From: Bacillota bacterium
GTDB taxonomy: Bacteria > Bacillota > UBA4882 > UBA10575
Reading direction: 5' to 3'
NCBI GenBank assembly: GCA_012837715.1
Contig: DUQR01000045.1
Span: forward strand, 1-64,000
Length of the DNA stretch: 64,000 nucleotides
Position numbers and translations under genes: made by a program. Positions 1 through 64,000 of the stretch are shown here, piece by piece. How positions within the stretch are numbered: the stretch's first letter is position 1; every line of letters begins with the position of its first letter. The notes under the pieces were generated by a model. It searched no databases, was not told where the DNA came from, and saw only the letters and a list, made by a program, of their open reading frames with translations.

Positions 1-33
1 CGAGCACCGCACTGCGTGAACCGCTACAGTAAA

Positions 34-1023
34 CTACCTTGTGATTACACCCTTGCCAGGATCGGCATTGATCCCATATTTCTCGATATGTTCGTCGGTG
101 ATCGTGTCAGTCGTTAAGATTAATTCTTCCTGATAGACGATTCCTTTGGGGATATTACCACTCTTGATCCACTGATCAATCTGGCCGGCCTGACGTGGAT
201 TACACTGTACATCGGCATCCCAGTAACCGGCTTGTACGTTTCTAAGGGCAAAACGGTTAAAGTCAAAACCAATGATCTTAACCTTGCCGTTCTTTCCATG
301 GCTGATCCCGGCCGCCTCGAGCGCTTGGACAGCTCCTTGCGCCATACCGTCGTTTTGAGCATAGATGACGTTGAAATCTTTTCCGGCGGCAATCGCGGCT
401 TCAACCACTTTGCGGGCTTCCTCAAGACTCCAAGTGTCTCCACCCGTTCCGTCCGCGACAATGTTGAGTTTACCTTCTTCCGCTGCCTTGATCACTGCGG
501 CGCTGCGCCCGATCTCGGCTGCGCTCCCCAACTGCCCACGAATGAGGATTAGGTTGATCGGTTTCGGAACATTGTTTAACACCCATTCTACTGCCAAATC
601 GCCCTCATAATGCATATCGGAGAGAAGTGCTGCCTCATAATTCGAGGGGTCCGTATCAATTTCCCGGTCAAAGAGAATAACCCGTACACCGGCTTTTTTT
701 GCCGATTGCAGAATGTCATCCCATCCGGATGCGTTTGCCGCCGAGATCAGAAGATAGTCCACACCATCGCGGATGTACCCTCTGGCCGCAGCCATCTGTT
801 CGCTGTTGTCGGCGGTGTTGGTCTGTTTTGCGTCATAGCCGTTTTTCTTCGAGAAGACCTCGTTCATGTCTTCAACATTGGCCTGACGGTAGCCAGATTC
901 TTCCGGCGGTAAATTTACAATCCCAACCTTAATCAGTTTTTGTGAAGCTGCTAATCCGCAGGCGGTAGACAGAACCAAAATAGCCACTAACAGTAATGAT
1001 CCTACTTTCAAATTCTTCATCAT
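34..1023 (-). CDS. Sugar ABC transporter substrate-binding protein (periplasmic-binding family 4)
   Basis: Binds a sugar outside the cytoplasmic membrane and delivers it to an ABC permease. The 329-residue product opens with a basic N terminus and a hydrophobic signal segment (about residues 5-26), followed by the two-lobed fold of ribose/galactofuranose-type binding proteins (repeated VDYLLISAAN-like and VIYAQNDGMAQGA-like strands). An AGGAGG Shine-Dalgarno precedes tandem ATG codons (1023 and 1020), and either could start. The Cys near residue 22 (STAC) is a poor lipobox, so a secreted or weakly lipidated form is possible. Partner permease and ATPase genes are not in the window and would lie beyond position 1. 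The sugar cannot be told from sequence alone. Confidence 0.85.
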   Translation of the reverse strand: MMKNLKVGSLLLVAILVLSTACGLAASQKLIKVGIVNLPPEESGYRQANVEDMNEVFSKKNGYDAKQTNTADNSEQMAAARGYIRDGVDYLLISAANASGWDDILQSAKKAGVRVILFDREIDTDPSNYEAALLSDMHYEGDLAVEWVLNNVPKPINLILIRGQLGSAAEIGRSAAVIKAAEEGKLNIVADGTGGDTWSLEEARKVVEAAIAAGKDFNVIYAQNDGMAQGAVQALEAAGISHGKNGKVKIIGFDFNRFALRNVQAGYWDADVQCNPRQAGQIDQWIKSGNIPKGIVYQEELILTTDTITDEHIEKYGINADPGKGVITR

Positions 1024-1110
1024 TAAACCTCCTCTAAAATTTTAAAATTACCTTTCGAGTCTCATTTGTCTGGCCGGCAATACACCTCCCTTTGTTCCTA
1101 TTTCTCTGAT

Positions 1111-1138
1111 TTTATATGAAGTAACCTTTACCAACCAA
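1111..1138 (-). promoter_or_regulatory. Putative sigma-A promoter of the sugar-binding protein gene
   Basis: Read on the minus strand, TTGGTT (1138-1133) and TATAAA (1116-1111) are separated by 16 bp, about 90 bp upstream of the start codon. The match is moderate and not tested. Confidence 0.4.
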
Positions 1139-1193
1139 GGGGCCGCTTCTACTTGTTAATCTGTTATTAATATAAACATATGGACCGTTCAAA

Positions 1194-1571
1194 TTGAATA
1201 GAAATTTTTTGATTATGCTATAATAATTTTTATTAACCATATGATATTTCGATCAATCTTTATGCGAACGTGAAATGTTTATGCCGTCAATGACCAGGAG
1301 TTTCTTTAGCCTGTAAAAACAAGGGGGCATCGTCAAATAGCTAGTCTTTTTTAATTCGGCCACCCCGATCAATTCGTTCACAATATTGCTGTGTAAAAAC
1401 GTCCCACCGGAATTATTTGTTACAACGGTCCAAAGTTGCCGAAAGTATAGGCCAAGCGCTAACCGGCCCTTACAGCATTGGCCGAAGCGGCCGGGTTAGC
1501 CCTAAGGCTTCTGGGAGAAAGGGGATATTTTAAAGGAGATTGAAAGCGTAAATGAAGGAAAATAGTTCGTA
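1194..1571 (+). promoter_or_regulatory. Orphan plus-strand promoter and hairpin in a 548-bp spacer
   Basis: The spacer between the binding-protein gene and comM (1024-1571) holds no intact gene. On the plus strand TTGAAT (1194-1199) and an extended -10, TGCTATAAT (1216-1224), lie 19 bp apart. Downstream, a strong 11-bp hairpin with one bulge pairs 1458-1468 with 1489-1500, and AAAGGAG at 1532-1538 precedes only a 9-codon reading frame (ATG at 1552) that runs into the 3' end of the convergent comM. A small RNA, a regulatory leader left behind by a lost gene, or a remnant are all possible. It matches no riboswitch class that I recognise. Confidence 0.35.
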
Positions 1572-3095
1572 TTATGAATAGAGGTTTTCAAGACGTCGAT
1601 ACTGAATCGCTTCGGCTAAATGCGCCGCTTCAATCAATTCTTTCCCGGACAAGTCCGCAATGGTCCTGGCTACCCGGAGCAAACGGTGGTATCCCCGGGC
1701 AGTGATGCCATAATTTCGAACGGCCGAAACCATCAGCCTGCGCCCTTCCCGATCCAAGGCACAAAAGGCCTTGATTTCTTGGGGCCCCATATGGGCGTTA
1801 CAATAGAGACTCTTTCCCTGGAACCGTTCTTCTTGCCGACGGCGGGCCGCCGTCACCCTGGCCCTGATTTGTCTTGACGGTTCGGCGGCGGCAGGGGCCG
1901 CCATCTCTTCGTATTGTAAACGCGGGGTCTCCACCGTAAAATCGATCCGGTCCAGGAGCGGACCGGAGATCCGGGAGGTGTAACGTCTTATTTGGGTTGG
2001 TGTGCAAACACAAGCTTGCTGGGGATCCCGGTAAAACCCGCACGGACAAGGATTCATCGCCGCCACCAACATAAACCGGCTGGGGTAGACCAAAGAAAGG
2101 GTGGTGCGGGCAATGGTTACCTTCCCATCTTCAAGCGGTTGGCGGAGCACCTCTAACACTTCCCGGTGAAATTCGGGAAATTCGTCTAAAAAAAGGACAC
2201 CGTGATGGGCCAAGGTCACCTCCCCTGGTCGGGGATAGGCACCACCCCCGATTAATCCAACTTTGGTCGTGGTGTGGTGTGGGTTACGGAAGGGACGCCA
2301 ACGCAGCAGCGAAGCTCCGGGTGGTAATTGACCGGCGATACTATAGATCTTCGTGAGCTCCAGGGCTTCTTCCTGACTGAGTTCGGGTAAAATGGACGGT
2401 AGTCTCCGGGCCAGCATTGTTTTCCCGGAACCGGGCGGTCCAACCAAAAGGATATTATGTCCGCCGGCGGCCGCGATCTCCAAAGCCCGTTTTGCCGTCT
2501 CCTGACCCTTTACATCCGCAAAATCCTCCCCTTCTTCCCTTACCGTTGCCGCTTCTCTTTTGGGCAAGGTGATTTGGGGAACGGTACCTTTCTGTAGAAA
2601 GGTTACGGCTTCCTCCAAATGGCGCACAGGGATCAAATTAATCCCTTTAACGACGCAGGCCTCGGGGTAATTGCCCGCCGGTAAAAGCAGATAATCTTTC
2701 TTCCGTTGGCAGGCCGCCAAGGTCATTGAGAGTATTCCGCGGACCGTTCGGATCGAACCGTCGAGGGCCAATTCCCCAATAATCATGCCACCTTCTAGTG
2801 TTTCCGGACCATAAAAACCTTGGGCGCAAAGGATCCCCAGGGCAATCGGGAGATCAAAACCGCTCCCCTCTTTACGCAAGTCGGCCGGGGCTAAGTTCAC
2901 GACAATCCGATGACCGGGGAAAGTATACCCCGCGTTTTTAATTGCGGCACGGACCCGTTCCTTTGCTTCTTTCACGGCTAGATCGGGCAAACCCACTAAA
3001 TCAAAGGAAGGAAGGCCGGGGGAAAGATCGACCTCAACTTCGACCGGGAAGCCATCAATACCAACAACGGTGCCGCTGGTGACCTTGGCAAACAT
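1572..3095 (-). CDS. comM: YifB/ComM family Mg-chelatase-like AAA+ ATPase
   Basis: The 507-residue length is normal for the family. An N-terminal Lon-type substrate domain (to about residue 170) is followed by an AAA+ core with Walker A GPPGSGKT near residue 220, Walker B FLDEFPEF, the family cysteine cluster NPCPCGFYRDPQQACVC, and a C-terminal magnesium-chelatase helical domain. ComM in Gram-negative transformers is a hexameric helicase that promotes branch migration during natural transformation. The Firmicutes role is less clear. The start codon overlaps the yraN stop (TAATG), so the two are translationally coupled at the end of the rnhB cluster. Confidence 0.93.
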   Translation of the reverse strand: MFAKVTSGTVVGIDGFPVEVEVDLSPGLPSFDLVGLPDLAVKEAKERVRAAIKNAGYTFPGHRIVVNLAPADLRKEGSGFDLPIALGILCAQGFYGPETLEGGMIIGELALDGSIRTVRGILSMTLAACQRKKDYLLLPAGNYPEACVVKGINLIPVRHLEEAVTFLQKGTVPQITLPKREAATVREEGEDFADVKGQETAKRALEIAAAGGHNILLVGPPGSGKTMLARRLPSILPELSQEEALELTKIYSIAGQLPPGASLLRWRPFRNPHHTTTKVGLIGGGAYPRPGEVTLAHHGVLFLDEFPEFHREVLEVLRQPLEDGKVTIARTTLSLVYPSRFMLVAAMNPCPCGFYRDPQQACVCTPTQIRRYTSRISGPLLDRIDFTVETPRLQYEEMAAPAAAEPSRQIRARVTAARRRQEERFQGKSLYCNAHMGPQEIKAFCALDREGRRLMVSAVRNYGITARGYHRLLRVARTIADLSGKELIEAAHLAEAIQYRRLENLYS

Positions 3096-3475
3096 TAGTA
3101 GTAATTGCCTCCTTCAACCCCAAAGGCATTGGTAATTAACTGATAATCAATTAGTTTACCCTGCTCGTCCAGGTTAAGGGTAATGAGGTCAAAACGGCAG
3201 GGATAATCCTGGTATTGATGTTGTTGTAGGTAACAGAAGGCGGCGCGGATCAGATGGAGCCGTTTTCTTTTGGTGATTGCCTCCAGTCCCGAACCGAAAG
3301 CTTTACTGATCCGTGTCTTTACTTCAATAAAGACCAGCTGATCACCGTGGCGGGCAATCAGATCAATTTCGCCGTAACGGGTGTAGTACTTTCGCTGTAG
3401 GATGAGATAGCCTTCTCTTTTCAAAATCCCTCGGGCGAGCAGTTCTCCATAATTTCCCAAGCGCCGACGTTCCAT
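3095..3475 (-). CDS. yraN: YraN (UPF0102) nuclease-fold protein
   Basis: Small UPF0102 protein related to Holliday-junction-resolvase-like nucleases. The core shows the family signature: NYGELLARGILKREGY, YGEIDLIARHG and FIEVKTR carry the acidic and Lys residues of a PD-(D/E)xK-type fold. The molecular role is not established. The ATG at 3475, with GGTGGTG just upstream, is preferred over the in-frame TTG at 3487, giving 126 residues. It lies between ylqH and comM in the minus-strand cluster, an arrangement common in Firmicutes. Confidence 0.88.
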   Translation of the reverse strand: MERRRLGNYGELLARGILKREGYLILQRKYYTRYGEIDLIARHGDQLVFIEVKTRISKAFGSGLEAITKRKRLHLIRAAFCYLQQHQYQDYPCRFDLITLNLDEQGKLIDYQLITNAFGVEGGNYY

Positions 3476-3555
3476 CGTCACCACCAAAATAATCGCCTAA
3501 TTCGACCGCTATTTCGGTCTGGTAAATCCTTTCCTTACAGTAAAATAATACCATA

Positions 3556-3864
3556 TTATTTCGGGTTTGATAAGCGCTGTTTTTTTCCGGCTTTTGTTTC
3601 CAACTGCCAAAGAAAGGCCAGGATCTCCGCAGTCAATTGATAGGCTTCCCGCGGAATATAGCCTCCAACCTCTACTCCGTCCAAGAGCTGACAAAGCTCC
3701 GGGTCGGCGACGGTAGGGATCTGGGCCTGGCGGGCCAGTTCTAAAATGGCTTCCGCGACCAAGCCCCGGCCTTTCGCTAAGACGATCGGGGCTTCGTCTT
3801 CCGCTTGCCGGTAGCGGAGGGCAATTGCTTCCAAGCTTTGTTTCTCCATTTTACAGCCACCCAT
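3556..3864 (-). CDS. FlhB C-terminal-domain homologue (YlqH-like)
   Basis: A 102-residue (or 97 from the second Met at 3849) soluble protein resembling the cytoplasmic C-terminal domain of the flagellar/type III export switch protein FlhB, without its membrane part. Stretches such as APIVLAKGRGLVAEAILELA and PREAYQLTAEILAFLW match the EscU/YlqH pattern, but the autocleavage NPTH motif is absent. B. subtilis has the same small gene (ylqH) beside rnhB and ylqG. The start overlaps the 3' end of the upstream gene. No flagellar genes are in the window. Confidence 0.72.
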   Translation of the reverse strand: MGGCKMEKQSLEAIALRYRQAEDEAPIVLAKGRGLVAEAILELARQAQIPTVADPELCQLLDGVEVGGYIPREAYQLTAEILAFLWQLETKAGKKQRLSNPK

Positions 3865-4897
3865 CGATCCGGAGGGGAGGAAAGATTGGTGGTAACTCTT
3901 CCTTCCGCTCCTGGTATGTTTGGAATTGGACGGACCGGACTGGCCACCCTTTTTCTGCCAGATAATAGCCTAAACCGTTGAGTAAATTCCGGTCTAAAAC
4001 GGCTGGCTCTGCCCCGATAGTAAGGTTTAACCCTAATTTATTGTAGACCCCGGTAATTTGGAGGGGGCCGAAGAAATCCGATTGATAATCTAAAGCAAAG
4101 GCGAAGCCGTCCTCTTCTCCGTTCCCTCCCTTATCGTTATCGGTCGTCGACATGGAAAACTTCCTTCCTGTACAGCGCAGTTCTTCTTGGGACGATGGGA
4201 ATAGATAATAGACAAAATGGGGTAAAGTCGGATCATGACGGGCTTGCTGATGGAGAAAGGCCACCGTTTCTTTACAGATTTCGGCGGGAACTTCCTTCTG
4301 GGCCGGACCATTTGTCTGGGGATGATCTGGCCTTCCTTCTCTCTCTCCGCCTTCCCGCTTAAAGTCAGGAAAGAGGCTGTCAGCAGTTCCTGCCTTGTGC
4401 CAGAGGACTTTTTGCACGGTCGGAAATAACGCATAAAGGGCCCATAAAAGAGAACGAGGGGTCAACGGGATTGATCGGGCTTGTAGAAAAGCTAATGCCC
4501 GCGGGTGTACAATGAGACCCCACTGTTTTTCCACCGTAATTAACCCTTTTTTCAGATCGGTCAGCACAGCCCGGTTTAAAGGCAATTTTTCTTGCATCGC
4601 AGCGGATAACAGTTTAAGGCCAAGCTCTTCTTCGTTGGCAAAGAGTTCTTTAAAAAAGGGAAGCGTCTCGCCGAGCGTTTCCATCCGGTTCGGAGTTAGC
4701 ACAAGCAGTCCCGGTTCTGCCCGGAGAATCCGAAAGGTAAGCTCCTGCCCGAAGGAAACCGCTTCTCCTTCCAGCTTAACCGGGAAATCGCCCTGGTCCG
4801 TTTTGAGCACGACCCCTCCGTTCTTCCTTTGTTCAAGGCAACCCCGGACAAGACCGGGACCGGAGAGGAAAAAGGAGGATAGCGCCTTGGTGTTCAT
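3851..4897 (-). CDS. YlqG-like hypothetical protein, FliK-like C terminus
   Basis: The function is not recognised. The 348-residue product has no signal peptide or membrane segment. Its central part (about residues 180-215) is hydrophilic and probably disordered. The C-terminal third (LDYQSDFFGPLQITGVYNK, then GLNLTIGAEPAVLDRNLLNG) resembles the C-terminal domain of flagellar hook-length proteins in general pattern. Position between rnhB and the ylqH-like gene matches B. subtilis ylqG, which supports a joint, still unknown role with the FlhB-like protein. The ATG overlaps the rnhB stop (ATGA). Confidence 0.6.
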   Translation of the reverse strand: MNTKALSSFFLSGPGLVRGCLEQRKNGGVVLKTDQGDFPVKLEGEAVSFGQELTFRILRAEPGLLVLTPNRMETLGETLPFFKELFANEEELGLKLLSAAMQEKLPLNRAVLTDLKKGLITVEKQWGLIVHPRALAFLQARSIPLTPRSLLWALYALFPTVQKVLWHKAGTADSLFPDFKREGGEREGRPDHPQTNGPAQKEVPAEICKETVAFLHQQARHDPTLPHFVYYLFPSSQEELRCTGRKFSMSTTDNDKGGNGEEDGFAFALDYQSDFFGPLQITGVYNKLGLNLTIGAEPAVLDRNLLNGLGYYLAEKGWPVRSVQFQTYQERKEELPPIFPPLRIDGWL

Positions 4898-5604
4898 TGC
4901 TTAACTTTCTTCACCTCCAATGGCTGATCAGTCCCCACACCAAGGGGGAGTTGAAGATGAAGGTTAAAACTACGCCGGTGGACCGGCGTAGGTCCGAACC
5001 GGGCTAAAGCAGCGTAATGCTGGGCAGTGGGATAACCTTTATGTTTGGCGAAACCGTAACCGGGAAAGGCCCGATCAAGGTCGATCATGATGCGGTCACG
5101 AGTCACTTTTGCCAGGACCGAAGCGGCGGCAATGGACATACTTAAGGCGTCACCGCCAATTACCCCGCGGTGGGGTAGATCAATCCCCGGCCAGGCGTAA
5201 CCATCAAGTAATAAAAAATCGGGTTGGACCGGTAGGTTATGAACCGCCCGCATCATGGCCAACCGGGAAGCCTGGAGAATATTTAAACGGTCGATCTCCC
5301 CGACGGAAGCCTGTCCGATTCCGTAAGGTATCTTTAAGACTTGAATCTGTTCATAAACAGAGACCCGTTGTTTCGGCGTTAATTTTTTGGAGTCGTTAAG
5401 ATGGGGAATAAAAGTCTCCGGCGGAATGATCGCTGCCGCGGCGACCACCGGACCGGCTAACGGTCCTCTTCCCGCTTCGTCGACGCCGGCAATCATCCGG
5501 TAACCACGACCTAACAATTCCTCTTCCAACCGATACAGGGCTTGAAGCCTTTTCTTTTCCTGTTCCCGTAAGCGTGGTTTGGTCTTTTTGTTGTCTTCTT
5601 TCAT
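4894..5604 (-). CDS. rnhB: Ribonuclease HII
   Basis: Cleaves the RNA strand of RNA/DNA hybrids and removes misincorporated ribonucleotides. The DEDD active site is visible: GVDEAGRGPLAGP (Asp-Glu), FLLLDG (Asp) and VTRDRIM (Asp). HKGYPTAQHYAAL near the end is the usual C-terminal motif. The ATG at 5604, with AAGGGGC upstream, is preferred over GTG at 5622, giving 236 residues. It is the first gene of the rnhB-ylqG-ylqH-yraN-comM cluster. Confidence 0.95.
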   Translation of the reverse strand: MKEDNKKTKPRLREQEKKRLQALYRLEEELLGRGYRMIAGVDEAGRGPLAGPVVAAAAIIPPETFIPHLNDSKKLTPKQRVSVYEQIQVLKIPYGIGQASVGEIDRLNILQASRLAMMRAVHNLPVQPDFLLLDGYAWPGIDLPHRGVIGGDALSMSIAAASVLAKVTRDRIMIDLDRAFPGYGFAKHKGYPTAQHYAALARFGPTPVHRRSFNLHLQLPLGVGTDQPLEVKKVKQ

Positions 5605-5645
5605 CGTTGCGCCCCTTAACACCCCCCGTAAAAAGAAGAACTAAA

Positions 5646-5663
5646 CCTGCCTTCGGCGGCAGG
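5646..5663 (-). terminator. Probable intrinsic terminator of the ddh gene
   Basis: CCTGCC (5646-5651) pairs with GGCAGG (5658-5663) around a 6-nt loop. On the minus strand the stem is followed by TTTAGTTCTTCTTTTT, downstream of ddh and ahead of rnhB. Confidence 0.55.
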
Positions 5664-5760
5664 TCTAGCGTTTTTGGAGGGCATGGATCTCTATTCACCT
5701 TGGCAATACTAATATCGGTCAACGCACCTATTTCTTAATGTTTTTTTCCTGGAAAAGTGG

Positions 5761-6663
5761 TTAGACCATTCTTTCGATAATGGTCTCCCGTTCCCCGGAC
5801 AAATAATCGATCACCGGAAGTTCAATCAGCGTATAACAGCCGGGAGGCTGTTTAAAACCGGCCCGGGCCGCCGCCACCATGATTTGGGCGGTGAGGGCCG
5901 GATTATTGATCCGCATTTCAAATTTGAGCAACTGGTTATGGGTTAGTCCGGAGACTCCTTTTCTTTCCAAAAGAACCCCATGGCCAGCGTCGATCAACGC
6001 TTGCACGTCAGGAACGAATTTGATGATGGTTTCATCATGGATGAAATAGGGGTCTTGTTTGATCGCGGCAGAGACCGTTTGGGGATCGGCGCCCTCCTCA
6101 AGCTCAACATAGACCATCCGGCGGTGGAGACCGGTACCTAAAGGAATCGTTAACGCAAGGCCGTTTTTCACCCCGGAAATTGCTTTAACCGCAACGGTAT
6201 GTCCCATCGACATCCCAGGACCAAAGTTGGTATAGGTCATTCCCTGGGGAAGCATTGCTTGGAAGAGACACCGGAGCACCGAGTCGGTCCCCGGATCCCA
6301 ACCGGCGGAGATCACAGCGGTCTGCCCGTGTTTTTTCGCTACTTGATCCAAACTTCGGCGGTACTTGACCAGTTCACCATGGAGATCGTAACTATCGACC
6401 GTATTAATGCCCATCGCTAAAACTTCCGGCGCATACTGGGGAACCAACCGGGTGGGCAGGGCGAGAAAAGCTACTTCCACTTGGCTTAATTCGGATAAAG
6501 CTGTCACCACCGGAATTGTTTGTAACTCCCTTGGTGTCTCCTTGATTGATTCGGGTCTTCTCACCACCCCGGCCAGTTGGAAATCGGGCGCGGTCTCGAT
6601 TGCTTCCAGCAAGTAACGGCCAATGTTACCGTAGCCGATAATTGCCGCTTGATACCGTTTCAT
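5761..6663 (-). CDS. ddh: meso-Diaminopimelate D-dehydrogenase
   Basis: NADPH-dependent one-step interconversion of tetrahydrodipicolinate, ammonia and meso-diaminopimelate, the short route to DAP and lysine. The Rossmann motif GYGNIGRYL is at residues 10-18. SAGWDPGTDS (about 120) and NFGPGMSMGHTVAVKAI (about 148) are diagnostic of the Ddh family. The 300-residue length resembles the Symbiobacterium-type enzyme. It is a single-gene unit with an AGGGGAGG site before its ATG. It implies that DAP is available for peptidoglycan. Whether other DAP pathways coexist cannot be seen here. Confidence 0.9.
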   Translation of the reverse strand: MKRYQAAIIGYGNIGRYLLEAIETAPDFQLAGVVRRPESIKETPRELQTIPVVTALSELSQVEVAFLALPTRLVPQYAPEVLAMGINTVDSYDLHGELVKYRRSLDQVAKKHGQTAVISAGWDPGTDSVLRCLFQAMLPQGMTYTNFGPGMSMGHTVAVKAISGVKNGLALTIPLGTGLHRRMVYVELEEGADPQTVSAAIKQDPYFIHDETIIKFVPDVQALIDAGHGVLLERKGVSGLTHNQLLKFEMRINNPALTAQIMVAAARAGFKQPPGCYTLIELPVIDYLSGERETIIERMV

Positions 6664-6830
6664 GGTTAACCTCCCCTCTTAGGCTTTCTACGTTGTAACC
6701 CAAAAAAACCTCAGGCAATCGATGGGGTTCAACTTAAATCAGACGGTCCTTCCTTGTATTGGGTTAAAAATAAAAAGCCCTCTTACAATATGGTAAAGTT
6801 TATTCTAAACAAAAAGCTAAAGGCAGGAAA

Positions 6831-6860
6831 TTGTCTTTTAAAAACGGAAATGAATATATA
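6831..6860 (+). promoter_or_regulatory. Putative promoter of the histidinol-phosphatase gene
   Basis: TTGTCT (6831-6836) and TATATA (6855-6860) are separated by 18 bp, about 33 bp ahead of the start codon and its GGAGGATT site. The region upstream (6664-6830) is AT-rich and shows no gene. Confidence 0.45.
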
Positions 6861-6892
6861 AACATTGCATTAGATTATATGGAGGATTATTC

Positions 6893-7720
6893 ATGCCCAA
6901 TGATTATCATACCCATACCTTCCGCTGTCACCACGCCGAAGGGGATGTGGGGGATTACGCGGCGGTAGCCGTCCAGAAGGGTCTTCGCGTCTTAGGCGTA
7001 ACTGACCACACGCCATTCCCGGTGCCCTTACCTAATGAACGTTGGAATATGATCCGGATGAGCCGGTCCCAACTGGATGGTTACGAAGAGGCCATTGCCA
7101 AAGCGAGAAAAAACTATCCCCAACTGACTATTCTCAAAGGAATGGAATGTGAATACAGCGTAGATCTGGTCCCTTTTTACCGCGATGAACTATTAGCCAA
7201 ACGCCAGTTTGATTACCTCATTGTTGGTAACCATTTTTTCCCTTGTGGAAACCGGTGGGTCGGCGCCCATTCCCAGATCCGAAGTGGCGAAGAACTAATG
7301 GCCTATGCGGATCATATGGTCGAAGCAATGGCATCCGGTTTATTCGCCTTTGTCGCCCATCCGGATCTTTTCGGAAATTCCTATCCTTTCTGGGATGAAC
7401 ATACGGTTCGCTGTTCAAAGCGAATTATAGAAGCAGCCGCTTACTACAAAATTCCGTTAGAGCTCAATGCCCACGGCCTACGAAAACCATTGATCGAAAC
7501 AAAGGTGGGCGCCCGTCCCCCTTATCCACTCTCCCCCTTCTGGCAATTGGCCTCTACGGTTAAAGGGATAACCGTCGTGGCCAATTCCGACGCCCACCAT
7601 CCCGAGGATGTGGGAAAAACCGAAGCTGTCGAAGAATTAATCGAAGACTACGGTTTGCAGCGGGCCGATCTTTCCTGGCTGGAGCAAAAAGAAAATAAAT
7701 CCTTATCCGCCAAAGTTTAA
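6893..7720 (+). CDS. hisK: Histidinol-phosphatase, PHP family
   Basis: Hydrolyses L-histidinol phosphate in histidine biosynthesis, if orthologous to the PHP-type HisK/HisJ. The metal-binding PHP motifs are all present: HTHTFRCH at residues 6-13, GVTDHTPFP near 43, KGMECEY near 83, VAHPDLFG near 145 and NSDAHHPED near 230. The 275-residue length fits. It is a lone plus-strand gene between two minus-strand blocks with no his genes nearby, so a different phosphoester substrate is possible. Confidence 0.82.
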   Translation: MPNDYHTHTFRCHHAEGDVGDYAAVAVQKGLRVLGVTDHTPFPVPLPNERWNMIRMSRSQLDGYEEAIAKARKNYPQLTILKGMECEYSVDLVPFYRDELLAKRQFDYLIVGNHFFPCGNRWVGAHSQIRSGEELMAYADHMVEAMASGLFAFVAHPDLFGNSYPFWDEHTVRCSKRIIEAAAYYKIPLELNAHGLRKPLIETKVGARPPYPLSPFWQLASTVKGITVVANSDAHHPEDVGKTEAVEELIEDYGLQRADLSWLEQKENKSLSAKV

Positions 7721-8718
7721 AGCCCGGTCTTTTTGTTTAAAGGATCCGCCGTATGCAACAAGCCCGACACGGGCTTTCGCTGTTCCCAACGGGACCAGAT
7801 TGCTTCTCCTTGCTTTTGGTCCTTCCTTAACTGAGCTTGTAAAGCTTCTGGTGAAGCAAATTTTTTTTCTTCCCGGAGAAATTTTAGGAATTCCACTTCC
7901 AAATATTCACCATAGATCTCTCTGGAAAACTGGGTGATAAAGACTTCCACCACCGGCGTTATCTGATTAAAGGTGGGTTTACACCCCACGTTGGCTAGGC
8001 CATAATGGGCTTTCCCGTTGAGGTTCACCCGGACGACGTAAGCGCCAAACTTAGGTAGTAACCGGTCGGGCGGGAAAGTTAAGTTTGCAGTCGGGAAGCC
8101 CATTTTTTTACCTTGACCTTTACCGTGCTGCACATATCCGTCTAAAGAGAAAGGCCGATTCAGCATCCCATTGGCTTCCGCTAGTTTACCTTCCCGTAAT
8201 AAGGTACGGATTAGAGAACTACAGACGATTTGACCCCGGTACTTAACAGGAGGAATAACCTCTGCGTAAAGTCCGTGTCGGCGCATATAAGTTAAGACTA
8301 AATTGGTATCACCGGCGCCCCCGGCCCCAAAAGTAAAGTCATGACCAACGACTAGCGCCTTAACCCCCAGCGAAAGTAACTGGCCTAAGAAATCCTCCGC
8401 CGGCATTGCGGCCAGTTCAGGAGTGAATTCCAGTAATAACGTTCCGTCGATCCCGCTTTTGGCAAAAAATTGACAACGTTTGGCGACCGACATGAGCAGG
8501 GGCGGGATTTGCGACCGTAAAACCAAAGAAGTGTGTTTCTGAAAAGTGATGACCAACGTTCCCCAGCCATGCTGTTTACTAAGGGTTTTGATGCGTGCGA
8601 GTATTTTTTGGTGTCCGCGGTGGACGCCGTCGAAATTACCAACCGTAGCCACTAAACCGGAAACGGGGTCTTTTGCGAGTTCTGCTTGGAACATCGAAAA
8701 ACTATGCCACTGCTTCAT
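7717..8718 (-). CDS. ribF: Bifunctional riboflavin kinase / FAD synthetase
   Basis: Converts riboflavin to FMN and then FAD. The N-terminal adenylyltransferase domain shows NFDGVHRGHQ and GHDFTFG. The C-terminal flavokinase domain shows KGQGKKMGFPTANL, and YGLANVGCKPTF follows. The ATG at 8718, with GGGGGAGG 10 nt upstream, is preferred to the frame opening at 8778, which would overlap truB. The product is then 333 residues. Last gene of the long minus-strand rimP operon. Its 3' end meets the plus-strand hisK tail to tail. Confidence 0.93.
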   Translation of the reverse strand: MKQWHSFSMFQAELAKDPVSGLVATVGNFDGVHRGHQKILARIKTLSKQHGWGTLVITFQKHTSLVLRSQIPPLLMSVAKRCQFFAKSGIDGTLLLEFTPELAAMPAEDFLGQLLSLGVKALVVGHDFTFGAGGAGDTNLVLTYMRRHGLYAEVIPPVKYRGQIVCSSLIRTLLREGKLAEANGMLNRPFSLDGYVQHGKGQGKKMGFPTANLTFPPDRLLPKFGAYVVRVNLNGKAHYGLANVGCKPTFNQITPVVEVFITQFSREIYGEYLEVEFLKFLREEKKFASPEALQAQLRKDQKQGEAIWSRWEQRKPVSGLLHTADPLNKKTGL

Positions 8719-8750
8719 ACGTCTAAACCTCCCCCTTTGGGCGCCATTCA

Positions 8751-9683
8751 TCAAGTGAGCACGCGTACCGGTTGCCAAAAAGAGGATGAACTCTTTATGT
8801 GTTTTAAGAGCGCTAACAAAGAGCCGTTAGTAGTTACTCCCCGTACCAACTGACCAGGCCGACAAGCTTCCGGACCGGCCGGCTCGGCTAAGTCCCCTGG
8901 TCCCAGCTGACCGCCATGCCGGACCTTCTCGATACTTTCCGGAGATAGATAGATCCTTGGTAGATGGTTTAGGGCTTCGGCCGGCGGAATTAGTAACTGT
9001 CCCACCTTGCCTTCGGTCACCGCCTGGGCAAGCTCCTCAAGGGAAAGAGCGGCCGATAAGCGGAAGGAACCGGAAGCTAAACGCGTCAATTCCCCCATAC
9101 AGCCACCGCAACCAAGATAAGCCCCCAGGTCATGACATAAAGTGCGGATATAGGTCCCCCGTGAACATTCGATGATGAGGGTGGGACCCTCCTGATAACC
9201 GTAGGCGGGAAGCAAGGTTTCCGCGGCTTCCAAACGGTAAATGGTAATCTTCCTTTTCGGGCGGGAAATTTCCCTTCCAGCCCGGGCCAACTTATACAAA
9301 GGTTGACCTTTTACTTTCAGCGCTGAATACATCGGCGGCGTTTGTTCCTGTTGACCGGTAAAAAAAGCGAGGGCGGTTTCCAGCTGTTTTTGGGAGATCC
9401 TGGTCTCCGGTTCAGCCCTGAGCACTTGACCGGTCAGATCCTGAGTATCAGTGGTTAATCCTAAAACCAAACGCGCCCGGTATACTTTCTTCTCTTCGTC
9501 GAGAAAAGAGATTAATTTCGTGGCGGCGCCGACCGCCAGAACCAACACTCCGGTGGCCATTGGATCCAAGGTACCGGTATGACCAATGCGTCGTTCCGCC
9601 AGGATTCGGCGGACCGCTGCCACCACCTGGTGGGAAGTATAACCGGATGGTTTATTGATCACTAAAAATCCGGTTTTGTTCAT
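8751..9683 (-). CDS. truB: tRNA pseudouridine(55) synthase
   Basis: Forms pseudouridine-55 in the T-loop of tRNAs. The catalytic motif GHTGTLDPMATGVL with the nucleophilic Asp lies near residues 34-47. YKLARAGREI and CSRGTYIRTLCHDLG follow in the family order, and a C-terminal PUA-like region closes the 310-residue protein. The start codon overlaps the stop of nrnA (ATGA), so it is translationally coupled. The order rbfA-nrnA-truB-ribF is standard in Firmicutes. Confidence 0.95.
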   Translation of the reverse strand: MNKTGFLVINKPSGYTSHQVVAAVRRILAERRIGHTGTLDPMATGVLVLAVGAATKLISFLDEEKKVYRARLVLGLTTDTQDLTGQVLRAEPETRISQKQLETALAFFTGQQEQTPPMYSALKVKGQPLYKLARAGREISRPKRKITIYRLEAAETLLPAYGYQEGPTLIIECSRGTYIRTLCHDLGAYLGCGGCMGELTRLASGSFRLSAALSLEELAQAVTEGKVGQLLIPPAEALNHLPRIYLSPESIEKVRHGGQLGPGDLAEPAGPEACRPGQLVRGVTTNGSLLALLKHIKSSSSFWQPVRVLT

Positions 9684-10678
9684 ACCAGCAGATCCGTCCG
9701 TTCCTTTAAATTTTCCTCAAAGTAGTGTTCTAAAAAAGAAAGCACCTCACTCATCACCATGGGTAAAGAACCGTGCACCAAACAACCGGCTGCGCGGGCA
9801 TGGCCTCCACCCCCAAAATGGGCGGCCAATCGACTCACATCCACACCGGCTTTAGAACGCCAGCTGATTTTAATCTGCTCCGGTTTGGTTTCTTTGAAAA
9901 ACAAACCCACCTCGATCCCCCGGATCGAACTGGTGTAATTCACATAGTTTTCAATCTCTTCCATTTCCACTTCATACTTCCTAATCATCTCCTGGTTCAA
10001 ATACATCCAGGAATACCGTTGATTGTCAGATACTTGTAAAGTGGCAAGCACTTCGGCCAAGAGACGGATGGAAGCATAACTTTTCTCCTCATAAACCCGT
10101 TCGGCGATGAAAGAAGGGGAGATGCAGTATTCCTCAACCAACTTTGAAGCAATGGAAAGGACTTCCCCGGTAGTGTTGGAATAGCGGAAAAAACCCGTAT
10201 CGGTGGCAATGGCCGTATAGAGGGCGCTGGCGATGGTAGAATCGATGGGAAAATCACCTTTCTCCAGTAACGCAAAGATAATCTGTCCGGTGGCGGCGGC
10301 ATCAGGTATAACTAGATTAACCTGGCCAAAACCATCATTGGAAATATGATGGTCAATATTGACCAAGACCGGATCATGATCAAAAATTGATTCCGGTAAT
10401 TGAAGGCGGGCCCGTTCCGCGCAATCGACACTGAGCACCACTTCCGGCTCAAAGGACGGGTCAAGGACTGTTTGCCGAATCCCTGGTAAGAAAGCGAAGG
10501 TTAATGGGATCCCTTCAGGTAGAACCATCTCCACTTGTTTGCCGGTAGTTCTTAAAGCAAGACCCAAAGCAAGTAAAGAACCGATGGCGTCTCCATCGGG
10601 GTGGAGATGACAGCCGATGATGAAACGGTCATATTGTTTTAAGATCGAAATTACTTCCCCCCACGAAGACGCATTCAA
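9680..10678 (-). CDS. nrnA: DHH-family bifunctional oligoribonuclease / pAp phosphatase
   Basis: Degrades short oligoribonucleotides (nanoRNA) and 3'-phosphoadenosine 5'-phosphate. DHH-domain motifs HLHPDGDAIGS (about residue 24), SVDCAE (about 83) and NIDHHISND (about 108) carry the metal ligands. The DHHA1 motif GGGGHARAAG sits near residue 290. The start is TTG, overlapping the rbfA stop (TTGA), with GGAGGGACGG just upstream. The 332-residue length is normal. Confidence 0.93.
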   Translation of the reverse strand: MNASSWGEVISILKQYDRFIIGCHLHPDGDAIGSLLALGLALRTTGKQVEMVLPEGIPLTFAFLPGIRQTVLDPSFEPEVVLSVDCAERARLQLPESIFDHDPVLVNIDHHISNDGFGQVNLVIPDAAATGQIIFALLEKGDFPIDSTIASALYTAIATDTGFFRYSNTTGEVLSIASKLVEEYCISPSFIAERVYEEKSYASIRLLAEVLATLQVSDNQRYSWMYLNQEMIRKYEVEMEEIENYVNYTSSIRGIEVGLFFKETKPEQIKISWRSKAGVDVSRLAAHFGGGGHARAAGCLVHGSLPMVMSEVLSFLEHYFEENLKERTDLLV

Positions 10679-11037
10679 GGCCGTCCCTCCTCTCCTTCTT
10701 TTTGCATCTGATTGAGCAGGGATAAAACCTTAGCCCCTTCTTCGAGGGAGTTATCGAAGACAAAATGGATTTCCGGGGTATATCGTAATCTGATTCTTTT
10801 TCCCAATTCAGTACGGATAAAACCTTTTGCGCTTTCCAACCCCTTCATCGTCGCCGTTTGTTGTTCTTGATCACCGAAAACACTGACAAATATTTTCGCA
10901 TGACTGATGTCCTTGGAGACACGAACATTAGTAATGGAGGTAAATCCGATGCGTGGGTCCTTAAGGTCTTTTTGCAGGATGGCGCCAAGCTCCGCTTTGA
11001 TTAGTCCCGCCAGACGTTGGGCCCGAAATTCAGACAT
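10675..11037 (-). CDS. rbfA: 30S ribosome-binding factor A
   Basis: Cold-shock-related assembly factor that binds immature 30S subunits near helix 1 of 16S rRNA. The 120-residue KH-like protein shows DPRIGFTSITNVRVSKDISHAKIFVSV and a C-terminal RYTPEIHFVFDNSLEEG, both diagnostic. AAAGGAGGG precedes the ATG. It lies 14 bp after infB in the same operon. Confidence 0.95.
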   Translation of the reverse strand: MSEFRAQRLAGLIKAELGAILQKDLKDPRIGFTSITNVRVSKDISHAKIFVSVFGDQEQQTATMKGLESAKGFIRTELGKRIRLRYTPEIHFVFDNSLEEGAKVLSLLNQMQKEGEEGRP

Positions 11038-11051
11038 GTCTGACCCTCCTT

Positions 11052-13586
11052 TTATCCTACCGAATCGGTGCCATTAGTTTTTTTAATTTCTTCGTTGGTA
11101 AAGCACTCAATGATATCCCCTTCTTTAATATCATTAAATCTTTCCAATCCGATTCCACATTCAAAGCCACTGACCACTTCGCGCACATCATCTTTAAACC
11201 GTCTTAGACTCTCAATTTTCCCTTCATAAATCACCACATTATCCCGGATAATTCTTGCCTCACTATTTCTGGTGATCTTGCCTTCCGTGACGTAAGAACC
11301 GGCTACGGTTCCAGCTTTCGGCACTCTAAAGGTGGCCCGGACTTCCGCCCGGCCCAAGACCACTTCCCTAAACTCCGGTTCGAGCATCCCTTCCATGGCC
11401 TTTTTCACATCATCGATAATATTATAGATAATCCGGTACAGGCGGAGATCGACTTCCTCCCGTTCGGCCAGGCGTTTAGCGATAGGATCGGGACGGACGT
11501 TAAAGCCGACAATCACTGCGCCGGAAGCCGATGCCAACATGACGTCGCTTTCACTAATGGCACCAACCCCGCCATGGATTACGCGGACACGAACTTCTTC
11601 GTTAGAAAGCCGTTCCAAGGAGTTTTGGATCGCCTCGATCGACCCCTGAACATCAGCTTTGAGAACGATGTTTAACTCTCTTATTTCTCCTTCTTTAATC
11701 CGGACAAAAAGGTCTTCCAATTTAAACCGTTGATCCTTTTTCAATTCCTTTTCCCGTCTGAACTGTTGACGTTTCTCCGCCAGCTGACGGGCAGTTTTTT
11801 CGTCGGTTACATAGAAGATATCCCCGGCTTCAGGTAAATCAGCAAAACCTACCACTTCCACCGGTTCGGAGGGTCCGGCCTGGGCCACATTTTTCCCCTT
11901 ATCATTCACTAAAACGCGAATTTTACCGGAAACATCCCCGGCTATAATGGTATCGCCTTGGTGTAGGGTGCCGTTTTGCACTAAAACGGTGGCGACCGGG
12001 CCGCGGCCCTTATCCAATTTCGCCTCAATAACCGTCCCCTTGGCCGGCCGGTTCGGATTGGCTTTTAAATCTCTCATCTCCGCGACCAGCAGAATCATCT
12101 CCAGAAGGTCGTCAAGGCCAATTTTCTTGAGCGCTGACACTTCCACACATATGGTATCTCCGCCCCATTCCTCGGGAACAAGACCGTACTGGGTTAGTTC
12201 CTGCTTCACCCGGTCTGGGTTGGCAACAGGTTTATCAATCTTATTAATGGCCACAATAATCGGCACCTCAGCCGCCTTGCCATGGTTAATCGCTTCCACT
12301 GTTTGGGGCATCACGCCGTCGTCGGCCGCCACGACCAAAACGGCAATATCCGTCACTTGAGCGCCCCGGGCCCGCATGGCCGTGAAAGCTTCATGGCCTG
12401 GTGTATCCAAAAAGGTGACCTTTTTCCCTTGCACATCCACTTGATAAGCTCCGATATGCTGAGTGATCCCTCCGGCTTCCGAGGCAATGACGTTCGTTTC
12501 CCGGATCGCGTCGAGTAAGGAGGTTTTCCCGTGATCAACATGGCCCATGATGGTTACCACTGGCCAACGGGGTTTCAACGATTCGGGACGATCTTCAATC
12601 TCCATAATAACCAAAGCTTCTTCATCGGTGGGCGCTGCTTCCACAGTAACCCCGAACTCCGCTCCGACTAGAGTCGCCGTATCCGCATCAATTTCCTGGT
12701 TAATTGAAGCCATCACACCCAAAGCGATCAGCTTCTTGATCACCTCGGAGGCAGAAACTTCAATGGCTTGTGCAAATTCTTTCACGGTAATCCGTTCTGG
12801 AATTTGTACGGATTTAACATTGGTTTTTGGACGGGACGGTACTGGTTTTTTTGCGGTCGGTCTTCGCCTGGAATGCTGTGACATACGGTTAAAATTCCCC
12901 TTTGCGCGTCCTTGCTCCATTTTGCTGTGATTCCTTTTCCCATCTTTAGTTCCTGCTTGACTCTTTCCGCTCTTAAAGGGAGCTGCCGGGCCGGCTTTTG
13001 CCGGTTTTCCTTTTCCGCCAGCTCCAGTCGGGGGAAGGCCGCCCGGCCGTGGACTAGCTTTACCTTTTGGCGGTGGCAAACGGGTCCCTTTTCTTTCGTC
13101 CTCCGTCTGCACCGACTGGACCGCCGGTTTTGGGGCCGGTTGTCGACTGCTCGTTTTCGGTTTTTCCGAACCGGTTCGGCGTTGCTCACTTCCCCTCCCC
13201 GCGCCCAGCGGCTGTCTGGAGGAAGTTACAGGTTTGGCCGGTGGTCGTGGGGGCAAGGTTGATTTAGTTTGGGCAACAGTTTTCGTCGCCTCAATATTTT
13301 CCTTTTGTGCTTTTTCCGTCTTGACCGGCGGTTTTTTCCGTCCCGGAGGAACCGTTGTTTTTTGGGCTGGCGCAGGGGCGCCTGTCGAAGTCGACGTTTT
13401 TTTCTGTTTCGGGGCGGGGCTACCGCCACCAGTATTGAAAGAAGCCCGTACTTTTGTCACATATTCGTCATCAAGGGTGCTCATATGATTTTTAACATTG
13501 GCGCCCATCTCATTAAGGATAATGAGTAGATCCTTACTTTGAATTCCTAATTCTTTACTAAGTTCATAAACACGCATTTTAGCCAT
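11052..13586 (-). CDS. infB: Translation initiation factor IF-2
   Basis: GTPase that positions initiator fMet-tRNA on the 30S subunit. An N-terminal IF2N motif ([18 protein letters not shown]) is followed by about 230 residues of Lys/Pro/Gly/Arg-rich low-complexity linker, a second IF2N domain (about 255-305), and the G domain with GHVDHGKTS (about 348), DTPGHEAFT and NKIDKP. Domains II, III and IV follow ([52 protein letters not shown]). The 844-residue length is typical. The ATG has GGAGGTGG upstream. Confidence 0.97.
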
Positions 13587-13600
13587 AGAACCACCTCCGA

Positions 13601-13909
13601 TTATTCCGTCCGGGCCGGAAGCCGCGATTCAAGGGCTTTCCCCATATGCGGAGAAAACACACCAATCACAGCCTGGGAACTTTTCCCTAATGCCCGCCCT
13701 AATGCTTCCTGATTAGCTACGTAATCAAAACGAACCTGATGCCGGCGGCAGAGCCGCTCGATCTTTTCTTTGGTATGGGGTGACGTATCTGTCGCGAGAA
13801 GAACTAGGGTCACCTTCCCTTTTCTTAAGCCATCTGCAGTAGCGGTAAAACCCAAAGCTAATTCACCGGCTTTCCGGGCGATCCCTAATAGATTCAGAAA
13901 ATTATTCAT
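13601..13909 (-). CDS. L7Ae-family ribosomal-protein-like YlxQ
   Basis: Small RNA-binding protein of the L7Ae/L30e fold, the family that recognises kink-turns. [40 protein letters not shown] and [16 protein letters not shown] follow the family order. The ATG at 13909 is favoured over the upstream TTG codons. The reading frame overlaps ylxR. Its place between ylxR and infB is conserved in Firmicutes. The cellular RNA target is not known. OLE RNA (21.7-22.3 kb) is bound in other species by an L7Ae-family protein, so a link is conceivable but unproven. Confidence 0.88.
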
Positions 13910-14186
13910 CAACAATCCCCGTTAACAATTCCGTTTTTAACTTTTCTTTCGCCTCGGACCCAATCTTCACTTCTAGTTTCTTCTCGAAAAGATTTCCGCG
14001 AAAAGCCTTTTCCAAACAGGACAGAGAGGGACAAATATAGCAACCACGGCCTGACTTTTTGCCAGTAAAATCAACTAAAACTTCCCCTTCCGGTGTCCTC
14101 ACGATCCGGATCAACTCTTTCTTGTTTTTTACCGAATTACACCCAATACAGGTCCGTTGTGGAATTTTCCGTTTTCGTATCGGCAT
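13902..14186 (-). CDS. rnpM: YlxR / RNase P modulator RnpM
   Basis: DUF448-family protein. B. subtilis YlxR (RnpM) binds RNase P RNA and modulates its activity. The signature RTCIGCNSVKNKKELIRIVR (residues about 11-30) and KSGRGCYICPSLSCLEKA (about 46-63) with paired cysteines is clear. ATG at 14186 overlaps the nusA stop (TGATG). About 94 residues, the usual size. Confidence 0.92.
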   Translation of the reverse strand: MPIRKRKIPQRTCIGCNSVKNKKELIRIVRTPEGEVLVDFTGKKSGRGCYICPSLSCLEKAFRGNLFEKKLEVKIGSEAKEKLKTELLTGIVDE

Positions 14187-15757
14187 CACTTTTCCCCTCG
14201 CTTCACCGAACGTTCTTTCCCCTTCTTTTTCTCATCCGGATTAAGCATAAATTTCTTCTTTAACTCTTCGGAAAGAAGTTGCCCGATGGTAAAACCGGAC
14301 CCGTTCTCTTCTGTAAAGACCAGTTGTGTATCGTCCTCTGAGGCTACTTCTGCTTCGTCAGTCTCTTTTTCTTCTTCGCTGACGTCTTCAAAAAGAGTAA
14401 TTCCTTCCTCTACTTCATCAATTAATTCCTTAACCCGCTTTTTGGCTCGTTTTTTCGCTTTTTTACGCTTCGGCTCTTCTTCCAGAAAAACTTCTTCCGG
14501 GACTAGTTCTTCCGGTTCGCCTTCATATTCTTCCATTTCCACCTCAACGGCCGGATCAAGATCCTCTTCCCAATATTCTTCCTCTTTCGCCGCTTCACTT
14601 TCCATTTCTTCGCTTAAGAGGTCTAATCCGTCCTCTCCTTCGGCGAGGAGATCTTCCCAATCATAAGTTTCGGGTTTCAGGTTCTCTTCTTCCGCCCGTA
14701 ACGCTTCAAGCTCCTCTTTCCCTTCTTCAGCTTGGGTTTCACTCTTGATATCAATCTTCCAACCGGTCAAACGTGCGGCCAGCCGGGCGTTTTGTCCTTC
14801 TTTCCCAATCGCCAGAGAGAGTTGGTTATCGGGTACAATCACAATCGAGCTATTTTTGCTTGGGAGCAATATGACATCGCTAACTTTAGCTGGACTGAGG
14901 GCCCTCGTAATATAGCGGGCCGGATCCTCATCCCAGAGAATCAGATCTATTTTTTCGCCCTTTAATTCCCGGACAATCATCTGCACCCGGGAACCTCTCG
15001 CGCCGACACAAGCCCCCACCGGATCAACATTATCGTATTTACTGTAAACCGCCACCTTGGAACGGGCACCTGGTTCGCGCGCCACATTCTTGATTTCGAC
15101 GATCCCTTCTTGGATCTCTGGCACCTCAAATTCTAAGAGCCGTTTCAAGAACCCGCTTCGTCCCCGGGAAAGGATAATCTGGGGCCCTTTCGAACCTTTC
15201 TTCACTTCAGCTAAGTAGGCTTTGATCCGTGCTCCATGTTCGAATCGTTCTCCGGGAATTTGTTCATAGGGGGGTAAAATCGCTTCGGTCTTGCCAAGAT
15301 CCACATAAACCGTTTTCTGTTCAAAACGACGGACCGTACCGGTGATCAGATCATCCACACGGGAGGAATATTCGTTATAGATCATAGTTCTTTCGGCTTC
15401 GCGAATCCGTTGCACAATGATTTGTTTTGCCGTTTGGGCGGCAATCCGCCCAAACTCTTTCGGGTATATTTCAAATTCAACCTGGTCACCTAGCTGGTAG
15501 CTCGGGTCGATTGCCTTCGCCTCCGCTAGATTAATCTGGGTGTTGGCATCTTCTACTTCCATGACGACTTCTTTGTAGTTGTAGATATGAAATTCGCCGG
15601 TTTCCGGATCTAAGATTACCTTGATATTAGAGTTTTTTCCCTGGTCTTTTTTATAGGCTGATGAAATTGCTGATTGAATCGCCTCGATTAAGACTTCCTT
15701 GGCAATACCCTTTTCTTTTTCAACCATATTTAATGCTTCTATCAACTCTCGGTTCAT
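14186..15757 (-). CDS. nusA: Transcription termination/antitermination factor NusA with acidic C-terminal extension
   Basis: Binds RNA polymerase and modulates pausing, intrinsic termination and antitermination. The N-terminal RNAP-binding domain is followed by S1 (about 135-200, [21 protein letters not shown]) and two KH domains ([37 protein letters not shown]). Firmicutes NusA usually ends at about 350-380 residues. This one continues to 523 with a highly Glu/Asp-rich tail interrupted by a basic block ([16 protein letters not shown]). The gene follows rimP with 25 bp between them, and GGGAGG precedes the ATG. The operon leader carries a terminator-like hairpin. Confidence 0.95.
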
Positions 15758-15782
15758 CCGAATATCCTCCCTTAACCCGTCC

Positions 15783-16250
15783 TTAATCTATATATTTTAA
15801 ACGAGCTTTTGCGATTGCTTTCCAGGGAATCTCCAGCGTTGTGCCGTCCAGTTCCACTAAGACTAGTCCTTCGTTTTGGTCGGCCCAGCCTTTCAGTCTC
15901 CCCTTTATCTTTCTTCGTCCCTGCACAGGCGCAAAAAGTTTAAGTTCAACTCCTTGACCGGTAAACCGCCGGAAGTGTTCCGGTTTAGTCAAAGGCCGTT
16001 CTAAACCGGGGGATGAGACTTCCAACAGATAAGCGGTGGGAATCGGGTCCTCCTCATCCAAGGCAGTGCTTAAACGCTGACTAAAAAGCTGACAGTCTTC
16101 TACACCAACCCCGGTCGGACGATCAATGAAGACTCTTAGAATCCGGTTCGGTCCTTCTTTCGTTAGTTCCAAATCGACCACTTCATACTCGAGCTCGTTG
16201 CCGATTTGTTCAGCCAATTTCCAAAGGATGGGTTTTACTCCTTGGCTCAT
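15783..16250 (-). CDS. rimP: Ribosome maturation factor RimP
   Basis: Needed for 30S subunit maturation. The 155-residue protein shows VVDLELTKEGPNRILRVFIDRP, GVGVEDCQLFSQRLSTALDEED and LEVSSPGLERPLTKPEHFRRF, the strongly conserved N-terminal domain, and a C-terminal SH3-like domain. AAAAAGGAGC precedes the ATG. First gene of the operon running rimP-nusA-rnpM-ylxQ-infB-rbfA-nrnA-truB-ribF. Confidence 0.95.
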   Translation of the reverse strand: MSQGVKPILWKLAEQIGNELEYEVVDLELTKEGPNRILRVFIDRPTGVGVEDCQLFSQRLSTALDEEDPIPTAYLLEVSSPGLERPLTKPEHFRRFTGQGVELKLFAPVQGRRKIKGRLKGWADQNEGLVLVELDGTTLEIPWKAIAKARLKYID

Positions 16251-16293
16251 ATGTACGCTCCTTTTTCTCTAATTCATTTGTTTTTCATTGATG

Positions 16294-16365
16294 GATCGCT
16301 CAATTATAGGCTCAACCCTTTATCTTCTGGACAAATAGCTATTTTAGAGGTAGGAACGAGCGATC
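16294..16365 (-). promoter_or_regulatory. Long-range stem in the rimP-nusA leader
   Basis: GATCGCTC (16294-16301) and GAGCGATC (16358-16365) are perfect complements 56 nt apart in the transcribed leader, between the terminator-like hairpin and the rimP start. This suggests a folded 5' untranslated region. No known riboswitch class is recognised. Confidence 0.35.
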
Positions 16366-16367
16366 AA

Positions 16368-16400
16368 GAGAAAAAGTGGGTTAAAAACCCACTCCTTCTC
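16368..16400 (-). terminator. Terminator-like attenuator hairpin in the rimP-nusA leader
   Basis: On the minus strand AGTGGGTT and AACCCACT pair around a TTT loop and are followed by a T-rich run (TTTTTCTC). Flanking GAGAA/TTCTC can extend the stem. It lies about 25-55 nt after the predicted transcription start and before rimP, so it could abort transcription of the operon. B. subtilis nusA is known to be autoregulated through a leader terminator, which gives this a plausible role. Confidence 0.6.
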
Positions 16401-16422
16401 CAGCACGTCATCTAGTACATAA

Positions 16423-16451
16423 AGTTTACCACAGTTTAAATCCTTTGACAA
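16423..16451 (-). promoter_or_regulatory. Sigma-A promoter of the rimP-nusA operon
   Basis: On the minus strand TTGTCA (16451-16446) and TAAACT (16428-16423) are spaced 17 bp, with TGG just before the -10 (extended -10). The long leader to rimP is about 165 nt. Confidence 0.65.
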
Positions 16452-16487
16452 GGCTAGGATAGAATAATCAAGAAACAAGGGCGGTCA

Positions 16488-16859
16488 TCAGGTCTCTTCG
16501 GTTAGGACCCCATAAATATAATCCCAAACCTCATTGGCCGCTTCGATCAATAGATCGCCGTTTTCGAATCGATTTGGTTCCTCCTGAAAGATACGGAGAC
16601 AATCTGTCAGCAGAAGAAGCTCCGGATCCATTAAGAGGCATTTTTCCCAGAGCAGGCTTAGGTTAAGATTATGTTCGGGCGGTGCGTTTTCCTCCTTGGC
16701 CACTAATAAAGCAAGCAACAGCTGTTTGACAGCCTCTTGGCAGTTGGTCCAGGATTCTTCTCCAGTGACTGCCTTTTCCGCCGCGGTCAAGCGGCGATCG
16801 GCTTCGCCCAACAACTGATCGACCTTTTTTTCCCTTTCTATTCTTCCCTTTAGGGTCAT
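16488..16859 (-). CDS. Small helical protein, possibly HEPN-like
   Basis: A 123-residue, all-helical, Leu/Glu-rich protein without signal peptide. The pattern around WTNCQEAVKQLLLALLVAKE and NLSLLWEKCLL is reminiscent of HEPN-type nucleotide- or RNA-binding proteins, but the catalytic RxxxxH motif is not seen, so no function is assigned. Its ATG overlaps the stop of the ApbE gene (ATGA). Translational coupling suggests it works with, or is at least co-expressed with, the flavin transferase. Confidence 0.5.
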   Translation of the reverse strand: MTLKGRIEREKKVDQLLGEADRRLTAAEKAVTGEESWTNCQEAVKQLLLALLVAKEENAPPEHNLNLSLLWEKCLLMDPELLLLTDCLRIFQEEPNRFENGDLLIEAANEVWDYIYGVLTEET

Positions 16860-17890
16860 GGGAACTCCTCCCCCTCTTCCCCGTTCATGATCGCCTTCAT
16901 CCCCGGGGTCATTACCACCCTCGCGGTGTCGTCCACAATTACCGCTTCCAGTCCCAGCCGGTTAATTAACCTTTCCCGGTTATCCCCATCGGCTACAAAA
17001 ACCGCAGTCGAATAAAGGTCAGCTTCTAAAGCGGAATCGGTAACCACCGTTACCGCCATAATATCAGTCGGCGGATAACCGGTGAAAGGGTTAAGCAGAT
17101 GGGAATAGCGTTGTCCTTCACTTTCAATATAACGTTCTGTATCTGCGGAGGTCCCCAAGGCTTGGCCCGACTCTAAATAGAGTACACCGATCCATTCTTC
17201 CCGGCGCGGATGGGAAAGGGCGATCCGCCAGGGTCCTCCCCCTGGCCTTTCCCCTAAAACCCGAATGCTGCTTTCGCCTCCGTTGATCAGCGCCCCGGTA
17301 ACTTCGAATTGTTGTAAGATTTCCCACGCCCGGTCGACGGCATAACCCTTGGCCACTCCGCTCAGATCCAGTTTCATCCCGGCTTGTTTTAGGAAAACCG
17401 TCTGCGCCTTTTGGTCGAAAGCCACCAGGTTACTATCGGTTAACGGTAAAACCCTCCTGATTTCTTCCGGAGAAGGTAATCTTCCTTTTCCCCCATAATC
17501 AAAATCCCATAATTCAACTAAGGCGCCAATTATCGGATTGAAATGACCTGCGGTTGCTTCCGCCAACCGGAACACCCGTTGTAGAAGGAAGAAGGTTTCT
17601 CCATCAACCGGAACCGGTTTGCGGCCGGCCTCTGCATTAAGACGCGCGACAATCCCTTGGTTTTGTGCGGTCAACCGGTGGATGCGTTCCATTTCAGCAA
17701 AAGCCTGTTCAACTGCGATCGCAGCTTTGGGTCCATAAGCAGTAATGCGGATTAATGTTCCAAAGAGAAAACCGTTTTTTTCCACCGGTTTCAGCCGGAC
17801 CTGCTGGAGGAGAAGGAGGAGAAGAAGGAGAAACCCGACTAAACCTAAAAAAAGCCGGAATTTACGTGTCAAGATGATCTTTCCTTCCAT
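16856..17890 (-). CDS. apbE: FAD:protein FMN transferase (ApbE family), membrane-anchored
   Basis: Attaches FMN covalently to Thr of exported flavoproteins such as Rnf/Nqr subunits. An N-terminal membrane segment (residues about 10-25, a run of Leu) anchors it outside the cytoplasm. Core motifs are VAKGYAVDRAW, NGGESSIRVLG and the C-terminal TVVTDSALEADLYSTAVFV, which carries the Mg/flavin-binding Asp and Ala/Thr residues. The 344-residue length is normal. It lies between the HD-GYP gene and the small helical-protein gene in one minus-strand unit. The flavoprotein target is not in the window. Confidence 0.9.
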   Translation of the reverse strand: MEGKIILTRKFRLFLGLVGFLLLLLLLLQQVRLKPVEKNGFLFGTLIRITAYGPKAAIAVEQAFAEMERIHRLTAQNQGIVARLNAEAGRKPVPVDGETFFLLQRVFRLAEATAGHFNPIIGALVELWDFDYGGKGRLPSPEEIRRVLPLTDSNLVAFDQKAQTVFLKQAGMKLDLSGVAKGYAVDRAWEILQQFEVTGALINGGESSIRVLGERPGGGPWRIALSHPRREEWIGVLYLESGQALGTSADTERYIESEGQRYSHLLNPFTGYPPTDIMAVTVVTDSALEADLYSTAVFVADGDNRERLINRLGLEAVIVDDTARVVMTPGMKAIMNGEEGEEFP

Positions 17891-17941
17891 TGTCTTTCCA
17901 AAAAATTATGACCCGCGCGGGTCACTCAATAGTGATTCAGG

Positions 17942-18823
17942 TCAGGAACAACGGATCAGTTCTTCCAGGCGATATTTGAAGACCCCGTCTTTCTTAACAA
18001 CCTGTTGGATCCAGGATAACTTCTCAACACCTATTTTTTCAAGCACCTTAACACATTGAGGACAAAACTGTTTCCCCGCCAGGCTATAGACTTCATTAAC
18101 CGCTTCTTCCATCGTCCGGGCTGAGCGGTAAGGCCGATCGCTGGTCATCGCGTCTAAAGCATCAGCAACCGCAAAAATCCTGGCCGTCAACGGGATCTTC
18201 TCCTCCTTTAAGCCCAATGGATAACCGCTGCCGTCATAATGTTCATGGTGATGGAGGATAATATCGGCGGCGTCACTAAGAAACTCAATTTGGTTAATTA
18301 TATTATAACCAAGTTCCGGATGGCGCTTGATTGCTTCCCATTCCTCCGGGAGAAGCTTGGTTTTTTTCAAAAGGATCCGGTCGGGTACGCCAATTTTACC
18401 AATATCATGAAGAAAACCGGCCAAAGCCAATTTTTCCTGTTCTTTTTCGTCTAATCCCATTGCTTCCGCGATCGCGGTCGCATAACCAACCACCCGCATC
18501 GAATGGTTCCAAGTAGCATGATCCCGACAATCTAACGCCTTAATGAGGGCTTGAATTGTCCCTTTGTATGTATTATTAAGTTTCGCCAGGTTTTTTTGGT
18601 GGATGTTGTCCTGTTTCTGCAGTTTTTTTCGAAAAAGCAAGAGGTAATAGCGGATAAAAACAATAAACAAAAGCCAAAGGAGAAAAACAAGGGCAAAAAA
18701 AGCCCCTACTTCCTGCGGCAAAAGAACTGTGCTAACGTTTAATTTGTAATAAACCATATATGCGCCGAAAAAATAAAGGGCCGAGATACTTCCTAATTGC
18801 ATTATTAATGGTTTTCTCTTCAT
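17942..18823 (-). CDS. Membrane HD-GYP domain protein, probable c-di-GMP phosphodiesterase
   Basis: Two N-terminal membrane helices (about residues 10-28 and 38-62), a short coiled linker, and an HD-GYP domain. HDIGKIGVPD, a HHHEHYDGSGYP block and ADALDAMTSDRPYR are complete, so the metal site and the GYP motif are intact and hydrolysis of cyclic di-GMP is likely. A C-terminal FCPQC pair is unusual for the domain. 293 residues. It begins the transcription unit with ApbE. The 321-bp region upstream (18824-19144) shows no gene or clear regulatory element. Confidence 0.88.
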   Translation of the reverse strand: MKRKPLIMQLGSISALYFFGAYMVYYKLNVSTVLLPQEVGAFFALVFLLWLLFIVFIRYYLLLFRKKLQKQDNIHQKNLAKLNNTYKGTIQALIKALDCRDHATWNHSMRVVGYATAIAEAMGLDEKEQEKLALAGFLHDIGKIGVPDRILLKKTKLLPEEWEAIKRHPELGYNIINQIEFLSDAADIILHHHEHYDGSGYPLGLKEEKIPLTARIFAVADALDAMTSDRPYRSARTMEEAVNEVYSLAGKQFCPQCVKVLEKIGVEKLSWIQQVVKKDGVFKYRLEELIRCS

Positions 18824-19144
18824 TCTTGTTCATTCCTATCAATTTGTAATTCAGTAGTAGCCAAATGGGTCGTTTACAGAAGTTACACCAATCGTCTCCA
18901 TTGACGTAATTCTTTTACCGACAGAACTAGGGGTAAGGGAGCTAAAAAGTAAATTATCCAATAGCTAATGCCAATGAGAATGAATAGAAACGAACAAATC
19001 TAAACCTAAAAGACATCCTCCTTCAACAATAAGGGATCAAAAAGGAAACCAAACCGACAAAAATCCGAAAAAAAAGACAATCTAAAACTAAGGTTCGACG
19101 TCTGGAGAAATATTCCTCCTAAAAAGCAACGTTGTGTTCCTTAG

Positions 19145-21052
19145 TTATTTTCCTTTTTCTCCACCGGCCAAAGTCAGGGGGCGTCTAGTCACCGTCCGCA
19201 TGATTCCTTCGGCAGTTAACCCGTATAGGTTATGGAGTTGATGAATAGTTCCGGTTTCAAGAAAATGGTCTGGGTAACCCAACCGGGAAACCTGGACTTT
19301 ACGAAGGCCAGAATCGGCTAAAAGTTCCAGAACCGCACTGCCAAAACCACCGGTTAGGATATGATCTTCCACGGTGATCAAATGGGGAACCCGCCGTGCC
19401 CAATAGAGAATGGTCTTCCGGTCCAAGGGTTTCACAAAACGAGCGTTGAGCACTGCACAATTAATCCCCATTTTACTAAGGAGATCGGCCGCTTCCAGGG
19501 CCGTATCGACCAAAGGTCCGAGGGCAAGAATCGCCGCCTGTTCCCCGGTTCGCACAACTTCTGCTTCTCCCGGGGCGATCGGTTTCACGGTCGTTAAATT
19601 CCCACCGGTAACTTGCCCCCGTGGATACCTGATCGCTACCGGTTTGTCCATTTTTAACGCTAACAAAAGCATTTGACGAAGCTCATTTTCGTCTTTGGGT
19701 GCCATAATCGTAAGCCCCGGAATCATCCGCAGGTAAGCAAGGTCAAAAACACCATGATGGGTTGGTCCATCTTCCCCGACTACTCCGGCCCGGTCGATGG
19801 CAAAAACAACCGGCAGTTCTTGCAGACAAACATCATGAATAATTTGGTCGAAGGCCCGCTGTAAGAAGGTGGAATAGATTGCGACCACCGGCTTCAGCCC
19901 GGCACGAGCTAAGCCGCCAGCCATGGTCACGGCATGGGCTTCGGCGATTCCCACATCAAAAAAGCGTTCGGGATAGGCTTGGGCAAAACTTTTCAGACCT
20001 GTACCTTCGGTCATGGCGGCCGTGATCGCCACAATCCGTTCATCCTCCGCGGCTAGCTCCGTCAGGGTTGTTCCGAAGATCTGGGTATAAGTAGGTTGAC
20101 CGGAAGCCACTAGTAATTGGCCGGTACTAACCTCAAAACCGGGAACACCATGATATTTACTGGGATTTTCTTCGGCCGGCTGGTAACCATAGCCTTTTTT
20201 GGTCAGGACATGGATGAGAAGAGGTCCCCGGCGTCCGGAGGCCTCCGCTAGAGTTTGGGTTAATTGCCGTAAATTGTGTCCATCAACCGGGCCGACATAA
20301 GTGAAGCCTAGTTCCTCAAAGAGGATCCCGGGAATGACTAAATATTTTAAGCTATCCTTGATTTTATCAAGATACCGAAAAGTGGTTTCTCCTACTTTCG
20401 GAATCCGCTGGATAAACTGTTCTAAATCAGCCCTTATTTTATAGAAGGTCGGGTTGATTCGCGCCCGGCTTAAATAGGTGGAAAGAGCCCCCACATTCGG
20501 GGCGATCGACATCTCATTGTCATTCAGGATCACAATCAAGTCAGTTTTTAAGTGTTCCGCATTGTTCAAGGCCTCGAAGGCTAGTCCGCCAGTTAATGAA
20601 CCATCACCGATCACGGATATTACTTTATACCGCTCCCCTAACAAATCCCGGGCTTTTGCTAAGCCCAGTCCGACCGAGATCGAGGTGCTACTGTGGCCGG
20701 TCGCAAAAATATCATGGGGGCTTTCTTGCGGTTTAGGGAACCCACTTAATCCGCCCATCTCCCGTAATTTAGCGAACTGATCCAACCGCCCGGTCAGGAT
20801 CTTGTGAACATAGGACTGATGCCCCACATCCCAGATGATTTTATCATTCGGACTGTCAAATACTTTATGGAGGGCTAAGGTAAGCTCTACCACCCCTAAA
20901 TTCGGGGCAAGATGACCACCTTGCCGGGCAACGGTATTAACCAACAGGGTTCGAATCTCGTTGGCCAGCACTTCTAATTCGGTAAAGGATAACTTCTTTA
21001 AATCTTCAGGTAGTTTTAACTCTGTAAGCATCGTTGTGTAAACCCCACTCAC
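19145..21052 (-). CDS. dxs: 1-Deoxy-D-xylulose-5-phosphate synthase
   Basis: Thiamine-diphosphate enzyme making DXP from pyruvate and glyceraldehyde 3-phosphate, the entry to the MEP isoprenoid pathway. DVGHQSYVHKILTGR near residue 70, the ThDP motif GDGSLTGG to NDNEMSI (about 148-178), and EDGPTHHGVFDLAYLR (about 425) are all present. The 635-residue length is normal. The first GTG overlaps the oapA stop (GTGA). An ATG seven codons in (21031) is an alternative start. It shares the operon with ispA, exonuclease VII genes, OLE RNA and oapA. Confidence 0.96.
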   Translation of the reverse strand: MSGVYTTMLTELKLPEDLKKLSFTELEVLANEIRTLLVNTVARQGGHLAPNLGVVELTLALHKVFDSPNDKIIWDVGHQSYVHKILTGRLDQFAKLREMGGLSGFPKPQESPHDIFATGHSSTSISVGLGLAKARDLLGERYKVISVIGDGSLTGGLAFEALNNAEHLKTDLIVILNDNEMSIAPNVGALSTYLSRARINPTFYKIRADLEQFIQRIPKVGETTFRYLDKIKDSLKYLVIPGILFEELGFTYVGPVDGHNLRQLTQTLAEASGRRGPLLIHVLTKKGYGYQPAEENPSKYHGVPGFEVSTGQLLVASGQPTYTQIFGTTLTELAAEDERIVAITAAMTEGTGLKSFAQAYPERFFDVGIAEAHAVTMAGGLARAGLKPVVAIYSTFLQRAFDQIIHDVCLQELPVVFAIDRAGVVGEDGPTHHGVFDLAYLRMIPGLTIMAPKDENELRQMLLLALKMDKPVAIRYPRGQVTGGNLTTVKPIAPGEAEVVRTGEQAAILALGPLVDTALEAADLLSKMGINCAVLNARFVKPLDRKTILYWARRVPHLITVEDHILTGGFGSAVLELLADSGLRKVQVSRLGYPDHFLETGTIHQLHNLYGLTAEGIMRTVTRRPLTLAGGEKGK

Positions 21053-21633
21053 ATCTTAGACTTTTTTCTTTGTCTTTTAGTCTTCCCCGGAACCTGCCGT
21101 CGGCCAAGCAGAAGATCGAATTTTTCAAGGATAAAAGCCACTTTAAGTAAGATGAAGGAGGATTTTTTGATCGCAAATGACTTGCCGGCCGCTTTTCCCC
21201 CGACGGTTACGGCGGAAACCAACCCAACAACAAGCAGAGAAAATAAATCCCGATAGGTGTTTAAATTATTCTTAACCACAAAATCAATGACTAAAGCGGC
21301 GCTGATCGAGCCGCTGACCGTTCCGCAGATGTCGCCGACCACATCATTACAGAAATTGGCTACCTGGTCGGCTTTGCGTACCAATTCGATGGCTTTTTTG
21401 GCGCCGGTCACCCGGTCGCTCGCCATTGCGTGAAAGGGTTTCTCCGAAGCAGCGGTGGTCGCCGTCCCGATCACATCAAAAATGATTCCCCAAAAAACTA
21501 CGATGAAAAGGACCACTACCGATACCCAATAAGCCGTCCCGGTATGGGTGAGCTGAAATAAAAGCGAGATGGAAATAGACAAAAAAAAAGTCAGAATCCC
21601 GACTCGGAAAGCCCGTTGTGAGTTAGCAGCCAA
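21049..21633 (-). CDS. oapA: OLE-associated membrane protein OapA
   Basis: A 194-residue membrane protein with about four helices (roughly residues 10-28, 33-52, 103-120 and 128-148). It matches the protein encoded next to OLE RNA in other Firmicutes, which binds OLE and places it at the membrane. The conserved polar block FCNDVVGDICGTVSGS (about residues 95-110) lies at a membrane boundary. The start is TTG with GGAGGAG 7 nt before it. The C terminus is strongly basic (Lys/Arg-rich), which suits RNA contact. Identification rests on family features plus the directly adjacent OLE RNA. No other function is evident. Confidence 0.85.
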   Translation of the reverse strand: MAANSQRAFRVGILTFFLSISISLLFQLTHTGTAYWVSVVVLFIVVFWGIIFDVIGTATTAASEKPFHAMASDRVTGAKKAIELVRKADQVANFCNDVVGDICGTVSGSISAALVIDFVVKNNLNTYRDLFSLLVVGLVSAVTVGGKAAGKSFAIKKSSFILLKVAFILEKFDLLLGRRQVPGKTKRQRKKSKM

Positions 21634-21699
21634 AAAAACTCCTCCACATATTTAACATCTTTTATAAAGGTGGCAGCGGAAAAAGCTTATGTAAGAAGA

Positions 21700-22306
21700 T
21701 GGTCAATTATTAAGTAAACATTGTGGCTTGAGGTCCAGTAGGTTTTCCCGGCGCCCTCCGGAATGTCGCCATTCCGGCGGTTTCCCTTTATGAGCGCCTT
21801 ATCGCGTCACCGACGATAAAACTGGATCACCACTTAGTCCACACCGCAATCCTTAATAACTGTCCCCGCTGGGAATAGCCTAGGAGTTTTCCTCAACGGA
21901 AAGGATCGTTTCTAGCCTCTTTTGCAGAATGGGTTTCAAACGGCAAAGAGCAATGTTCTCAGGCCTTCAAGAACATTACTTGGCACCCGTTATCCTCGCC
22001 ACCCCACCTCAAGGCAGGCTACGCTGCAACGATACTTAGTAAGTAAAAACTCCTTCCATACCGTGTGCAGGTTCCCATCCCAAGCCGTAGTCAGGCCCGT
22101 AGGCTTACCCACGCACTTGGGTCTCCGCGGTAAGGGGTCATCGCCCGCATGCCTTTGCGGGTTGCCCCGATACCTTAACCCCCAGCACCGCCCCCGACTG
22201 GGCGTCAGCGGCTAGCACCAGGGACTTCATCGATGTGCCCTTGACGGATTTTTAGGCCCGTCTTCGAAACGAATTTCCGACTAGGATACTACACCATCTT
22301 CTAGGC
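21700..22306 (-). ncRNA. ole: OLE (ornate large extremophilic) RNA
   Basis: A stretch of about 600 nt on the minus strand has no credible reading frame but is rich in strong hairpins. Examples are a CCGGAATG/CATTCCGG stem with a GCGA tetraloop (21758-21777), an 8-bp stem (21952-21959 with 21970-21977), and a nested stem whose inner arms are 22144-22149 and 22156-22161 and whose outer arms are 22134-22137 and 22165-22168. Size, placement between the ispA/exonuclease VII genes and oapA-dxs, and the directly downstream oapA match OLE RNA. In Halalkalibacterium halodurans OLE forms a membrane complex with OapA and other proteins and is linked to stress and energy adaptation. The ends are estimates: the 5' end from the promoter at 22313-22321, the 3' end within about 20 nt. 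Confidence 0.85.
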
Positions 22307-22312
22307 ATCACT

Positions 22313-22321
22313 ATTATATCA
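22313..22321 (-). promoter_or_regulatory. Extended -10 promoter for OLE RNA
   Basis: Read on the minus strand, TGATATAAT (22321-22313) is a perfect extended -10. The -35 region (TTTAAA at 17-bp spacing) is poor, as is usual for extended -10 promoters. It overlaps the end of the DUF212 gene and would start transcription near 22306, giving OLE its own promoter in addition to read-through from the operon. Confidence 0.6.
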
Positions 22322-22342
22322 TATTACTACCGATTTTTAAAA

Positions 22343-22801
22343 TCAAATTCTTCCCACCAGCCACCAACCGATGAAAATACCTAACAAAGCACCAACGATT
22401 ACCTCAACCGGAGTATGGCCGATCAATTCTTTCAGACGTTCATGGTGAAATTCCCGTTCATCAAAGAACTCTTGCATCATCTTGTTTAAAATCGTCGCCT
22501 GTTTACTGGCGGCCAGTCGCACACCAGCCGCATCATACATTACGATTAAAGAAAAGACCAAAGCTAAAGCAAAACTGGTTGAGGCCCACCCATCAGTTAA
22601 ACCCACTCCGGTGGCCAACGCCGAGACAAAAGCCGAGTGGGAACTGGGCATTCCCCCCGCGCCCACAAACCGGCGGAAATCCCATCTTTTATGTTTATAG
22701 AGGGCGAGTAATCCTTTTAACCCCTGCGCAATCAACCAAGCAAAAAAAGCGCTCCAAAATACTGTATTATCCGAAAAATTACCCACTGCTGCCTCCCTCA
22801 T
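22343..22801 (-). CDS. Divergent PAP2-family membrane protein (DUF212, YuiD-like)
   Basis: A 152-residue membrane protein with 3-4 hydrophobic segments. The PAP2-like motifs are recognisable: GAGGMPSSHSAFVSALATGVG (about residues 47-67) and YDAAGVRLAASKQATILN, then GHTPVEVIVGALLGI with the final His. DUF212 proteins are thought to act on lipid phosphates, though substrates are not known. Placement just after ispA hints at prenyl phosphate metabolism, which is inference. It ends at the OLE promoter. Confidence 0.85.
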   Translation of the reverse strand: MREAAVGNFSDNTVFWSAFFAWLIAQGLKGLLALYKHKRWDFRRFVGAGGMPSSHSAFVSALATGVGLTDGWASTSFALALVFSLIVMYDAAGVRLAASKQATILNKMMQEFFDEREFHHERLKELIGHTPVEVIVGALLGIFIGWWLVGRI

Positions 22802-22915
22802 CTCCAGAAAGTTTCGTGATTAAGTGCTTTTTGCGTTGTTCTTTGCTTCAGCCATCCCAATAAAACTGAATTGTATTGGAATCCTTTTTATTGGTTACAA
22901 CGTAAAAAGCCTGGG

Positions 22916-23803
22916 TTAATGGTTCCGGTCAAGAACCGTCTGGGCCAAAGCGACCAGGATTGCTCCTCGCTCGGCCAAAGGAACGAGGGCCTGGCAAGCC
23001 CGGTTGATTTCTGCTTTCGCCAACCGATGGGCTTCTTCCACCCCAACCAGCCCAGGATAGGTCGCTTTCTTCTTTTCGAGGTCACGACCGGTTTTTTTTC
23101 CTAATACCGCGGGATCGGCTTCGATATCCAGCAAATCATCGGTAATTTGGAAAGCCAATCCTAAGGCTTCTCCATAGGTTGTTAGGGCCTGCATCACTCT
23201 TGATTCCCCACGGCCGATCATGCCGCCCATGCGTATAGCTGCTCGGATTAGAGCGCCGGTCTTCCAGCGGTGGATCGCTTTAAGTTCGTTAAGGTTTATG
23301 CTTTTTCCTTCGGCGGCTAAATCAAGGACTTGACCGCCAATCATCCCTTGCGAACTACTGGCCGTGACCAGTTCGGCTAAAGCTTGGTGGTACTCGCACT
23401 CTAGACCGGCAGGGATTGAGTTGATCATGATCTTGATCCCTTGGGTTAATAACGCATCACCCGCTAACAAGGCCATCGCTTCACCATAAACCCGATGGTT
23501 GGTAGGCTTACCGCGGCGGAGGTCATCATCGTCCATACACGGAAGATCATCATGGATCAAGGAATAGGCATGAATCATTTCAATAGCACAAGCCGCCGGT
23601 AACGCATTGCGCCACTCTCCTCCCGCCACCGTGCAAGCCAGTAAGGTTAGGAGCCCCCGTAGCCGTTTTCCCCCGCCGCAAACACTGTAACGCATTGCTT
23701 CATGGAGTAGCGCTGGGGGAGCAGAGGGGCTAGGGAGATAGGTATCAAGACCTTCTTCGATTTTATCTTTATAAACCTGAAGTTCCGGCTGGAACAAACT
23801 CAC
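22916..23803 (-). CDS. ispA: Farnesyl (geranyl) diphosphate synthase
   Basis: Condenses IPP with DMAPP/GPP to C15 prenyl diphosphate. The first Asp-rich motif DDLPCMDDDDLRRGK is near residue 85, and the second, FQITDDLLDIEAD, near residue 220. GGKRLRGLL (about 44) is the IPP-binding motif. The GTG start overlaps the xseB stop. TTG two codons later has better Shine-Dalgarno spacing and is possible. The 295-residue length is normal. Confidence 0.95.
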   Translation of the reverse strand: MSLFQPELQVYKDKIEEGLDTYLPSPSAPPALLHEAMRYSVCGGGKRLRGLLTLLACTVAGGEWRNALPAACAIEMIHAYSLIHDDLPCMDDDDLRRGKPTNHRVYGEAMALLAGDALLTQGIKIMINSIPAGLECEYHQALAELVTASSSQGMIGGQVLDLAAEGKSINLNELKAIHRWKTGALIRAAIRMGGMIGRGESRVMQALTTYGEALGLAFQITDDLLDIEADPAVLGKKTGRDLEKKKATYPGLVGVEEAHRLAKAEINRACQALVPLAERGAILVALAQTVLDRNH

Positions 23804-24042
23804 TCCTCCTCCGGTTGGAACGGGGCCGTCCGGGCAACCCCCTTTTCGACGTTTAAAAGCATTTCTACCTTCCCTTGGGCTTCATCCAGTTTTGAATTGC
23901 AATGGCGGGCCAAGGCAATCCCTTCCTCGTATAGTTTTAAACTTTCTTCCAAATTTAACTCCCCATTTTCCAATTCCTCAATGATCTGTTCTAAACGGGC
24001 TAAAGCCTCTTCAAAAGTCTTCTCCGTCAATTTTTCTTTCAC
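23800..24042 (-). CDS. xseB: Exodeoxyribonuclease VII small subunit
   Basis: Coiled-coil small subunit that packs on XseA. FEEALARLEQIIEELENGEL and LEESLKLYEEGIALARHCN are diagnostic. 80 residues. GTG start overlapping the xseA stop (GTGA), so the two are coupled. Confidence 0.95.
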   Translation of the reverse strand: MKEKLTEKTFEEALARLEQIIEELENGELNLEESLKLYEEGIALARHCNSKLDEAQGKVEMLLNVEKGVARTAPFQPEEE

Positions 24043-25253
24043 GCCATCACATCCTCTTCCACAGCTTCTACTCGTGTCCGGAGCTGTCCACGACCGAGGG
24101 TAACTCGGAGCCTCTCCCCGGGAGCAACATCCGCACTCTTTTTAACCACTTGACCATCGGTTTCCCGGTAACAAATACTATATCCCCTGTTTAAAACGGC
24201 CAAGGGGCTTAAGGCATCTAACCTGGCCAGCTCCTTGCGGAGAACTTTCCGTTTATCTTCCAGAATTACCTGCATCCGCCGGATTAGCTCTTCTTTCCCT
24301 TCATCTGCCTGTTGCCGGCGGACGGAAATAAAACGGTCGGGTTGGCGGAGCACCGGACGGAAGACCAGCCGTTCAAGGTTGGCCCGTTTCCGGGCGCAAA
24401 GGCGGGAGAAAAGGGCGTAGAGATTGTCGGTATAGAGTTTTAGCCGACTTGCCACTTCGGCAACTTCCGGCACACTTAGTTCGGCCGCCCCGGAGGGAGT
24501 AGGCGCCCGTAAATCGGCAACCAGGTCGGTAATGGTGACGTCCGTTTCATGACCGACCCCGGAGATAATGGGATGAGGACAAGCGGCAATGGCGCGGGCT
24601 ACTCCTTCATCATTAAAAGCCCATAGTTCTTCGGCGGAACCGCCACCCCGGCCTATAATCACCAGATCCAGCTCTTTTATGCTACCGGCTATTTGCAAGG
24701 CTGCCACCAAACTGGCCGGCGCCATCTCCCCTTGAACTTGTGCCGGAATGATCAGAATATCAACCTGCGGATGACGCCGGCGCAGGATCCGAATGATATC
24801 CCGGACCGCCGCCCCGGTCGGGGAAGTAATGACCGCAATCTTCTGCGGGAGAAGAGGAATGGTTCTTTTCCGTTCCGGCGCAAAGAGACCCTCTTGGGCT
24901 AAACGGGCTTTTAATTGCTCAAAGGCCAGGTAGAGGGAACCAAGTCCAGCCGCTTCCATCAACTCAACATACAGTTGATACTCGCCATTTTTTTGATAGA
25001 CGGCGATCCGTCCGGCAGCCACTACTTCCAATCCGTTGTAAGGCTGGAATTTTAACCACTGGTTTTCCCGTTTAAACATCACCGCACGGAGACGGGAAGT
25101 TTGGTCTTTAAGCGTAAAATACATGTGTCCCGAAGAATGAAGGGTAAAATTGGAGATTTCGCCACGCACCCAAATATACTGTAGTGCTTGGTCCGATTCG
25201 ACCAGTTGTTTAAGATAGAGGGTCACTTGGGTAACGCTTAAAATTTCCGGCAA
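24039..25253 (-). CDS. xseA: Exodeoxyribonuclease VII large subunit
   Basis: Catalytic subunit of a bidirectional single-strand DNA exonuclease. An N-terminal OB-fold domain (SVTQVTLYLKQLVESD, VRGEISNFTLHSSGHMYFTLKD) is followed by the catalytic domain (VITSPTGAAVRDIIRILRRR; IIGRGGGSAEELWAFND; GVGHETDVTITDLVADLRAPTPS) and a C-terminal coiled coil. 404 residues. TTG start with AAGGAGCGG upstream. First gene of the xseAB-ispA-DUF212-OLE-oapA-dxs unit. Confidence 0.96.
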   Translation of the reverse strand: MPEILSVTQVTLYLKQLVESDQALQYIWVRGEISNFTLHSSGHMYFTLKDQTSRLRAVMFKRENQWLKFQPYNGLEVVAAGRIAVYQKNGEYQLYVELMEAAGLGSLYLAFEQLKARLAQEGLFAPERKRTIPLLPQKIAVITSPTGAAVRDIIRILRRRHPQVDILIIPAQVQGEMAPASLVAALQIAGSIKELDLVIIGRGGGSAEELWAFNDEGVARAIAACPHPIISGVGHETDVTITDLVADLRAPTPSGAAELSVPEVAEVASRLKLYTDNLYALFSRLCARKRANLERLVFRPVLRQPDRFISVRRQQADEGKEELIRRMQVILEDKRKVLRKELARLDALSPLAVLNRGYSICYRETDGQVVKKSADVAPGERLRVTLGRGQLRTRVEAVEEDVMA

Positions 25254-25334
25254 AGTATTCCGCTCCTTTATTTTTTTAATTCCATCTCAAGGGGGAAAAT
25301 CCTTTCAGTTTTTTTCCTGCCAACCGGTCCAGGA

Positions 25335-25362
25335 TTTACATAAAGGAGACCCAGGATAATAC
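25335..25362 (+). promoter_or_regulatory. Possible promoter of the SLH-protein gene
   Basis: TTTACA (25335-25340) and TAATAC (25357-25362) are 16 bp apart, about 50 bp before the start codon. Moderate match only. Confidence 0.3.
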
Positions 25363-25411
25363 GCGAATTCAAAAGTGTAATCCCCGAAGATAAACCAAGG
25401 AGTGAACAGCA

Positions 25412-26608
25412 ATGCAATCTTTAAATTACCGTTTCATCCTTTATTCCCTTTTGCTTTTAATTTTTTTATTTGTAACGCCAGTTGTCCAAGGCATGCCGGC
25501 TGACATTAAAGGTCATTGGGCGGAAGAGAGTGTTAAAAGCCTGATCGAAGAGGAGATCTTAAACGGTTATCCCGACGGTTCTTTCCGGCCGGACCAAAGT
25601 ATCACCCGGGCGGAACTGGCTAAAACCTTAGCCGTCGCCTATGGGCTCAAAGGTTCCAACCAGAATGTTCAATTTCCGGATACGGATCAACACTGGGCAG
25701 AAGAATATATCGCCGCTTTAAACGAAGCAAAGATTATAACCGGTTATCCGGACGGTAATTTCAAACCGGAAGCACCGATCACCCGGGCGGAAATGGTGAC
25801 CATGTTGACCCGGCTCCTCAACGTAGATACCGGCGAAGAACAGTACACCATCGCTTTTGCGCCCACCTTTCCCGATTTAGCCAAAGACCACTGGGCTTTT
25901 TACCAGACTGAACTAGCGGCTAAATTAGGACTCTTGCCCCGCTATTACGGGCCCGAATTCAGTCCTTCCCGGTTAGCCAGCCGGGCTGATACCGCTTGGA
26001 TGCTTCAACAATTACGCAACCTGAAAACCGTCCGGGGTCAAGTTTTGGATCAACCGGAAGTCGGGACCAATCTGGTCACCGTCCAACCGGAAGAAGAGGG
26101 TGAGATCCAAATCGCTGTTATTCCGTCGGAAGCGGTTGTTTTCCGGAACAACATTACGACTACACCCGAAGCTTTATCCAAAGACGATCAGATTACCATC
26201 TTTTATAACCGTAACGATGAACCGGCAGTCGTCAAAGCCTTTGGTGAAGTCAACCAAAAGGACCTCCTCGGCCGATTAAGCGCCCTAGTAAAAGGAAGGC
26301 TCACGGCTGAACAGATTTCTTCCATCTTAGCCGGTAATTGGGATGATGTTAAGGAAGGAATTAAGGGTGAACTATATAATCAACTACTCAATATTGGACT
26401 CACGGCTGAAGAAGCCGAATCGATTCTCGTCCAAGACTGGGCATATCTTGATACCATCAGCCGGGACCGTCTGGCCAGTGCCCTCTCTGCTTATTTGGGG
26501 ATCACGAAAGATTTAAGTGGCGCCATCTTAAGCCGGAACTGGGATCTGATCAAAGAATATGCCCGGATTGAACTCACCGCAATGGCCTTAGGAAGAATCT
26601 TAGGCTAA
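25412..26608 (+). CDS. SLH-domain envelope protein with helical C-terminal repeats
   Basis: Secreted cell-wall protein. Signal peptide about residues 1-30, then three S-layer-homology domains: about 32-78 (HWAEESVKSLIEEEILNGYP), 88-140 (HWAEEYIAALNEAKIITGYP) and a degenerate third near 150-205. SLH domains bind secondary cell-wall polymers. A beta-rich segment (about 210-280) follows. The last 116 residues hold three consecutive units of about 33 residues with a shared IL..(N/D)W(D/A) core plus a partial fourth. No catalytic domain is seen. AAGGAGTG precedes the ATG. Converges with the L,D-transpeptidase gene. Confidence 0.85.
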   Translation: MQSLNYRFILYSLLLLIFLFVTPVVQGMPADIKGHWAEESVKSLIEEEILNGYPDGSFRPDQSITRAELAKTLAVAYGLKGSNQNVQFPDTDQHWAEEYIAALNEAKIITGYPDGNFKPEAPITRAEMVTMLTRLLNVDTGEEQYTIAFAPTFPDLAKDHWAFYQTELAAKLGLLPRYYGPEFSPSRLASRADTAWMLQQLRNLKTVRGQVLDQPEVGTNLVTVQPEEEGEIQIAVIPSEAVVFRNNITTTPEALSKDDQITIFYNRNDEPAVVKAFGEVNQKDLLGRLSALVKGRLTAEQISSILAGNWDDVKEGIKGELYNQLLNIGLTAEEAESILVQDWAYLDTISRDRLASALSAYLGITKDLSGAILSRNWDLIKEYARIELTAMALGRILG

Positions 26609-26629
26609 CCTGGAGTCGCTTGTTTGCAC

Positions 26630-26656
26630 AAACCGCCCCTGGCTAGGGGGCGGTTT
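26630..26656. terminator. Bidirectional terminator hairpin
   Basis: AAACCGCCCC (26630-26639) pairs with GGGGCGGTTT (26647-26656) between the convergent SLH gene and L,D-transpeptidase gene. It extends into the last codons of the latter. Confidence 0.65.
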
Positions 26657-27761
26657 CTCCATGATCGTTAAATTCAATCCAGAGCACCCACTGTTTTTCA
26701 TCCCACGCCAGCTCAAGCTGGGGCCAATACTGGGCGAGGACTGATAAAGGAAGCCAACGGTCCCCCCCTTCCGCTACCGGGAAAAGCTGACTCGTTACCG
26801 GCGGACCCAATTGTTTCCGGATAACCTCCACTAGCGGCCAAGGAAGATATGGTTCTTCCTGAAACCAACCCCGCAGGGGGAAAAGCGACCCGTTACAGTA
26901 AATCCGTAAAGTGTAAAGTTTAATGCTTTTCGTTTGTTGATCAAAAATCCCATAAACCTGTCCCGCATAGGAACGCATAAATTCCACCAATTCAATGAAA
27001 GGTTCTTCCCTTTCTTCCCCCCATAATCCGGCCAAAGCCGTCGTCAAAAAGGCCTGTTCTCCCCAATAAAATGCAGTTTGAGGGTATTCTTCCCCGTCGA
27101 TGAAGAGGGTAAGTTCCCGTGGAATCTCAATAATTAATGGGCGGTCCTCTTCGATCAACCGCCAAAGGGCTGTCCAATGAACCGGATAGAGTAAGTTTTT
27201 TTGCCGCAAGGCGTTTGTTACCCCTTCCCGGACATCAGTTTCCCGGTGATAATGGTCGGGATAGAGCGTCAACCAGATTTTATCTTGAACCGCATCCACT
27301 TCCATGGTCTGATATAAGATCTCTACGGGTGTGCCTACCTGAATCAACTGGACCAGTAAAGCCACATCCTGGTTATGCATACGGATACAACCGTTGGATT
27401 CGGGAGAACCAATGGAAGCAGGTTTGTTATTCCCGTGGATGCCATAACCGTTAATGCTCAAACCCAACCAGTAGCCACCCAGAGGATTGTTCACTCCGGG
27501 CGGAACCGGAGGTCGGTCCACCGGATACCAAGTGGGGTTCTTAATAATATTGATAATGGTGAAGTTACCGATGGGGGTCGGTGTCGTTTCTTTCCCGACC
27601 GCCACCGGAAATCGACGCCAAAGTTGCCCCTGGCGGATCAGTTCTAAGGTACAAGCGGGGATGTTAATCCGGATCGACCACTCCGGACCCGACTCGGCAG
27701 CCACCCCCCGGCTATAGAGCAGTAGCAAACAGAGGAAAAGAACAAGTTTTGCCCGTTTCAG
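26643..27761 (-). CDS. L,D-transpeptidase (YkuD) with C-terminal accessory domain
   Basis: Cross-links peptidoglycan stems (3-3 links) or attaches proteins outside the membrane. The YkuD domain covers about residues 30-160, with PTPIGNFTI, NGYGIHGNN and the catalytic SPESNGCIRMHN (Cys-Arg). The remaining 200 residues contain beta-strand-rich segments (IDGEEYP, YCNGSLFPLRGW, WLPLSVLAQYWP) resembling copper-amine-oxidase N-terminal-like wall domains. The only in-frame ATG/GTG/TTG codons cut into the signal peptide. CTG at 27761, 9 nt after GGGAGAGG, restores MKRAKLVLFLCLLLLYS, a proper signal sequence, and is proposed as start. Confidence 0.82.
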   Translation of the reverse strand: MKRAKLVLFLCLLLLYSRGVAAESGPEWSIRINIPACTLELIRQGQLWRRFPVAVGKETTPTPIGNFTIINIIKNPTWYPVDRPPVPPGVNNPLGGYWLGLSINGYGIHGNNKPASIGSPESNGCIRMHNQDVALLVQLIQVGTPVEILYQTMEVDAVQDKIWLTLYPDHYHRETDVREGVTNALRQKNLLYPVHWTALWRLIEEDRPLIIEIPRELTLFIDGEEYPQTAFYWGEQAFLTTALAGLWGEEREEPFIELVEFMRSYAGQVYGIFDQQTKSIKLYTLRIYCNGSLFPLRGWFQEEPYLPWPLVEVIRKQLGPPVTSQLFPVAEGGDRWLPLSVLAQYWPQLELAWDEKQWVLWIEFNDHGETAP

Positions 27762-27856
27762 TTCGGCCCACCTCTCCCTCAGTAGGATCCTATCCTAACT
27801 ACTTATCCTCTCCAAGTGAGCGGTGTTTATTCTTTTAGCCCAAATCCATAGTGGGC

Positions 27857-29014
27857 TTACTTCAGGAAACGGGCACGGGTGATCGCGGTTTCGCCATACC
27901 GATCTTTAATCCGATCCAAAGTTTGATGTAAACGACGGAGGTCTTGCTCCAAAGGGGACTCAAAGAGGGGTTCCTGGATATTCTCCCGTGGTTGCAAACG
28001 GGAAACACTGACCCCAATAAGGCGAACAGGCTGATTTCCCCAGTCATTAGCTTCCGCCAACCGGCGGGCGGTTTGAAAGATTACTTCCTCAAAATCGGTT
28101 GGTTGGTAGAGGGTGGATTGGCGGGTAATGGTCTTAAAATTGTAGTCCCGGATTTTAATGGTAATGACCTTACCTACTAGTTCTTTCCGGCGTAAACGGC
28201 GGGCTACTTGTTCACAAAGACGCCAAAGGGTTTCCGTTAAAACCTCCCGGTTATCAGTATCTATTTGAAAAGTAGTTTCATGGCCAATACTTTTTACGGT
28301 CTCCTCGGTCTCCACCGGCCGCTCATCAATTCCCCGCGCTAACCGGTATAGCCAAACACCAAGGTCACCTAAGTTACTCTGGAGATAAGCAAGGGATAGT
28401 CGCTGCAGATCACCAATGGTCACCAGTCCCATTTTTCTTAATTGGGCTGTTGTTTTCGGACCGACCCCCCATAACCGGCTAATCGGCAAGGGCGCCAAAA
28501 AGGAAAGGATCTCTTCTTCCCGGATCACCACAAAGCCCTTGGGTTTGTTTAGATCAGATCCGATTTTGGCCAAGAATTTGTTGGGGGCTACCCCCACCGA
28601 AGCAGATAAATGTAATTCCTGCGCAATCCGGTCTACGATCACACGGGCAATCTGTTCGGCGGGGCCAAACAACTTTTCCGAGCCGGTCACATCAAGAAAG
28701 GCTTCATCGCAGGAAAGCGGTTCGACCAATGGTGTATATGCACGGAGGATCTTCAGGATCTCCTGAGATACTTCGTGATACCTTTTCAGCCGACCGGGGA
28801 CAAAGATCCCATGGGGACAGCGGCGTCCGGCTTCCCGTAATGGCATGGCCGAATGGATGCCATATTTTCGCGCTTCGTAGGAACAGGTGGAAACAACCCC
28901 CCGGCTGTGGGGCGCTCCGCCGACGATCACCGGTTTTCCCCGGAATTCCGGATGACCCAGTTGTTCAATGGCGGCGAAAAAGGCGTCCATATCAAGATGG
29001 ATGATCTTGCGCAT
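27857..29014 (-). CDS. dinB: DNA polymerase IV (Y-family)
   Basis: Translesion polymerase. The palm Asp residues are in IHLDMDAFFAAIEQ (residues 4-17) and CDEAFLDVT (about 100), with SVGVAPNKFLAKIGSDLNKP following. The little-finger domain completes the 385 residues. ATG at 29014 with GGAGGTG 5 nt upstream is preferred over the frame opening at 29050. No beta-clamp box is obvious at the C terminus. No SOS box was identified. Confidence 0.94.
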   Translation of the reverse strand: MRKIIHLDMDAFFAAIEQLGHPEFRGKPVIVGGAPHSRGVVSTCSYEARKYGIHSAMPLREAGRRCPHGIFVPGRLKRYHEVSQEILKILRAYTPLVEPLSCDEAFLDVTGSEKLFGPAEQIARVIVDRIAQELHLSASVGVAPNKFLAKIGSDLNKPKGFVVIREEEILSFLAPLPISRLWGVGPKTTAQLRKMGLVTIGDLQRLSLAYLQSNLGDLGVWLYRLARGIDERPVETEETVKSIGHETTFQIDTDNREVLTETLWRLCEQVARRLRRKELVGKVITIKIRDYNFKTITRQSTLYQPTDFEEVIFQTARRLAEANDWGNQPVRLIGVSVSRLQPRENIQEPLFESPLEQDLRRLHQTLDRIKDRYGETAITRARFLK

Positions 29015-29074
29015 GATCCACCTCCGGTCCGCAATCATACCCGCTTCCATTTTCTCATGACAAACATGTGTTCG

Positions 29075-30277
29075 TCAAGGTTTTTCCTCCCTTTGGTCGC
29101 TAATTTTCAGACCAAACTTCCTGGGAAAAAACAACTCTTTATACTGTCGATTAAAAAATTCATCGGTCATGGCTGCGATGAAGTCCGCTGCCATCCGGGC
29201 TGGCTTATTCTGCTGCTGATAGCGGGCGTCCATCTTCTTCAGATAGTAACGGTAAATCGGAGAAGGAAAATTTTGCTCCTCGATATCCTGCACATAACGG
29301 AAGAATAAGGATTGAAACAACCCTTCGATTTTCCGGTTTTCACTTTTTACCACCGGGTTGTGGTAAATATACGCATAGTTGAAGGCTTTTAATTCCCGCA
29401 ACGCCTTATATATATCCGGGCTAAACCCGATATAGCGCTGTCCGTAACTTTGTTTAATCACATCCAAAGCTAAGGTGTTGATGATCCGGTCATTGGTATC
29501 CCCAAGGACCCGGACAATACTCGGCGGTAGATCGGAACGTTTGATTAAACCCACAGTAATCGCATCCTCAATGTCCCGGCCGATATAGGCAATAATATCA
29601 GTGATGCGCACCACACAACCTTCCAAGGTCATTGGGTAAATTTGCTTCGGGTAATCTTTAATTTTAAAACAGGATTCATACTCCGTTAAGAATTGCTCCG
29701 GTGTTTTTTTGGTATCCGGAATCAAGCGGGCGTTGAGAATCTCCCCGTTATGGGCAAGAATTCCATCTAATACCTGAAGGGTCAAGTTTAGTCCCCGTCC
29801 CCCTTGTTCAATCTCCATTAAAAAGCGCACACTCTGGGCGTTGTGGCAAAAATAGCCGATCCCCGCTTCGGTACAAAGCCGATTGAGAAAGCGTTCTCCA
29901 TCATGGCCGTAGGGGGTGTGGCCTAGATCATGGCCCAGAGCAATCGCTTCGATCAAATCTTCATTCAAACGTAAACAACGACCAATCACCCGGGCAATTT
30001 TTGCAACAAATTGCACATGGAGGACCCGGTGGGTGATATGATCATTTTGAAACAAGGCAAAAACTTGGGTTTTATCTATATATCTTGTATAAGCCATGGA
30101 GTGAATTATTTTGTCCGTATCATGAAAAAAGGTTGGGCGGATATTTTCTCCATCGGGAATCTTCTCTGCCTCCGGCGCAAAACGAACCCCTTCCCGACTG
30201 GCACAGGCATAAGGGGAAAGGAGTATTTCTTCCCGCCGACAGTTTTCGGCAATGATCCTTTTTTGTAAGTTATCCAC
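29075..30277 (-). CDS. dgt: dGTPase-like HD-domain triphosphohydrolase
   Basis: HD-superfamily dNTP triphosphohydrolase family. RVLHVQFVAKIARVIGR carries the first His, IALGHDLGHTPYGHDGERFL (about residue 113) the HD pair, and a later ITDIIAYIGRDIEDA carries the last Asp. The family converts dGTP (or other dNTPs) to deoxynucleoside and triphosphate. The length of 400 residues is shorter than E. coli Dgt and fits the Firmicutes subgroup, so the exact substrate is uncertain. GTG start with GGGGGTGG upstream. Confidence 0.85.
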   Translation of the reverse strand: MDNLQKRIIAENCRREEILLSPYACASREGVRFAPEAEKIPDGENIRPTFFHDTDKIIHSMAYTRYIDKTQVFALFQNDHITHRVLHVQFVAKIARVIGRCLRLNEDLIEAIALGHDLGHTPYGHDGERFLNRLCTEAGIGYFCHNAQSVRFLMEIEQGGRGLNLTLQVLDGILAHNGEILNARLIPDTKKTPEQFLTEYESCFKIKDYPKQIYPMTLEGCVVRITDIIAYIGRDIEDAITVGLIKRSDLPPSIVRVLGDTNDRIINTLALDVIKQSYGQRYIGFSPDIYKALRELKAFNYAYIYHNPVVKSENRKIEGLFQSLFFRYVQDIEEQNFPSPIYRYYLKKMDARYQQQNKPARMAADFIAAMTDEFFNRQYKELFFPRKFGLKISDQREEKP

Positions 30278-30472
30278 ATTACCACCCCCACACGAAGTAA
30301 TTAATCCTCATTTCGTTAATGAACGGAAAAGCCCTTTTTTCCTTTTCCCCCGCTTTCTCCGGTTTTTTTGTTTTCCGTAAAATAAAGGGAATTAATTATG
30401 GAAGGCGTATTATTCGATTAAGGCGTTCTTGCGCCTCAGGAACGGAAGATCCCCATCGGAGGTGATCTGGGA

Positions 30473-31648
30473 ATGAAACGCCCAATTCCGGGAAGCAAAA
30501 ACCATTGGCTGCTTGCGCTCGCCGCTGTTATCGCCGTTACCACTTTTAAACTTACCCCTCCTCCCGGCGTAACTACTCAAGCTCATCCGCCCATTCCCAG
30601 CCTCACGCTCACCGCCGTCGGTGATTTAGTAATGCATATGCCCGTGGTCAACTCGGCTTTTTCGATTATTGATCAAAACTATGATTTTCGACCAATTTTC
30701 CAGGAGATCGAAGGGCGCTTAAAGGCAGCCGATTTGACCGTCGGAGTTTTAGAAACCTCATTAACCACTGACTATCAGCGCTTGTCGGGTTACCCCCGTT
30801 TCCATACCCCGGCTCCCCTTGCCGAAGCCCTCCGGTGGGCCGGGTTTGATTTAGTCTTTACCGCCCATAACCATTCCTTGGACCAAGGAGTAAACGGGAT
30901 AACCAGTACCCTCTCCCATCTGGCCGCCGCCGGTTTACCGGCGACCGGAACCCGCAGCGTCATCCAAGAAAAACCCTATTATCTGATGGAAATCAACGGC
31001 TTAAAGCTGGCTTTTTTCTCCTACACCACCTTGACCAACGGATTAGCGCCACCTCCCCATCAAAAATGGGTCCTGAATACCTTGAACTACTATAAGCTCG
31101 GTTGGGAGATCCTGCAATTAAAAAATGTCGGCGTAGACGGAATCATTATGGCCCTGCACACCGGTGAGGAGTATGCCCGCTCCCCTTCCCCGGCGGACCG
31201 AAGGCTCTGTCAACATCTCTTTCGCTTAGGCGTCGACATCATCTTAGGTAGCCATGTCCATGTGATCCGCCCCCTTGAGCGGGTGGTCATTAAGGATCCC
31301 TTCAGTAATCACCTAAAGACCGGTTTTCTTGCCTATTCGCTGGGGAATTTCCTCTCCAACCAACGCTGGCGCTACAGCGACTGTGGATTAATGCTTACCC
31401 TCCGTCTACAAAAAAAGTTGTTCCGGCCGGGCATTGAGATTGAGTTGATCTCCTGTACGCCATTATGGGTAGCCAAAGATGACCAGGGTTACCGGATCCT
31501 GCCGGTCCTTCCCCCCGAAGACCCGGAATCAACAACGCCCTATTCCGCCGCTTTCCGGGACAAGTTCCATGAAGTCTGGTCGGATACGGAAAGCATCCTT
31601 TTGGGTTGGCCGGGAGGGCTCAAACAATTACGGCCGCCCTTTTTTTAA
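30473..31648 (+). CDS. CapA-family metallophosphatase-like envelope protein
   Basis: Related to the CapA/PgsA proteins of poly-gamma-glutamate capsule systems. N-terminal signal/membrane segment (about 10-30). Metallophosphoesterase motifs: TAVGDLVMH (about 43), VFTAHNHSLDQG (about 133), MALHTGEEY (about 225) and LGSHVHVIRPLE (about 258), then LAYSLGNFLSNQ. The 391-residue length is normal. No capBC genes are adjacent, so a role in capsule synthesis is not implied. Some CapA homologues occur alone in sporeformers. GGAGGTGAT precedes the ATG. Confidence 0.85.
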   Translation: MKRPIPGSKNHWLLALAAVIAVTTFKLTPPPGVTTQAHPPIPSLTLTAVGDLVMHMPVVNSAFSIIDQNYDFRPIFQEIEGRLKAADLTVGVLETSLTTDYQRLSGYPRFHTPAPLAEALRWAGFDLVFTAHNHSLDQGVNGITSTLSHLAAAGLPATGTRSVIQEKPYYLMEINGLKLAFFSYTTLTNGLAPPPHQKWVLNTLNYYKLGWEILQLKNVGVDGIIMALHTGEEYARSPSPADRRLCQHLFRLGVDIILGSHVHVIRPLERVVIKDPFSNHLKTGFLAYSLGNFLSNQRWRYSDCGLMLTLRLQKKLFRPGIEIELISCTPLWVAKDDQGYRILPVLPPEDPESTTPYSAAFRDKFHEVWSDTESILLGWPGGLKQLRPPFF

Positions 31649-31708
31649 AACCCTCACCACGGAGCTTATTTCAGCCTACTTCCTAACTTTCTGGCAAAAC
31701 TAGTTAGA

Positions 31709-32040
31709 AAATACACCTCGCCCGTCCCGCGGATGAAAGATTGCTTTGGCCAGTATTTACCCAGCCAGGGCCGGATGGTATCTTCCGCGTGACTTCTATT
31801 TCTTGGCATCGTATTCTTCGCGCAGTGAAGGTTGAAAGCAGGCCGAGCGCCAGGATGTCGCGATCCGCTTTGTGTTCAGAAGGAACCATATAGCAGGCAC
31901 CCGCTTTCAAACGGAGCTGAGCGCTAGAATACGCCAAGAAATTCGCCGGAAGAAGGAAATACCATCCGGCCACGGCGGAGATTAGATCAGCTTTGAATTT
32001 TCATCACTTATTGCGCGCGGGTGGTAGCCAGCGAGGGCGA
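31709..32040. repeat. Degenerate intergenic repeat, copy 1 (family B)
   Basis: In the 488-bp spacer after capA (31649-32136), 31709-31823 is about 70-75% identical to the reverse complement of 43623-43740. Shared blocks include ACCCAGCC and TGACTT in the same order. At 32014-32040 a second block resembles the terminal motif of the 43.6-kb copy. No intact gene is present. An 89-codon minus-strand frame here has no supporting features. Confidence 0.55.
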
Positions 32041-32065
32041 AACTTCGGGGATTCACCATGACAAA

Positions 32066-32095
32066 AAACCCCCCGCTACCGCGAGCGGGGGGTTT
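32066..32095. terminator. Strong bidirectional terminator
   Basis: Perfect 12-bp stem, AAACCCCCCGCT (32066-32077) with AGCGGGGGGTTT (32084-32095), six-nt loop. Probably ends transcription of the isocitrate-dehydrogenase gene from the right. Confidence 0.75.
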
Positions 32096-32136
32096 GGCCG
32101 TCTTACTCCTCGCCAAACTAAAAATTAGCAGTTCCC

Positions 32137-33216
32137 TTAATCTGCTTTTAGCTTTTCAATGATTGCATCTGCCATCTCACTGGTTCCGACCGCCGTCGGG
32201 TCATTCCGGTCCGGTTTTAAATCATAGGTTACCGCCTTTCCTTCTTGGATCACGGCAGCAACGGCCTGTTCCAAACGATCGGCGGCGGCGGTTTCCCCTA
32301 AATGTCTGAGCATTAATACACCGGACAAGATCATAGCGCAGGGATTAACTTTATTCAAGCCTTTGTATTTGGGCGCCGAACCATGGGTTGGTTCAAAAAG
32401 GGCCGTCTCTGTTCCGATATTGGCTCCCGGCGCTACTCCTAAACCACCAACCAGTCCAGCACATAGATCAGAAATTATATCCCCATAAAGGTTAGGGAGG
32501 ACCAAGAGATCGAAATTTTCCGGACGTTGGACCAATTGCATACAGAGGGCATCGACCAAAACCTCATTATACTCAATTTCGCCGGCGTATTCTTTGGCTA
32601 TTTCCCGACCCACCCGGTAAAAAAGGCCATCGGTATATTTCATAATATTCGCTTTGGCCACCGCCGTTACTTTCCTCCGTCCGTGCTGGCGGGCATATTC
32701 AAAGGCATAACGGATGATCCTTTCACTGCCTTCCCAGGAAATGGGTTTAATCGACAGCGCGGCGGACGGATGGATCTTACCGGCCGGAGCCAGATCAATA
32801 ATTTTTTTGGCTTCCACCGTCCCGGCATCAAATTCTACCCCCGCGTAAAGGTCTTCGGTGTTTTCCCGAATTATAACAAGGTCAATATCGGAATAGCGGG
32901 AACGGGCCCCCGGATAGGATTTACACGGACGCACACAAGCAAAAAGGTCCAAGGCATGACGCAAGGCCACATTCACGCTGCGGAACCCGGTTCCGATCGG
33001 CGTGGTGATTGGTCCTTTCAAAGCAACTTTATTGCGGCGAATCGAAGCCAACACCTCTTCCGGAAGGGGCGTTCCTTTTTCCTCCAGCACATCAATTCCT
33101 GCCTCTTGTATTTCCCAGTCAAAAGCCACCCCGGTCGCTTCAAGCACCCTTTTCGTCGCGGCGGTCAATTCGGGTCCGGTCCCGTCGCCCGGGATAAGGG
33201 TAATTCGATAAGCCAA
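32137..33216 (-). CDS. NAD-type isocitrate dehydrogenase (isocitrate/isopropylmalate family)
   Basis: Oxidative decarboxylation of isocitrate to 2-oxoglutarate is the likely reaction. GDGTGPEL opens the protein. The substrate loop [10 protein letters not shown] (about residue 80), [13 protein letters not shown] (about 115), the catalytic Lys in [11 protein letters not shown] (about 195), [10 protein letters not shown] (about 235), and the cofactor loop [18 protein letters not shown] (about 268), which lacks the NADP-selecting residues seen in E. coli Icd, all point to the 359-residue NAD-type group. Homoisocitrate dehydrogenase remains an alternative. TTG start with AAGGAGAG. It would supply 2-oxoglutarate to the glutamate dehydrogenase at 47.6-48.8 kb. 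Confidence 0.85.
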
Positions 33217-33294
33217 TCAAATCTCTCCTTCCCAAATTTACTCTATTCTTCCTTCAAAGGTTAAAAGAGAAATAAAATAATTAATGATTACACC

Positions 33295-33792
33295 CTAATA
33301 ACCGTGGATATTCTCGTCCGCCCAGACCCCCCGGTCCTGTTTCACCCAGTCCTGAACGGCGTAACGGACGACTCCTCCGTCCGCTCCATCGGCCACGACC
33401 CAATCGATCCCCGCATTAATAATCATCCGGGTACATAATTTGCAGGGTCTCACGGCAATTACCCTTTCCCCCGTCTGCGGCGAAAGACAGGCTAGATAAA
33501 GGGTCGCCCCGATCATCTCGCTACGGGCGGCGTGAATAATGGCATTCATCTCCGCATGAACGGAACGGCAAAGCTCATACCTTTCCCCGGAAGGGATCCC
33601 CGCTTTCTCCCGCGGACAATCCTGTAAATCTATACAATTGATGCTTCCCCGCGGAGCGCCAACGTAACCGGTACTAATAATCTGGTCCACCTTCACAATG
33701 ATGGCCCCAAAGTGGCGGCGTAAACAAGTGGACCTTTTTGCCACCGCGGCGGCAATATCCAGATAGTAATGGTCTTTATCTGGCCTGTTCAT
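33295..33792 (-). CDS. comEB: dCMP deaminase / ComE operon protein 2-like
   Basis: Zinc deaminase making dUMP from dCMP. RSVHAEMNAIIHAAR holds the His/Glu site (about residue 85) and RPCKLCTRMIINAGI the two zinc Cys (about 120). CLRRHFGAIIVKVDQIISTG and YVGAPRG at the N-terminal half are typical. 165 residues, normal. AAGGAGGAT precedes the ATG. Not beside comEA/EC here. Confidence 0.9.
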   Translation of the reverse strand: MNRPDKDHYYLDIAAAVAKRSTCLRRHFGAIIVKVDQIISTGYVGAPRGSINCIDLQDCPREKAGIPSGERYELCRSVHAEMNAIIHAARSEMIGATLYLACLSPQTGERVIAVRPCKLCTRMIINAGIDWVVADGADGGVVRYAVQDWVKQDRGVWADENIHGY

Positions 33793-33820
33793 CCGGTTAT
33801 CCTCCTTGCAACTTATTTTC

Positions 33821-34396
33821 TTATGGCAAAGACCTTTCGGTTCCGTTGAGATCCCCTAACCGAACCTGGAGTTTAGCCACCCCCGGTTGTTGATCTAGAA
33901 GAACAACTAATAAGATCTCTTCTCCCGGGTTGGCCAAGGTCTCTCCCGTCAAAGAAATTATTTTGCGTTGGCCCGACTGAAAAGGGGGAAGCACCATCTG
34001 TTGCCAAGAAGTCCGCTGGAAAGGAGTAGTTCCGGGCAGGCCAAAAGCCAACAGGAGATGGGCTTTCCCTTCCGGCAGTGGTTGGTTTAACTTGTTCTCA
34101 AGCGTCAAGGTTATTTCGTAGGATAAACGATGGGTGTTACTAAAAGTAAGCGTTTTAAAGTTAAGGTCATTAATGATCAACCCGGGGCGTCCTGGCATCA
34201 GAATACGCTCCAACTCTTTGTTTTCGGCTTCTAATTGCCGTCCTTTCTCCTCAAGCTCTTCGAGCTTTGCCTGCCACGCCTTATTTTGGTCGACCAAACG
34301 CATATTTTCGTGCAAAAAACTATTAATGATCAGGAAAAAAAGGACTACCACAACCAAACTTCCTGATATTTTCAGCCATCGATATTTCCTAGTCAA
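33821..34396 (-). CDS. Single-pass membrane protein with coiled coil, unknown function
   Basis: Not recognised. One N-terminal membrane helix (about residues 9-28), a coiled-coil stretch (about 35-65, rich in Glu/Lys/Leu), then a beta-rich extracytoplasmic domain resembling an immunoglobulin-like fold (SYEITLTLENKLNQPLPEG). This layout suggests an envelope or secreted-domain protein facing outside. 191 residues. TTG start overlapping the stop of the upstream DUF523 gene. Confidence 0.6.
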   Translation of the reverse strand: MTRKYRWLKISGSLVVVVLFFLIINSFLHENMRLVDQNKAWQAKLEELEEKGRQLEAENKELERILMPGRPGLIINDLNFKTLTFSNTHRLSYEITLTLENKLNQPLPEGKAHLLLAFGLPGTTPFQRTSWQQMVLPPFQSGQRKIISLTGETLANPGEEILLVVLLDQQPGVAKLQVRLGDLNGTERSLP

Positions 34397-34853
34397 AGTG
34401 GTCCCTCCTTTTTTCGAGCCATTCCGTATGCGTTACAACCTGGATCTTGTTTTTTTTCAATAGAGCCGTGGTCACTCCCACACCCGGGATGAGGCAGTTA
34501 CAAAAGGAACCATCATATATTGTATAACAACCGCACGAAGGGCTCTTCTCTTTTAGGATCGCCGTTTGGGCGCCGGTGGTTACAGCCAATTTTAGCGTTT
34601 TATAAGCACCTTTCTGGAAAACCTCCGTTAAATCCTGACCTTGTTCGGTAAAAACACCGGCTGTTCCTTGCCAAACCTTCATGCCGTCACCCCCTTTAAT
34701 TTCGCAGGGTGGACGGGGCACCGACAAGCCGCCCATTACTTCAGGACAGATGGGAAGCACCTTATATCCTTGGAGGCTTGTAACTAAAGAGGGTAATAAA
34801 TAACCTTTCCCGTCATAGCGACATTTTTCCCCTAACAAACAGGCGCTGACCAA
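34389..34853 (-). CDS. DUF523 family protein, possible frameshift at the 5' end
   Basis: A DUF523 protein of unknown function. SACLLGEKCRYDG opens the core, ICPEVMGGLSVPRPP follows (about residue 35), and EKSPSCGCYTIYDG with two Cys (about 100) is the third family motif. As annotated, the frame opens at TTG 34853 with no Shine-Dalgarno. An ATG at 34885 lies in another frame. A 9-A run on the minus strand (34868-34876) between them would, with one extra A, join it to give MANKKKTAIPVLVSACLLG. This may reflect slippage, a sequencing error or a genuine downstream start. About 155 residues. Confidence 0.8.
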   Translation of the reverse strand: MVSACLLGEKCRYDGKGYLLPSLVTSLQGYKVLPICPEVMGGLSVPRPPCEIKGGDGMKVWQGTAGVFTEQGQDLTEVFQKGAYKTLKLAVTTGAQTAILKEKSPSCGCYTIYDGSFCNCLIPGVGVTTALLKKNKIQVVTHTEWLEKRRDHFD

Positions 34854-35037
34854 AACCGGAATTGCTGTTTTTTTTTATTAGCCATCCCTCAAATCTTCCC
34901 TACCTTTGTTTCAGCAAGTAACCTTAATTACCGTTAGCGAAACCAACGAACGGTAGAACCACTCTCCACAGCCGGTCAGTGCTATTTTACCCATTCAAGA
35001 AATAAGGTTCATCAGACCGGGTGATCGTTAATATGAA

Positions 35038-35043
35038 TATAAT
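35038..35043 (+). promoter_or_regulatory. Candidate -10 box of the YpiB-like gene
   Basis: TATAAT at 35038-35043 with no convincing -35. Would give a leader of about 95 nt, which folds as noted for 35064-35129. Confidence 0.3.
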
Positions 35044-35063
35044 AGAAGTTTATCTTAAGACTC

Positions 35064-35129
35064 ACCCCGTAAGATCCGAATTTATTAATAAGGAGGTAAA
35101 TCACCTTATTATTCATCAGGCAACGGGGT
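35064..35129 (+). promoter_or_regulatory. Structured leader before the YpiB-like gene
   Basis: ACCCCGT (35064-35070) can pair with ACGGGGT (35123-35129), enclosing a hairpin AATAAGG (35087-35093) with CCTTATT (35104-35110). The stem ends just before the GGGAGG ribosome site of the next gene. A regulatory leader is possible. No known class is recognised. Confidence 0.35.
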
Positions 35130-35146
35130 AAAGGGAGGTGTCCGTC

Positions 35147-35689
35147 ATGAACCAACCGTTAGTTACCCCCTTGGCCAAAAAAAGGTTTATCAAATGGTTC
35201 TTAACGCATTGGGAATTCCGGGGCGAAGGTCCCCGGCGGGTCCTGCTCACTCTCCTCAAACAAGACGCGACTTTAAAACAGGTGAAAATCATTGCTGAAG
35301 GTTGTTTTCTCCGTCCCCTCCTGGTTGTCTCCAGTCTCGGCACGGGCATGCCCCCCGTTCATCTCTTGACGTATGAGCAAATTTTAACCGATCCGGACGA
35401 GATCATCGACTTTTGCACAACCCTAAAAAAGGGCGGTCTTTACTTAACGTTTTATTTCCCCAATCGTAACACCTGCGTGCCTTTTCTTGATGTTCTAGAA
35501 GAACTTCCCCTCCCCTTGGACCCGGAAAAAATTAAAGGTCTCCAAATTGACCTGGAAATCCAACTCTTACTGGCGGAAGCCGAAAACGAAGCGCAAAGAA
35601 CCAAACTCTTGTCCCAGATTGATGAAGCCTTAGCGAACAGGGAAAAGGAAAAATTCCACCGGTTAGTTAAAATCTTAAAAACCCTTTAA
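35147..35689 (+). CDS. YpiB-like (UPF0302) protein
   Basis: The N-terminal part (LAKKRFIKWFLTHWEFRG, about residues 8-25, then VSSLGTGMPPVHLLTYEQ) resembles the UPF0302 domain of B. subtilis YpiB. The C terminus (about 125-180) is a charged helical region. Function is unknown. ATG at 35147 with GGGAGG 9 nt upstream is preferred over GTG 35138, which abuts the ribosome site. 180 residues. Its end overlaps the convergent DUF362 gene by four bases. Confidence 0.6.
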   Translation: MNQPLVTPLAKKRFIKWFLTHWEFRGEGPRRVLLTLLKQDATLKQVKIIAEGCFLRPLLVVSSLGTGMPPVHLLTYEQILTDPDEIIDFCTTLKKGGLYLTFYFPNRNTCVPFLDVLEELPLPLDPEKIKGLQIDLEIQLLLAEAENEAQRTKLLSQIDEALANREKEKFHRLVKILKTL

Positions 35690-36804
35690 AGAAATCGGCC
35701 GAAAAATGGTTTTTTTATAAGAATAGCATCATGGGGACAAAATTCTTGACAACAATAGCAGCGAATACACCGGCGATCATCAATCTCCATCCCGTGCTGT
35801 CCTTTACTGATTACTTGGGCGGGACAACCCTGAAGACAAATCCCACATTGGAGGCAATTATCCTTGAAGACCGGATAACCAGAGACATAGCGGCGGAAGA
35901 GATTGGTAACCACCTTCGGGGCCCGCAGGTTGATGTTGGTCTTGGCCGGTGGAACCTGAAAATCGGCGAGAATAAACTCGTTCAATTGCTCCCCGCAGAT
36001 GCGGACCTCCCCTTCTTTCAGTCCAGGAATTTCCCTTCGGGCAGCTAAAGCCAATAAAGGTACTTCTAACGGTGTTAAACCAATCAACCGGGCAATCGTG
36101 GCATCAACAGCAAAGGGATTAGCCCCGGCTAAAATCAAGCCCATCAAACGGAGGTTTCCGTTCCGCGGCCCACCCCCTTCCATCGCCATCACGCCGTCAA
36201 CCACGGTAAGAGCTGGTTTTAAGGTTAAAGCTAGATCGATTAACATCTCCTGAAAATATTCAGCCTGTTGCAGCCGGAAATGCATCTCCCCTTTGCGTAG
36301 CCCAGCCACACATCCAAAGAGATTTTTCACTGCGCCGGTCAGGCGGGTCAGGCCGTGGGTTTTAATTCGTGGTAGATTAATTATTACATCAACCTGGCTG
36401 ATCTCTTCCACTAGCGGAAAACTTTTTAGAATTTTCCCTTCCGGGGCCTTGACCGTAATTTCCCGGTTAAAGACACCCAGGGGTACGTTCAGTTCCCGAC
36501 AGACCTCAGCGATCCCTGCCTTCTGTGCCACCGAAGAGAGACTGCCCACCCCGGGACTATCGCCCACTATTGGTTTGGCGCCGAGGGCTAATAGTTCTTT
36601 TAAGACCGCGCGGACGACTTCCGGATGGGTGTCGACTCCCCGCTCGGGCGGTTCTGCCGCTAAGAGATTAGGTTTAACCAATACCTTTTGGCCGGAACAG
36701 ACAAATTTTTCGAGCCCCCCCAATGCTTGGAGGCAGTTTTGAACAGCGCCTTCCACTTTCTTCCGGGAATAACTGGAACAACGGGCCATAGCAACTGTAT
36801 TCAT
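35686..36804 (-). CDS. DUF362 protein with C-terminal 4Fe-4S ferredoxin domain
   Basis: A 372-residue protein with the DUF362 domain (KVLVKPNLLAAEPPERGVDTHPEVV; VDVIINLPRIKTHGLTRLTGAVKNLFGC) in the first 260 residues. Two 4Fe-4S motifs near the end (CLQCGICLQGCPAQ and CIRCYCCQEFCPHDA) make it a likely electron carrier or redox enzyme in an anaerobe. The exact reaction is unknown. ATG at 36804 with GGAG upstream. Confidence 0.82.
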   Translation of the reverse strand: MNTVAMARCSSYSRKKVEGAVQNCLQALGGLEKFVCSGQKVLVKPNLLAAEPPERGVDTHPEVVRAVLKELLALGAKPIVGDSPGVGSLSSVAQKAGIAEVCRELNVPLGVFNREITVKAPEGKILKSFPLVEEISQVDVIINLPRIKTHGLTRLTGAVKNLFGCVAGLRKGEMHFRLQQAEYFQEMLIDLALTLKPALTVVDGVMAMEGGGPRNGNLRLMGLILAGANPFAVDATIARLIGLTPLEVPLLALAARREIPGLKEGEVRICGEQLNEFILADFQVPPAKTNINLRAPKVVTNLFRRYVSGYPVFKDNCLQCGICLQGCPAQVISKGQHGMEIDDRRCIRCYCCQEFCPHDAILIKKPFFGRFL

Positions 36805-36847
36805 CAATCTTTCTCCATTTCCACTGCCTTTTCTTAATATAGAAAAA

Positions 36848-36874
36848 GTTCTCTGGTTAAGTTCTCCAGAGAAC
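36848..36874 (-). terminator. Terminator after murC
   Basis: Perfect 9-bp stem GTTCTCTGG / CCAGAGAAC (36848-36856 with 36866-36874). On the minus strand it is followed by TTTTTC, downstream of murC. Confidence 0.65.
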
Positions 36875-36913
36875 AGAAAGACTCCTTTAGCGTTACCCCT
36901 TTTTTACGTGGTC

Positions 36914-38290
36914 TTAAACTCCTTTTTGTTGTAGGAAAGCTTCGCCCACCTTATATATATCCCCGGCCCCCATGGTCAGCACTAAATCACCCGGCCGCGT
37001 CTCCTGCAGAAGCAATTCTTTTAGCGCTGTCAAGTCGCCAACATAGCGGACATCTGGGTGGTGTTCCCCCGTTGCTTCCGCTAGCTGACGGCTGGAGATA
37101 TCCCCCGGATCCACCTCCCGGGCGGCATAGATATCGGCCAGAAGGAGAATATCCGCATCATTAAAGGCCTGGGTAAAGTCGGAAAAAAGATGTTTTGTCC
37201 GGCTATACAAGTGGGGTTGAAAAACACACCAGACTCGGCCCGCCGAATATTGTTTTTTCACCGTGGCCAGGGTATTCCGGATCGCCACCGGATGATGGGC
37301 GTAATCATCAATCACCACCACGCCACCGGCTTTTCCTTTCACTTCAAATCGACGGCGGACACCGGTAAAGGCTTGGAGGTATTTTAGGCAATCGGCCAAC
37401 TCAACCCCGGTCTCTGTAGCTACGGCCAACGCAGCCAGCGCATTCCGCAAATTATGCTCGCCGGGTACTTGCAAGGCCAAATCCCCAAGATAAACCCCGT
37501 TCTTATGTAGTTTTCCTTTGATTCCCAACGGCGCGATATTCTCCACTTCCGTACAATACCAATCCGCCTCAGGCGTTAGCCCGAAGGTTACGACCGGCGC
37601 TTTCGCCGCCGTCCGTAACTGGGCAAGATGAGGATCATCATGCCAGATTACCAACTTTCCATCCGAAGGCACAAGCCTAATAAATTCCTTAAAGGTCTCC
37701 ACCACCGCTTCGGCCGTGGGGAAACAATCGGGATGATCCCAATCGACATTGGTAATGACGGCGATCTGGGGTGAAAGGTAAAGGAAGGAGCAGCGAAATT
37801 CACAGGCTTCCACCACAAAGTAGGGGCTTTTTCCCGTCCGGTGGTTTCCCAATAGTTCTTTCATCTCCCCACCTACCTCAATGGTGGGATCTTTTCCCCC
37901 TTTAATCAACAGCAAAGAAATCATCGCCGTGGTTGTCGTCTTCCCGTGGGTTCCGGCCACGGCGATCCCCATTCCCTTTTCTTTCATAATCGCACCTAAA
38001 AGTTCAGCTCCTTCGTAGAGAGGAAGCCCCTTCGCTTTGGCGGCCACTACTTCCGGATTATCTTCGCCGACGGCATTGGTGTAAACAACCACATCAAGAG
38101 CGTCGGTGATTTGCTCTGCCTTATGTCCGTAGTAAATCTTTACGCCTTTGGCCTCTAATTCCCATGTATTTCTACCGGCTGTCCGGTCCGAACCGGATAC
38201 TTTATAGCCGCTTTCGAGCATAATCTTGGCTAAAGCGCTGAGACGCGCGCCTCCAATTCCGATAAAATAAAGATGATCACCAGGTTTCAA
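36914..38290 (-). CDS. murC: UDP-N-acetylmuramate-L-alanine ligase
   Basis: Adds L-alanine to UDP-MurNAc in peptidoglycan synthesis. FIGIGGARLSALA (about residue 10) is the N-terminal nucleotide-sugar site, VAGTHGKTTTTAM (about 105) the ATP loop, and IDDYAHHPVAIRNTL (about 320) the ligase C-terminal motif. The usual EADE.D segment is replaced by EACEFRCSF. TTG at 38290, preceded by AAAGGA, gives 458 residues as expected. The frame also extends upstream to 38434 but without support. murC stands alone here, away from a dcw cluster. Confidence 0.87.
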   Translation of the reverse strand: MKPGDHLYFIGIGGARLSALAKIMLESGYKVSGSDRTAGRNTWELEAKGVKIYYGHKAEQITDALDVVVYTNAVGEDNPEVVAAKAKGLPLYEGAELLGAIMKEKGMGIAVAGTHGKTTTTAMISLLLIKGGKDPTIEVGGEMKELLGNHRTGKSPYFVVEACEFRCSFLYLSPQIAVITNVDWDHPDCFPTAEAVVETFKEFIRLVPSDGKLVIWHDDPHLAQLRTAAKAPVVTFGLTPEADWYCTEVENIAPLGIKGKLHKNGVYLGDLALQVPGEHNLRNALAALAVATETGVELADCLKYLQAFTGVRRRFEVKGKAGGVVVIDDYAHHPVAIRNTLATVKKQYSAGRVWCVFQPHLYSRTKHLFSDFTQAFNDADILLLADIYAAREVDPGDISSRQLAEATGEHHPDVRYVGDLTALKELLLQETRPGDLVLTMGAGDIYKVGEAFLQQKGV

Positions 38291-38516
38291 GCTGATCCGT
38301 CCTTTCTCGGCCAATCCTCCCTCTTTTCCCACATTTTCTATTCTATGACGTTTAACTGAATAAAACAATATCTCTTTTGTGAAAATGGCCGAATCTTTCT
38401 TTCCCAGCCACCGGTGGCTAGATTCAGTCAACATAAATTATTCCTTATTTTATCCATTTCTGCCATCTTTAATTCCCGTTTCGGTAACCTCCACTAAATA
38501 GCTTTAACGATCATAA

Positions 38517-38545
38517 TTGCCCGGCCAAAATTTTTGTGTTATAAT
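38517..38545 (+). promoter_or_regulatory. Promoter of the DUF1538-PII unit
   Basis: TTGCCC (38517-38522) and TATAAT (38540-38545) are 17 bp apart, with TGT before the -10 (extended -10). This gives a leader of about 220 nt containing a repeat element. Confidence 0.6.
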
Positions 38546-38642
38546 TAACCAGTTAACCTAGACTTAACATTTAATCTGCTTCGTAGTCGCCCACCCCAAC
38601 ACGCCAGGCTATTTAACTATGGCTTTAGCGTTGTCACCATTA

Positions 38643-38738
38643 CATTAAAAGATATCTCAATATTTCCTGTTTACCTTGAATTTGGGCAACCAACATATTG
38701 TATTGGCGCATTAAAGCAAAGGCCAACGCAAAAGCCCT
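38643..38738 (+). repeat. Intergenic repeat family A, copy 1
   Basis: About 95 bp. Aligns in the same orientation with 54828-54917. Shared blocks include ATATTGTATTG and CAAAGG(T/C)CAACGCA. Lies in the leader of the DUF1538 gene. A short motif like the end of repeat family B lies at 38583-38597 (GTAGTCGCCCACCCC). Confidence 0.6.
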
Positions 38739-38774
38739 TATCAAGAAGATATCTTGAAAGGAAGTGATTCTGTT

Positions 38775-40262
38775 TTGAATGCGCTAAGTTCAAAGTTTAA
38801 AGAAGTTATCTCCACTGTCCTTCCGATTACCATCATCGTTCTCATCCTGCATTTTACGATTACTCCTTTGGAAACGCCGCTTTTACTCCGTTTTCTCCTG
38901 GGTGCTTTTTTGATCACAATTGGCTTAGCCATTTTTCTGTTCGGGGTTGATCTTGGTATTACCCCAATCGGTTCGCTGCTCGGTGAGACCGTGGCGAAAA
39001 CCAATAAATTAACAGTAATTATATTAGCCGGCTTATTGTTAGGCTTTATGATCTCCATCGCCGAGCCGGATCTCCATGTTTTAGCCGGCCAGGTTGACAT
39101 GGTTTCCGCAGGGCAGATCCCAAAAGCGGTAATCGTGGTAGTCGTCTCCCTTGGGATTGCCCTTATGCTGGCCGTCGGTTTTTTAAGAACCGTTTACAAT
39201 CTTGCGTTATCCAAAGTATTTACCTTGGCTTATGCTGTTATTTTTCTTTTATCCTTATTTACTTCCGCTGAATTTTTGGCGATCGCTTTTGATTCCTCCG
39301 GCGCCACCACCGGCGCGTTAACCGTGCCTTTCGTTTTGGCCTTAGCCTTGGGGATCTCTTCTTTAAATAAGGATAGTCTTGTCTCCGAAAGCGGAAGTTT
39401 TGGTTTAGTCGGCATTATCTCCTCCGGCCCGATCATGGCGGTAACCCTCATGAGTATCCTTTCCAAAACTGACCGGATTGTGGGGAGCCTAGAACTTCAA
39501 CTCACCCAATCCCCTTCTCTATTGGCGCCTTTCCTCATAATACTCCCCTCCAACAGCTGGGACGCCTTTATTGCCCTCCTCCCGCTGCTGCTGGTTTTTC
39601 TTGTCGGCCAGAAGTTAGTCTTTAAACTACCGAAAAAATCCGCCCGTCGCGTATTAAAAGGCCTGCTTTATACCTTCATTGGCTTAGTCCTCTTTCTTAC
39701 GGGAGTACAAGCGGGGTTCTTGGATGTAGGCAGTCTCATCGGCTACCGGTTAGCTTCCTCCAGCCGTCCCTTGGTGGTGATGATCGGGTTAGTCCTAGGT
39801 TTGGTTACGGTCCTTGCCGAGCCGGCGGTACACGTTTTAACCAACCAGATCGAAGAGGTGACCAGTGGTTACGTTAAAAGAAAGGTTGTTCTCTTTGCTC
39901 TTTCCATCGGCGTGGGTTTAGCGGTCGCCCTTTCTATTCTCCGGATTGTCACTCCCGCCATCCAACTCTGGCACTATTTATTACCCGGTTTTTTCCTCGC
40001 CATTGTCCTCACCTATTTTGTTCCCGAGTTATTCGTCGGCATTGCCTTTGATGCGGGCGGCGTCGCCTCGGGACCAATGACGGCCACTTTTATCTTGGCC
40101 TTTGCGCAAGGGGTGGCGGAAGCAGCGGAGGGAGCCAATGTGTTAATCGATGGCTTCGGAGTCATCGCCATGGTGGCGTTAACTCCTTTACTCACACTCC
40201 AACTTTTAGGTTATCTATATAAAGTTAAATCTACAGAAGGAGGGGTTAAGGCTAATGGATAA
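38775..40262 (+). CDS. DUF1538 integral membrane protein, probable transporter
   Basis: About twelve membrane helices in two homologous halves (about residues 1-240 and 265-495). Each half carries AEPDLHVLAGQ- or AEPAVHVLTNQ-type and FDSSGATTGALTVPF- or FDAGGVASGPMTATF-type motifs, which suggests an inverted or tandem duplication typical of transporters. Substrate is unknown. Start TTG at 38775, following AGGAAGTGA. Overlaps the tandem PII gene by eight bases, so the two are coupled and the PII protein probably regulates it. Confidence 0.85.
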   Translation: MNALSSKFKEVISTVLPITIIVLILHFTITPLETPLLLRFLLGAFLITIGLAIFLFGVDLGITPIGSLLGETVAKTNKLTVIILAGLLLGFMISIAEPDLHVLAGQVDMVSAGQIPKAVIVVVVSLGIALMLAVGFLRTVYNLALSKVFTLAYAVIFLLSLFTSAEFLAIAFDSSGATTGALTVPFVLALALGISSLNKDSLVSESGSFGLVGIISSGPIMAVTLMSILSKTDRIVGSLELQLTQSPSLLAPFLIILPSNSWDAFIALLPLLLVFLVGQKLVFKLPKKSARRVLKGLLYTFIGLVLFLTGVQAGFLDVGSLIGYRLASSSRPLVVMIGLVLGLVTVLAEPAVHVLTNQIEEVTSGYVKRKVVLFALSIGVGLAVALSILRIVTPAIQLWHYLLPGFFLAIVLTYFVPELFVGIAFDAGGVASGPMTATFILAFAQGVAEAAEGANVLIDGFGVIAMVALTPLLTLQLLGYLYKVKSTEGGVKANG

Positions 40263-40926
40263 GCACCGGGAAGAACTTGAGTTTTCTTTAATCTACGTGG
40301 TTGTTGATTACGGCCAAGGTAGCAAAATATTGGCCCATGCGAAACGTTCCGGCGTAACCGGAGGAACCATTTTTTTTGGAAAAGGGACCGTCCACAACCG
40401 CCTCTTGGAATTTCTTTCCTTAACAGAAATCCGTAAAGAGATCGTGCTGATGGTTGCGGAAAAAAATGTGGCCAGACAGGCATTGTTCGAGATCAATAAA
40501 GAATTTTCCTTAGCCAAGCCCAATCATGGGATTGCCTTCAGTATTCCAGTCATTAATTTTTTTGGTTCCCACACCTTTGGGGACCAACCGTTTAAAGAGA
40601 ATAGAGGTGTGATAAAAAACATGTATAATGCGGTTTTTGTCATTGTGGATAAAGGAAAAGGCGAAGCGGTTATTGATGCAGCCAAAGAAAAGGGGGCCAA
40701 AGGAGGAACGATCATCCATGCTCGCGGATCGGGTATTCATAAATCTATTAAATTATTTGGCATGGAAATCGAGCCGGAAAAAGATATTGCCCTCATCCTC
40801 TGTGAACAGCAGCTTACCGCAGGTATTGTCACCCACATCCGCGCCGAACTTCATATTGACCAACCGGGTAATGGGATTATCTTCACCCAAAGGGTAGAGG
40901 AGACTTACGGGTTACGGAAAGAATAA
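40255..40926 (+). CDS. Tandem P-II-like regulatory protein
   Basis: A 223-residue protein with two PII-like ferredoxin-fold domains (about 10-110 and 120-220). Each carries a KAGVTGGTI-like loop (RSGVTGGTIFFGKGTV; KEKGAKGGTIIHARGSG) and a terminal strand (GIAFSIPV; GIIFTQRV). PII proteins sense nucleotides and small metabolites and control transporters by direct binding. Gene start ATG at 40255 overlaps the DUF1538 stop, with GAAGGAGGGG upstream. The classical T-loop uridylylation Tyr is not in an obvious place. Strong candidate regulator of the adjacent transporter. Confidence 0.82.
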   Translation: MDKHREELEFSLIYVVVDYGQGSKILAHAKRSGVTGGTIFFGKGTVHNRLLEFLSLTEIRKEIVLMVAEKNVARQALFEINKEFSLAKPNHGIAFSIPVINFFGSHTFGDQPFKENRGVIKNMYNAVFVIVDKGKGEAVIDAAKEKGAKGGTIIHARGSGIHKSIKLFGMEIEPEKDIALILCEQQLTAGIVTHIRAELHIDQPGNGIIFTQRVEETYGLRKE

Positions 40927-40933
40927 AAAAGAA

Positions 40934-40952
40934 AACCCGGTAATTCCGGGTT
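40934..40952 (-). terminator. Terminator hairpin of the zinc-ribbon gene
   Basis: AACCCGG (40934-40940) pairs with CCGGGTT (40946-40952). Minus-strand T-run TTTTCTTTTTT follows. It separates the convergent PII gene and zinc-ribbon gene. Confidence 0.6.
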
Positions 40953-40962
40953 CGAACAAAGT

Positions 40963-41163
40963 TCAGTATTCTTCGTTGGAAGAATAGAGCTGGTTTTCAT
41001 CAACGGTGGTGACTTGTTCTTGACAGAGTGGACAGGTCACCACTTCGTCGTCTTCATCATAGCCTAAATGAATCATTGTTCCACAGTATGGACATTTCAC
41101 ACCCTCTTCGGCATTATCCGCTCTTTCCGGAAGACTAAGCGGATGCCGTCCCTCTTTGGTCAT
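40963..41163 (-). CDS. Small zinc-ribbon protein
   Basis: 66-residue acidic protein with two CxxC pairs (CPYCGTM and CPLCQEQ) 17 residues apart, a likely structural zinc ribbon, and an acidic tail. No enzymatic domain. Reminiscent of small zinc-ribbon carriers, but function is unknown. GGGGGAGG precedes the ATG. Divergent from the spore-protein gene. Confidence 0.6.
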   Translation of the reverse strand: MTKEGRHPLSLPERADNAEEGVKCPYCGTMIHLGYDEDDEVVTCPLCQEQVTTVDENQLYSSNEEY

Positions 41164-41281
41164 CTCTTTTCCTCCCCCGTTTTTTTATATTGTCCCTTTC
41201 TTCACTACTTACCTATTCATCCTTTTTTTTAATGGGTTTTTCCAGCGCCACCCGGTTATATTATCGGTGGGAGGTGGAGCT

Positions 41282-41467
41282 GTGGCCCGACGTAGTATCG
41301 TTTCCGATGAGGTCAAATACGAAATAGCCAAAGAACTTGGTTTCGCCGACCGCATTCAACGTAACGGAAATAACTACGACTACAGCAATCTCACTACCCG
41401 CGAGGCAGGCCTCATTGTGCGTGGCTTGATCGAAAAAGCTGAACAGTTGATGGCCTCCCCGAAATAG
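41282..41467 (+). CDS. Alpha/beta-type small acid-soluble spore protein (SspF-like)
   Basis: 61-residue protein matching the short SASP pattern: MARRSIVSDEVKYEIAKELG at the N terminus, and REAGLIVRGLIEKAEQLM at the C terminus. SASPs coat DNA in dormant spores and are degraded at germination. The GTG at 41282 has GGGAGGTGG upstream. The longer frame opening at 41156 is unsupported. Supports an endospore-forming host. No convincing sigma-G promoter was seen. Confidence 0.75.
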   Translation: MARRSIVSDEVKYEIAKELGFADRIQRNGNNYDYSNLTTREAGLIVRGLIEKAEQLMASPK

Positions 41468-41499
41468 GAACAAGGGGTGTGTCCCTACACCCCTTGTTC
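41468..41499 (+). terminator. Terminator of the spore-protein gene
   Basis: Perfect 13-bp stem, GAACAAGGGGTGT (41468-41480) with ACACCCCTTGTTC (41487-41499), followed by CATTTTT. Directly abuts the stop codon. Confidence 0.8.
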
Positions 41500-41679
41500 C
41501 CATTTTTGCCTTCCGGCCAGGTCTTGATCTTTTCACCCTCTTTTAAAGTTTACCATAAATTCCATTCCTGCCTTGAGCAGGTGTTTTTATTAATTTAGAG
41601 AAGTTTAAGGAACAAAAGGTGCAAACGGCTATTTAGGCCAGTCGTGCAAAATTTGCTGAAAGAAATGGAGGAATCATCT

Positions 41680-42837
41680 TTGCTACGCCTTACCAAAACC
41701 AACCTATTACTCTGGTGTTTATTTACCCTGTTATTCCTCGGCTTTTTGGGCGTTTCCCCTACTCAGGCTGTTGAAGATAATGTTATGAAACGCCTCTCTA
41801 ATTTGGAAAGTCGCTGGGGCCATCTCCAGCTCGGCGGAGAATTCAGTCTTCTTGCGGATTATAAGCAACGGGCTTTTGAAGAATACCGGACCCCGGATCT
41901 GAAAAACTATTTGAACCTTTATTTTGATGCGCAAATCGATCGCAACTTCTACTTCTATCTTTTGCTTTCCCACTATGATAATTACGGATACCTTAACCAA
42001 CTCTATGTGAACGAAGCGGCTGTCCGTTACCGTTCGCCCCAATTCTTATTGGATTTGGGAAAATTCAAATTTACTCTGGATCCTCTAGGCTTAATTGCCG
42101 ATCACTCCGGCTCACCGCTTCAAGGTATGGCCATCCAAACCGGTAATAACAAAATTTATTTCGGCGGTTATTATTCCCGGCTTTTTCTGAATCCGGCAAA
42201 AATCGATCCGGAAAAAATCGAGATTACCAGTGATGATCAGTTCGCCATAAGGGTGGCCTTTCCGAAACCCCAATATATGCTAGGAATGACCTTAGTATCC
42301 ACCCCGTCGGGGGACCTCAGTGAAACCGCGATTGGGCTCGACCTGATTACCAATGTTTCCGGCGGCGCTCTCCAAACTGAAGTGGCCTGGTATAAGCCAG
42401 GAGTGGACAGTTATCAAACCTACAAGCATGATGGCGCTTTCGGCGGGTTAGCAACCTGGAGCAAAAATGTGGCTGCGACAACTTACACCTTAAATACCTG
42501 GTGTTTTGAGAAAGGCTTTGCTCCCATCTCTTCGGTTTTGAACGACAGTTTTCTGGAAAAGGGTGAAATCTTCGCCAACAACTCATACGGGATCGGCGGT
42601 GGTTTACAGCGGAAACTCGAAAATAACTGGGAGACAACTGTAAAAGCCGGTCTCTTACTTTCACCGGACCAAACTTTCTCTGGACCGCAGTTAACTTTCT
42701 CCGGTCGGTTACGGAAAAGCTTTTCGATCGCTACCAACCTGGAATTTGGTTTTGATTCAGGGTTTGAAGCTGATGTGGATAAGATTAACCTCCACCGGTA
42801 CAATCGTTTATTCGTTCAGTTTAACACCGTATTTTAA
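41680..42837 (+). CDS. Putative outer-membrane beta-barrel protein
   Basis: 385 residues. Signal peptide about residues 1-30 with a TQA cleavage site (start TTG with GGAGG 8 nt upstream). The mature part is made of alternating-polarity short strands separated by turns (for example YFDAQIDRNFYFYLLLSHYDN and FGGLATWSKNVAATTYTLNT) and has no membrane helices. It ends LFVQFNTVF, an aromatic-terminated strand like the C-terminal signal recognised by the BAM machinery. Such proteins are expected in a diderm. The pore substrate is unknown. A periplasmic or surface beta protein in a monoderm is the alternative. Confidence 0.6.
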   Translation: MLRLTKTNLLLWCLFTLLFLGFLGVSPTQAVEDNVMKRLSNLESRWGHLQLGGEFSLLADYKQRAFEEYRTPDLKNYLNLYFDAQIDRNFYFYLLLSHYDNYGYLNQLYVNEAAVRYRSPQFLLDLGKFKFTLDPLGLIADHSGSPLQGMAIQTGNNKIYFGGYYSRLFLNPAKIDPEKIEITSDDQFAIRVAFPKPQYMLGMTLVSTPSGDLSETAIGLDLITNVSGGALQTEVAWYKPGVDSYQTYKHDGAFGGLATWSKNVAATTYTLNTWCFEKGFAPISSVLNDSFLEKGEIFANNSYGIGGGLQRKLENNWETTVKAGLLLSPDQTFSGPQLTFSGRLRKSFSIATNLEFGFDSGFEADVDKINLHRYNRLFVQFNTVF

Positions 42838-42862
42838 ATTATCCCCTAAGGAGGAATTATCT

Positions 42863-43498
42863 TTGTTAAAAAGGAGATCAACCACCCTACTTTTGACCAT
42901 GCTGCTTATGTTCACCCTGGTGGTGACCACCGGCGCCGCCGCTCCACCCTTATCTGGGGTTAAAGTAGTTGTTGATGCGGGACATGGTGGCTGGGACCCG
43001 GGCGCCGTAGGCGTCAACGGTCTAACCGAAAAAGAGATTAACTTACAGGTGGCAAAGGCCCTCCGCAACTGTCTGGTGGAGTACGGGGGGGCAATCGTGG
43101 AAATGACGAGAATCGAGGATCGGTATGTTTCCTTGGCGTCCCGGGTAAAGAAGGCGAATTTAAGCGGTGCGGATCGTTTCATCTCGATACACCATAACGG
43201 TTCGGTGAATCCCAACCATAATGGAACAGCCGTTTATTCGGCGAAGAATGGAAGCTGGCAGAGTCATGATTTAAGAAACAAAGTGCAAAAACGGTTGCGA
43301 CAAATGACCGGTCTCCGCGATTTAGGCGCTAATACCGCCAATTTCTACGTATTGCGGAACACAACCATGCCGGCGATTCTAACGGAAGCCTCTTTTATCA
43401 CCAATCCCAAAGAAGAGCAGCGGTTAAGAGATCCGGGATATCTTTGGCGGGAAGCCTTTTATATTTACAAAGGCCTTGTTGACCACATGGGTAATTAA
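42863..43498 (+). CDS. N-acetylmuramoyl-L-alanine amidase (Amidase_3)
   Basis: Zinc amidase cleaving the MurNAc-L-Ala bond. Signal peptide about 1-25. VVVDAGHGGWDPGAVG (about 30-45) holds the first zinc His, GLTEKEINLQVAKAL the Glu, SIHHNGSVN (about 108) the second His, and ILTEASFITNPKEE the catalytic Glu (about 172). 211 residues. TTG at 42863 follows AAGGAGG at 42848-42854. It probably belongs with the porin-like gene in one unit and ends at a strong terminator. Confidence 0.9.
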   Translation: MLKRRSTTLLLTMLLMFTLVVTTGAAAPPLSGVKVVVDAGHGGWDPGAVGVNGLTEKEINLQVAKALRNCLVEYGGAIVEMTRIEDRYVSLASRVKKANLSGADRFISIHHNGSVNPNHNGTAVYSAKNGSWQSHDLRNKVQKRLRQMTGLRDLGANTANFYVLRNTTMPAILTEASFITNPKEEQRLRDPGYLWREAFYIYKGLVDHMGN

Positions 43499-43553
43499 AA
43501 TTGGCCGGACCACCCTGGACGGCCCCAACCAGCCAGTCGACCTTGGCTGACCG

Positions 43554-43589
43554 AAAGTGGATACCGATGATCGGTATCCACTTTTTTTT
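43554..43589 (+). terminator. Terminator after the amidase gene
   Basis: A 14-bp stem (43554-43567 with 43571-43584, loop TGA) continues into a run of eight T. Clear plus-strand intrinsic terminator. Confidence 0.85.
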
Positions 43590-43764
43590 GGGTAGTCGCT
43601 CACCCTAGCTAACGACCGCTTGCGCATAGTAATAGGCCACGAAAACCAAGTCATGCGGAGAGTGCCTCTGACCCCGGCTGGGTGAATACGGATCAAGATA
43701 ATCTTCCGTCGGCGTGACGAAGGACGCGAGCTGTTTTTATGACAGTCGCCCACCCTAGATGATT
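43590..43764. repeat. Intergenic repeat family B, copy 2
   Basis: About 130-bp core flanked by direct repeats of GTCGC(T/C)CACCCTAG (43594-43607 and 43745-43758). The core resembles 31709-31823 in reverse orientation, and the left-end motif resembles 54721-54753 and 32014-32040. No intact gene. The spacer 43499-43861 otherwise holds only the terminator at its left end. Confidence 0.6.
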
Positions 43765-43861
43765 TGCATTTTATTACTGGGGTGGTATTTTGTGGCAGGA
43801 TCATAAACAATTATGTCAAATACTTATGTAATCTTATTATTAATAATTTGGGGTGGTAATT

Positions 43862-44905
43862 ATGGTCCGAAAAAATTTTACTCTCCTGGCCGTTCTTCTT
43901 GTCACCAGTTTTTTCTTGAGCGGAGGCTGCTTGCGTAAACCTTACTTCCCTGGGCAAGACCTGGGAACGCTCCGCCTTCGGATCAAAGAAGCGGAAAATA
44001 CCCAAACTCAGCAGGAATTCTCTTTACTGGCCAAGAGTAATGAGCTTGAGAAACTGGAAATTATCCTGACAAATAAGGAATATCTCAAGAAGAAAGAGAT
44101 CCAGCCCTACCTAGGAGAGCATGTGGTGACCTTTGATTCCCTGTATCCCGGCACCTGGAAAATTCAAGTCAATGGCTACGACCGGGAGGATGATGTTATC
44201 TTCTACGGTGAGGACACCCGGTCAATTCCACCGGGGAAAACCGTTGAGGCTTCCTTGATGATTAAACCAGCGCCCGGATGGGTAATGGTTACGGTGGATC
44301 TTGCGCTCCTCCAGGCTGAAGGTTATACGGTCACCAGTGGCAAGTTTTATGTTTATAAAGATCCCAGCAACAACAGGTCCACCTCCTTTGACCTGCACTT
44401 GGAGGGGAATTACCTTAAAAACAGTAAAGAGATCAAGCTGGCGGAAGGCACCTATGAAACCGATATTTATATCCCGCAAAAAACCGGTGCTATTTACGGG
44501 TGTCATTATGGACTTATCCAGATCCGGTCCGGAAAAGAAACAGCCATCCATCTTGATTCCGATGCGGGCTTGATTATTGACGCCGTAATTGACGCCAACC
44601 CGGCTACCCCGGAGAATTTTAGCGGGACACTGATCGGCGATCAAGTTTACCTTAGTTGGGATCCGGTTTTCGAAAGCGATCTTGTCCTTTATAACATCTA
44701 CCGTTCAAATAAAGAGGGGGTTCTCAAACTCCACGATCAAGTGGATAAAGATACCCATTCCTTCACGGAAGTCGTTTCGCCCGGAGATTTTGGCAATGGT
44801 TGCCTCAAGTACGCCGTCAGTAGTTTAGACTGGAGCGGGAATAATAGTATCTGGACGGAACCGGTAGTTTTCTATTTAGCGGAATCTTCTTCTCCGCTAA
44901 ATTGA
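43862..44905 (+). CDS. Lipoprotein with fibronectin type III-like C-terminal domain
   Basis: 347-residue exported lipoprotein of unknown function. Lipobox LSGGC after a hydrophobic segment (Cys about residue 22). A central beta-rich region carries a carboxypeptidase-regulatory-like fold (about 45-230), and a fibronectin type III domain is near the end (VYLSWDPVFESDLVLYNIYR). Adhesion or polymer-binding is plausible. ATG at 43862 with GGGGTGG upstream. Confidence 0.72.
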   Translation: MVRKNFTLLAVLLVTSFFLSGGCLRKPYFPGQDLGTLRLRIKEAENTQTQQEFSLLAKSNELEKLEIILTNKEYLKKKEIQPYLGEHVVTFDSLYPGTWKIQVNGYDREDDVIFYGEDTRSIPPGKTVEASLMIKPAPGWVMVTVDLALLQAEGYTVTSGKFYVYKDPSNNRSTSFDLHLEGNYLKNSKEIKLAEGTYETDIYIPQKTGAIYGCHYGLIQIRSGKETAIHLDSDAGLIIDAVIDANPATPENFSGTLIGDQVYLSWDPVFESDLVLYNIYRSNKEGVLKLHDQVDKDTHSFTEVVSPGDFGNGCLKYAVSSLDWSGNNSIWTEPVVFYLAESSSPLN

Positions 44906-44951
44906 GCGCTTGCAATAGCAAAAGCAAAACAAAGCGGAGGGCAATGAAGGA

Positions 44952-44983
44952 AAAGGAGAGCCCTCTTCCAGGGGCTCTCCTTT
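44952..44983. terminator. Terminator between lipoprotein gene and nfnB
   Basis: AAAGGAGAGCCC (44952-44963) pairs with GGGCTCTCCTTT (44972-44983), convergent region. Works on either strand. Confidence 0.7.
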
Positions 44984-45035
44984 GACCCTAACAAAATGTC
45001 TTTACGTGGCAACAGCATTAAAAGTAATTCCCGGA

Positions 45036-46418
45036 TTATTTCTGTTCGGATAGATAACGATCAATGGCCCGGGCCGCCCGTTTGCCGGCCCCCATGGCCG
45101 CAATGACCGTCGCTGCGCCGGTGACGATATCCCCACCGGCAAAAACCCCGGGAATACTGGTCATTAACGTCTCCGGATCGACTTCAATATAGCCCCGTTT
45201 GTTCAAGGTCAAACCGGTCGTGCCTTGCAAAAGAATGGGGTTGGGGCCTTGTCCAATCGCCACCACCACCGTATCGACGGAGAGCGCTTCTTCGGAACCG
45301 GGGATCGGGACCGGTTTTCTCCGACCGGAGGCATCCGGTTCCCCGAGGGCCATTTTCTGACAGACCATCGTCGTCACGTTGCCGTTCTCATCGCCCAATA
45401 ATTTGACCGGGTTGGTAAGCAGACGAAAGATCACCCCTTCTTCTTCGGCGTTTTCAATCTCTTCCAAGCGGGCGGGCATCTCTTCCCGGGAGCGCCGGTA
45501 GACGATGCTAACCTCTTTGGCGCCAAGGCGTAATGCCGTCCGCGCCGAATCCATCGCCACGTTCCCGGCGCCGACCACCGCCACCCGTTGGCCGATGCGG
45601 ATTGGAGTATCGAATTCCGGAAAACGATAGGCTTTCATTAAATTAACCCGGGTTAAAAACTCATTAGCCGAGTATACTCCGTTCAAATTTTCACCGGAAA
45701 TCCCAAGGAAATAAGGGAGTCCGGCCCCGGTCCCGATGAAGACCGCTTGGTAACCAATGGCAAAGAGTTCATCGATGGTCAAGGTCTTTCCAATCAAGAC
45801 GTTGGTTTGGATCGTTACACCCAATTTTTCCAAATTACCCACTTCATAGTCGACAATGGCTTTAGGTAAACGAAATTCGGGGATTCCGTAGCGTAAAACC
45901 CCACCCGTTGCGTGTAATGATTCGAAAAGCGTAACTTCATATCCCATCAGGGCTAAATCAGCCGCCGCAGTTAACCCGGCAGGACCGGAACCGACGACCG
46001 CAACTTTACCTCTCATCGCTGCCGTTGGCGTACAAACCGGTTCCGCCGCTTGATGGGCCCGTCCCCAATCGGCACAGTAGCGCTCTAAACTCCCAATCGC
46101 AACCGGTTCGCCCTTCCGTCCTAAAACACAATTCTTTTCACACTGGTTTTCCTGAGGACAAACCCGGCCACAGATGGCCGGTAGACTATTTTTCTCTTTG
46201 ATCTTCGCTAGCGCTTCATCGGTTTTCCCGGTCACCAGGAGCGTAATAAATCGAGGAATCTCCACTTCAACCGGGCAACCTTCTACACAGAGGGGTTTTT
46301 TACAGTTCAAACAGCGTTTTGCTTCTGCTTGAGCCAGTTCGGCCGTGAATCCTTGGGCCACTTCCTCAAAATTGCTTCGTCTGATCTGCGGATCTTGTTT
46401 GGGCATCTGTTGTCTCAT
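45036..46418 (-). CDS. nfnB: NfnB-type NADPH oxidoreductase (glutamate synthase small-subunit family)
   Basis: 460-residue flavoprotein with two N-terminal 4Fe-4S Cys groups (CLNCKKPLCVEGCP; CGRVCPQENQCEKNC) and two dinucleotide-binding sites (VVGSGPAGLTAAADLALMG, about 130; AVVGAGNVAMDSARTALRLGA, about 270). Overlaps NfnA (ATGA), giving the classical NfnAB pair. NfnAB is the electron-bifurcating NADH-dependent ferredoxin:NADP+ oxidoreductase, which in anaerobes balances NADH, NADPH and reduced ferredoxin. A standalone glutamate synthase small subunit is less likely because no large subunit is present. Confidence 0.88.
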   Translation of the reverse strand: MRQQMPKQDPQIRRSNFEEVAQGFTAELAQAEAKRCLNCKKPLCVEGCPVEVEIPRFITLLVTGKTDEALAKIKEKNSLPAICGRVCPQENQCEKNCVLGRKGEPVAIGSLERYCADWGRAHQAAEPVCTPTAAMRGKVAVVGSGPAGLTAAADLALMGYEVTLFESLHATGGVLRYGIPEFRLPKAIVDYEVGNLEKLGVTIQTNVLIGKTLTIDELFAIGYQAVFIGTGAGLPYFLGISGENLNGVYSANEFLTRVNLMKAYRFPEFDTPIRIGQRVAVVGAGNVAMDSARTALRLGAKEVSIVYRRSREEMPARLEEIENAEEEGVIFRLLTNPVKLLGDENGNVTTMVCQKMALGEPDASGRRKPVPIPGSEEALSVDTVVVAIGQGPNPILLQGTTGLTLNKRGYIEVDPETLMTSIPGVFAGGDIVTGAATVIAAMGAGKRAARAIDRYLSEQK

Positions 46419-47245
46419 TTTCCGGCCTCCTCAAGTTTGCATCGGTGCAAAGCTTCTGTCTCTTGATCCCGATAGTATCTTTGTCTCATTAATATTTCAT
46501 GGAAATCAACAGCGGCTCCATCAAAAGTGGGTCCATCCACACAACAGAATTTGGTTACGCCGCCGACCGTGACCCGGCAACCGCCGCACATCCCGGTTCC
46601 ATCAATCATTAAGGCGTTTAGGCTCACCACCACCGGAACCTTAAACGCGGTGGCCACTTGCACAGCAGCAGCCATCATCGGTACCGGCCCCACCGCTACA
46701 ACTTCATCCACTTGCTCTCTGGCCAGCACAGCCCGCAGGGGTTCGGTAATCAAACCATGGTGTCCATAACTACCATCATCGGTGCTAAACTGTAGCTCAT
46801 CACAGACCGCCGCCATCTCTTCCGTCATAATTAACATCTCTTTCCGTTGGGCGCCAACCAGACCGATGATTCGGTTACCGGCTTCGTGCAACGCTTTGGC
46901 TTTGGGATAAAGGGGCGCCACCCCTAAACCGCCGGCCACACAGACAACCGTCCCTAGCTTCTGGACCGGGTAGGCTTTCCCTAAGGGACCGAGGAGGTCC
47001 AAGAAGGAATCACCCTTTTCCATTTGGTTAATCTCCCGGGTGCTCTTGCCGATTCCTTGACAAACCAAGGTAATTGTCCCCTTTTCCCGGTCAAAGTCGG
47101 CAATGGTTAACGGGATCCGTTCCCCGTTTTCTTTATGCCGTAAAATAATAAAATGTCCGGGCTGGGCTTTTTTTGCGATCAGAGGAGCTTCCACAAGAAA
47201 TTTTACGATCTCTGGCGCAAGTTGTTTTTTGTCGAGTATTTTCAC
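46415..47245 (-). CDS. nfnA: NfnA subunit, sulfide dehydrogenase/PyrK-like
   Basis: Flavoprotein/2Fe-2S subunit of the NfnAB complex. HFIILRHKENGERIPLTIAD is the FAD site and VAGGLGVAPLYPKAKAL the nucleotide-binding site. GTGMCGGCRVTVGGVTKFCCVDGPTFD carries the 2Fe-2S Cys. GTG at 47245 after GGAGG is preferred over the TTG at 47260. 276 residues. The coupled stop/start with nfnB is clear. Confidence 0.88.
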   Translation of the reverse strand: MKILDKKQLAPEIVKFLVEAPLIAKKAQPGHFIILRHKENGERIPLTIADFDREKGTITLVCQGIGKSTREINQMEKGDSFLDLLGPLGKAYPVQKLGTVVCVAGGLGVAPLYPKAKALHEAGNRIIGLVGAQRKEMLIMTEEMAAVCDELQFSTDDGSYGHHGLITEPLRAVLAREQVDEVVAVGPVPMMAAAVQVATAFKVPVVVSLNALMIDGTGMCGGCRVTVGGVTKFCCVDGPTFDGAAVDFHEILMRQRYYRDQETEALHRCKLEEAGK

Positions 47246-47398
47246 CTTATTCTCCTCCAATGTGTATTTAGTGCTCCAGTGAATAAAAGTTCATCAGTAA
47301 TTGTAACATTTATTCTTCCATTTGCAAACCACCTGTACAAACCATATTTATCTGTTCTGATCTGCTCACCGCTGTTCCGGAAGGGCTTGAATACTAAT

Positions 47399-47426
47399 AT
47401 TATATCATTCTTGATTTTAGAGGCAA
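47399..47426 (-). promoter_or_regulatory. Promoter of nfnAB
   Basis: On the minus strand TTGCCT (47426-47421) and TATAAT (47404-47399) lie 16 bp apart, with TGA before the -10. This leaves a leader of about 145 nt before nfnA. The leader has no recognised element. Confidence 0.65.
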
Positions 47427-47527
47427 TGGAAACCATTACCGAAGCCTTTGGGTTGTAAAAAGCCTTACCGGGCTATCTTGATCTTTAGAATTCCCCATAT
47501 CGAGTTTGACCGGAAGGAAAGGAAGAT

Positions 47528-47559
47528 AAAAAAAGAGCGGGCAATGCCGCTCTTTTTTT
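47528..47559 (-). terminator. Terminator of the glutamate dehydrogenase gene
   Basis: AAAAAAAGAGCGG (47528-47540) pairs with CCGCTCTTTTTTT (47547-47559), directly after the gdh stop. Confidence 0.85.
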
Positions 47560-47561
47560 CT

Positions 47562-48809
47562 TTAAGCCCAACCGCGGGACTGAATGGCTTCGGCCAAACG
47601 CGCCAGGGAAAACATATACGCAGCCATCCGCATCCCAACCTTGTACTCCTGACTCATCTGGTAGATGCAAGCAAAGGCTTCAACCATTTTTTGCTCCAAC
47701 CGGGAATTAACCTCGTCCGCCGTCCAATAGTAGTGCATGAAATTTTGCACCCATTCGAAATAGGAGACAGTAACACCGCCGGCGTTGGTCAAGATATCCG
47801 GGGTTAGAAAGCGGCCTTTCTTCATCAGAATCTCATCGGCTTCGGGTGTGGTTGGACCGTTAGCTGCCTCCGCAATCAGCTTCGCTTTGATTCGATCGGC
47901 ATTAGCCGCCGTAATTTGGTTTTCTAAAGCGGCGGGAACTAGAATATCACATTCTAAAGTAAATAATTCTTCATTATCAATAGGTCGGGTTCCAGGGTAG
48001 CTCGTAATGGTGCCGTTTTTTGCCCGATAAGCCAGCAGTTCTTCGGGGTCAATTCCGTCCTGGTTATAAATTCCTCCGTCAATCTCCATAATCGCAATGA
48101 TCTTTACCCCTTCTTTAGCTAAAAACCGGGCTGTCGCACTGCCGACATTACCAAAACCTTGAATCACCGCCGTGGCCTTATGCAGATCAATCCCTAACCG
48201 TTTGGCCGCTTCGCGGATAATGATCACACACCCCCGCCCGGTCGCTTCACTCCGGCCTAAGGAACCGCCGTTGATAATTGGTTTACCCGTTACTACTCCC
48301 GGATAAGTCACTCCACCTTTATATTTACTGAATTCATCCATCATCCAGGCCATGATCTGAGGGTTGGTGTTAACATCCGGCGCCGGAATATCCTGCTCCG
48401 GACCGATAATCGCCGCGATTGCTCCGATATAAGCCCGGCTAAGCCGCTCCAATTCGCTTCGGGATAAAGTCGTCGGGTCAACAACAACTCCCCCTTTTCC
48501 ACCACCGTATGGTAAGCCCAACACCCCACATTTAAAGGTCATCCACATGGAAAGGGCTTTAACTTCTTCCATTGTTACCTGCGGATGAAAACGGATGCCT
48601 CCTTTGGCTGGCCCAATGGCATTATTATGCTGCGCCCGGTATCCTTTGAAGACCTTGACCGAACCATCATCCATCCGGACGGGAAAATTAACTTCCATTA
48701 CACGGGCTGGTTCCCGCAAAAGAGCATGAATATTCGGATCCAAATTCAGTTTTTCCGCCGCCATATCCAATTGTTGTTGGGCAACAGCCAACGGACTAAT
48801 TTCCTGCAT
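47562..48809 (-). CDS. gdhA: Glutamate dehydrogenase
   Basis: Interconverts glutamate with 2-oxoglutarate and ammonia. KGYRAQHNNAIGPAKGGIRFHP (about 40-60) and KCGVLGLPYGGGKGGVVVDP (catalytic Lys, about 100) are diagnostic. The Rossmann VIQGFGNVGSATARFL motif is near 205. 415 residues with ATG 48809 (GGGGGG site upstream). The cofactor class (NAD or NADP) cannot be assigned. Works with the isocitrate dehydrogenase and NfnAB nearby in carbon and redox balance. Confidence 0.94.
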   Translation of the reverse strand: MQEISPLAVAQQQLDMAAEKLNLDPNIHALLREPARVMEVNFPVRMDDGSVKVFKGYRAQHNNAIGPAKGGIRFHPQVTMEEVKALSMWMTFKCGVLGLPYGGGKGGVVVDPTTLSRSELERLSRAYIGAIAAIIGPEQDIPAPDVNTNPQIMAWMMDEFSKYKGGVTYPGVVTGKPIINGGSLGRSEATGRGCVIIIREAAKRLGIDLHKATAVIQGFGNVGSATARFLAKEGVKIIAIMEIDGGIYNQDGIDPEELLAYRAKNGTITSYPGTRPIDNEELFTLECDILVPAALENQITAANADRIKAKLIAEAANGPTTPEADEILMKKGRFLTPDILTNAGGVTVSYFEWVQNFMHYYWTADEVNSRLEQKMVEAFACIYQMSQEYKVGMRMAAYMFSLARLAEAIQSRGWA

Positions 48810-48903
48810 TGCAAATCCCCCCACTAGATCAAATGTTTTTTCAATCATATCTTTAAAAGGAATGGAAAGTCAATATTTATTCATCTGATCACAAAAAGTA
48901 TAT

Positions 48904-48931
48904 AGTATACATCCTTTGCCGATCTTTTCAA
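48904..48931 (-). promoter_or_regulatory. Promoter of the glutamate dehydrogenase gene
   Basis: TTGAAA (48931-48926) and TATACT (48909-48904), 16 bp apart on the minus strand. About 95 bp from the start. Confidence 0.6.
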
Positions 48932-49062
48932 TATTTTCACACAAAGTATAGATCGACAGGCCGGTGGTGAATACTAACCAAAAGAAACTGGCTTATCTGC
49001 AGTTCACTCGGTGATCAATCTTATTTTGTTTTGCTTTTTCAAACCAGGAAAGGTGGTTAAAA

Positions 49063-49758
49063 ATGTTAATTATTTTTGTACGTACCCTCTTCCTTTATCT
49101 TTTAGTTGTCATCGTCACTCGTTTGATGGGAAAGCGGCAAATCGGTGAACTGCAGCCTTATGAATTTGTAATTACCATCATGATCGCGGATTTAGTCGCC
49201 GTTCCCATGCAAGATCGGGGATTATCCTTGTTCAGCGGTGTCATCCCTGTCTTTACCCTCCTCCTTGCTCAAGTCGTCTTTTCTTTCTGGTCACTTAAAA
49301 GTAAGACCTTTCGCCGTATTCTTTGTGGGAAACCGAGTCCGATCATAGAAAATGCCAGAATAAACTGGTCCGAAATGCGAAGCAATCTTTACCACGTTAA
49401 TGATTTACTAGAGCAACTCCGCTCGCAAGGATATTTTAACCTTTCCGATGTAGAATGTGCCTTGTTGGAAACCAACGGGAGCCTAACTGTGCTTCCGAAA
49501 GCGAAAATCCGTCCGGTCACTCCGGAAGACTTACAGCTGGAGACGGAGCATACCCAGATGCCGATCACGCTGATCCTTGATGGACAAATCGAAAAGCAGA
49601 ACTTGGCGCGGGCCGGATTAACCATCAAGGATTTGCAAAGGGAATTAAAGAAACGGAGGATACCTGATCCCCACAGCGTCTTAATTGCCATGCTTGATAC
49701 ACGTGGCCAGTTTTTTTGTCAGACCAAACCAACAAAGCGAAAGGAGAAGGAAGGATGA
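49063..49758 (+). CDS. DUF421/YetF-family membrane protein
   Basis: 231 residues with three N-terminal membrane helices (about 5-22, 32-50, 58-76) and a cytoplasmic alpha/beta domain (ILCGKPSPIIENARINWSEM; VECALLETNGSLTVLPKA). YetF proteins are widespread in sporeformers. Function is unclear. The stop overlaps the next gene's start (GGATGA). GGAAAGGTGG precedes the ATG. Confidence 0.8.
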   Translation: MLIIFVRTLFLYLLVVIVTRLMGKRQIGELQPYEFVITIMIADLVAVPMQDRGLSLFSGVIPVFTLLLAQVVFSFWSLKSKTFRRILCGKPSPIIENARINWSEMRSNLYHVNDLLEQLRSQGYFNLSDVECALLETNGSLTVLPKAKIRPVTPEDLQLETEHTQMPITLILDGQIEKQNLARAGLTIKDLQRELKKRRIPDPHSVLIAMLDTRGQFFCQTKPTKRKEKEG

Positions 49759-50135
49759 AGGTTGCTGTTGGTGTCTTCATCTTTTTCTTCCTCTTTTTCA
49801 TCGTCGGTTGGTATACTGAGCTCATCATTGCCCGCCAAGCAGAAGAAATCCTCACTCAACTGGAAAAACTGGCTACTCTAGTTAAGATCAATGATCCGAA
49901 AGGGATCACTGCCCAACTAGAAACCATCAACCAACTCTGGGTAAAGGCCCGCAATGTTTGGGTCCTACTCATTGACCATCATGATCTGGACCGTTTCGAA
50001 GTTGCCTTAGCCCGCGCCAAAGCCTACCTGGATAATTACGCGCCGGTCCTAGCCATCAGTGAAATTGCCGAATTAAAACAGATCATCTACCGGATTCCGG
50101 ACCAGCTCCGTCTGAATTGGGAGAATATCTTTTAA
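49755..50135 (+). CDS. DUF4363-like membrane-anchored protein
   Basis: A 126-residue protein with an N-terminal membrane helix (about 3-20) and a helical extracytoplasmic part. It pairs with the DUF421 gene, as DUF4363 genes do in other Firmicutes. ATG at 49755 with AAGGAGAAGG upstream. Confidence 0.7.
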   Translation: MKVAVGVFIFFFLFFIVGWYTELIIARQAEEILTQLEKLATLVKINDPKGITAQLETINQLWVKARNVWVLLIDHHDLDRFEVALARAKAYLDNYAPVLAISEIAELKQIIYRIPDQLRLNWENIF

Positions 50136-51058
50136 TCATCATCTTCAGCCAATAACGCCGTAGCAAATTCCTGCGGATCAAAACGGCGTAAATCCCCGGT
50201 TTGCTCGCCGATACCCAGCCATATGATGGGTAAACCTAGTTCGGCGACGATCGGAAGGACAATCCCGCCTTTGGCAGTGCCGTCAATCTTCGTCAGAATA
50301 ATGCCATCAACCCCGATCGCCTCATGGAAGACACGCGCCTGCTCCAGAGCATTTTGTCCGGTGGTCGCATCTAAAACCAATAAATTCACCAGTTTTCTGG
50401 CGCCCAAATTTTGGCTGATCACCCGGTGTACCTTTTTTAATTCCGTCATCAAATTTACCTTGGTATGTAAACGGCCGGCTGTATCAAAAATGACCACATC
50501 CACCTTCCGGGCGTTTGCCGCGGAAATCCCATCAAAAGCAACCGCCCCCGGATCGGCTCCGGCCTGGTGGCTAATTAAACCGACCCCTATGCGCTCCGCC
50601 CAAATCCCTAATTGCTCGATGGCCGCCGCGCGAAAAGTATCACCAGCCACGAGGAGACCGGATTTTCCTTGCTCTCGATAATACTCGGTTAATTTGGCAA
50701 TGGAAGTGGTCTTCCCGACGCCGTTCACCCCCACCACCAGCAATGCTAATGGCTCAGCTCCGTCCAACTCCGGCGGCGATGCTGCAGAAAGAACCTGCAT
50801 GATGATGGAATGGAGATAGCTTTGGACCACAGCTGTATCCTCCGCTTTTTCAGCTCTTACTTTTGCTTTCAACTTCTCCATCAGTAACATGGTCGTCGCA
50901 TACCCCACATCCGAAGTGATCAGAATCTCTTCCAACTCCTCGTAAAATTCGGGGCTGATTTTTTTATGGAACCGAACCGCCTCTTCTAACGGGGCCAAAA
51001 GTTTTCGGCGGGTTTTGTCTAAACTTGTTTTTAAACGTGCGACTAATCCTTCGGCCAA
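50132..51058 (-). CDS. ftsY: Signal recognition particle receptor FtsY
   Basis: SRP GTPase that docks ribosome-SRP at the membrane. NG domain: VVGVNGVGKTTSIAKL (about 105-120), AGDTFRAAAIEQL, DTAGRLHTK (about 195) and KIDGTAKGG (about 255). 308 residues, with only a short N-terminal region, typical of Firmicutes. TTG start after AGGAGGAGCGG. Lies directly after smc. Confidence 0.96.
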   Translation of the reverse strand: MAEGLVARLKTSLDKTRRKLLAPLEEAVRFHKKISPEFYEELEEILITSDVGYATTMLLMEKLKAKVRAEKAEDTAVVQSYLHSIIMQVLSAASPPELDGAEPLALLVVGVNGVGKTTSIAKLTEYYREQGKSGLLVAGDTFRAAAIEQLGIWAERIGVGLISHQAGADPGAVAFDGISAANARKVDVVIFDTAGRLHTKVNLMTELKKVHRVISQNLGARKLVNLLVLDATTGQNALEQARVFHEAIGVDGIILTKIDGTAKGGIVLPIVAELGLPIIWLGIGEQTGDLRRFDPQEFATALLAEDDD

Positions 51059-51069
51059 TTCCGCTCCTC

Positions 51070-54000
51070 CTAACTTGCCTGTTTTTTCAGCTCCAAGGAG
51101 ATCAATTTGGTAATCCCTTTTTCTTCCATCGTCACTCCATATAGAACATCCGCCACTTCCATGGTCCCGCGTCGGTGGGTAATAACGATGAATTGTAGTT
51201 CTTTACTGAAAATCTTCAATAGTTCGGTAAACCGCTGGACATTAGTCTCGTCGAGAGTAGCATCAATCTCGTCCAGAATGCAAAAGGGGGAAGGTTTAAC
51301 CCGAAGGATCGCAAAAAGCAAAGCAATCGCAGTCATCGCTCTTTCTCCCCCCGAAAGGAGGGATAAGTTCTGTAAGCGTTTACCTGGTGGTTGCGCCAAG
51401 ATTTCGATCCCTGATTCCAACGGTAGATCAGGGTCGGCCAGCTGTAGATCGGCCTTACCACCGGAGAATAACTGCTCAAAGAGGTCGATAAATTCCTTAC
51501 GGATCTGCTCAAAAGTAACAATGAACCGTTTTTTGATCGTCTTTTCGATTTCGGCAATGACTTTAGTTAAGGAATCACGGGCGTCTGTGAGATCGGTCAA
51601 CTGTTTGGAAAGAAACTCGACCCTTTCTTTCAAATTTTCATATTCCTCAATGGCCTGGAGGTTCACCGGTTCCAACGCTTTCAACTGTGTTTTCAAGCGT
51701 AATATCTCCTGCCGGGGATGGGCGGGCAGGGCGCAATTTTCTTCTACGGCCTGAGCCCAGTCTTCACCATAGGCTTCAGCTAGATTGGCGGTCATATTCT
51801 CTTGATTGATCTTTAACCGATTGAGCTGCAATTCTAACCGGTGGAGTTCGGTCAGGAGCTCTCCTTCTTCTTTTTGCTGTTCCCGGAGGCGGATTTCCAT
51901 CTGGTTCACTTTAGCTAATGCTTCTTGCCAAGTGGCCCGTAGTCTCTGAATTTCTCCTTCTTCGGCGGCTAGTTTCTGCGCCGATTGGGTAAGCTCTGTC
52001 TCCAGCTGTTTCTCCTCGGTTTCCAGACGCTCCAGTTCTTCCACCAGTTGGGCTAATTCCTGTTCCCGCCGGTCGGTTTCGGTCTGCAGTTCACCAAGGG
52101 CACCGGCACACTCCTGTAAATTCTCTTGTTTTCCGAGCAATTCTTGTTGGATCCCGGCAAACCGCGAAGAAAGAGCGGAAAGTTCTCGCAGCTTCTGCTC
52201 CCGTTCTTGAATGAGTCTTCCTTCTTCTTGTTCTAAAGATCGGATCTCCTGGGTGATCTGTTTCAGCTCAACTTCGAAGAGCCCTTGTTGTAGCTGTAAT
52301 TGATTGACGGTCAAATCTTTAGTCGTTAATTCCTCTTTGATCTTAAGGAGTGCTGTTGCCAAAAGCTCCTTTTGTTTTAAAGCTCTTTGCTGAACGGCAT
52401 TTAATGTCTCCAGATCTTTGAGGGCTGAATTCTGTTGAAAATTAATTTTTTGGCGCAAATCCCTTTGCTCTTCAAACAACTGGGATAGTTCCTTGATTTT
52501 CGCCTGTAATTTGTTTTCTTCGGAAAGGCCCCTATGTAAAAAGGCCAATAAATCCTGTTTTTCCTTGGTTAAGCGCCGAATATCCCCCTTACGGCTGAGT
52601 AAACCGGCTTGCCGGCGTTCAAGATTTCCGCCGGAGATAGCGCCTCCGGGAGCAATAACCTCTCCTTCCAAAGTCACAACCCGAAATCTCTTTCCTGTTT
52701 GTTCTGTTAATTCAACGGCTGTTTTTAGGTCGGGCGCGACTAAGGTGCCACTTAGTAAGTAAGAGACTACGGCCTGGTACTGTTGATCATAAAATACCGC
52801 TTCTGTTGCCGGTTTCGATTTAAACTGGGCAAGGATGGTTTTTAACTGGCTAAAACGGTCCGGTTTCTCTTCAATCAGGTTCAGAGGAAGAAAAGTCGCC
52901 CGCCCTAACCGTTGCTGCTTTAAGTAAGTAATGGCTTGTCCGGCATGGCGGTGATGATTAATCACCAAGTTTTGGAGGCCCGAACCGAGCGCTACTTCTA
53001 AAGCCAGTTCATAACCGGGTTCGGGTCGGATTAAATCAGCTACCACACCGTGAATTTCTCGGTAAAAAGGTTCTCCTTTTGCTTCTAACAAAGCTTTCAC
53101 ACCGTGGAAATACCCCTGGTGGCTCCGTTCCATTTCGTTAAGGACAGTAATCTTCGATTCAAGCCCATGGAGGCGTTCCCGCATTTCTTGGTTCTTCTGG
53201 ACCCGTTCCGTCAAGTAAATGCGGTGTTTTTCCAATTCCTCTGCTAAACAGCGTTCTTCCTTTTTTACGGAATCCGCTTCTTCTCCTAGCTCCTTTAGCT
53301 TAGCCTGAAGCGACTGCAATTGGCCTTCGGTAGCAGCTATTTCTTGATTGGCCAAGTCCAACTCCGCGCGGAGTTCGGCCTCTCTTTCCTGGCGAAACCC
53401 TTTTTGGGCTCCTTCCTCACTGATCTCTTGTTTCAACTTGGAGCTGGCTTCCAATTGCTTGGTATAAGCAGCTTTTTTAGCCGACAAACTAGCCCGGACC
53501 TTTTTAATTTGCTCCTCTTTATCCACCAATACTTGCTCAAACTGTTTGACCTCGGCGGCCAGCTGTTCCTTCTCCCGCTCGATTCCCGCCGTACTCTGCT
53601 GAAGCTGTGCCTGTTTTTCTTCTAAAGTCCCCAACTTCTCCTGGTGCGTCCGCAAGAGGGTAGCCAAGTCCTGGCGGCGGTTTTCTAAAGAACGTTTCCG
53701 CTCGGCATAAAGATTCAACTCTCCCGCCACCCGTTCCCGTCGGGCAAGTCCCTCCATCAACAGTTTTTGTCGGGTTTGAAGCTGAGCCTCCCAATCAGTC
53801 GCTTGGGTTTTAATGGTGAGCACCTGGCGGGATAGATTTTCTTCCTCTGATTTTAAGGCTGCTAGGGCCTGTTGTTTTTTCTGCTCTTGCTCGGTTAAGC
53901 AGTTTAGCGTTTGGCCAATCCCCATTATTTCCTGGTAAAAATGGTTAATTTCGAGCGCTTTAAGCTTTTTACGGAGTTCCAGATATAAGGTGGCCTTTTC

Positions 54001-54627
54001 CGCCTGGAGCGATAAAGGATCCAACTGGGTTCTTAATTCTTCCAACAGATCTTGGATTCTTAAAATATTATTCTCCGTTTCCCCCAATTTTTTAAGCGAT
54101 AAATTTTTCTTTACTTTGTACCGCATAATCCCGGCGGCTTCTTCAAAGATACTCCGCCGGTCTTCCGGACGGACGGAAAGAATCGCATCGATCTTACCTT
54201 GGCTGATCACCGAGTAAGCCTCTTTTCCCAAGCCGGTATCGAAAAATAGTTCTTGGATATCTTTAAGCCGCACCGGAGCCCGGTTAATCAAGAATTCACT
54301 TTCGCCGGAACGATAAACCCGTCTGGTCACGGCTACCTCCGCATAGTCCAGGGGTAAAGTTTGATCCGTATTGTCCAGGACCAGAGTAACATCGGCCATC
54401 CCCAAGGGTTTCCGGTCGTCGCTTCCGGAAAAAATAACATCATCATATTTGGTCCCGCGAATGTTACGGAGATTCGACTCGCCCATAACCCAACGGAGGC
54501 TATCGGCAATGTTACTTTTTCCGCTTCCATTCGGGCCGACGATTGCCGTGATCCCAGGTTTAAAGATTAGATCAATGCGGTCGGCAAAGGATTTAAAACC
54601 ATGAATTTCCAAACGTTTCAGATGCAA
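51070..54627 (-). CDS. smc: Chromosome segregation protein SMC
   Basis: Condensin ATPase. 1185 residues: Walker A GPNGSGKSNIADSLRW (about 32-47), long coiled coils (to about 480 and from about 690), a hinge near 500-670 (VADLIRPEPGYELALEVALGSGLQNLVI), and the C-terminal signature LSGGERAMTAIALLFAIL with Walker B FCILDEIDATLDE (about 1110). Normal length. GGGAGGGG precedes the ATG. The scpA/scpB genes are not nearby. Confidence 0.97.
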   Translation of the reverse strand: MHLKRLEIHGFKSFADRIDLIFKPGITAIVGPNGSGKSNIADSLRWVMGESNLRNIRGTKYDDVIFSGSDDRKPLGMADVTLVLDNTDQTLPLDYAEVAVTRRVYRSGESEFLINRAPVRLKDIQELFFDTGLGKEAYSVISQGKIDAILSVRPEDRRSIFEEAAGIMRYKVKKNLSLKKLGETENNILRIQDLLEELRTQLDPLSLQAEKATLYLELRKKLKALEINHFYQEIMGIGQTLNCLTEQEQKKQQALAALKSEEENLSRQVLTIKTQATDWEAQLQTRQKLLMEGLARRERVAGELNLYAERKRSLENRRQDLATLLRTHQEKLGTLEEKQAQLQQSTAGIEREKEQLAAEVKQFEQVLVDKEEQIKKVRASLSAKKAAYTKQLEASSKLKQEISEEGAQKGFRQEREAELRAELDLANQEIAATEGQLQSLQAKLKELGEEADSVKKEERCLAEELEKHRIYLTERVQKNQEMRERLHGLESKITVLNEMERSHQGYFHGVKALLEAKGEPFYREIHGVVADLIRPEPGYELALEVALGSGLQNLVINHHRHAGQAITYLKQQRLGRATFLPLNLIEEKPDRFSQLKTILAQFKSKPATEAVFYDQQYQAVVSYLLSGTLVAPDLKTAVELTEQTGKRFRVVTLEGEVIAPGGAISGGNLERRQAGLLSRKGDIRRLTKEKQDLLAFLHRGLSEENKLQAKIKELSQLFEEQRDLRQKINFQQNSALKDLETLNAVQQRALKQKELLATALLKIKEELTTKDLTVNQLQLQQGLFEVELKQITQEIRSLEQEEGRLIQEREQKLRELSALSSRFAGIQQELLGKQENLQECAGALGELQTETDRREQELAQLVEELERLETEEKQLETELTQSAQKLAAEEGEIQRLRATWQEALAKVNQMEIRLREQQKEEGELLTELHRLELQLNRLKINQENMTANLAEAYGEDWAQAVEENCALPAHPRQEILRLKTQLKALEPVNLQAIEEYENLKERVEFLSKQLTDLTDARDSLTKVIAEIEKTIKKRFIVTFEQIRKEFIDLFEQLFSGGKADLQLADPDLPLESGIEILAQPPGKRLQNLSLLSGGERAMTAIALLFAILRVKPSPFCILDEIDATLDETNVQRFTELLKIFSKELQFIVITHRRGTMEVADVLYGVTMEEKGITKLISLELKKQAS

Positions 54628-54720
54628 AGGAGCCCCTCCCGTATATATTATTAGCTATTTTTTTTCTCCCCCGACAAAGAGTATCTGGACTCACCTGGCT
54701 TTGTTTTTTCAGCACTGGGT

Positions 54721-54753
54721 TCAAGCGGGCCCTAGCCAGCGTGAGCAACTACT
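54721..54753 (+). repeat. Intergenic repeat family B, terminal fragment
   Basis: Positions 54725-54755 match the reverse complement of the left end of the copy at 43.6 kb at about 25 of 31 positions. Only the terminal motif remains. Confidence 0.5.
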
Positions 54754-54827
54754 TAAACTCTTATATTTTACCATATTTATGCTAAAAAAACACCCTTCTC
54801 CCGCATAATTGTAGCCATGGAAAGGGA

Positions 54828-54917
54828 ACCTAATACAATATCTCGTATTTTGCTTGCATTTTGCGATCAATATATTGTATTGAAATGATAAACGCAAAGG
54901 TCAACGCAGAAAACCCC
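54828..54917 (+). repeat. Intergenic repeat family A, copy 2
   Basis: Same-orientation match to 38643-38738. This copy contains an inverted repeat, AATACAATAT (from 54832) and ATATTGTATT (from 54872), that the first copy keeps only in part. The region upstream of smc (54628-54995) has no gene. Confidence 0.6.
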
Positions 54918-54947
54918 CTCGCCAGAAAGGGGAACCCGATAAAAAAA

Positions 54948-54964
54948 CCCCGCTAATCAGGGGG
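54948..54964 (-). terminator. Terminator after the sigma-factor gene
   Basis: CCCC (54948-54951) pairs with GGGG (54961-54964). The minus-strand TTTTTTT follows. Short stem. Confidence 0.5.
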
Positions 54965-54995
54965 CCAGTAAAGATAGGGTTAGTAGTTGGTTTCT

Positions 54996-55685
54996 TTAGA
55001 TCGCCTTCACTTCCATGGCTAAATCCACCCGCTTCCGGGGGCGTAACGGAATCCGTGGATTAGATAAGGAGCCATACTGTTGAATAATTTTTTGCAATTT
55101 TATACGCGCTCTAGTTTTGGCATTATCCACGACTTTACTTTCCAATTCCAACAAGGCCCCGATTTCACTACAGTTTAGCCCTTGTAGGTACAAGAAAAAG
55201 ACCGTATACTCCACTTTCGTCAAATAGGCTTTAAGCACTTCCTTTAAACGAACAAGGTTAAATTTTTGGATTACTAACTCTTGCGGATCCAGCGCATGAT
55301 AATTATCAATAACATCGATTAACCTTTTTGATTCATCTCCAGCCGGATAACCACATAAGGAGAGGGCATTAGCAGCCACTTGAAACTTGGTGGAAGTAAA
55401 ATATTTCTGCATATTTAACATCCTTCTTAAAATGCAGATGTAAGCAAAGGTGCTAAACTTGACCGGATATTGATTGCCATCGTAATTGTCGATGGCCTTT
55501 AATAGACTAATCAATCCTTCCTGAATCAAATCTTCAAATTCAGATCCATTACTACATTTCCGTTTCACAATATGTTTAACCATTGGTAAATACTTTGCGA
55601 CCAATTCTTCCTTGGCGGCTCGATCCTGACCATCTTTGATCCGGCGTAACAACTCTAAGTCCCGTCTATGGTTGGGAGTGATCAC
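54996..55685 (-). CDS. SigH-like sigma-70 family factor
   Basis: 229 residues with region 2 (MVKHIVKRKCSNGSEFEDLIQEGLISLLKAIDNYD, about 38-72; FSTFAYICILRRMLN) and region 4 (YLTKVEYTVFFLYLQGLNCSEIGALLELESKVVDNAKTRAR). It looks like Spo0H/SigH rather than SigA or ECF factors: no region 1.1, and a DVIDNYHALDPQELVI stretch like SigH's. GTG at 55685 with GGAGG upstream is preferred over 55694. SigH drives entry into sporulation, and spoVS next door carries a matching promoter. The divergence from SigH leaves room for another stationary-phase role. Confidence 0.75.
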   Translation of the reverse strand: MITPNHRRDLELLRRIKDGQDRAAKEELVAKYLPMVKHIVKRKCSNGSEFEDLIQEGLISLLKAIDNYDGNQYPVKFSTFAYICILRRMLNMQKYFTSTKFQVAANALSLCGYPAGDESKRLIDVIDNYHALDPQELVIQKFNLVRLKEVLKAYLTKVEYTVFFLYLQGLNCSEIGALLELESKVVDNAKTRARIKLQKIIQQYGSLSNPRIPLRPRKRVDLAMEVKAI

Positions 55686-55768
55686 CAAGAACACCTCCTG
55701 CCCAGCAAAGTTTTTTCGATTCTGATAGATTATATGGTCAGGTTGTCCTTAATATGTCCTAAAAAAAA

Positions 55769-55784
55769 ACGCCCCTTCGGGCGT
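55769..55784 (-). terminator. Terminator of spoVS
   Basis: ACGCCC (55769-55774) pairs with GGGCGT (55779-55784), with a long minus-strand T-run (TTTTTTTTT). Directly after the spoVS stop. Confidence 0.8.
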
Positions 55785-55788
55785 CAAC

Positions 55789-56049
55789 CTAGCGAGGCTG
55801 GACAATAAAGCGAATTGCTGTTCTTTCTTCTCCATCAATCTCTATCTCGGAAAAGGCAGGCACACAAATTAAATTAATTCCGTTGGGGGCAACATAACCC
55901 CTGGCGATAGCGATAGCCTTAATACTTTGATTAACTGCACCAGCTCCGACCGCTTGAATCTCGGCACAACTTGTTTCGCGGATAACTGCTGCCAAGGCCC
56001 CGGCCACCGATTTCGGATTGGAGCCGGCTGAGACTTTCAAGATCTCCAA
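55789..56049 (-). CDS. spoVS: Stage V sporulation protein S
   Basis: 86-residue protein, highly conserved: MEILKVSAGSNPKSVAGALA, AEIQAVGAGAVNQSIKAIAI, ARGYVAPNGINLICVPAF and IDGEERTAIRFIV. SpoVS affects spore coat assembly and septation timing. TTG start with GGGGGGG upstream. Transcribed from a SigH-type promoter (56107-56133). Confidence 0.95.
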   Translation of the reverse strand: MEILKVSAGSNPKSVAGALAAVIRETSCAEIQAVGAGAVNQSIKAIAIARGYVAPNGINLICVPAFSEIEIDGEERTAIRFIVQPR

Positions 56050-56106
56050 CTATTAACCCCCCCATAAAAATCCTCTCCGTTTACCAATTTTGGTAGATAA
56101 GTAATA

Positions 56107-56133
56107 ATTCCACAATTAACGGAAATTTCCTTC
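56107..56133 (-). promoter_or_regulatory. SigH-type promoter of spoVS
   Basis: On the minus strand GAAGGAAAT (-35) and GTGGAAT (-10), 11 bp apart, fit the sigma-H consensus RnAGGAwWW-11/12-RnnGAAT. Located 60-85 bp upstream of spoVS. spoVS is SigH-dependent in B. subtilis. Confidence 0.6.
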
Positions 56134-56146
56134 TTGACATTATTTT

Positions 56147-56839
56147 TTATTCTAACTCTTTTAATGCGGCTTCAGCCGCTTCTTGTTCGGCTTCTTTTTT
56201 ACTTCTACCCATTCCTTTACCTAAAAAACGGCTTCCATTATATACGGCAATTGTATAGAGGCGGTTGTGATCGGGGCCTTCAGTGTTAATTAACTTGTAG
56301 CGGGGAACGGAACCTTTGGCTTGCAAAACTTCCTGTAAATGAGTTTTCGGGTCAATCGGTAAATCATCCTTCTCCATCTGGGCCAGAAGGGGTTGCCAAT
56401 GGGTTAAAGTAAAGGCCTTTACCTTTTCCCATCCGTATTCCAGATAAATGACGGCGAGCAACGCCTCCAGCGCATCGGCCAAAATCGATTTTCTTTCCCG
56501 ACCGCCGGATTTATCTTCTCCGACCCCTAATAACAGATAACGGCCTAGATCTAATTTCTGGGCCAAGCGGGCTAAGGTGTCCGCACTAACTAGGTAAGCT
56601 CGCCATTTTGATAAATCCCCTTCGGTCTTGTGGGGAAAATGATGATAAAGGTACTCACTGATGATCAGCGATAATACGGAATCACCAAGAAACTCCAAAC
56701 GTTCGTTGGATTCCCCGCCGGTTTCGTGAATATAGGACCGATGGGCTAAAGCTTGCCGTAACAAGGTGGTGTTCATTTGAAAGAGGCCTAAAGCCCGCGC
56801 TAAACTAGCTACTTCGTGAAATGTATCTTCTGTGTTCAT
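56147..56839 (-). CDS. rnc: Ribonuclease III
   Basis: Double-strand RNA endonuclease. NERLEFLGDSVLSLIISEYL (about 42-61) has the catalytic Glu/Asp, ILADALEALLAVIYLE (about 118) the second site, and a C-terminal dsRBD (PKTHLQEVLQAKGS; GRSKKEAEQEAAEAAL) follows. 230 residues. ATG with GGGCGG upstream. The order fabF-rnc-smc-ftsY is standard, here with spoVS and the sigma gene inserted between rnc and smc. Confidence 0.95.
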   Translation of the reverse strand: MNTEDTFHEVASLARALGLFQMNTTLLRQALAHRSYIHETGGESNERLEFLGDSVLSLIISEYLYHHFPHKTEGDLSKWRAYLVSADTLARLAQKLDLGRYLLLGVGEDKSGGRERKSILADALEALLAVIYLEYGWEKVKAFTLTHWQPLLAQMEKDDLPIDPKTHLQEVLQAKGSVPRYKLINTEGPDHNRLYTIAVYNGSRFLGKGMGRSKKEAEQEAAEAALKELE

Positions 56840-56907
56840 TTTTCCGCCCTTTTATCCCAGGGGAAGTACGGTTGATATGGACCCCTTCCCACCGGATTTT
56901 ATTAATT

Positions 56908-58149
56908 TCAACCGTTGTATTTCGCAAAAGCCAAAGTCGCATTATGTCCTCCAAACCCAAAGGAGTTGGAAAGCACTCGGGACACGGTTTGGCGACGAGC
57001 CTGGTTGGGGACATAATCCAGATCACAAGCGGGATCCGGAAACTCATAGTTAATCGTCGGTGGAATGATTCCATCCCGTAGCGCTAATAAACAGATAATC
57101 GCCTCCACAGCGGCAGCGGCGCCGAGTAGATGTCCGGTCATGGATTTTGTAGAACTAACGGCAAGCCGGGCTGCTTCCTCCCCAAAGAGTTCTTTGATTG
57201 CTCTGGTTTCAAGCAGGTCGTTCTGGAGCGTCGAGGTGCCGTGGGCATTGATATACTCTACATCCTTCGGTTCCCAACCGGCATCCTTGATTGCCATGGC
57301 CATTGCCTGACGAGCGCCCCTTCCTTCGGGGTGAGGCGAAGTAATATGGTAAGCATCACCGGTCAGGCCATAACCCACGATTTCCCCATAGATTTTTGCC
57401 CCGCGTCGAACCGCATGTTCCAACTCTTCGAGGATGATTACACCAGCCCCTTCCCCCATTACAAAACCATCGCGCTTGGCGTCAAAGGGTCGACTGGCCT
57501 GTTCCGGGTGGTCATTATTTTTGGATAAGGCGCCCGCAGAGTTAAAGCCAGCAACCCCCAAAGCGGTAATCGCGGCTTCCGCGCCACCGGTAATCATCAC
57601 TTCCGCATCCCCATACTGAATTAAGCGAAAGGCTTCCCCAATGGCGTGAGCACTCGAAGCGCAAGCGGTCACCGCCGCAAGGTTAGGACCTTGGGCCCCG
57701 GTATAGATGGAAACATGTCCGGACGCCATGTCCGGAATAATCATCGGGATGAAAAAGGGACTCACCCGTTTCGGTCCTTTTTCCAATAACCGACGGGTTT
57801 GTTCTTCCATGGTCTTGAGTCCGCCGATCCCGGAACCGATAATCACCCCAACCTCCGGGGCGTTCTCTTCTGTGATCCGGATGCCACTATCTTCGAGACC
57901 TTGCTGCGCGGCGACTACGGCAAACTGGGTAAAACGGTCCATGTGCCGGGCGTCTTTTTTTTCTAAATAGTCGGTGGGCACAAAATCCTTGACTTCCGCC
58001 GCAATCTTCGTATCAAAGGCCGATGCATCAAAGGATTCAATTAAAGAAACCCCGGAGTTACCTTGCTGAATGTTACGCCAAAAGGTGTCAAGATCAAGAC
58101 CAAGGGCAGAGATTACTCCCAGCCCGGTAACGACAACTCTTCTCTTCAT
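56908..58149 (-). CDS. fabF: 3-Oxoacyl-ACP synthase II
   Basis: Elongates acyl-ACP with malonyl-ACP. Cys nucleophile in [16 protein letters not shown] (about 164), two His in [14 protein letters not shown] (about 304) and [18 protein letters not shown] (about 340). 413 residues, normal. AACGAGGTG precedes the ATG. Between acpP and rnc. Confidence 0.96.
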
Positions 58150-58248
58150 AGGTTCACCTCGTTTTCACAAAAGTCTCCACTTATAAAATACCCCACCGTA
58201 AGGGCGGGGAAAATCAAATAAAATACCATTTTGCGGAAAGTCCCGAGA

Positions 58249-58262
58249 AAGTCCCGGGACTT
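58249..58262 (-). terminator. Short palindrome downstream of acpP
   Basis: AAGTCCCGGGACTT (58249-58262) is a perfect 14-bp palindrome directly after the acpP stop, with a tandem AAAGTCCCG copy 13 bp away. It could act as a processing or partial termination signal. No T-run follows. Confidence 0.3.
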
Positions 58263-58269
58263 GTTATTG

Positions 58270-58506
58270 TTATTGGGCGTTCTCTTTAATATATTTCACC
58301 GCATCACCAACAGTGGCAATCTTTTCAGCATCCTCATCGGGGATTTCGGTCTCAAAGGCTTCCTCAAAGGCCATAATCAACTCTACTATATCTAAGGAAT
58401 CAGCGCCTAAATCATCCACAAAAGAGGAGTTTTCACTGACCTCTTCTTCTTCAACCCCCAATTGCTCGACCACAATCTCCTTCACCTTCTCAAACACCTT
58501 ATCCAC
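58270..58506 (-). CDS. acpP: Acyl carrier protein
   Basis: Carries the growing acyl chain on phosphopantetheine. The modified Ser is in [21 protein letters not shown] (about residue 38). 78 residues with GTG at 58506 preceded by AAGGAGGTG. Between fabG and fabF. Confidence 0.96.
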
Positions 58507-58571
58507 AACCTCACCTCCTTCCAACACCTCGTCAAATTATCTAAGTCATAGTTAAAAATCAGCTAAGTTTT

Positions 58572-59309
58572 TTACATTACCATTCCACCGTCCACATTTA
58601 AAACCTGGCCTGTAATATAATCCGCATCGGAAGAGGCTAGAAAAACAACGGCTTTGGCCACATCTTCCGGTGAGCCGAGACGGGTAAGGGCAATTTGTTT
58701 TTCTAATTCTGCGGTCACTGTTTCCGGTAGGACTGCGGTCATTTTCGATCTGATAAAACCGGGCGCTACTGCGTTCGCGCGAATTCCCCGGGAACCCAGT
58801 TCTTTAGCGACCGATTTGGTGAAAGCAATCACCCCCGCTTTCGAAGCGGCATAATTTGCTTGTCCCGTATTCCCAATCTCACCGATAATCGACGCAATAT
58901 TGACAATTTTACCGGATTTCCTTTTCATCATAGGCCTAATTGCGGCTTTCGTCAAGTTAAAAGTTCCGGTTAAGTTTATATCGATGACTTTTTCCCAGTC
59001 TTCCGGTGTCATGCGTAATAGCAAATTGTCTCTGGTAATACCAGCATTATTCACAAGAATATCAACTTGTCCAAAATGTTCAAGCGTTTTCTCCACCAGT
59101 TGCTGCGCAGCGCTAAAATCGGCCACATCACCGGTGAGGGCTAAAACCTCAAACCCGGCCTGGCCCATTTCTTCTGCAGTTGCGTAGACCTCCGGCAGGA
59201 CATCGGCCAGCACTACTTTAGCTCCCTCGCGGGCCAATGCTTCCGCAATCGCTCGTCCGATACCCCGGGCCGCACCGGTAACGATTGCCACCTCCTGGGC
59301 TAACTTCAT
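58572..59309 (-). CDS. fabG: 3-Oxoacyl-ACP reductase
   Basis: NADPH-dependent reduction in fatty-acid elongation. GAARGIGRAIAEALA (about 12-26) is the cofactor site. The catalytic Ser-Tyr-Lys lies in NIASIIGEIGNTGQANYAASKAG (about 137-159). 245 residues, normal. AAAGGAGG precedes the ATG. Confidence 0.95.
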   Translation of the reverse strand: MKLAQEVAIVTGAARGIGRAIAEALAREGAKVVLADVLPEVYATAEEMGQAGFEVLALTGDVADFSAAQQLVEKTLEHFGQVDILVNNAGITRDNLLLRMTPEDWEKVIDINLTGTFNLTKAAIRPMMKRKSGKIVNIASIIGEIGNTGQANYAASKAGVIAFTKSVAKELGSRGIRANAVAPGFIRSKMTAVLPETVTAELEKQIALTRLGSPEDVAKAVVFLASSDADYITGQVLNVDGGMVM

Positions 59310-59324
59310 ATTACTAAACCTCCT

Positions 59325-60245
59325 TTATTTTTGCAAGTACTTTTTTAGGTCTTCGGCTTCCCGAAGGGAAACGGTGTTTGCCTCCATGCAAGTCTTTTTC
59401 ACCAGTCCGGAAAGGACCTTGCCGCCTACTTCCAAAAAAAGTTGACAACCAGCAGTAAACAATTTTTCGGTGATCGCCTGCCAACGCACGGGAGAATAGA
59501 TCTGTTGTTCCAACAATTGGGGAAGTTGTGCTGCCAAAGTCACTGTTTCGGCGGTAACATTGGCCAGGATTGGGGTTGTCGGCGAGGAAAAACTTGTCCG
59601 TTCCAGATCGGCGCGGAAGCGCTGGGCCGCCGGCCGCATCAGACGGGAATGAAAAGCGCCTTCAACCGCTAAAGGGATGGCTTTCCCGGTTTTACTCTCC
59701 TTGATCCGGGTGACTAGTTTCTCCACCAAGTGGCGTTCGCCGGAAACGACAATTTGTGCCGGGGAATTATAGTTGGCTAATTCAATTACCCCTTCCGTCG
59801 CCAACTCATCAATTAATGCTTCCAACTCCGCGCGGGGATAATTGAGGATCGCCGCCATGGCGCCTGGTACCGGAATGGCGGCCATGTAATCTGCGCGCTT
59901 TTGGACCAGTTTTAGGCTATCAGCAAAGGAAAGGGCGCCCGCCGCTACCAACGCGCCATATTCACCAAGACTGTGTCCTGCCACCCAAGTGGGCTCGACG
60001 CCTTCGGCGGTCAGAATACGGTAAATAAGGTACTCAACGGTTAAGATTGCCGGTTGGGCAATTTGCGTTTTTGTCAAATCGGCGATCGGACCTTCAAAAC
60101 AATATTTGCGGAGCGGGATACCCAGTATCTCCTCGGCTTCAACGAAGATGGACCGGGCCAGTTCATATTCTTGATAGAAAGAAAAGCCCATCCCCACGTA
60201 CTGACTACCTTGTCCAGGAAAGAGAAAAGCAATCTGTTTCGACAT
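59325..60245 (-). CDS. fabD: Malonyl-CoA:ACP transacylase
   Basis: Loads malonyl onto ACP. FLFPGQGSQYVGMG at the start, GHSLGEYGALVAAGALSF (about 91) with the active-site Ser, and AFHSRLMRPAA (about 196) with the His. 306 residues, normal. GGGGAGG before the ATG. Order plsX-fabD-fabG-acpP is standard. Confidence 0.96.
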   Translation of the reverse strand: MSKQIAFLFPGQGSQYVGMGFSFYQEYELARSIFVEAEEILGIPLRKYCFEGPIADLTKTQIAQPAILTVEYLIYRILTAEGVEPTWVAGHSLGEYGALVAAGALSFADSLKLVQKRADYMAAIPVPGAMAAILNYPRAELEALIDELATEGVIELANYNSPAQIVVSGERHLVEKLVTRIKESKTGKAIPLAVEGAFHSRLMRPAAQRFRADLERTSFSSPTTPILANVTAETVTLAAQLPQLLEQQIYSPVRWQAITEKLFTAGCQLFLEVGGKVLSGLVKKTCMEANTVSLREAEDLKKYLQK

Positions 60246-60259
60246 CTAGAGCCTCCCCT

Positions 60260-61258
60260 CTATTTCCCATTCCGATCCAAAGAGGATTGGATTTTACCGA
60301 TTACATCCTGTTCGACCGCGTTGGCCGCAGCAATGATGGCGTTTTTAAAGGCTTTGGCGTCGGACCGGCCATGACTGATAATACTTACCCCCTTAACCCC
60401 TAATAAGGGTGCCCCTCCGTATTCCGAATAATCAAAACTGGCTTTTAGTTGCTTTAGGCTTGGTTTAATCGCCAGCGCCCCCAGTTTAGTCAGGGGGGAC
60501 TGGAGTAATGCTTCCTTCATTTTCTGAAAAAGCGCGGAGGACATTCCTTCCGCGAATTTAAGAATGATATTCCCAACAAAACCATCACAGACCACCACAT
60601 CGGCAAGGCCCATTAAAATATCCTTCCCTTCAATATTACCGAGGAAATCCAAGCCGCTTTCTTTAAGTAATTGGTGGGTCTCAAGCACCAGTTTATTTCC
60701 TTTGGTCTCTTCTTCACCAATGCTTAACAACCCTACCTTCGGTGTGGCCACCCCTAACACTGCCGACGCATAAATCGTGCCCATGACCGCAAACTGTACT
60801 AAATCTTGAGGATCGTTCTCCGCGTTGGCGCCGGCGTCTAACAAAACAGTGACTCCTTTGACCGTCGGTAAGGGGATGGCAATTGCCGGTCGGTTAATCC
60901 CGGAGATCCGGCCTAAAACAAAGAGCGAAGCAGTCATCGACGCCCCAGTGCTTCCTGCGGAGATTACCGCATCGACTTCACCTTTTTTCAGCAGTTGGTT
61001 GGCAACAACAATGGAGGAATCCCTTTTTTTACGGACCGCCATCGCTGGATGGTCGGAAAATTCCACTACTTCGCGGGCTTCTTGAATGGTAATCAGATCC
61101 TGAGGGTAATCTGGATACCGGGCCAGCTCCCTACTGATCTCTTCACTTCTTCCCACAAGCACCGAAGCGATCTTCTTTTCTTTCGCCGCCATGATACTGC
61201 CGAACACAGCTTGTTGCGGCGCGTAGTCCCCACCCATTGCGTCTACGGCTATTCTCAT
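60260..61258 (-). CDS. plsX: Phosphate acyltransferase PlsX
   Basis: Makes acyl-phosphate from acyl-ACP for phospholipid synthesis. MRIAVDAMGGDYAPQQAVFG at the N terminus, VISAGSTGASMTASLFVLGR (about 95) and VCDGFVGNIILK (about 215). 332 residues, normal. GGAGGAGGTG precedes the ATG. Confidence 0.96.
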   Translation of the reverse strand: MRIAVDAMGGDYAPQQAVFGSIMAAKEKKIASVLVGRSEEISRELARYPDYPQDLITIQEAREVVEFSDHPAMAVRKKRDSSIVVANQLLKKGEVDAVISAGSTGASMTASLFVLGRISGINRPAIAIPLPTVKGVTVLLDAGANAENDPQDLVQFAVMGTIYASAVLGVATPKVGLLSIGEEETKGNKLVLETHQLLKESGLDFLGNIEGKDILMGLADVVVCDGFVGNIILKFAEGMSSALFQKMKEALLQSPLTKLGALAIKPSLKQLKASFDYSEYGGAPLLGVKGVSIISHGRSDAKAFKNAIIAAANAVEQDVIGKIQSSLDRNGK

Positions 61259-61295
61259 TATTACACCTCCTCCGGTTTATGGGACAATCAAAAAA

Positions 61296-61324
61296 AGTAT
61301 AACAAAGATAATTCCGGGAGTAAA
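61296..61324 (-). promoter_or_regulatory. Promoter of the plsX-fabD-fabG-acpP-fabF unit
   Basis: On the minus strand TTTACT (61324-61319) and TATACT (61301-61296) are spaced 17 bp, with TGT before the -10. No FapR operator was recognised in 61259-61479. Confidence 0.6.
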
Positions 61325-61439
61325 GTTATATTTATCTAAACATGATAATTTTTACCTAAAAAGAAAGCCTATTTTATTCCATATTCCTTAACCTAAAAAG
61401 ATATTATTGTCGTTTCCGGTTTTTATGCCAAAAAAAGAA

Positions 61440-61459
61440 AAAAGGTCAAAAGACCTTTT
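61440..61459 (-). terminator. Terminator of rpmF
   Basis: AAAAGGTC (61440-61447) pairs with GACCTTTT (61452-61459). Minus-strand TTTTTTCTTTTTTT follows. Confidence 0.8.
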
Positions 61460-61479
61460 CTTTAAAGCGCGGCTTAGTT

Positions 61480-61659
61480 CTAGTTGTTAACTTCAAAGAC
61501 CTTTCTCCCCCGGTATGAGCCACAATTAGAACAGGCATGATGAGGTAGCTTCGGCGCCTGACATTGTTCACAACGGGACAAAGCAGCCAATTTCAATTTC
61601 CAATGGGTACGACGTATCCCCCCCCGTGCACTGGAGTGTCTATGCTTTGGATTAGCCAT
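61480..61659 (-). CDS. rpmF: Large-subunit ribosomal protein L32
   Basis: 59-residue zinc-binding L32. ANPKHRHSSARGGIRRTHW opens, with C..C and CSNC zinc ligands (SRCEQCQAPKLPHHACSNCG). ATG at 61659 with AAGGAGGTGG. Overlaps the DUF177 gene by eight bases. Confidence 0.97.
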   Translation of the reverse strand: MANPKHRHSSARGGIRRTHWKLKLAALSRCEQCQAPKLPHHACSNCGSYRGRKVFEVNN

Positions 61660-62185
61660 CGTTTCCACCTCCTTTTTCTTGCTTCCACTTAAGCAGCACC
61701 GCTAGTCTAGGATCGAAATCTTCCTGAGGACAAAGGCATGTCTCATGATTCAAGTTGCTCCCGCAAACTGGACAGAGCCCGCGACAATTAGGTAAACACA
61801 GGGTTTTAAGTGGCATCTGCAAATTAATCGTTTCCATGATGGTCGCCGTCAAATCCAACTCATCCCCGGTAAAGATTTTCGCCTCTTCCTCCGGCAGGGG
61901 AGCCTCCGGGAGGAAAAGGTCATTGAAGTCGGAACTGAAATCTGCTTTTACCTTTTCTAAACAGCGGTCGCAATTGATCCGGTAACTACCACTCAGCTTC
62001 CCGTCCACCTGGTAACCACGTTTTACATTAGTCACCGCAAGGCTAATCTGCCAAGGATTGATAAACTCCAATAAACGATTGCCTTCCCAATTCAGGCTCG
62101 GAAGGGTTATCTGCCCCTGAACTTCGATCCTTGCCCCGGGCAAATCCTTGATCGCAGTAAGGTCAACTTGGAAGATTGGTTCCAT
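61652..62185 (-). CDS. DUF177 / YceD protein
   Basis: 177-residue YceD family protein, usually linked to rpmF and 23S rRNA accumulation. CDRCLEKVKADFSSDFNDLF holds a Cys pair and the family motif, and C-terminal CLPNCRGLCPVCGSNLNHETC likely binds zinc. ATG at 62185 after GAGGTGA. Confidence 0.88.
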   Translation of the reverse strand: MEPIFQVDLTAIKDLPGARIEVQGQITLPSLNWEGNRLLEFINPWQISLAVTNVKRGYQVDGKLSGSYRINCDRCLEKVKADFSSDFNDLFLPEAPLPEEEAKIFTGDELDLTATIMETINLQMPLKTLCLPNCRGLCPVCGSNLNHETCLCPQEDFDPRLAVLLKWKQEKGGGNDG

Positions 62186-62274
62186 CCACAACTCACCTCT
62201 GTATTATAAACGAGCAAAAAAAGGTTGTCAATTTAAAGAAGCAAGCTTTAAAAAGCCAGTTCCCTCTGGTTTTT

Positions 62275-62931
62275 TTATTGGGCGGGCAGGAAAACCCCGG
62301 CTACCCCAATTAAGGCTACAAAAAGCAGTAAAAACCGGTTAGTCTTTTTTTCTTGCGCCAATTCTGCCTGTAAACTCTCGATCTTATCCTTCTGTTTCTC
62401 TTGGTTTTTCTCGAGGTTATAGAGTTGGACTTCCAAGCGATTTTTCTCTTGCAATAACTCGGCAACCTGACTCCGAAGACCAACAATCTCCGACCGTAAG
62501 CCCTTTGCCTCTGCGGAGAGCAATTGCAGGCTGGAAGTATTTTTGGTCTGGTCTTCCGCCAAGATTAACTTTCCTTGCTCGATTTGGACCAGACGCGCTT
62601 CTAACTCTTTGTTTTTAAGTGTAAGGAGAACCAACTCATTCTGAAATTCGTTGGAGAGTTTACGGAGTAGAGCCACATCCTCTTGTCCGCCGCGGATGCC
62701 ACCTTCTCCTAAACTCGTTAATAATTTCGCCACGACCAGCGCGAGAGTATAACGGTCGACCGGATTGTTCCCCTGAAAAGTACCGTCTTCGTAGAGTTCA
62801 AGGTAACCGTTGTCCACCAGTTTCTTTACGGCCTGGTAAGCCCAATCCGGCACATCGGAATAGGGACGGCTTTGGCCGAGCGCCGGTAGGGCGGTGAGAA
62901 GGAAGCATAAACCGAGAACAATGGTTTTCAT
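62275..62931 (-). CDS. SLH / coiled-coil protein with C-terminal membrane anchor (Omp-alpha-like)
   Basis: 218 residues. Signal peptide about 1-20, one SLH domain (about 25-75, YSDVPDWAYQAVKKLVDNGYLE), a heptad-rich coiled coil (about 90-195), and a hydrophobic C-terminal segment (FLLLFVALIGVAGVFLP). The layout resembles Thermotoga Omp-alpha, which tethers the outer membrane to the wall by SLH, coiled coil and an anchor. ATG 62931 follows a coupled TAAATGGGGG. The role is inferred from architecture only. Confidence 0.68.
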   Translation of the reverse strand: MKTIVLGLCFLLTALPALGQSRPYSDVPDWAYQAVKKLVDNGYLELYEDGTFQGNNPVDRYTLALVVAKLLTSLGEGGIRGGQEDVALLRKLSNEFQNELVLLTLKNKELEARLVQIEQGKLILAEDQTKNTSSLQLLSAEAKGLRSEIVGLRSQVAELLQEKNRLEVQLYNLEKNQEKQKDKIESLQAELAQEKKTNRFLLLFVALIGVAGVFLPAQ

Positions 62932-62938
62932 CCCCCAT

Positions 62939-64000
62939 TTACTGGTCCACCTTAATTGTTTCAATCCGCACACCCCCTTGTTGATTGATGGTGATCTTTA
63001 AGCCTTCCACTTCGTACGTGGGGATCTTCGCTACTGTACTGTCCAGTTTAAACTTGGCCGGTTTCAGCACTGCTACTCCCGGACTTTTCCCCAATTGGAT
63101 GTAGACCGTTGCCAGCGACGAACTGACCATTGGCGCTTGCTGTCGCGCGCCGCCGATTCCGGTCACTACGCCGGTGAGACTGTCAATCGTCCCTGGCTGC
63201 CAGGGAGTCAGCGCCTGGTTCTCAATGAAAAACAACCCCCTTGATACCCTAATTATCTCCATTAAGTCCGGATTATACAGAAAATCGAATTCCGCCCCCG
63301 TTAACATCGGCAGATTTTCCACACGGACTTCGACCGGGAGGATTTCTCCCGCCTTCGCTGGTTTTAAGGGAACTAAACGAACCTTAGGGATAAGAATGGG
63401 TAAACGTACCCCGGCGATATACATCACCGGTTTAGTGGAGTTAGATTCAAATTGAACGCCAAGATAAGAACGTTTTCCGATTCCTTCTGGTGTCAGATAC
63501 CATGTTATCTTGTATTCTTCTCCCGGTTTTAAATTCCCGATATAACGCCGGAGGATCTCTTTTGGCGCCGGTTGCATTCCTTCTCCCAGCTGTAGACTGC
63601 CGATCACCCCGTAGGCTTCCGACTCACCGGTGTTTTTAATTACAGCGCTCACCGGGTATGGATCCGGATCCAGCCGTTCGTCGACCACCCGTGGCGCCGG
63701 AGGCGGAGTTACGCTTAGGGTTAAAGCGGCTGGTTTGATCACTCGAATACTGCGCTCCACTTTATTTTCGGGGATATTAATGGCGGAAGCCACCACCGAA
63801 AAAGGTTCGAGGGTGCCAAAAACCGTTCCGGTTGGTCTCACTTCCCAGTGTAACTGGGTAACTTCTCCTGGATCCAGTTTCCCAATGTAGATCTCCCGCG
63901 GTTTACTTTCGGCAATGCGCAAAGCCGGAGGTAGATTCAAACGGGCCCGTACACTCATGGCTGGAGCAAGGCCGGTGTTTTGAATATAAGCCACCACCGA
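62939..64000 (-). CDS. Partial large envelope protein with CARDB-like and cohesin-like domains
   Basis: Frame open to the window end, so the 5' part is missing. The visible 354 residues contain at least two CARDB/COG1361-like beta-sandwich segments (YIQNTGLAPAMSVRARLNLP; VIKNTGESEAYGVIGSLQLG) and a C-terminal cohesin-like domain (VEVRVENLPMLTGAEFDFLY; DLMEIIRVSRG). Cohesins bind dockerins or, in similar folds, envelope polymers. Ends eight bases before the SLH/coiled-coil start, so the pair may form one envelope unit. Confidence 0.65.
   Translation of the reverse strand, partial: SVVAYIQNTGLAPAMSVRARLNLPPALRIAESKPREIYIGKLDPGEVTQLHWEVRPTGTVFGTLEPFSVVASAINIPENKVERSIRVIKPAALTLSVTPPPAPRVVDERLDPDPYPVSAVIKNTGESEAYGVIGSLQLGEGMQPAPKEILRRYIGNLKPGEEYKITWYLTPEGIGKRSYLGVQFESNSTKPVMYIAGVRLPILIPKVRLVPLKPAKAGEILPVEVRVENLPMLTGAEFDFLYNPDLMEIIRVSRGLFFIENQALTPWQPGTIDSLTGVVTGIGGARQQAPMVSSSLATVYIQLGKSPGVAVLKPAKFKLDSTVAKIPTYEVEGLKITINQQGGVRIETIKVDQ

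Follow-up and report, generated by a model that had tools for sequence, protein, structure and literature searches.

The window, i.e. the whole stretch of 64,000 nucleotides that was analysed, is part of a draft genome assembly of 2.44 Mb with 98.68% completeness and 0.03% contamination. A predicted outer-membrane porin gene is located between a gene for a small acid-soluble spore protein (SASP) and a gene for a secreted amidase. The features of this region are:

41156–41467, forward strand: alpha/beta-type SASP (PF00269, 25.5 bits, cut-off 22)
41467–41500, forward strand: intrinsic-terminator-like hairpin with a 15-pair stem, between the SASP gene and the porin unit
41550–41602, forward strand: conserved non-coding DNA block of about 53 bp upstream of the porin gene, from a ten-locus alignment
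41680–42837, forward strand: predicted outer-membrane porin with signal peptide, helix, 18-strand barrel and C-terminal Phe
42863–43498, forward strand: secreted single-domain N-acetylmuramoyl-L-alanine amidase (Amidase_3, PF01520, E 2e-49)
43553–43585, forward strand: intrinsic-terminator-like hairpin with a 15-pair stem and a T-run, after the amidase gene
43853–44905, forward strand: putative lipoprotein of 350 aa with the lipobox LSGGC and no Pfam match

The porin reading frame encodes 385 amino acids and ends with the stop codon at 42835–42837. TTG at 41680, preceded by ggaggaatcatc, was taken as the start because the ribosome-binding site ggagga points to it. The same ggagga–TTG layout was seen at the porin genes of genus relatives. 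The signal peptide is followed by the mature N-terminus VEDNVMKRLSNLESRWGHLQLGGEFSLL, a short amphipathic helix at residues ~35–43 and the predicted barrel at residues 49–384. The alignment of 24 homologues had 19 invariant columns, including the last residue, F385, and a terminal Phe was also present in additional, more distant full-length homologues. The window porin had no match in Pfam or NCBIfam, and PDB sequence searches with the single sequence and with a profile yielded nothing convincing. One of the 24 family members matched the homotrimeric porin model DESULF_POR1 (NF033939) with E 6.4e-06.

The structure was predicted with AlphaFold2 from 18 sequences, the window porin and 17 homologues. 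The model had 18 strands, a mean pLDDT of 80.0 and a pTM of 0.74. In a Foldseek search against the PDB, 266 matches had E<=0.001; the best 50 of these were all outer-membrane porins or exporters. The best match was the barrel of OmpM1 of Veillonella parvula (8bys/8bym; E 1.7e-11, TM 0.54/0.63); MOMP, chitoporin, AlgE and Occ porins were among the matches listed after it. A homologue of about 28% identity from another family of the same class was folded separately, with 18 strands, a pLDDT of 71.9 and a clear helix at residues 36–53 ahead of the strands. OmpM1 was again the best match (TM up to 0.71), followed by OmpU, Omp32, PorB and OmpF. The two models are not fully independent because their alignments share sequences, and the global TM-scores to solved porins were moderate with 0.5–0.7. 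The matches point to a closed barrel of 18 predicted strands, possibly 16 plus two short ones. An earlier note had described a signal peptide and an outer-membrane-like protein ending in Phe, and had named structure prediction as the check. The reading frame, the signal peptide and F385 were all found as described, and a porin-like barrel was predicted for both the window protein and its distant homologue.

The genome encodes the machinery for an outer membrane. Omp85 was matched six times, with four matches above the curated cut-off. Two full BamA copies with POTRA domains and an Omp85 barrel were present (E 1.7e-36 and 7.3e-34), the second of them on contig C17. One cluster had the order TamB, BamA (POTRA and Omp85), OmpH/Skp, a 296-aa protein, LpxD, LptF/G, a 733-aa protein, LptC and LptA. 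A second cluster comprised LpxC, FabZ, LpxA, LpxI, an LptA-like protein, LptB, LptF/G and a DUF3084 protein. LpxC was detected with E 2.7e-87, and the lipid A set sought, LpxA, LpxC and LpxD plus LpxH or LpxI, was represented by LpxC, LpxA, LpxD and LpxI. The LptD model PF04453 had no match in the genome, in a test that is insensitive because its positive control matched only in E. coli and Caulobacter. The 733-aa protein between LptF/G and LptC is likely the LptD, a candidate assignment based on its signal peptide, a weak LptD_N match at its start (E 0.0044, below the cut-off) and its location. The diderm envelope proposed in the earlier note is thus supported by BamA, TamB, Skp/OmpH, Lpx and Lpt genes. 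From its list of bamA, lptD and LPS genes, bamA, the lpx genes and other lpt genes were recovered, and lptD was represented by the sub-threshold candidate only. The 296-aa protein between Skp and LpxD (L039:9742-10629, reverse strand) has one N-terminal membrane segment, a long charged helical region and no family match. Omp85-like barrels besides the two BamA copies were located on C23, C53, C40 and C22 of the same genome (G000; L040–L043), and some of these adjoin a peptidase/propeller protein or an acyltransferase/TPR protein.

The same genome carries sporulation genes. SpoIVA was detected with E 1.9e-112 and was present in 39 of 41 relatives; together with the SASP gene, it provides the pair of markers used for endospore formers. 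The SASP coding part likely begins near 41255, and three families of the class (f1, f2 and f5) keep the gene next to the porin. The spore SASP reported next to the barrel gene was confirmed by a PF00269 match above the cut-off. It had also been claimed that only a few clades of Bacillota combine sporulation with a diderm envelope. Both gene sets were indeed found together, and the relatives are uncultured Bacillota, labelled neither as Negativicutes nor as Halanaerobiales. One MAG of the same genus bears the label Hydrogenispora sp.; NCBI places Hydrogenispora in Bacillota incertae sedis, and no paper in the literature searched connects it with a diderm envelope and an outer membrane. According to PMC11456536, Taib et al. 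2020 reported outer-membrane gene clusters in all 46 genomes of uncultured ‘Limnochordia’, which according to the same citing source were mostly derived from digesters and mud. Limnochorda pilosa is named a Gram-negative spore-former in a title cited in PMC11448272. A diderm sporeformer is therefore already known in kind from Limnochordia-type Bacillota.

The amidase gene begins some 25 bases downstream of the porin stop codon. The two genes are bracketed by the terminator-like hairpins, an arrangement consistent with a two-gene unit. In addition to f1, the porin–amidase order was present in families f2, f6, f53, f88 and f119. The amidases behind porin homologues of other families were 56–67% identical to the window amidase and scored 205–255 bits against it, and none exceeded 110 bits against the genome's three remaining Amidase_3 proteins. 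These scores indicate that the pair is orthologous and of old origin. The pairing is not obligatory, since in f5, a family of the same class, and in genus g3 no amidase was located behind the porin. An assignment of the linked amidase to CwlD was rejected with 119–123 bits against the TIGR02883 cut-off of 221.55; among the four Amidase_3 proteins of the genome it was the least CwlD-like, and the best one reached 216 bits. In most family-level relatives, the putative lipoprotein gene is the one that follows. Further upstream in the window, at 38754–40926, a DUF1538 membrane protein is followed by a PII-like protein, and these were near the porin in only some members of the genus.

In ten loci, the block at 41550–41602 showed an identity of 0.78–0.98 per ten columns, compared with 0.27–0.69 in its upstream flank. 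It occurs once in the window, and a more divergent version of it is present in genus g3. An Rfam search of the block gave no credible match, and a conserved hairpin was rejected in the absence of a conserved RNA fold. Judged from its conservation, the block is probably a promoter or a regulator site. Its core GCAGGnATTTTT...GAGAA is, as we take it, reminiscent of sigma-H promoters, and the block may possibly be a sigma-H-like or other conserved promoter.

Of 41 related genomes, 28 had a member of the porin family, and all 28 carry LpxC. Close homologues were present in all genomes examined of the same genus and family, and distant ones in the class and phylum. A profile search in 300 genomes of the phylum identified 25 with the porin and 63 with LpxC. 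Twenty-four of the 25 porin-positive genomes also had LpxC, and the exception was 72% complete. The co-occurrence had a Fisher p of 1.9e-17, which overstates independence because the genomes are related. Nearly all class members with LpxC had one porin copy per genome. Conservation in the relatives and near confinement to LpxC-bearing genomes place the porin finding beyond chance. One genome of the same class (G017, family f3), 95% complete, lacked both LpxC and the porin and encoded SpoIVA; this gene content suggests a possible outer-membrane loss within the class.

OmpM is built from an SLH domain at the N-terminus, followed by a linker and a barrel. It has been reported as a widespread tether of diderm Terrabacteria, including Limnochordia (PMC10628300). 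In the current model, OmpM unites tethering with nutrient uptake, so that a cell losing it could shed its outer membrane (PMC10628300). Of these OmpM hallmarks, the barrel was predicted in the window porin, with OmpM1 as best match, and no SLH domain was found in the window porin or its aligned homologues. Genome-wide, SLH was present in only three proteins. One, at 25412–26608 of the window, has three SLH repeats and no barrel. Another is located near the end of the window:

62275–62973, reverse strand: candidate wall-binding envelope protein with signal peptide, SLH, coiled coil and C-terminal hydrophobic helix, without a barrel

The third, on C27 (G000:C27 near 28736), has the same composition, also without a barrel, and is likewise a candidate wall-binding envelope protein. 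One of the SLH–coiled-coil proteins matched the SLH–stalk part of a cyanobacterial SLH porin model. The only OmpA-domain protein of the genome was rejected as Pal, its sequence being MotB-like. Because the SLH proteins lack a barrel and this protein is MotB-like, no OmpM with SLH and barrel, and no Pal either, was detected genome-wide, at Pfam/NCBIfam sensitivity in a draft that is 98.7% complete.

These results suggest that the window gene very probably encodes a general-diffusion porin of the LPS outer membrane in a spore-forming diderm member of the Bacillota, expressed together with the amidase, which would be periplasmic. The porin family, SLH-less and with an amidase partner, has no Pfam entry. 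The signal peptide would direct the porin to the periplasm, where its C-terminal strand with the final Phe would be recognised by Skp/OmpH and BamA, both encoded in the genome, for insertion of the barrel. The short helix ahead of the barrel may be the remnant or the base of an OmpM-like trimer stalk. As the porin has no SLH domain, it should only permeabilise the membrane, and another protein would have to tether it. Porin and amidase are probably transcribed together from the porin's own promoter. We infer that the amidase most likely trims peptidoglycan at sites of outer-membrane and protein insertion or during cell separation, which would be its role in the pairing. NlpD and AmiC of E. coli are an example of how amidases may be tied to the outer membrane (PMC5533458); for the porin–amidase pair this serves as an analogy.

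The porin could also be a degenerate OmpM orthologue that lost its SLH domain in this lineage, with the tether moved to SLH–coiled-coil proteins such as that at 62275–62973. OmpM1 was the best structural match for two divergent members, both models have a helix ahead of the barrel, and the genome encodes barrel-less SLH–coiled-coil proteins, one of them resembling the SLH–stalk part of a cyanobacterial porin model. However, the profile found no sequence match to OmpM or to any PDB chain at E<=10, structural identity was only 13–14%, and porins generally look alike. The full-length homologues read, even very distant ones, also lacked an SLH-like N-terminus, so any SLH loss would have been early. 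Such an origin is considered doubtful. A substrate-specific channel or polysaccharide exporter of the AlgE, chitoporin or Occ type was regarded as improbable. Its 18 predicted strands resemble OprD/Occ and AlgE, and AlgE, Occ and chitoporin were among the first Foldseek matches of the window model, but the second model matched general 16-strand porins first. The neighbours are SASP, amidase and lipoprotein genes instead of sugar or export genes, and the single copy in nearly all LpxC-bearing class members is housekeeping-like.

An outer-layer protein specific to spores, produced in sporulation together with the SASP and a cortex amidase (CwlD), would explain why the SASP adjacency is kept in three families and why the linked amidase is of the CwlD fold family. 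This was judged very unlikely: a strong terminator-like hairpin separates the SASP gene from the porin, the linked amidase has the lowest CwlD score of the four (119 bits), and outside the class the porin–amidase pair had no SASP match in the 3.7–4.2 kb loci examined. The lack of a Pfam match would also fit a beta-rich protein without a barrel, either secreted or part of an S-layer, in a monoderm. With a barrel predicted in both models and outer-membrane machinery in the genome, this explanation is contradicted and scarcely credible.

A tentative proposal, which we hold to be rather doubtful, is that nutrient uptake and wall tethering reside on separate proteins in this deep lineage of diderm Bacillota. 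The SLH-less porin with its dedicated, co-inherited amidase would be the pore module, and the barrel-less SLH–coiled-coil proteins would act as tethers. If true, this separation would be an intermediate or an alternative to the OmpM arrangement, which has been proposed as ancestral and also as a weak point for outer-membrane loss. How outer membranes were lost is a question in which diderm Bacillota take a central place. A near-complete LPS outer-membrane gene set with an SLH-less porin and no detected OmpM or Pal makes the OmpM model testable. The conserved pair further suggests that growth of the outer membrane and the wall may be coupled; such coupling was not found in the literature searched.

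Among known systems, OmpM1 shares with the window porin the matching barrel, a short helix ahead of it and a diderm Bacillota host. It differs by its SLH domain, a long coiled-coil stalk and 16 strands; the window porin lacks SLH, is predicted to have only a short helix and no long stalk, has 18 predicted strands, is only 13–14% identical and is paired with an amidase. The SLH porins of cyanobacteria and Deinococcus (por_somb NF033921, SlpA) are likewise outer-membrane porins of Terrabacteria with a helix ahead of the barrel. They carry SLH themselves, whereas the window's genome encodes SLH–coiled-coil proteins separately and without a barrel. DESULF_POR1 is connected to the family through the one member that matched it, and the window porin itself does not match. 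The linked amidase has the Amidase_3 fold and a signal peptide in common with AmiA/AmiC and CwlD. In contrast to these, it remains below the NCBIfam equivalog cut-offs, comprises one catalytic domain with no further domain recognised, and is linked to a porin.
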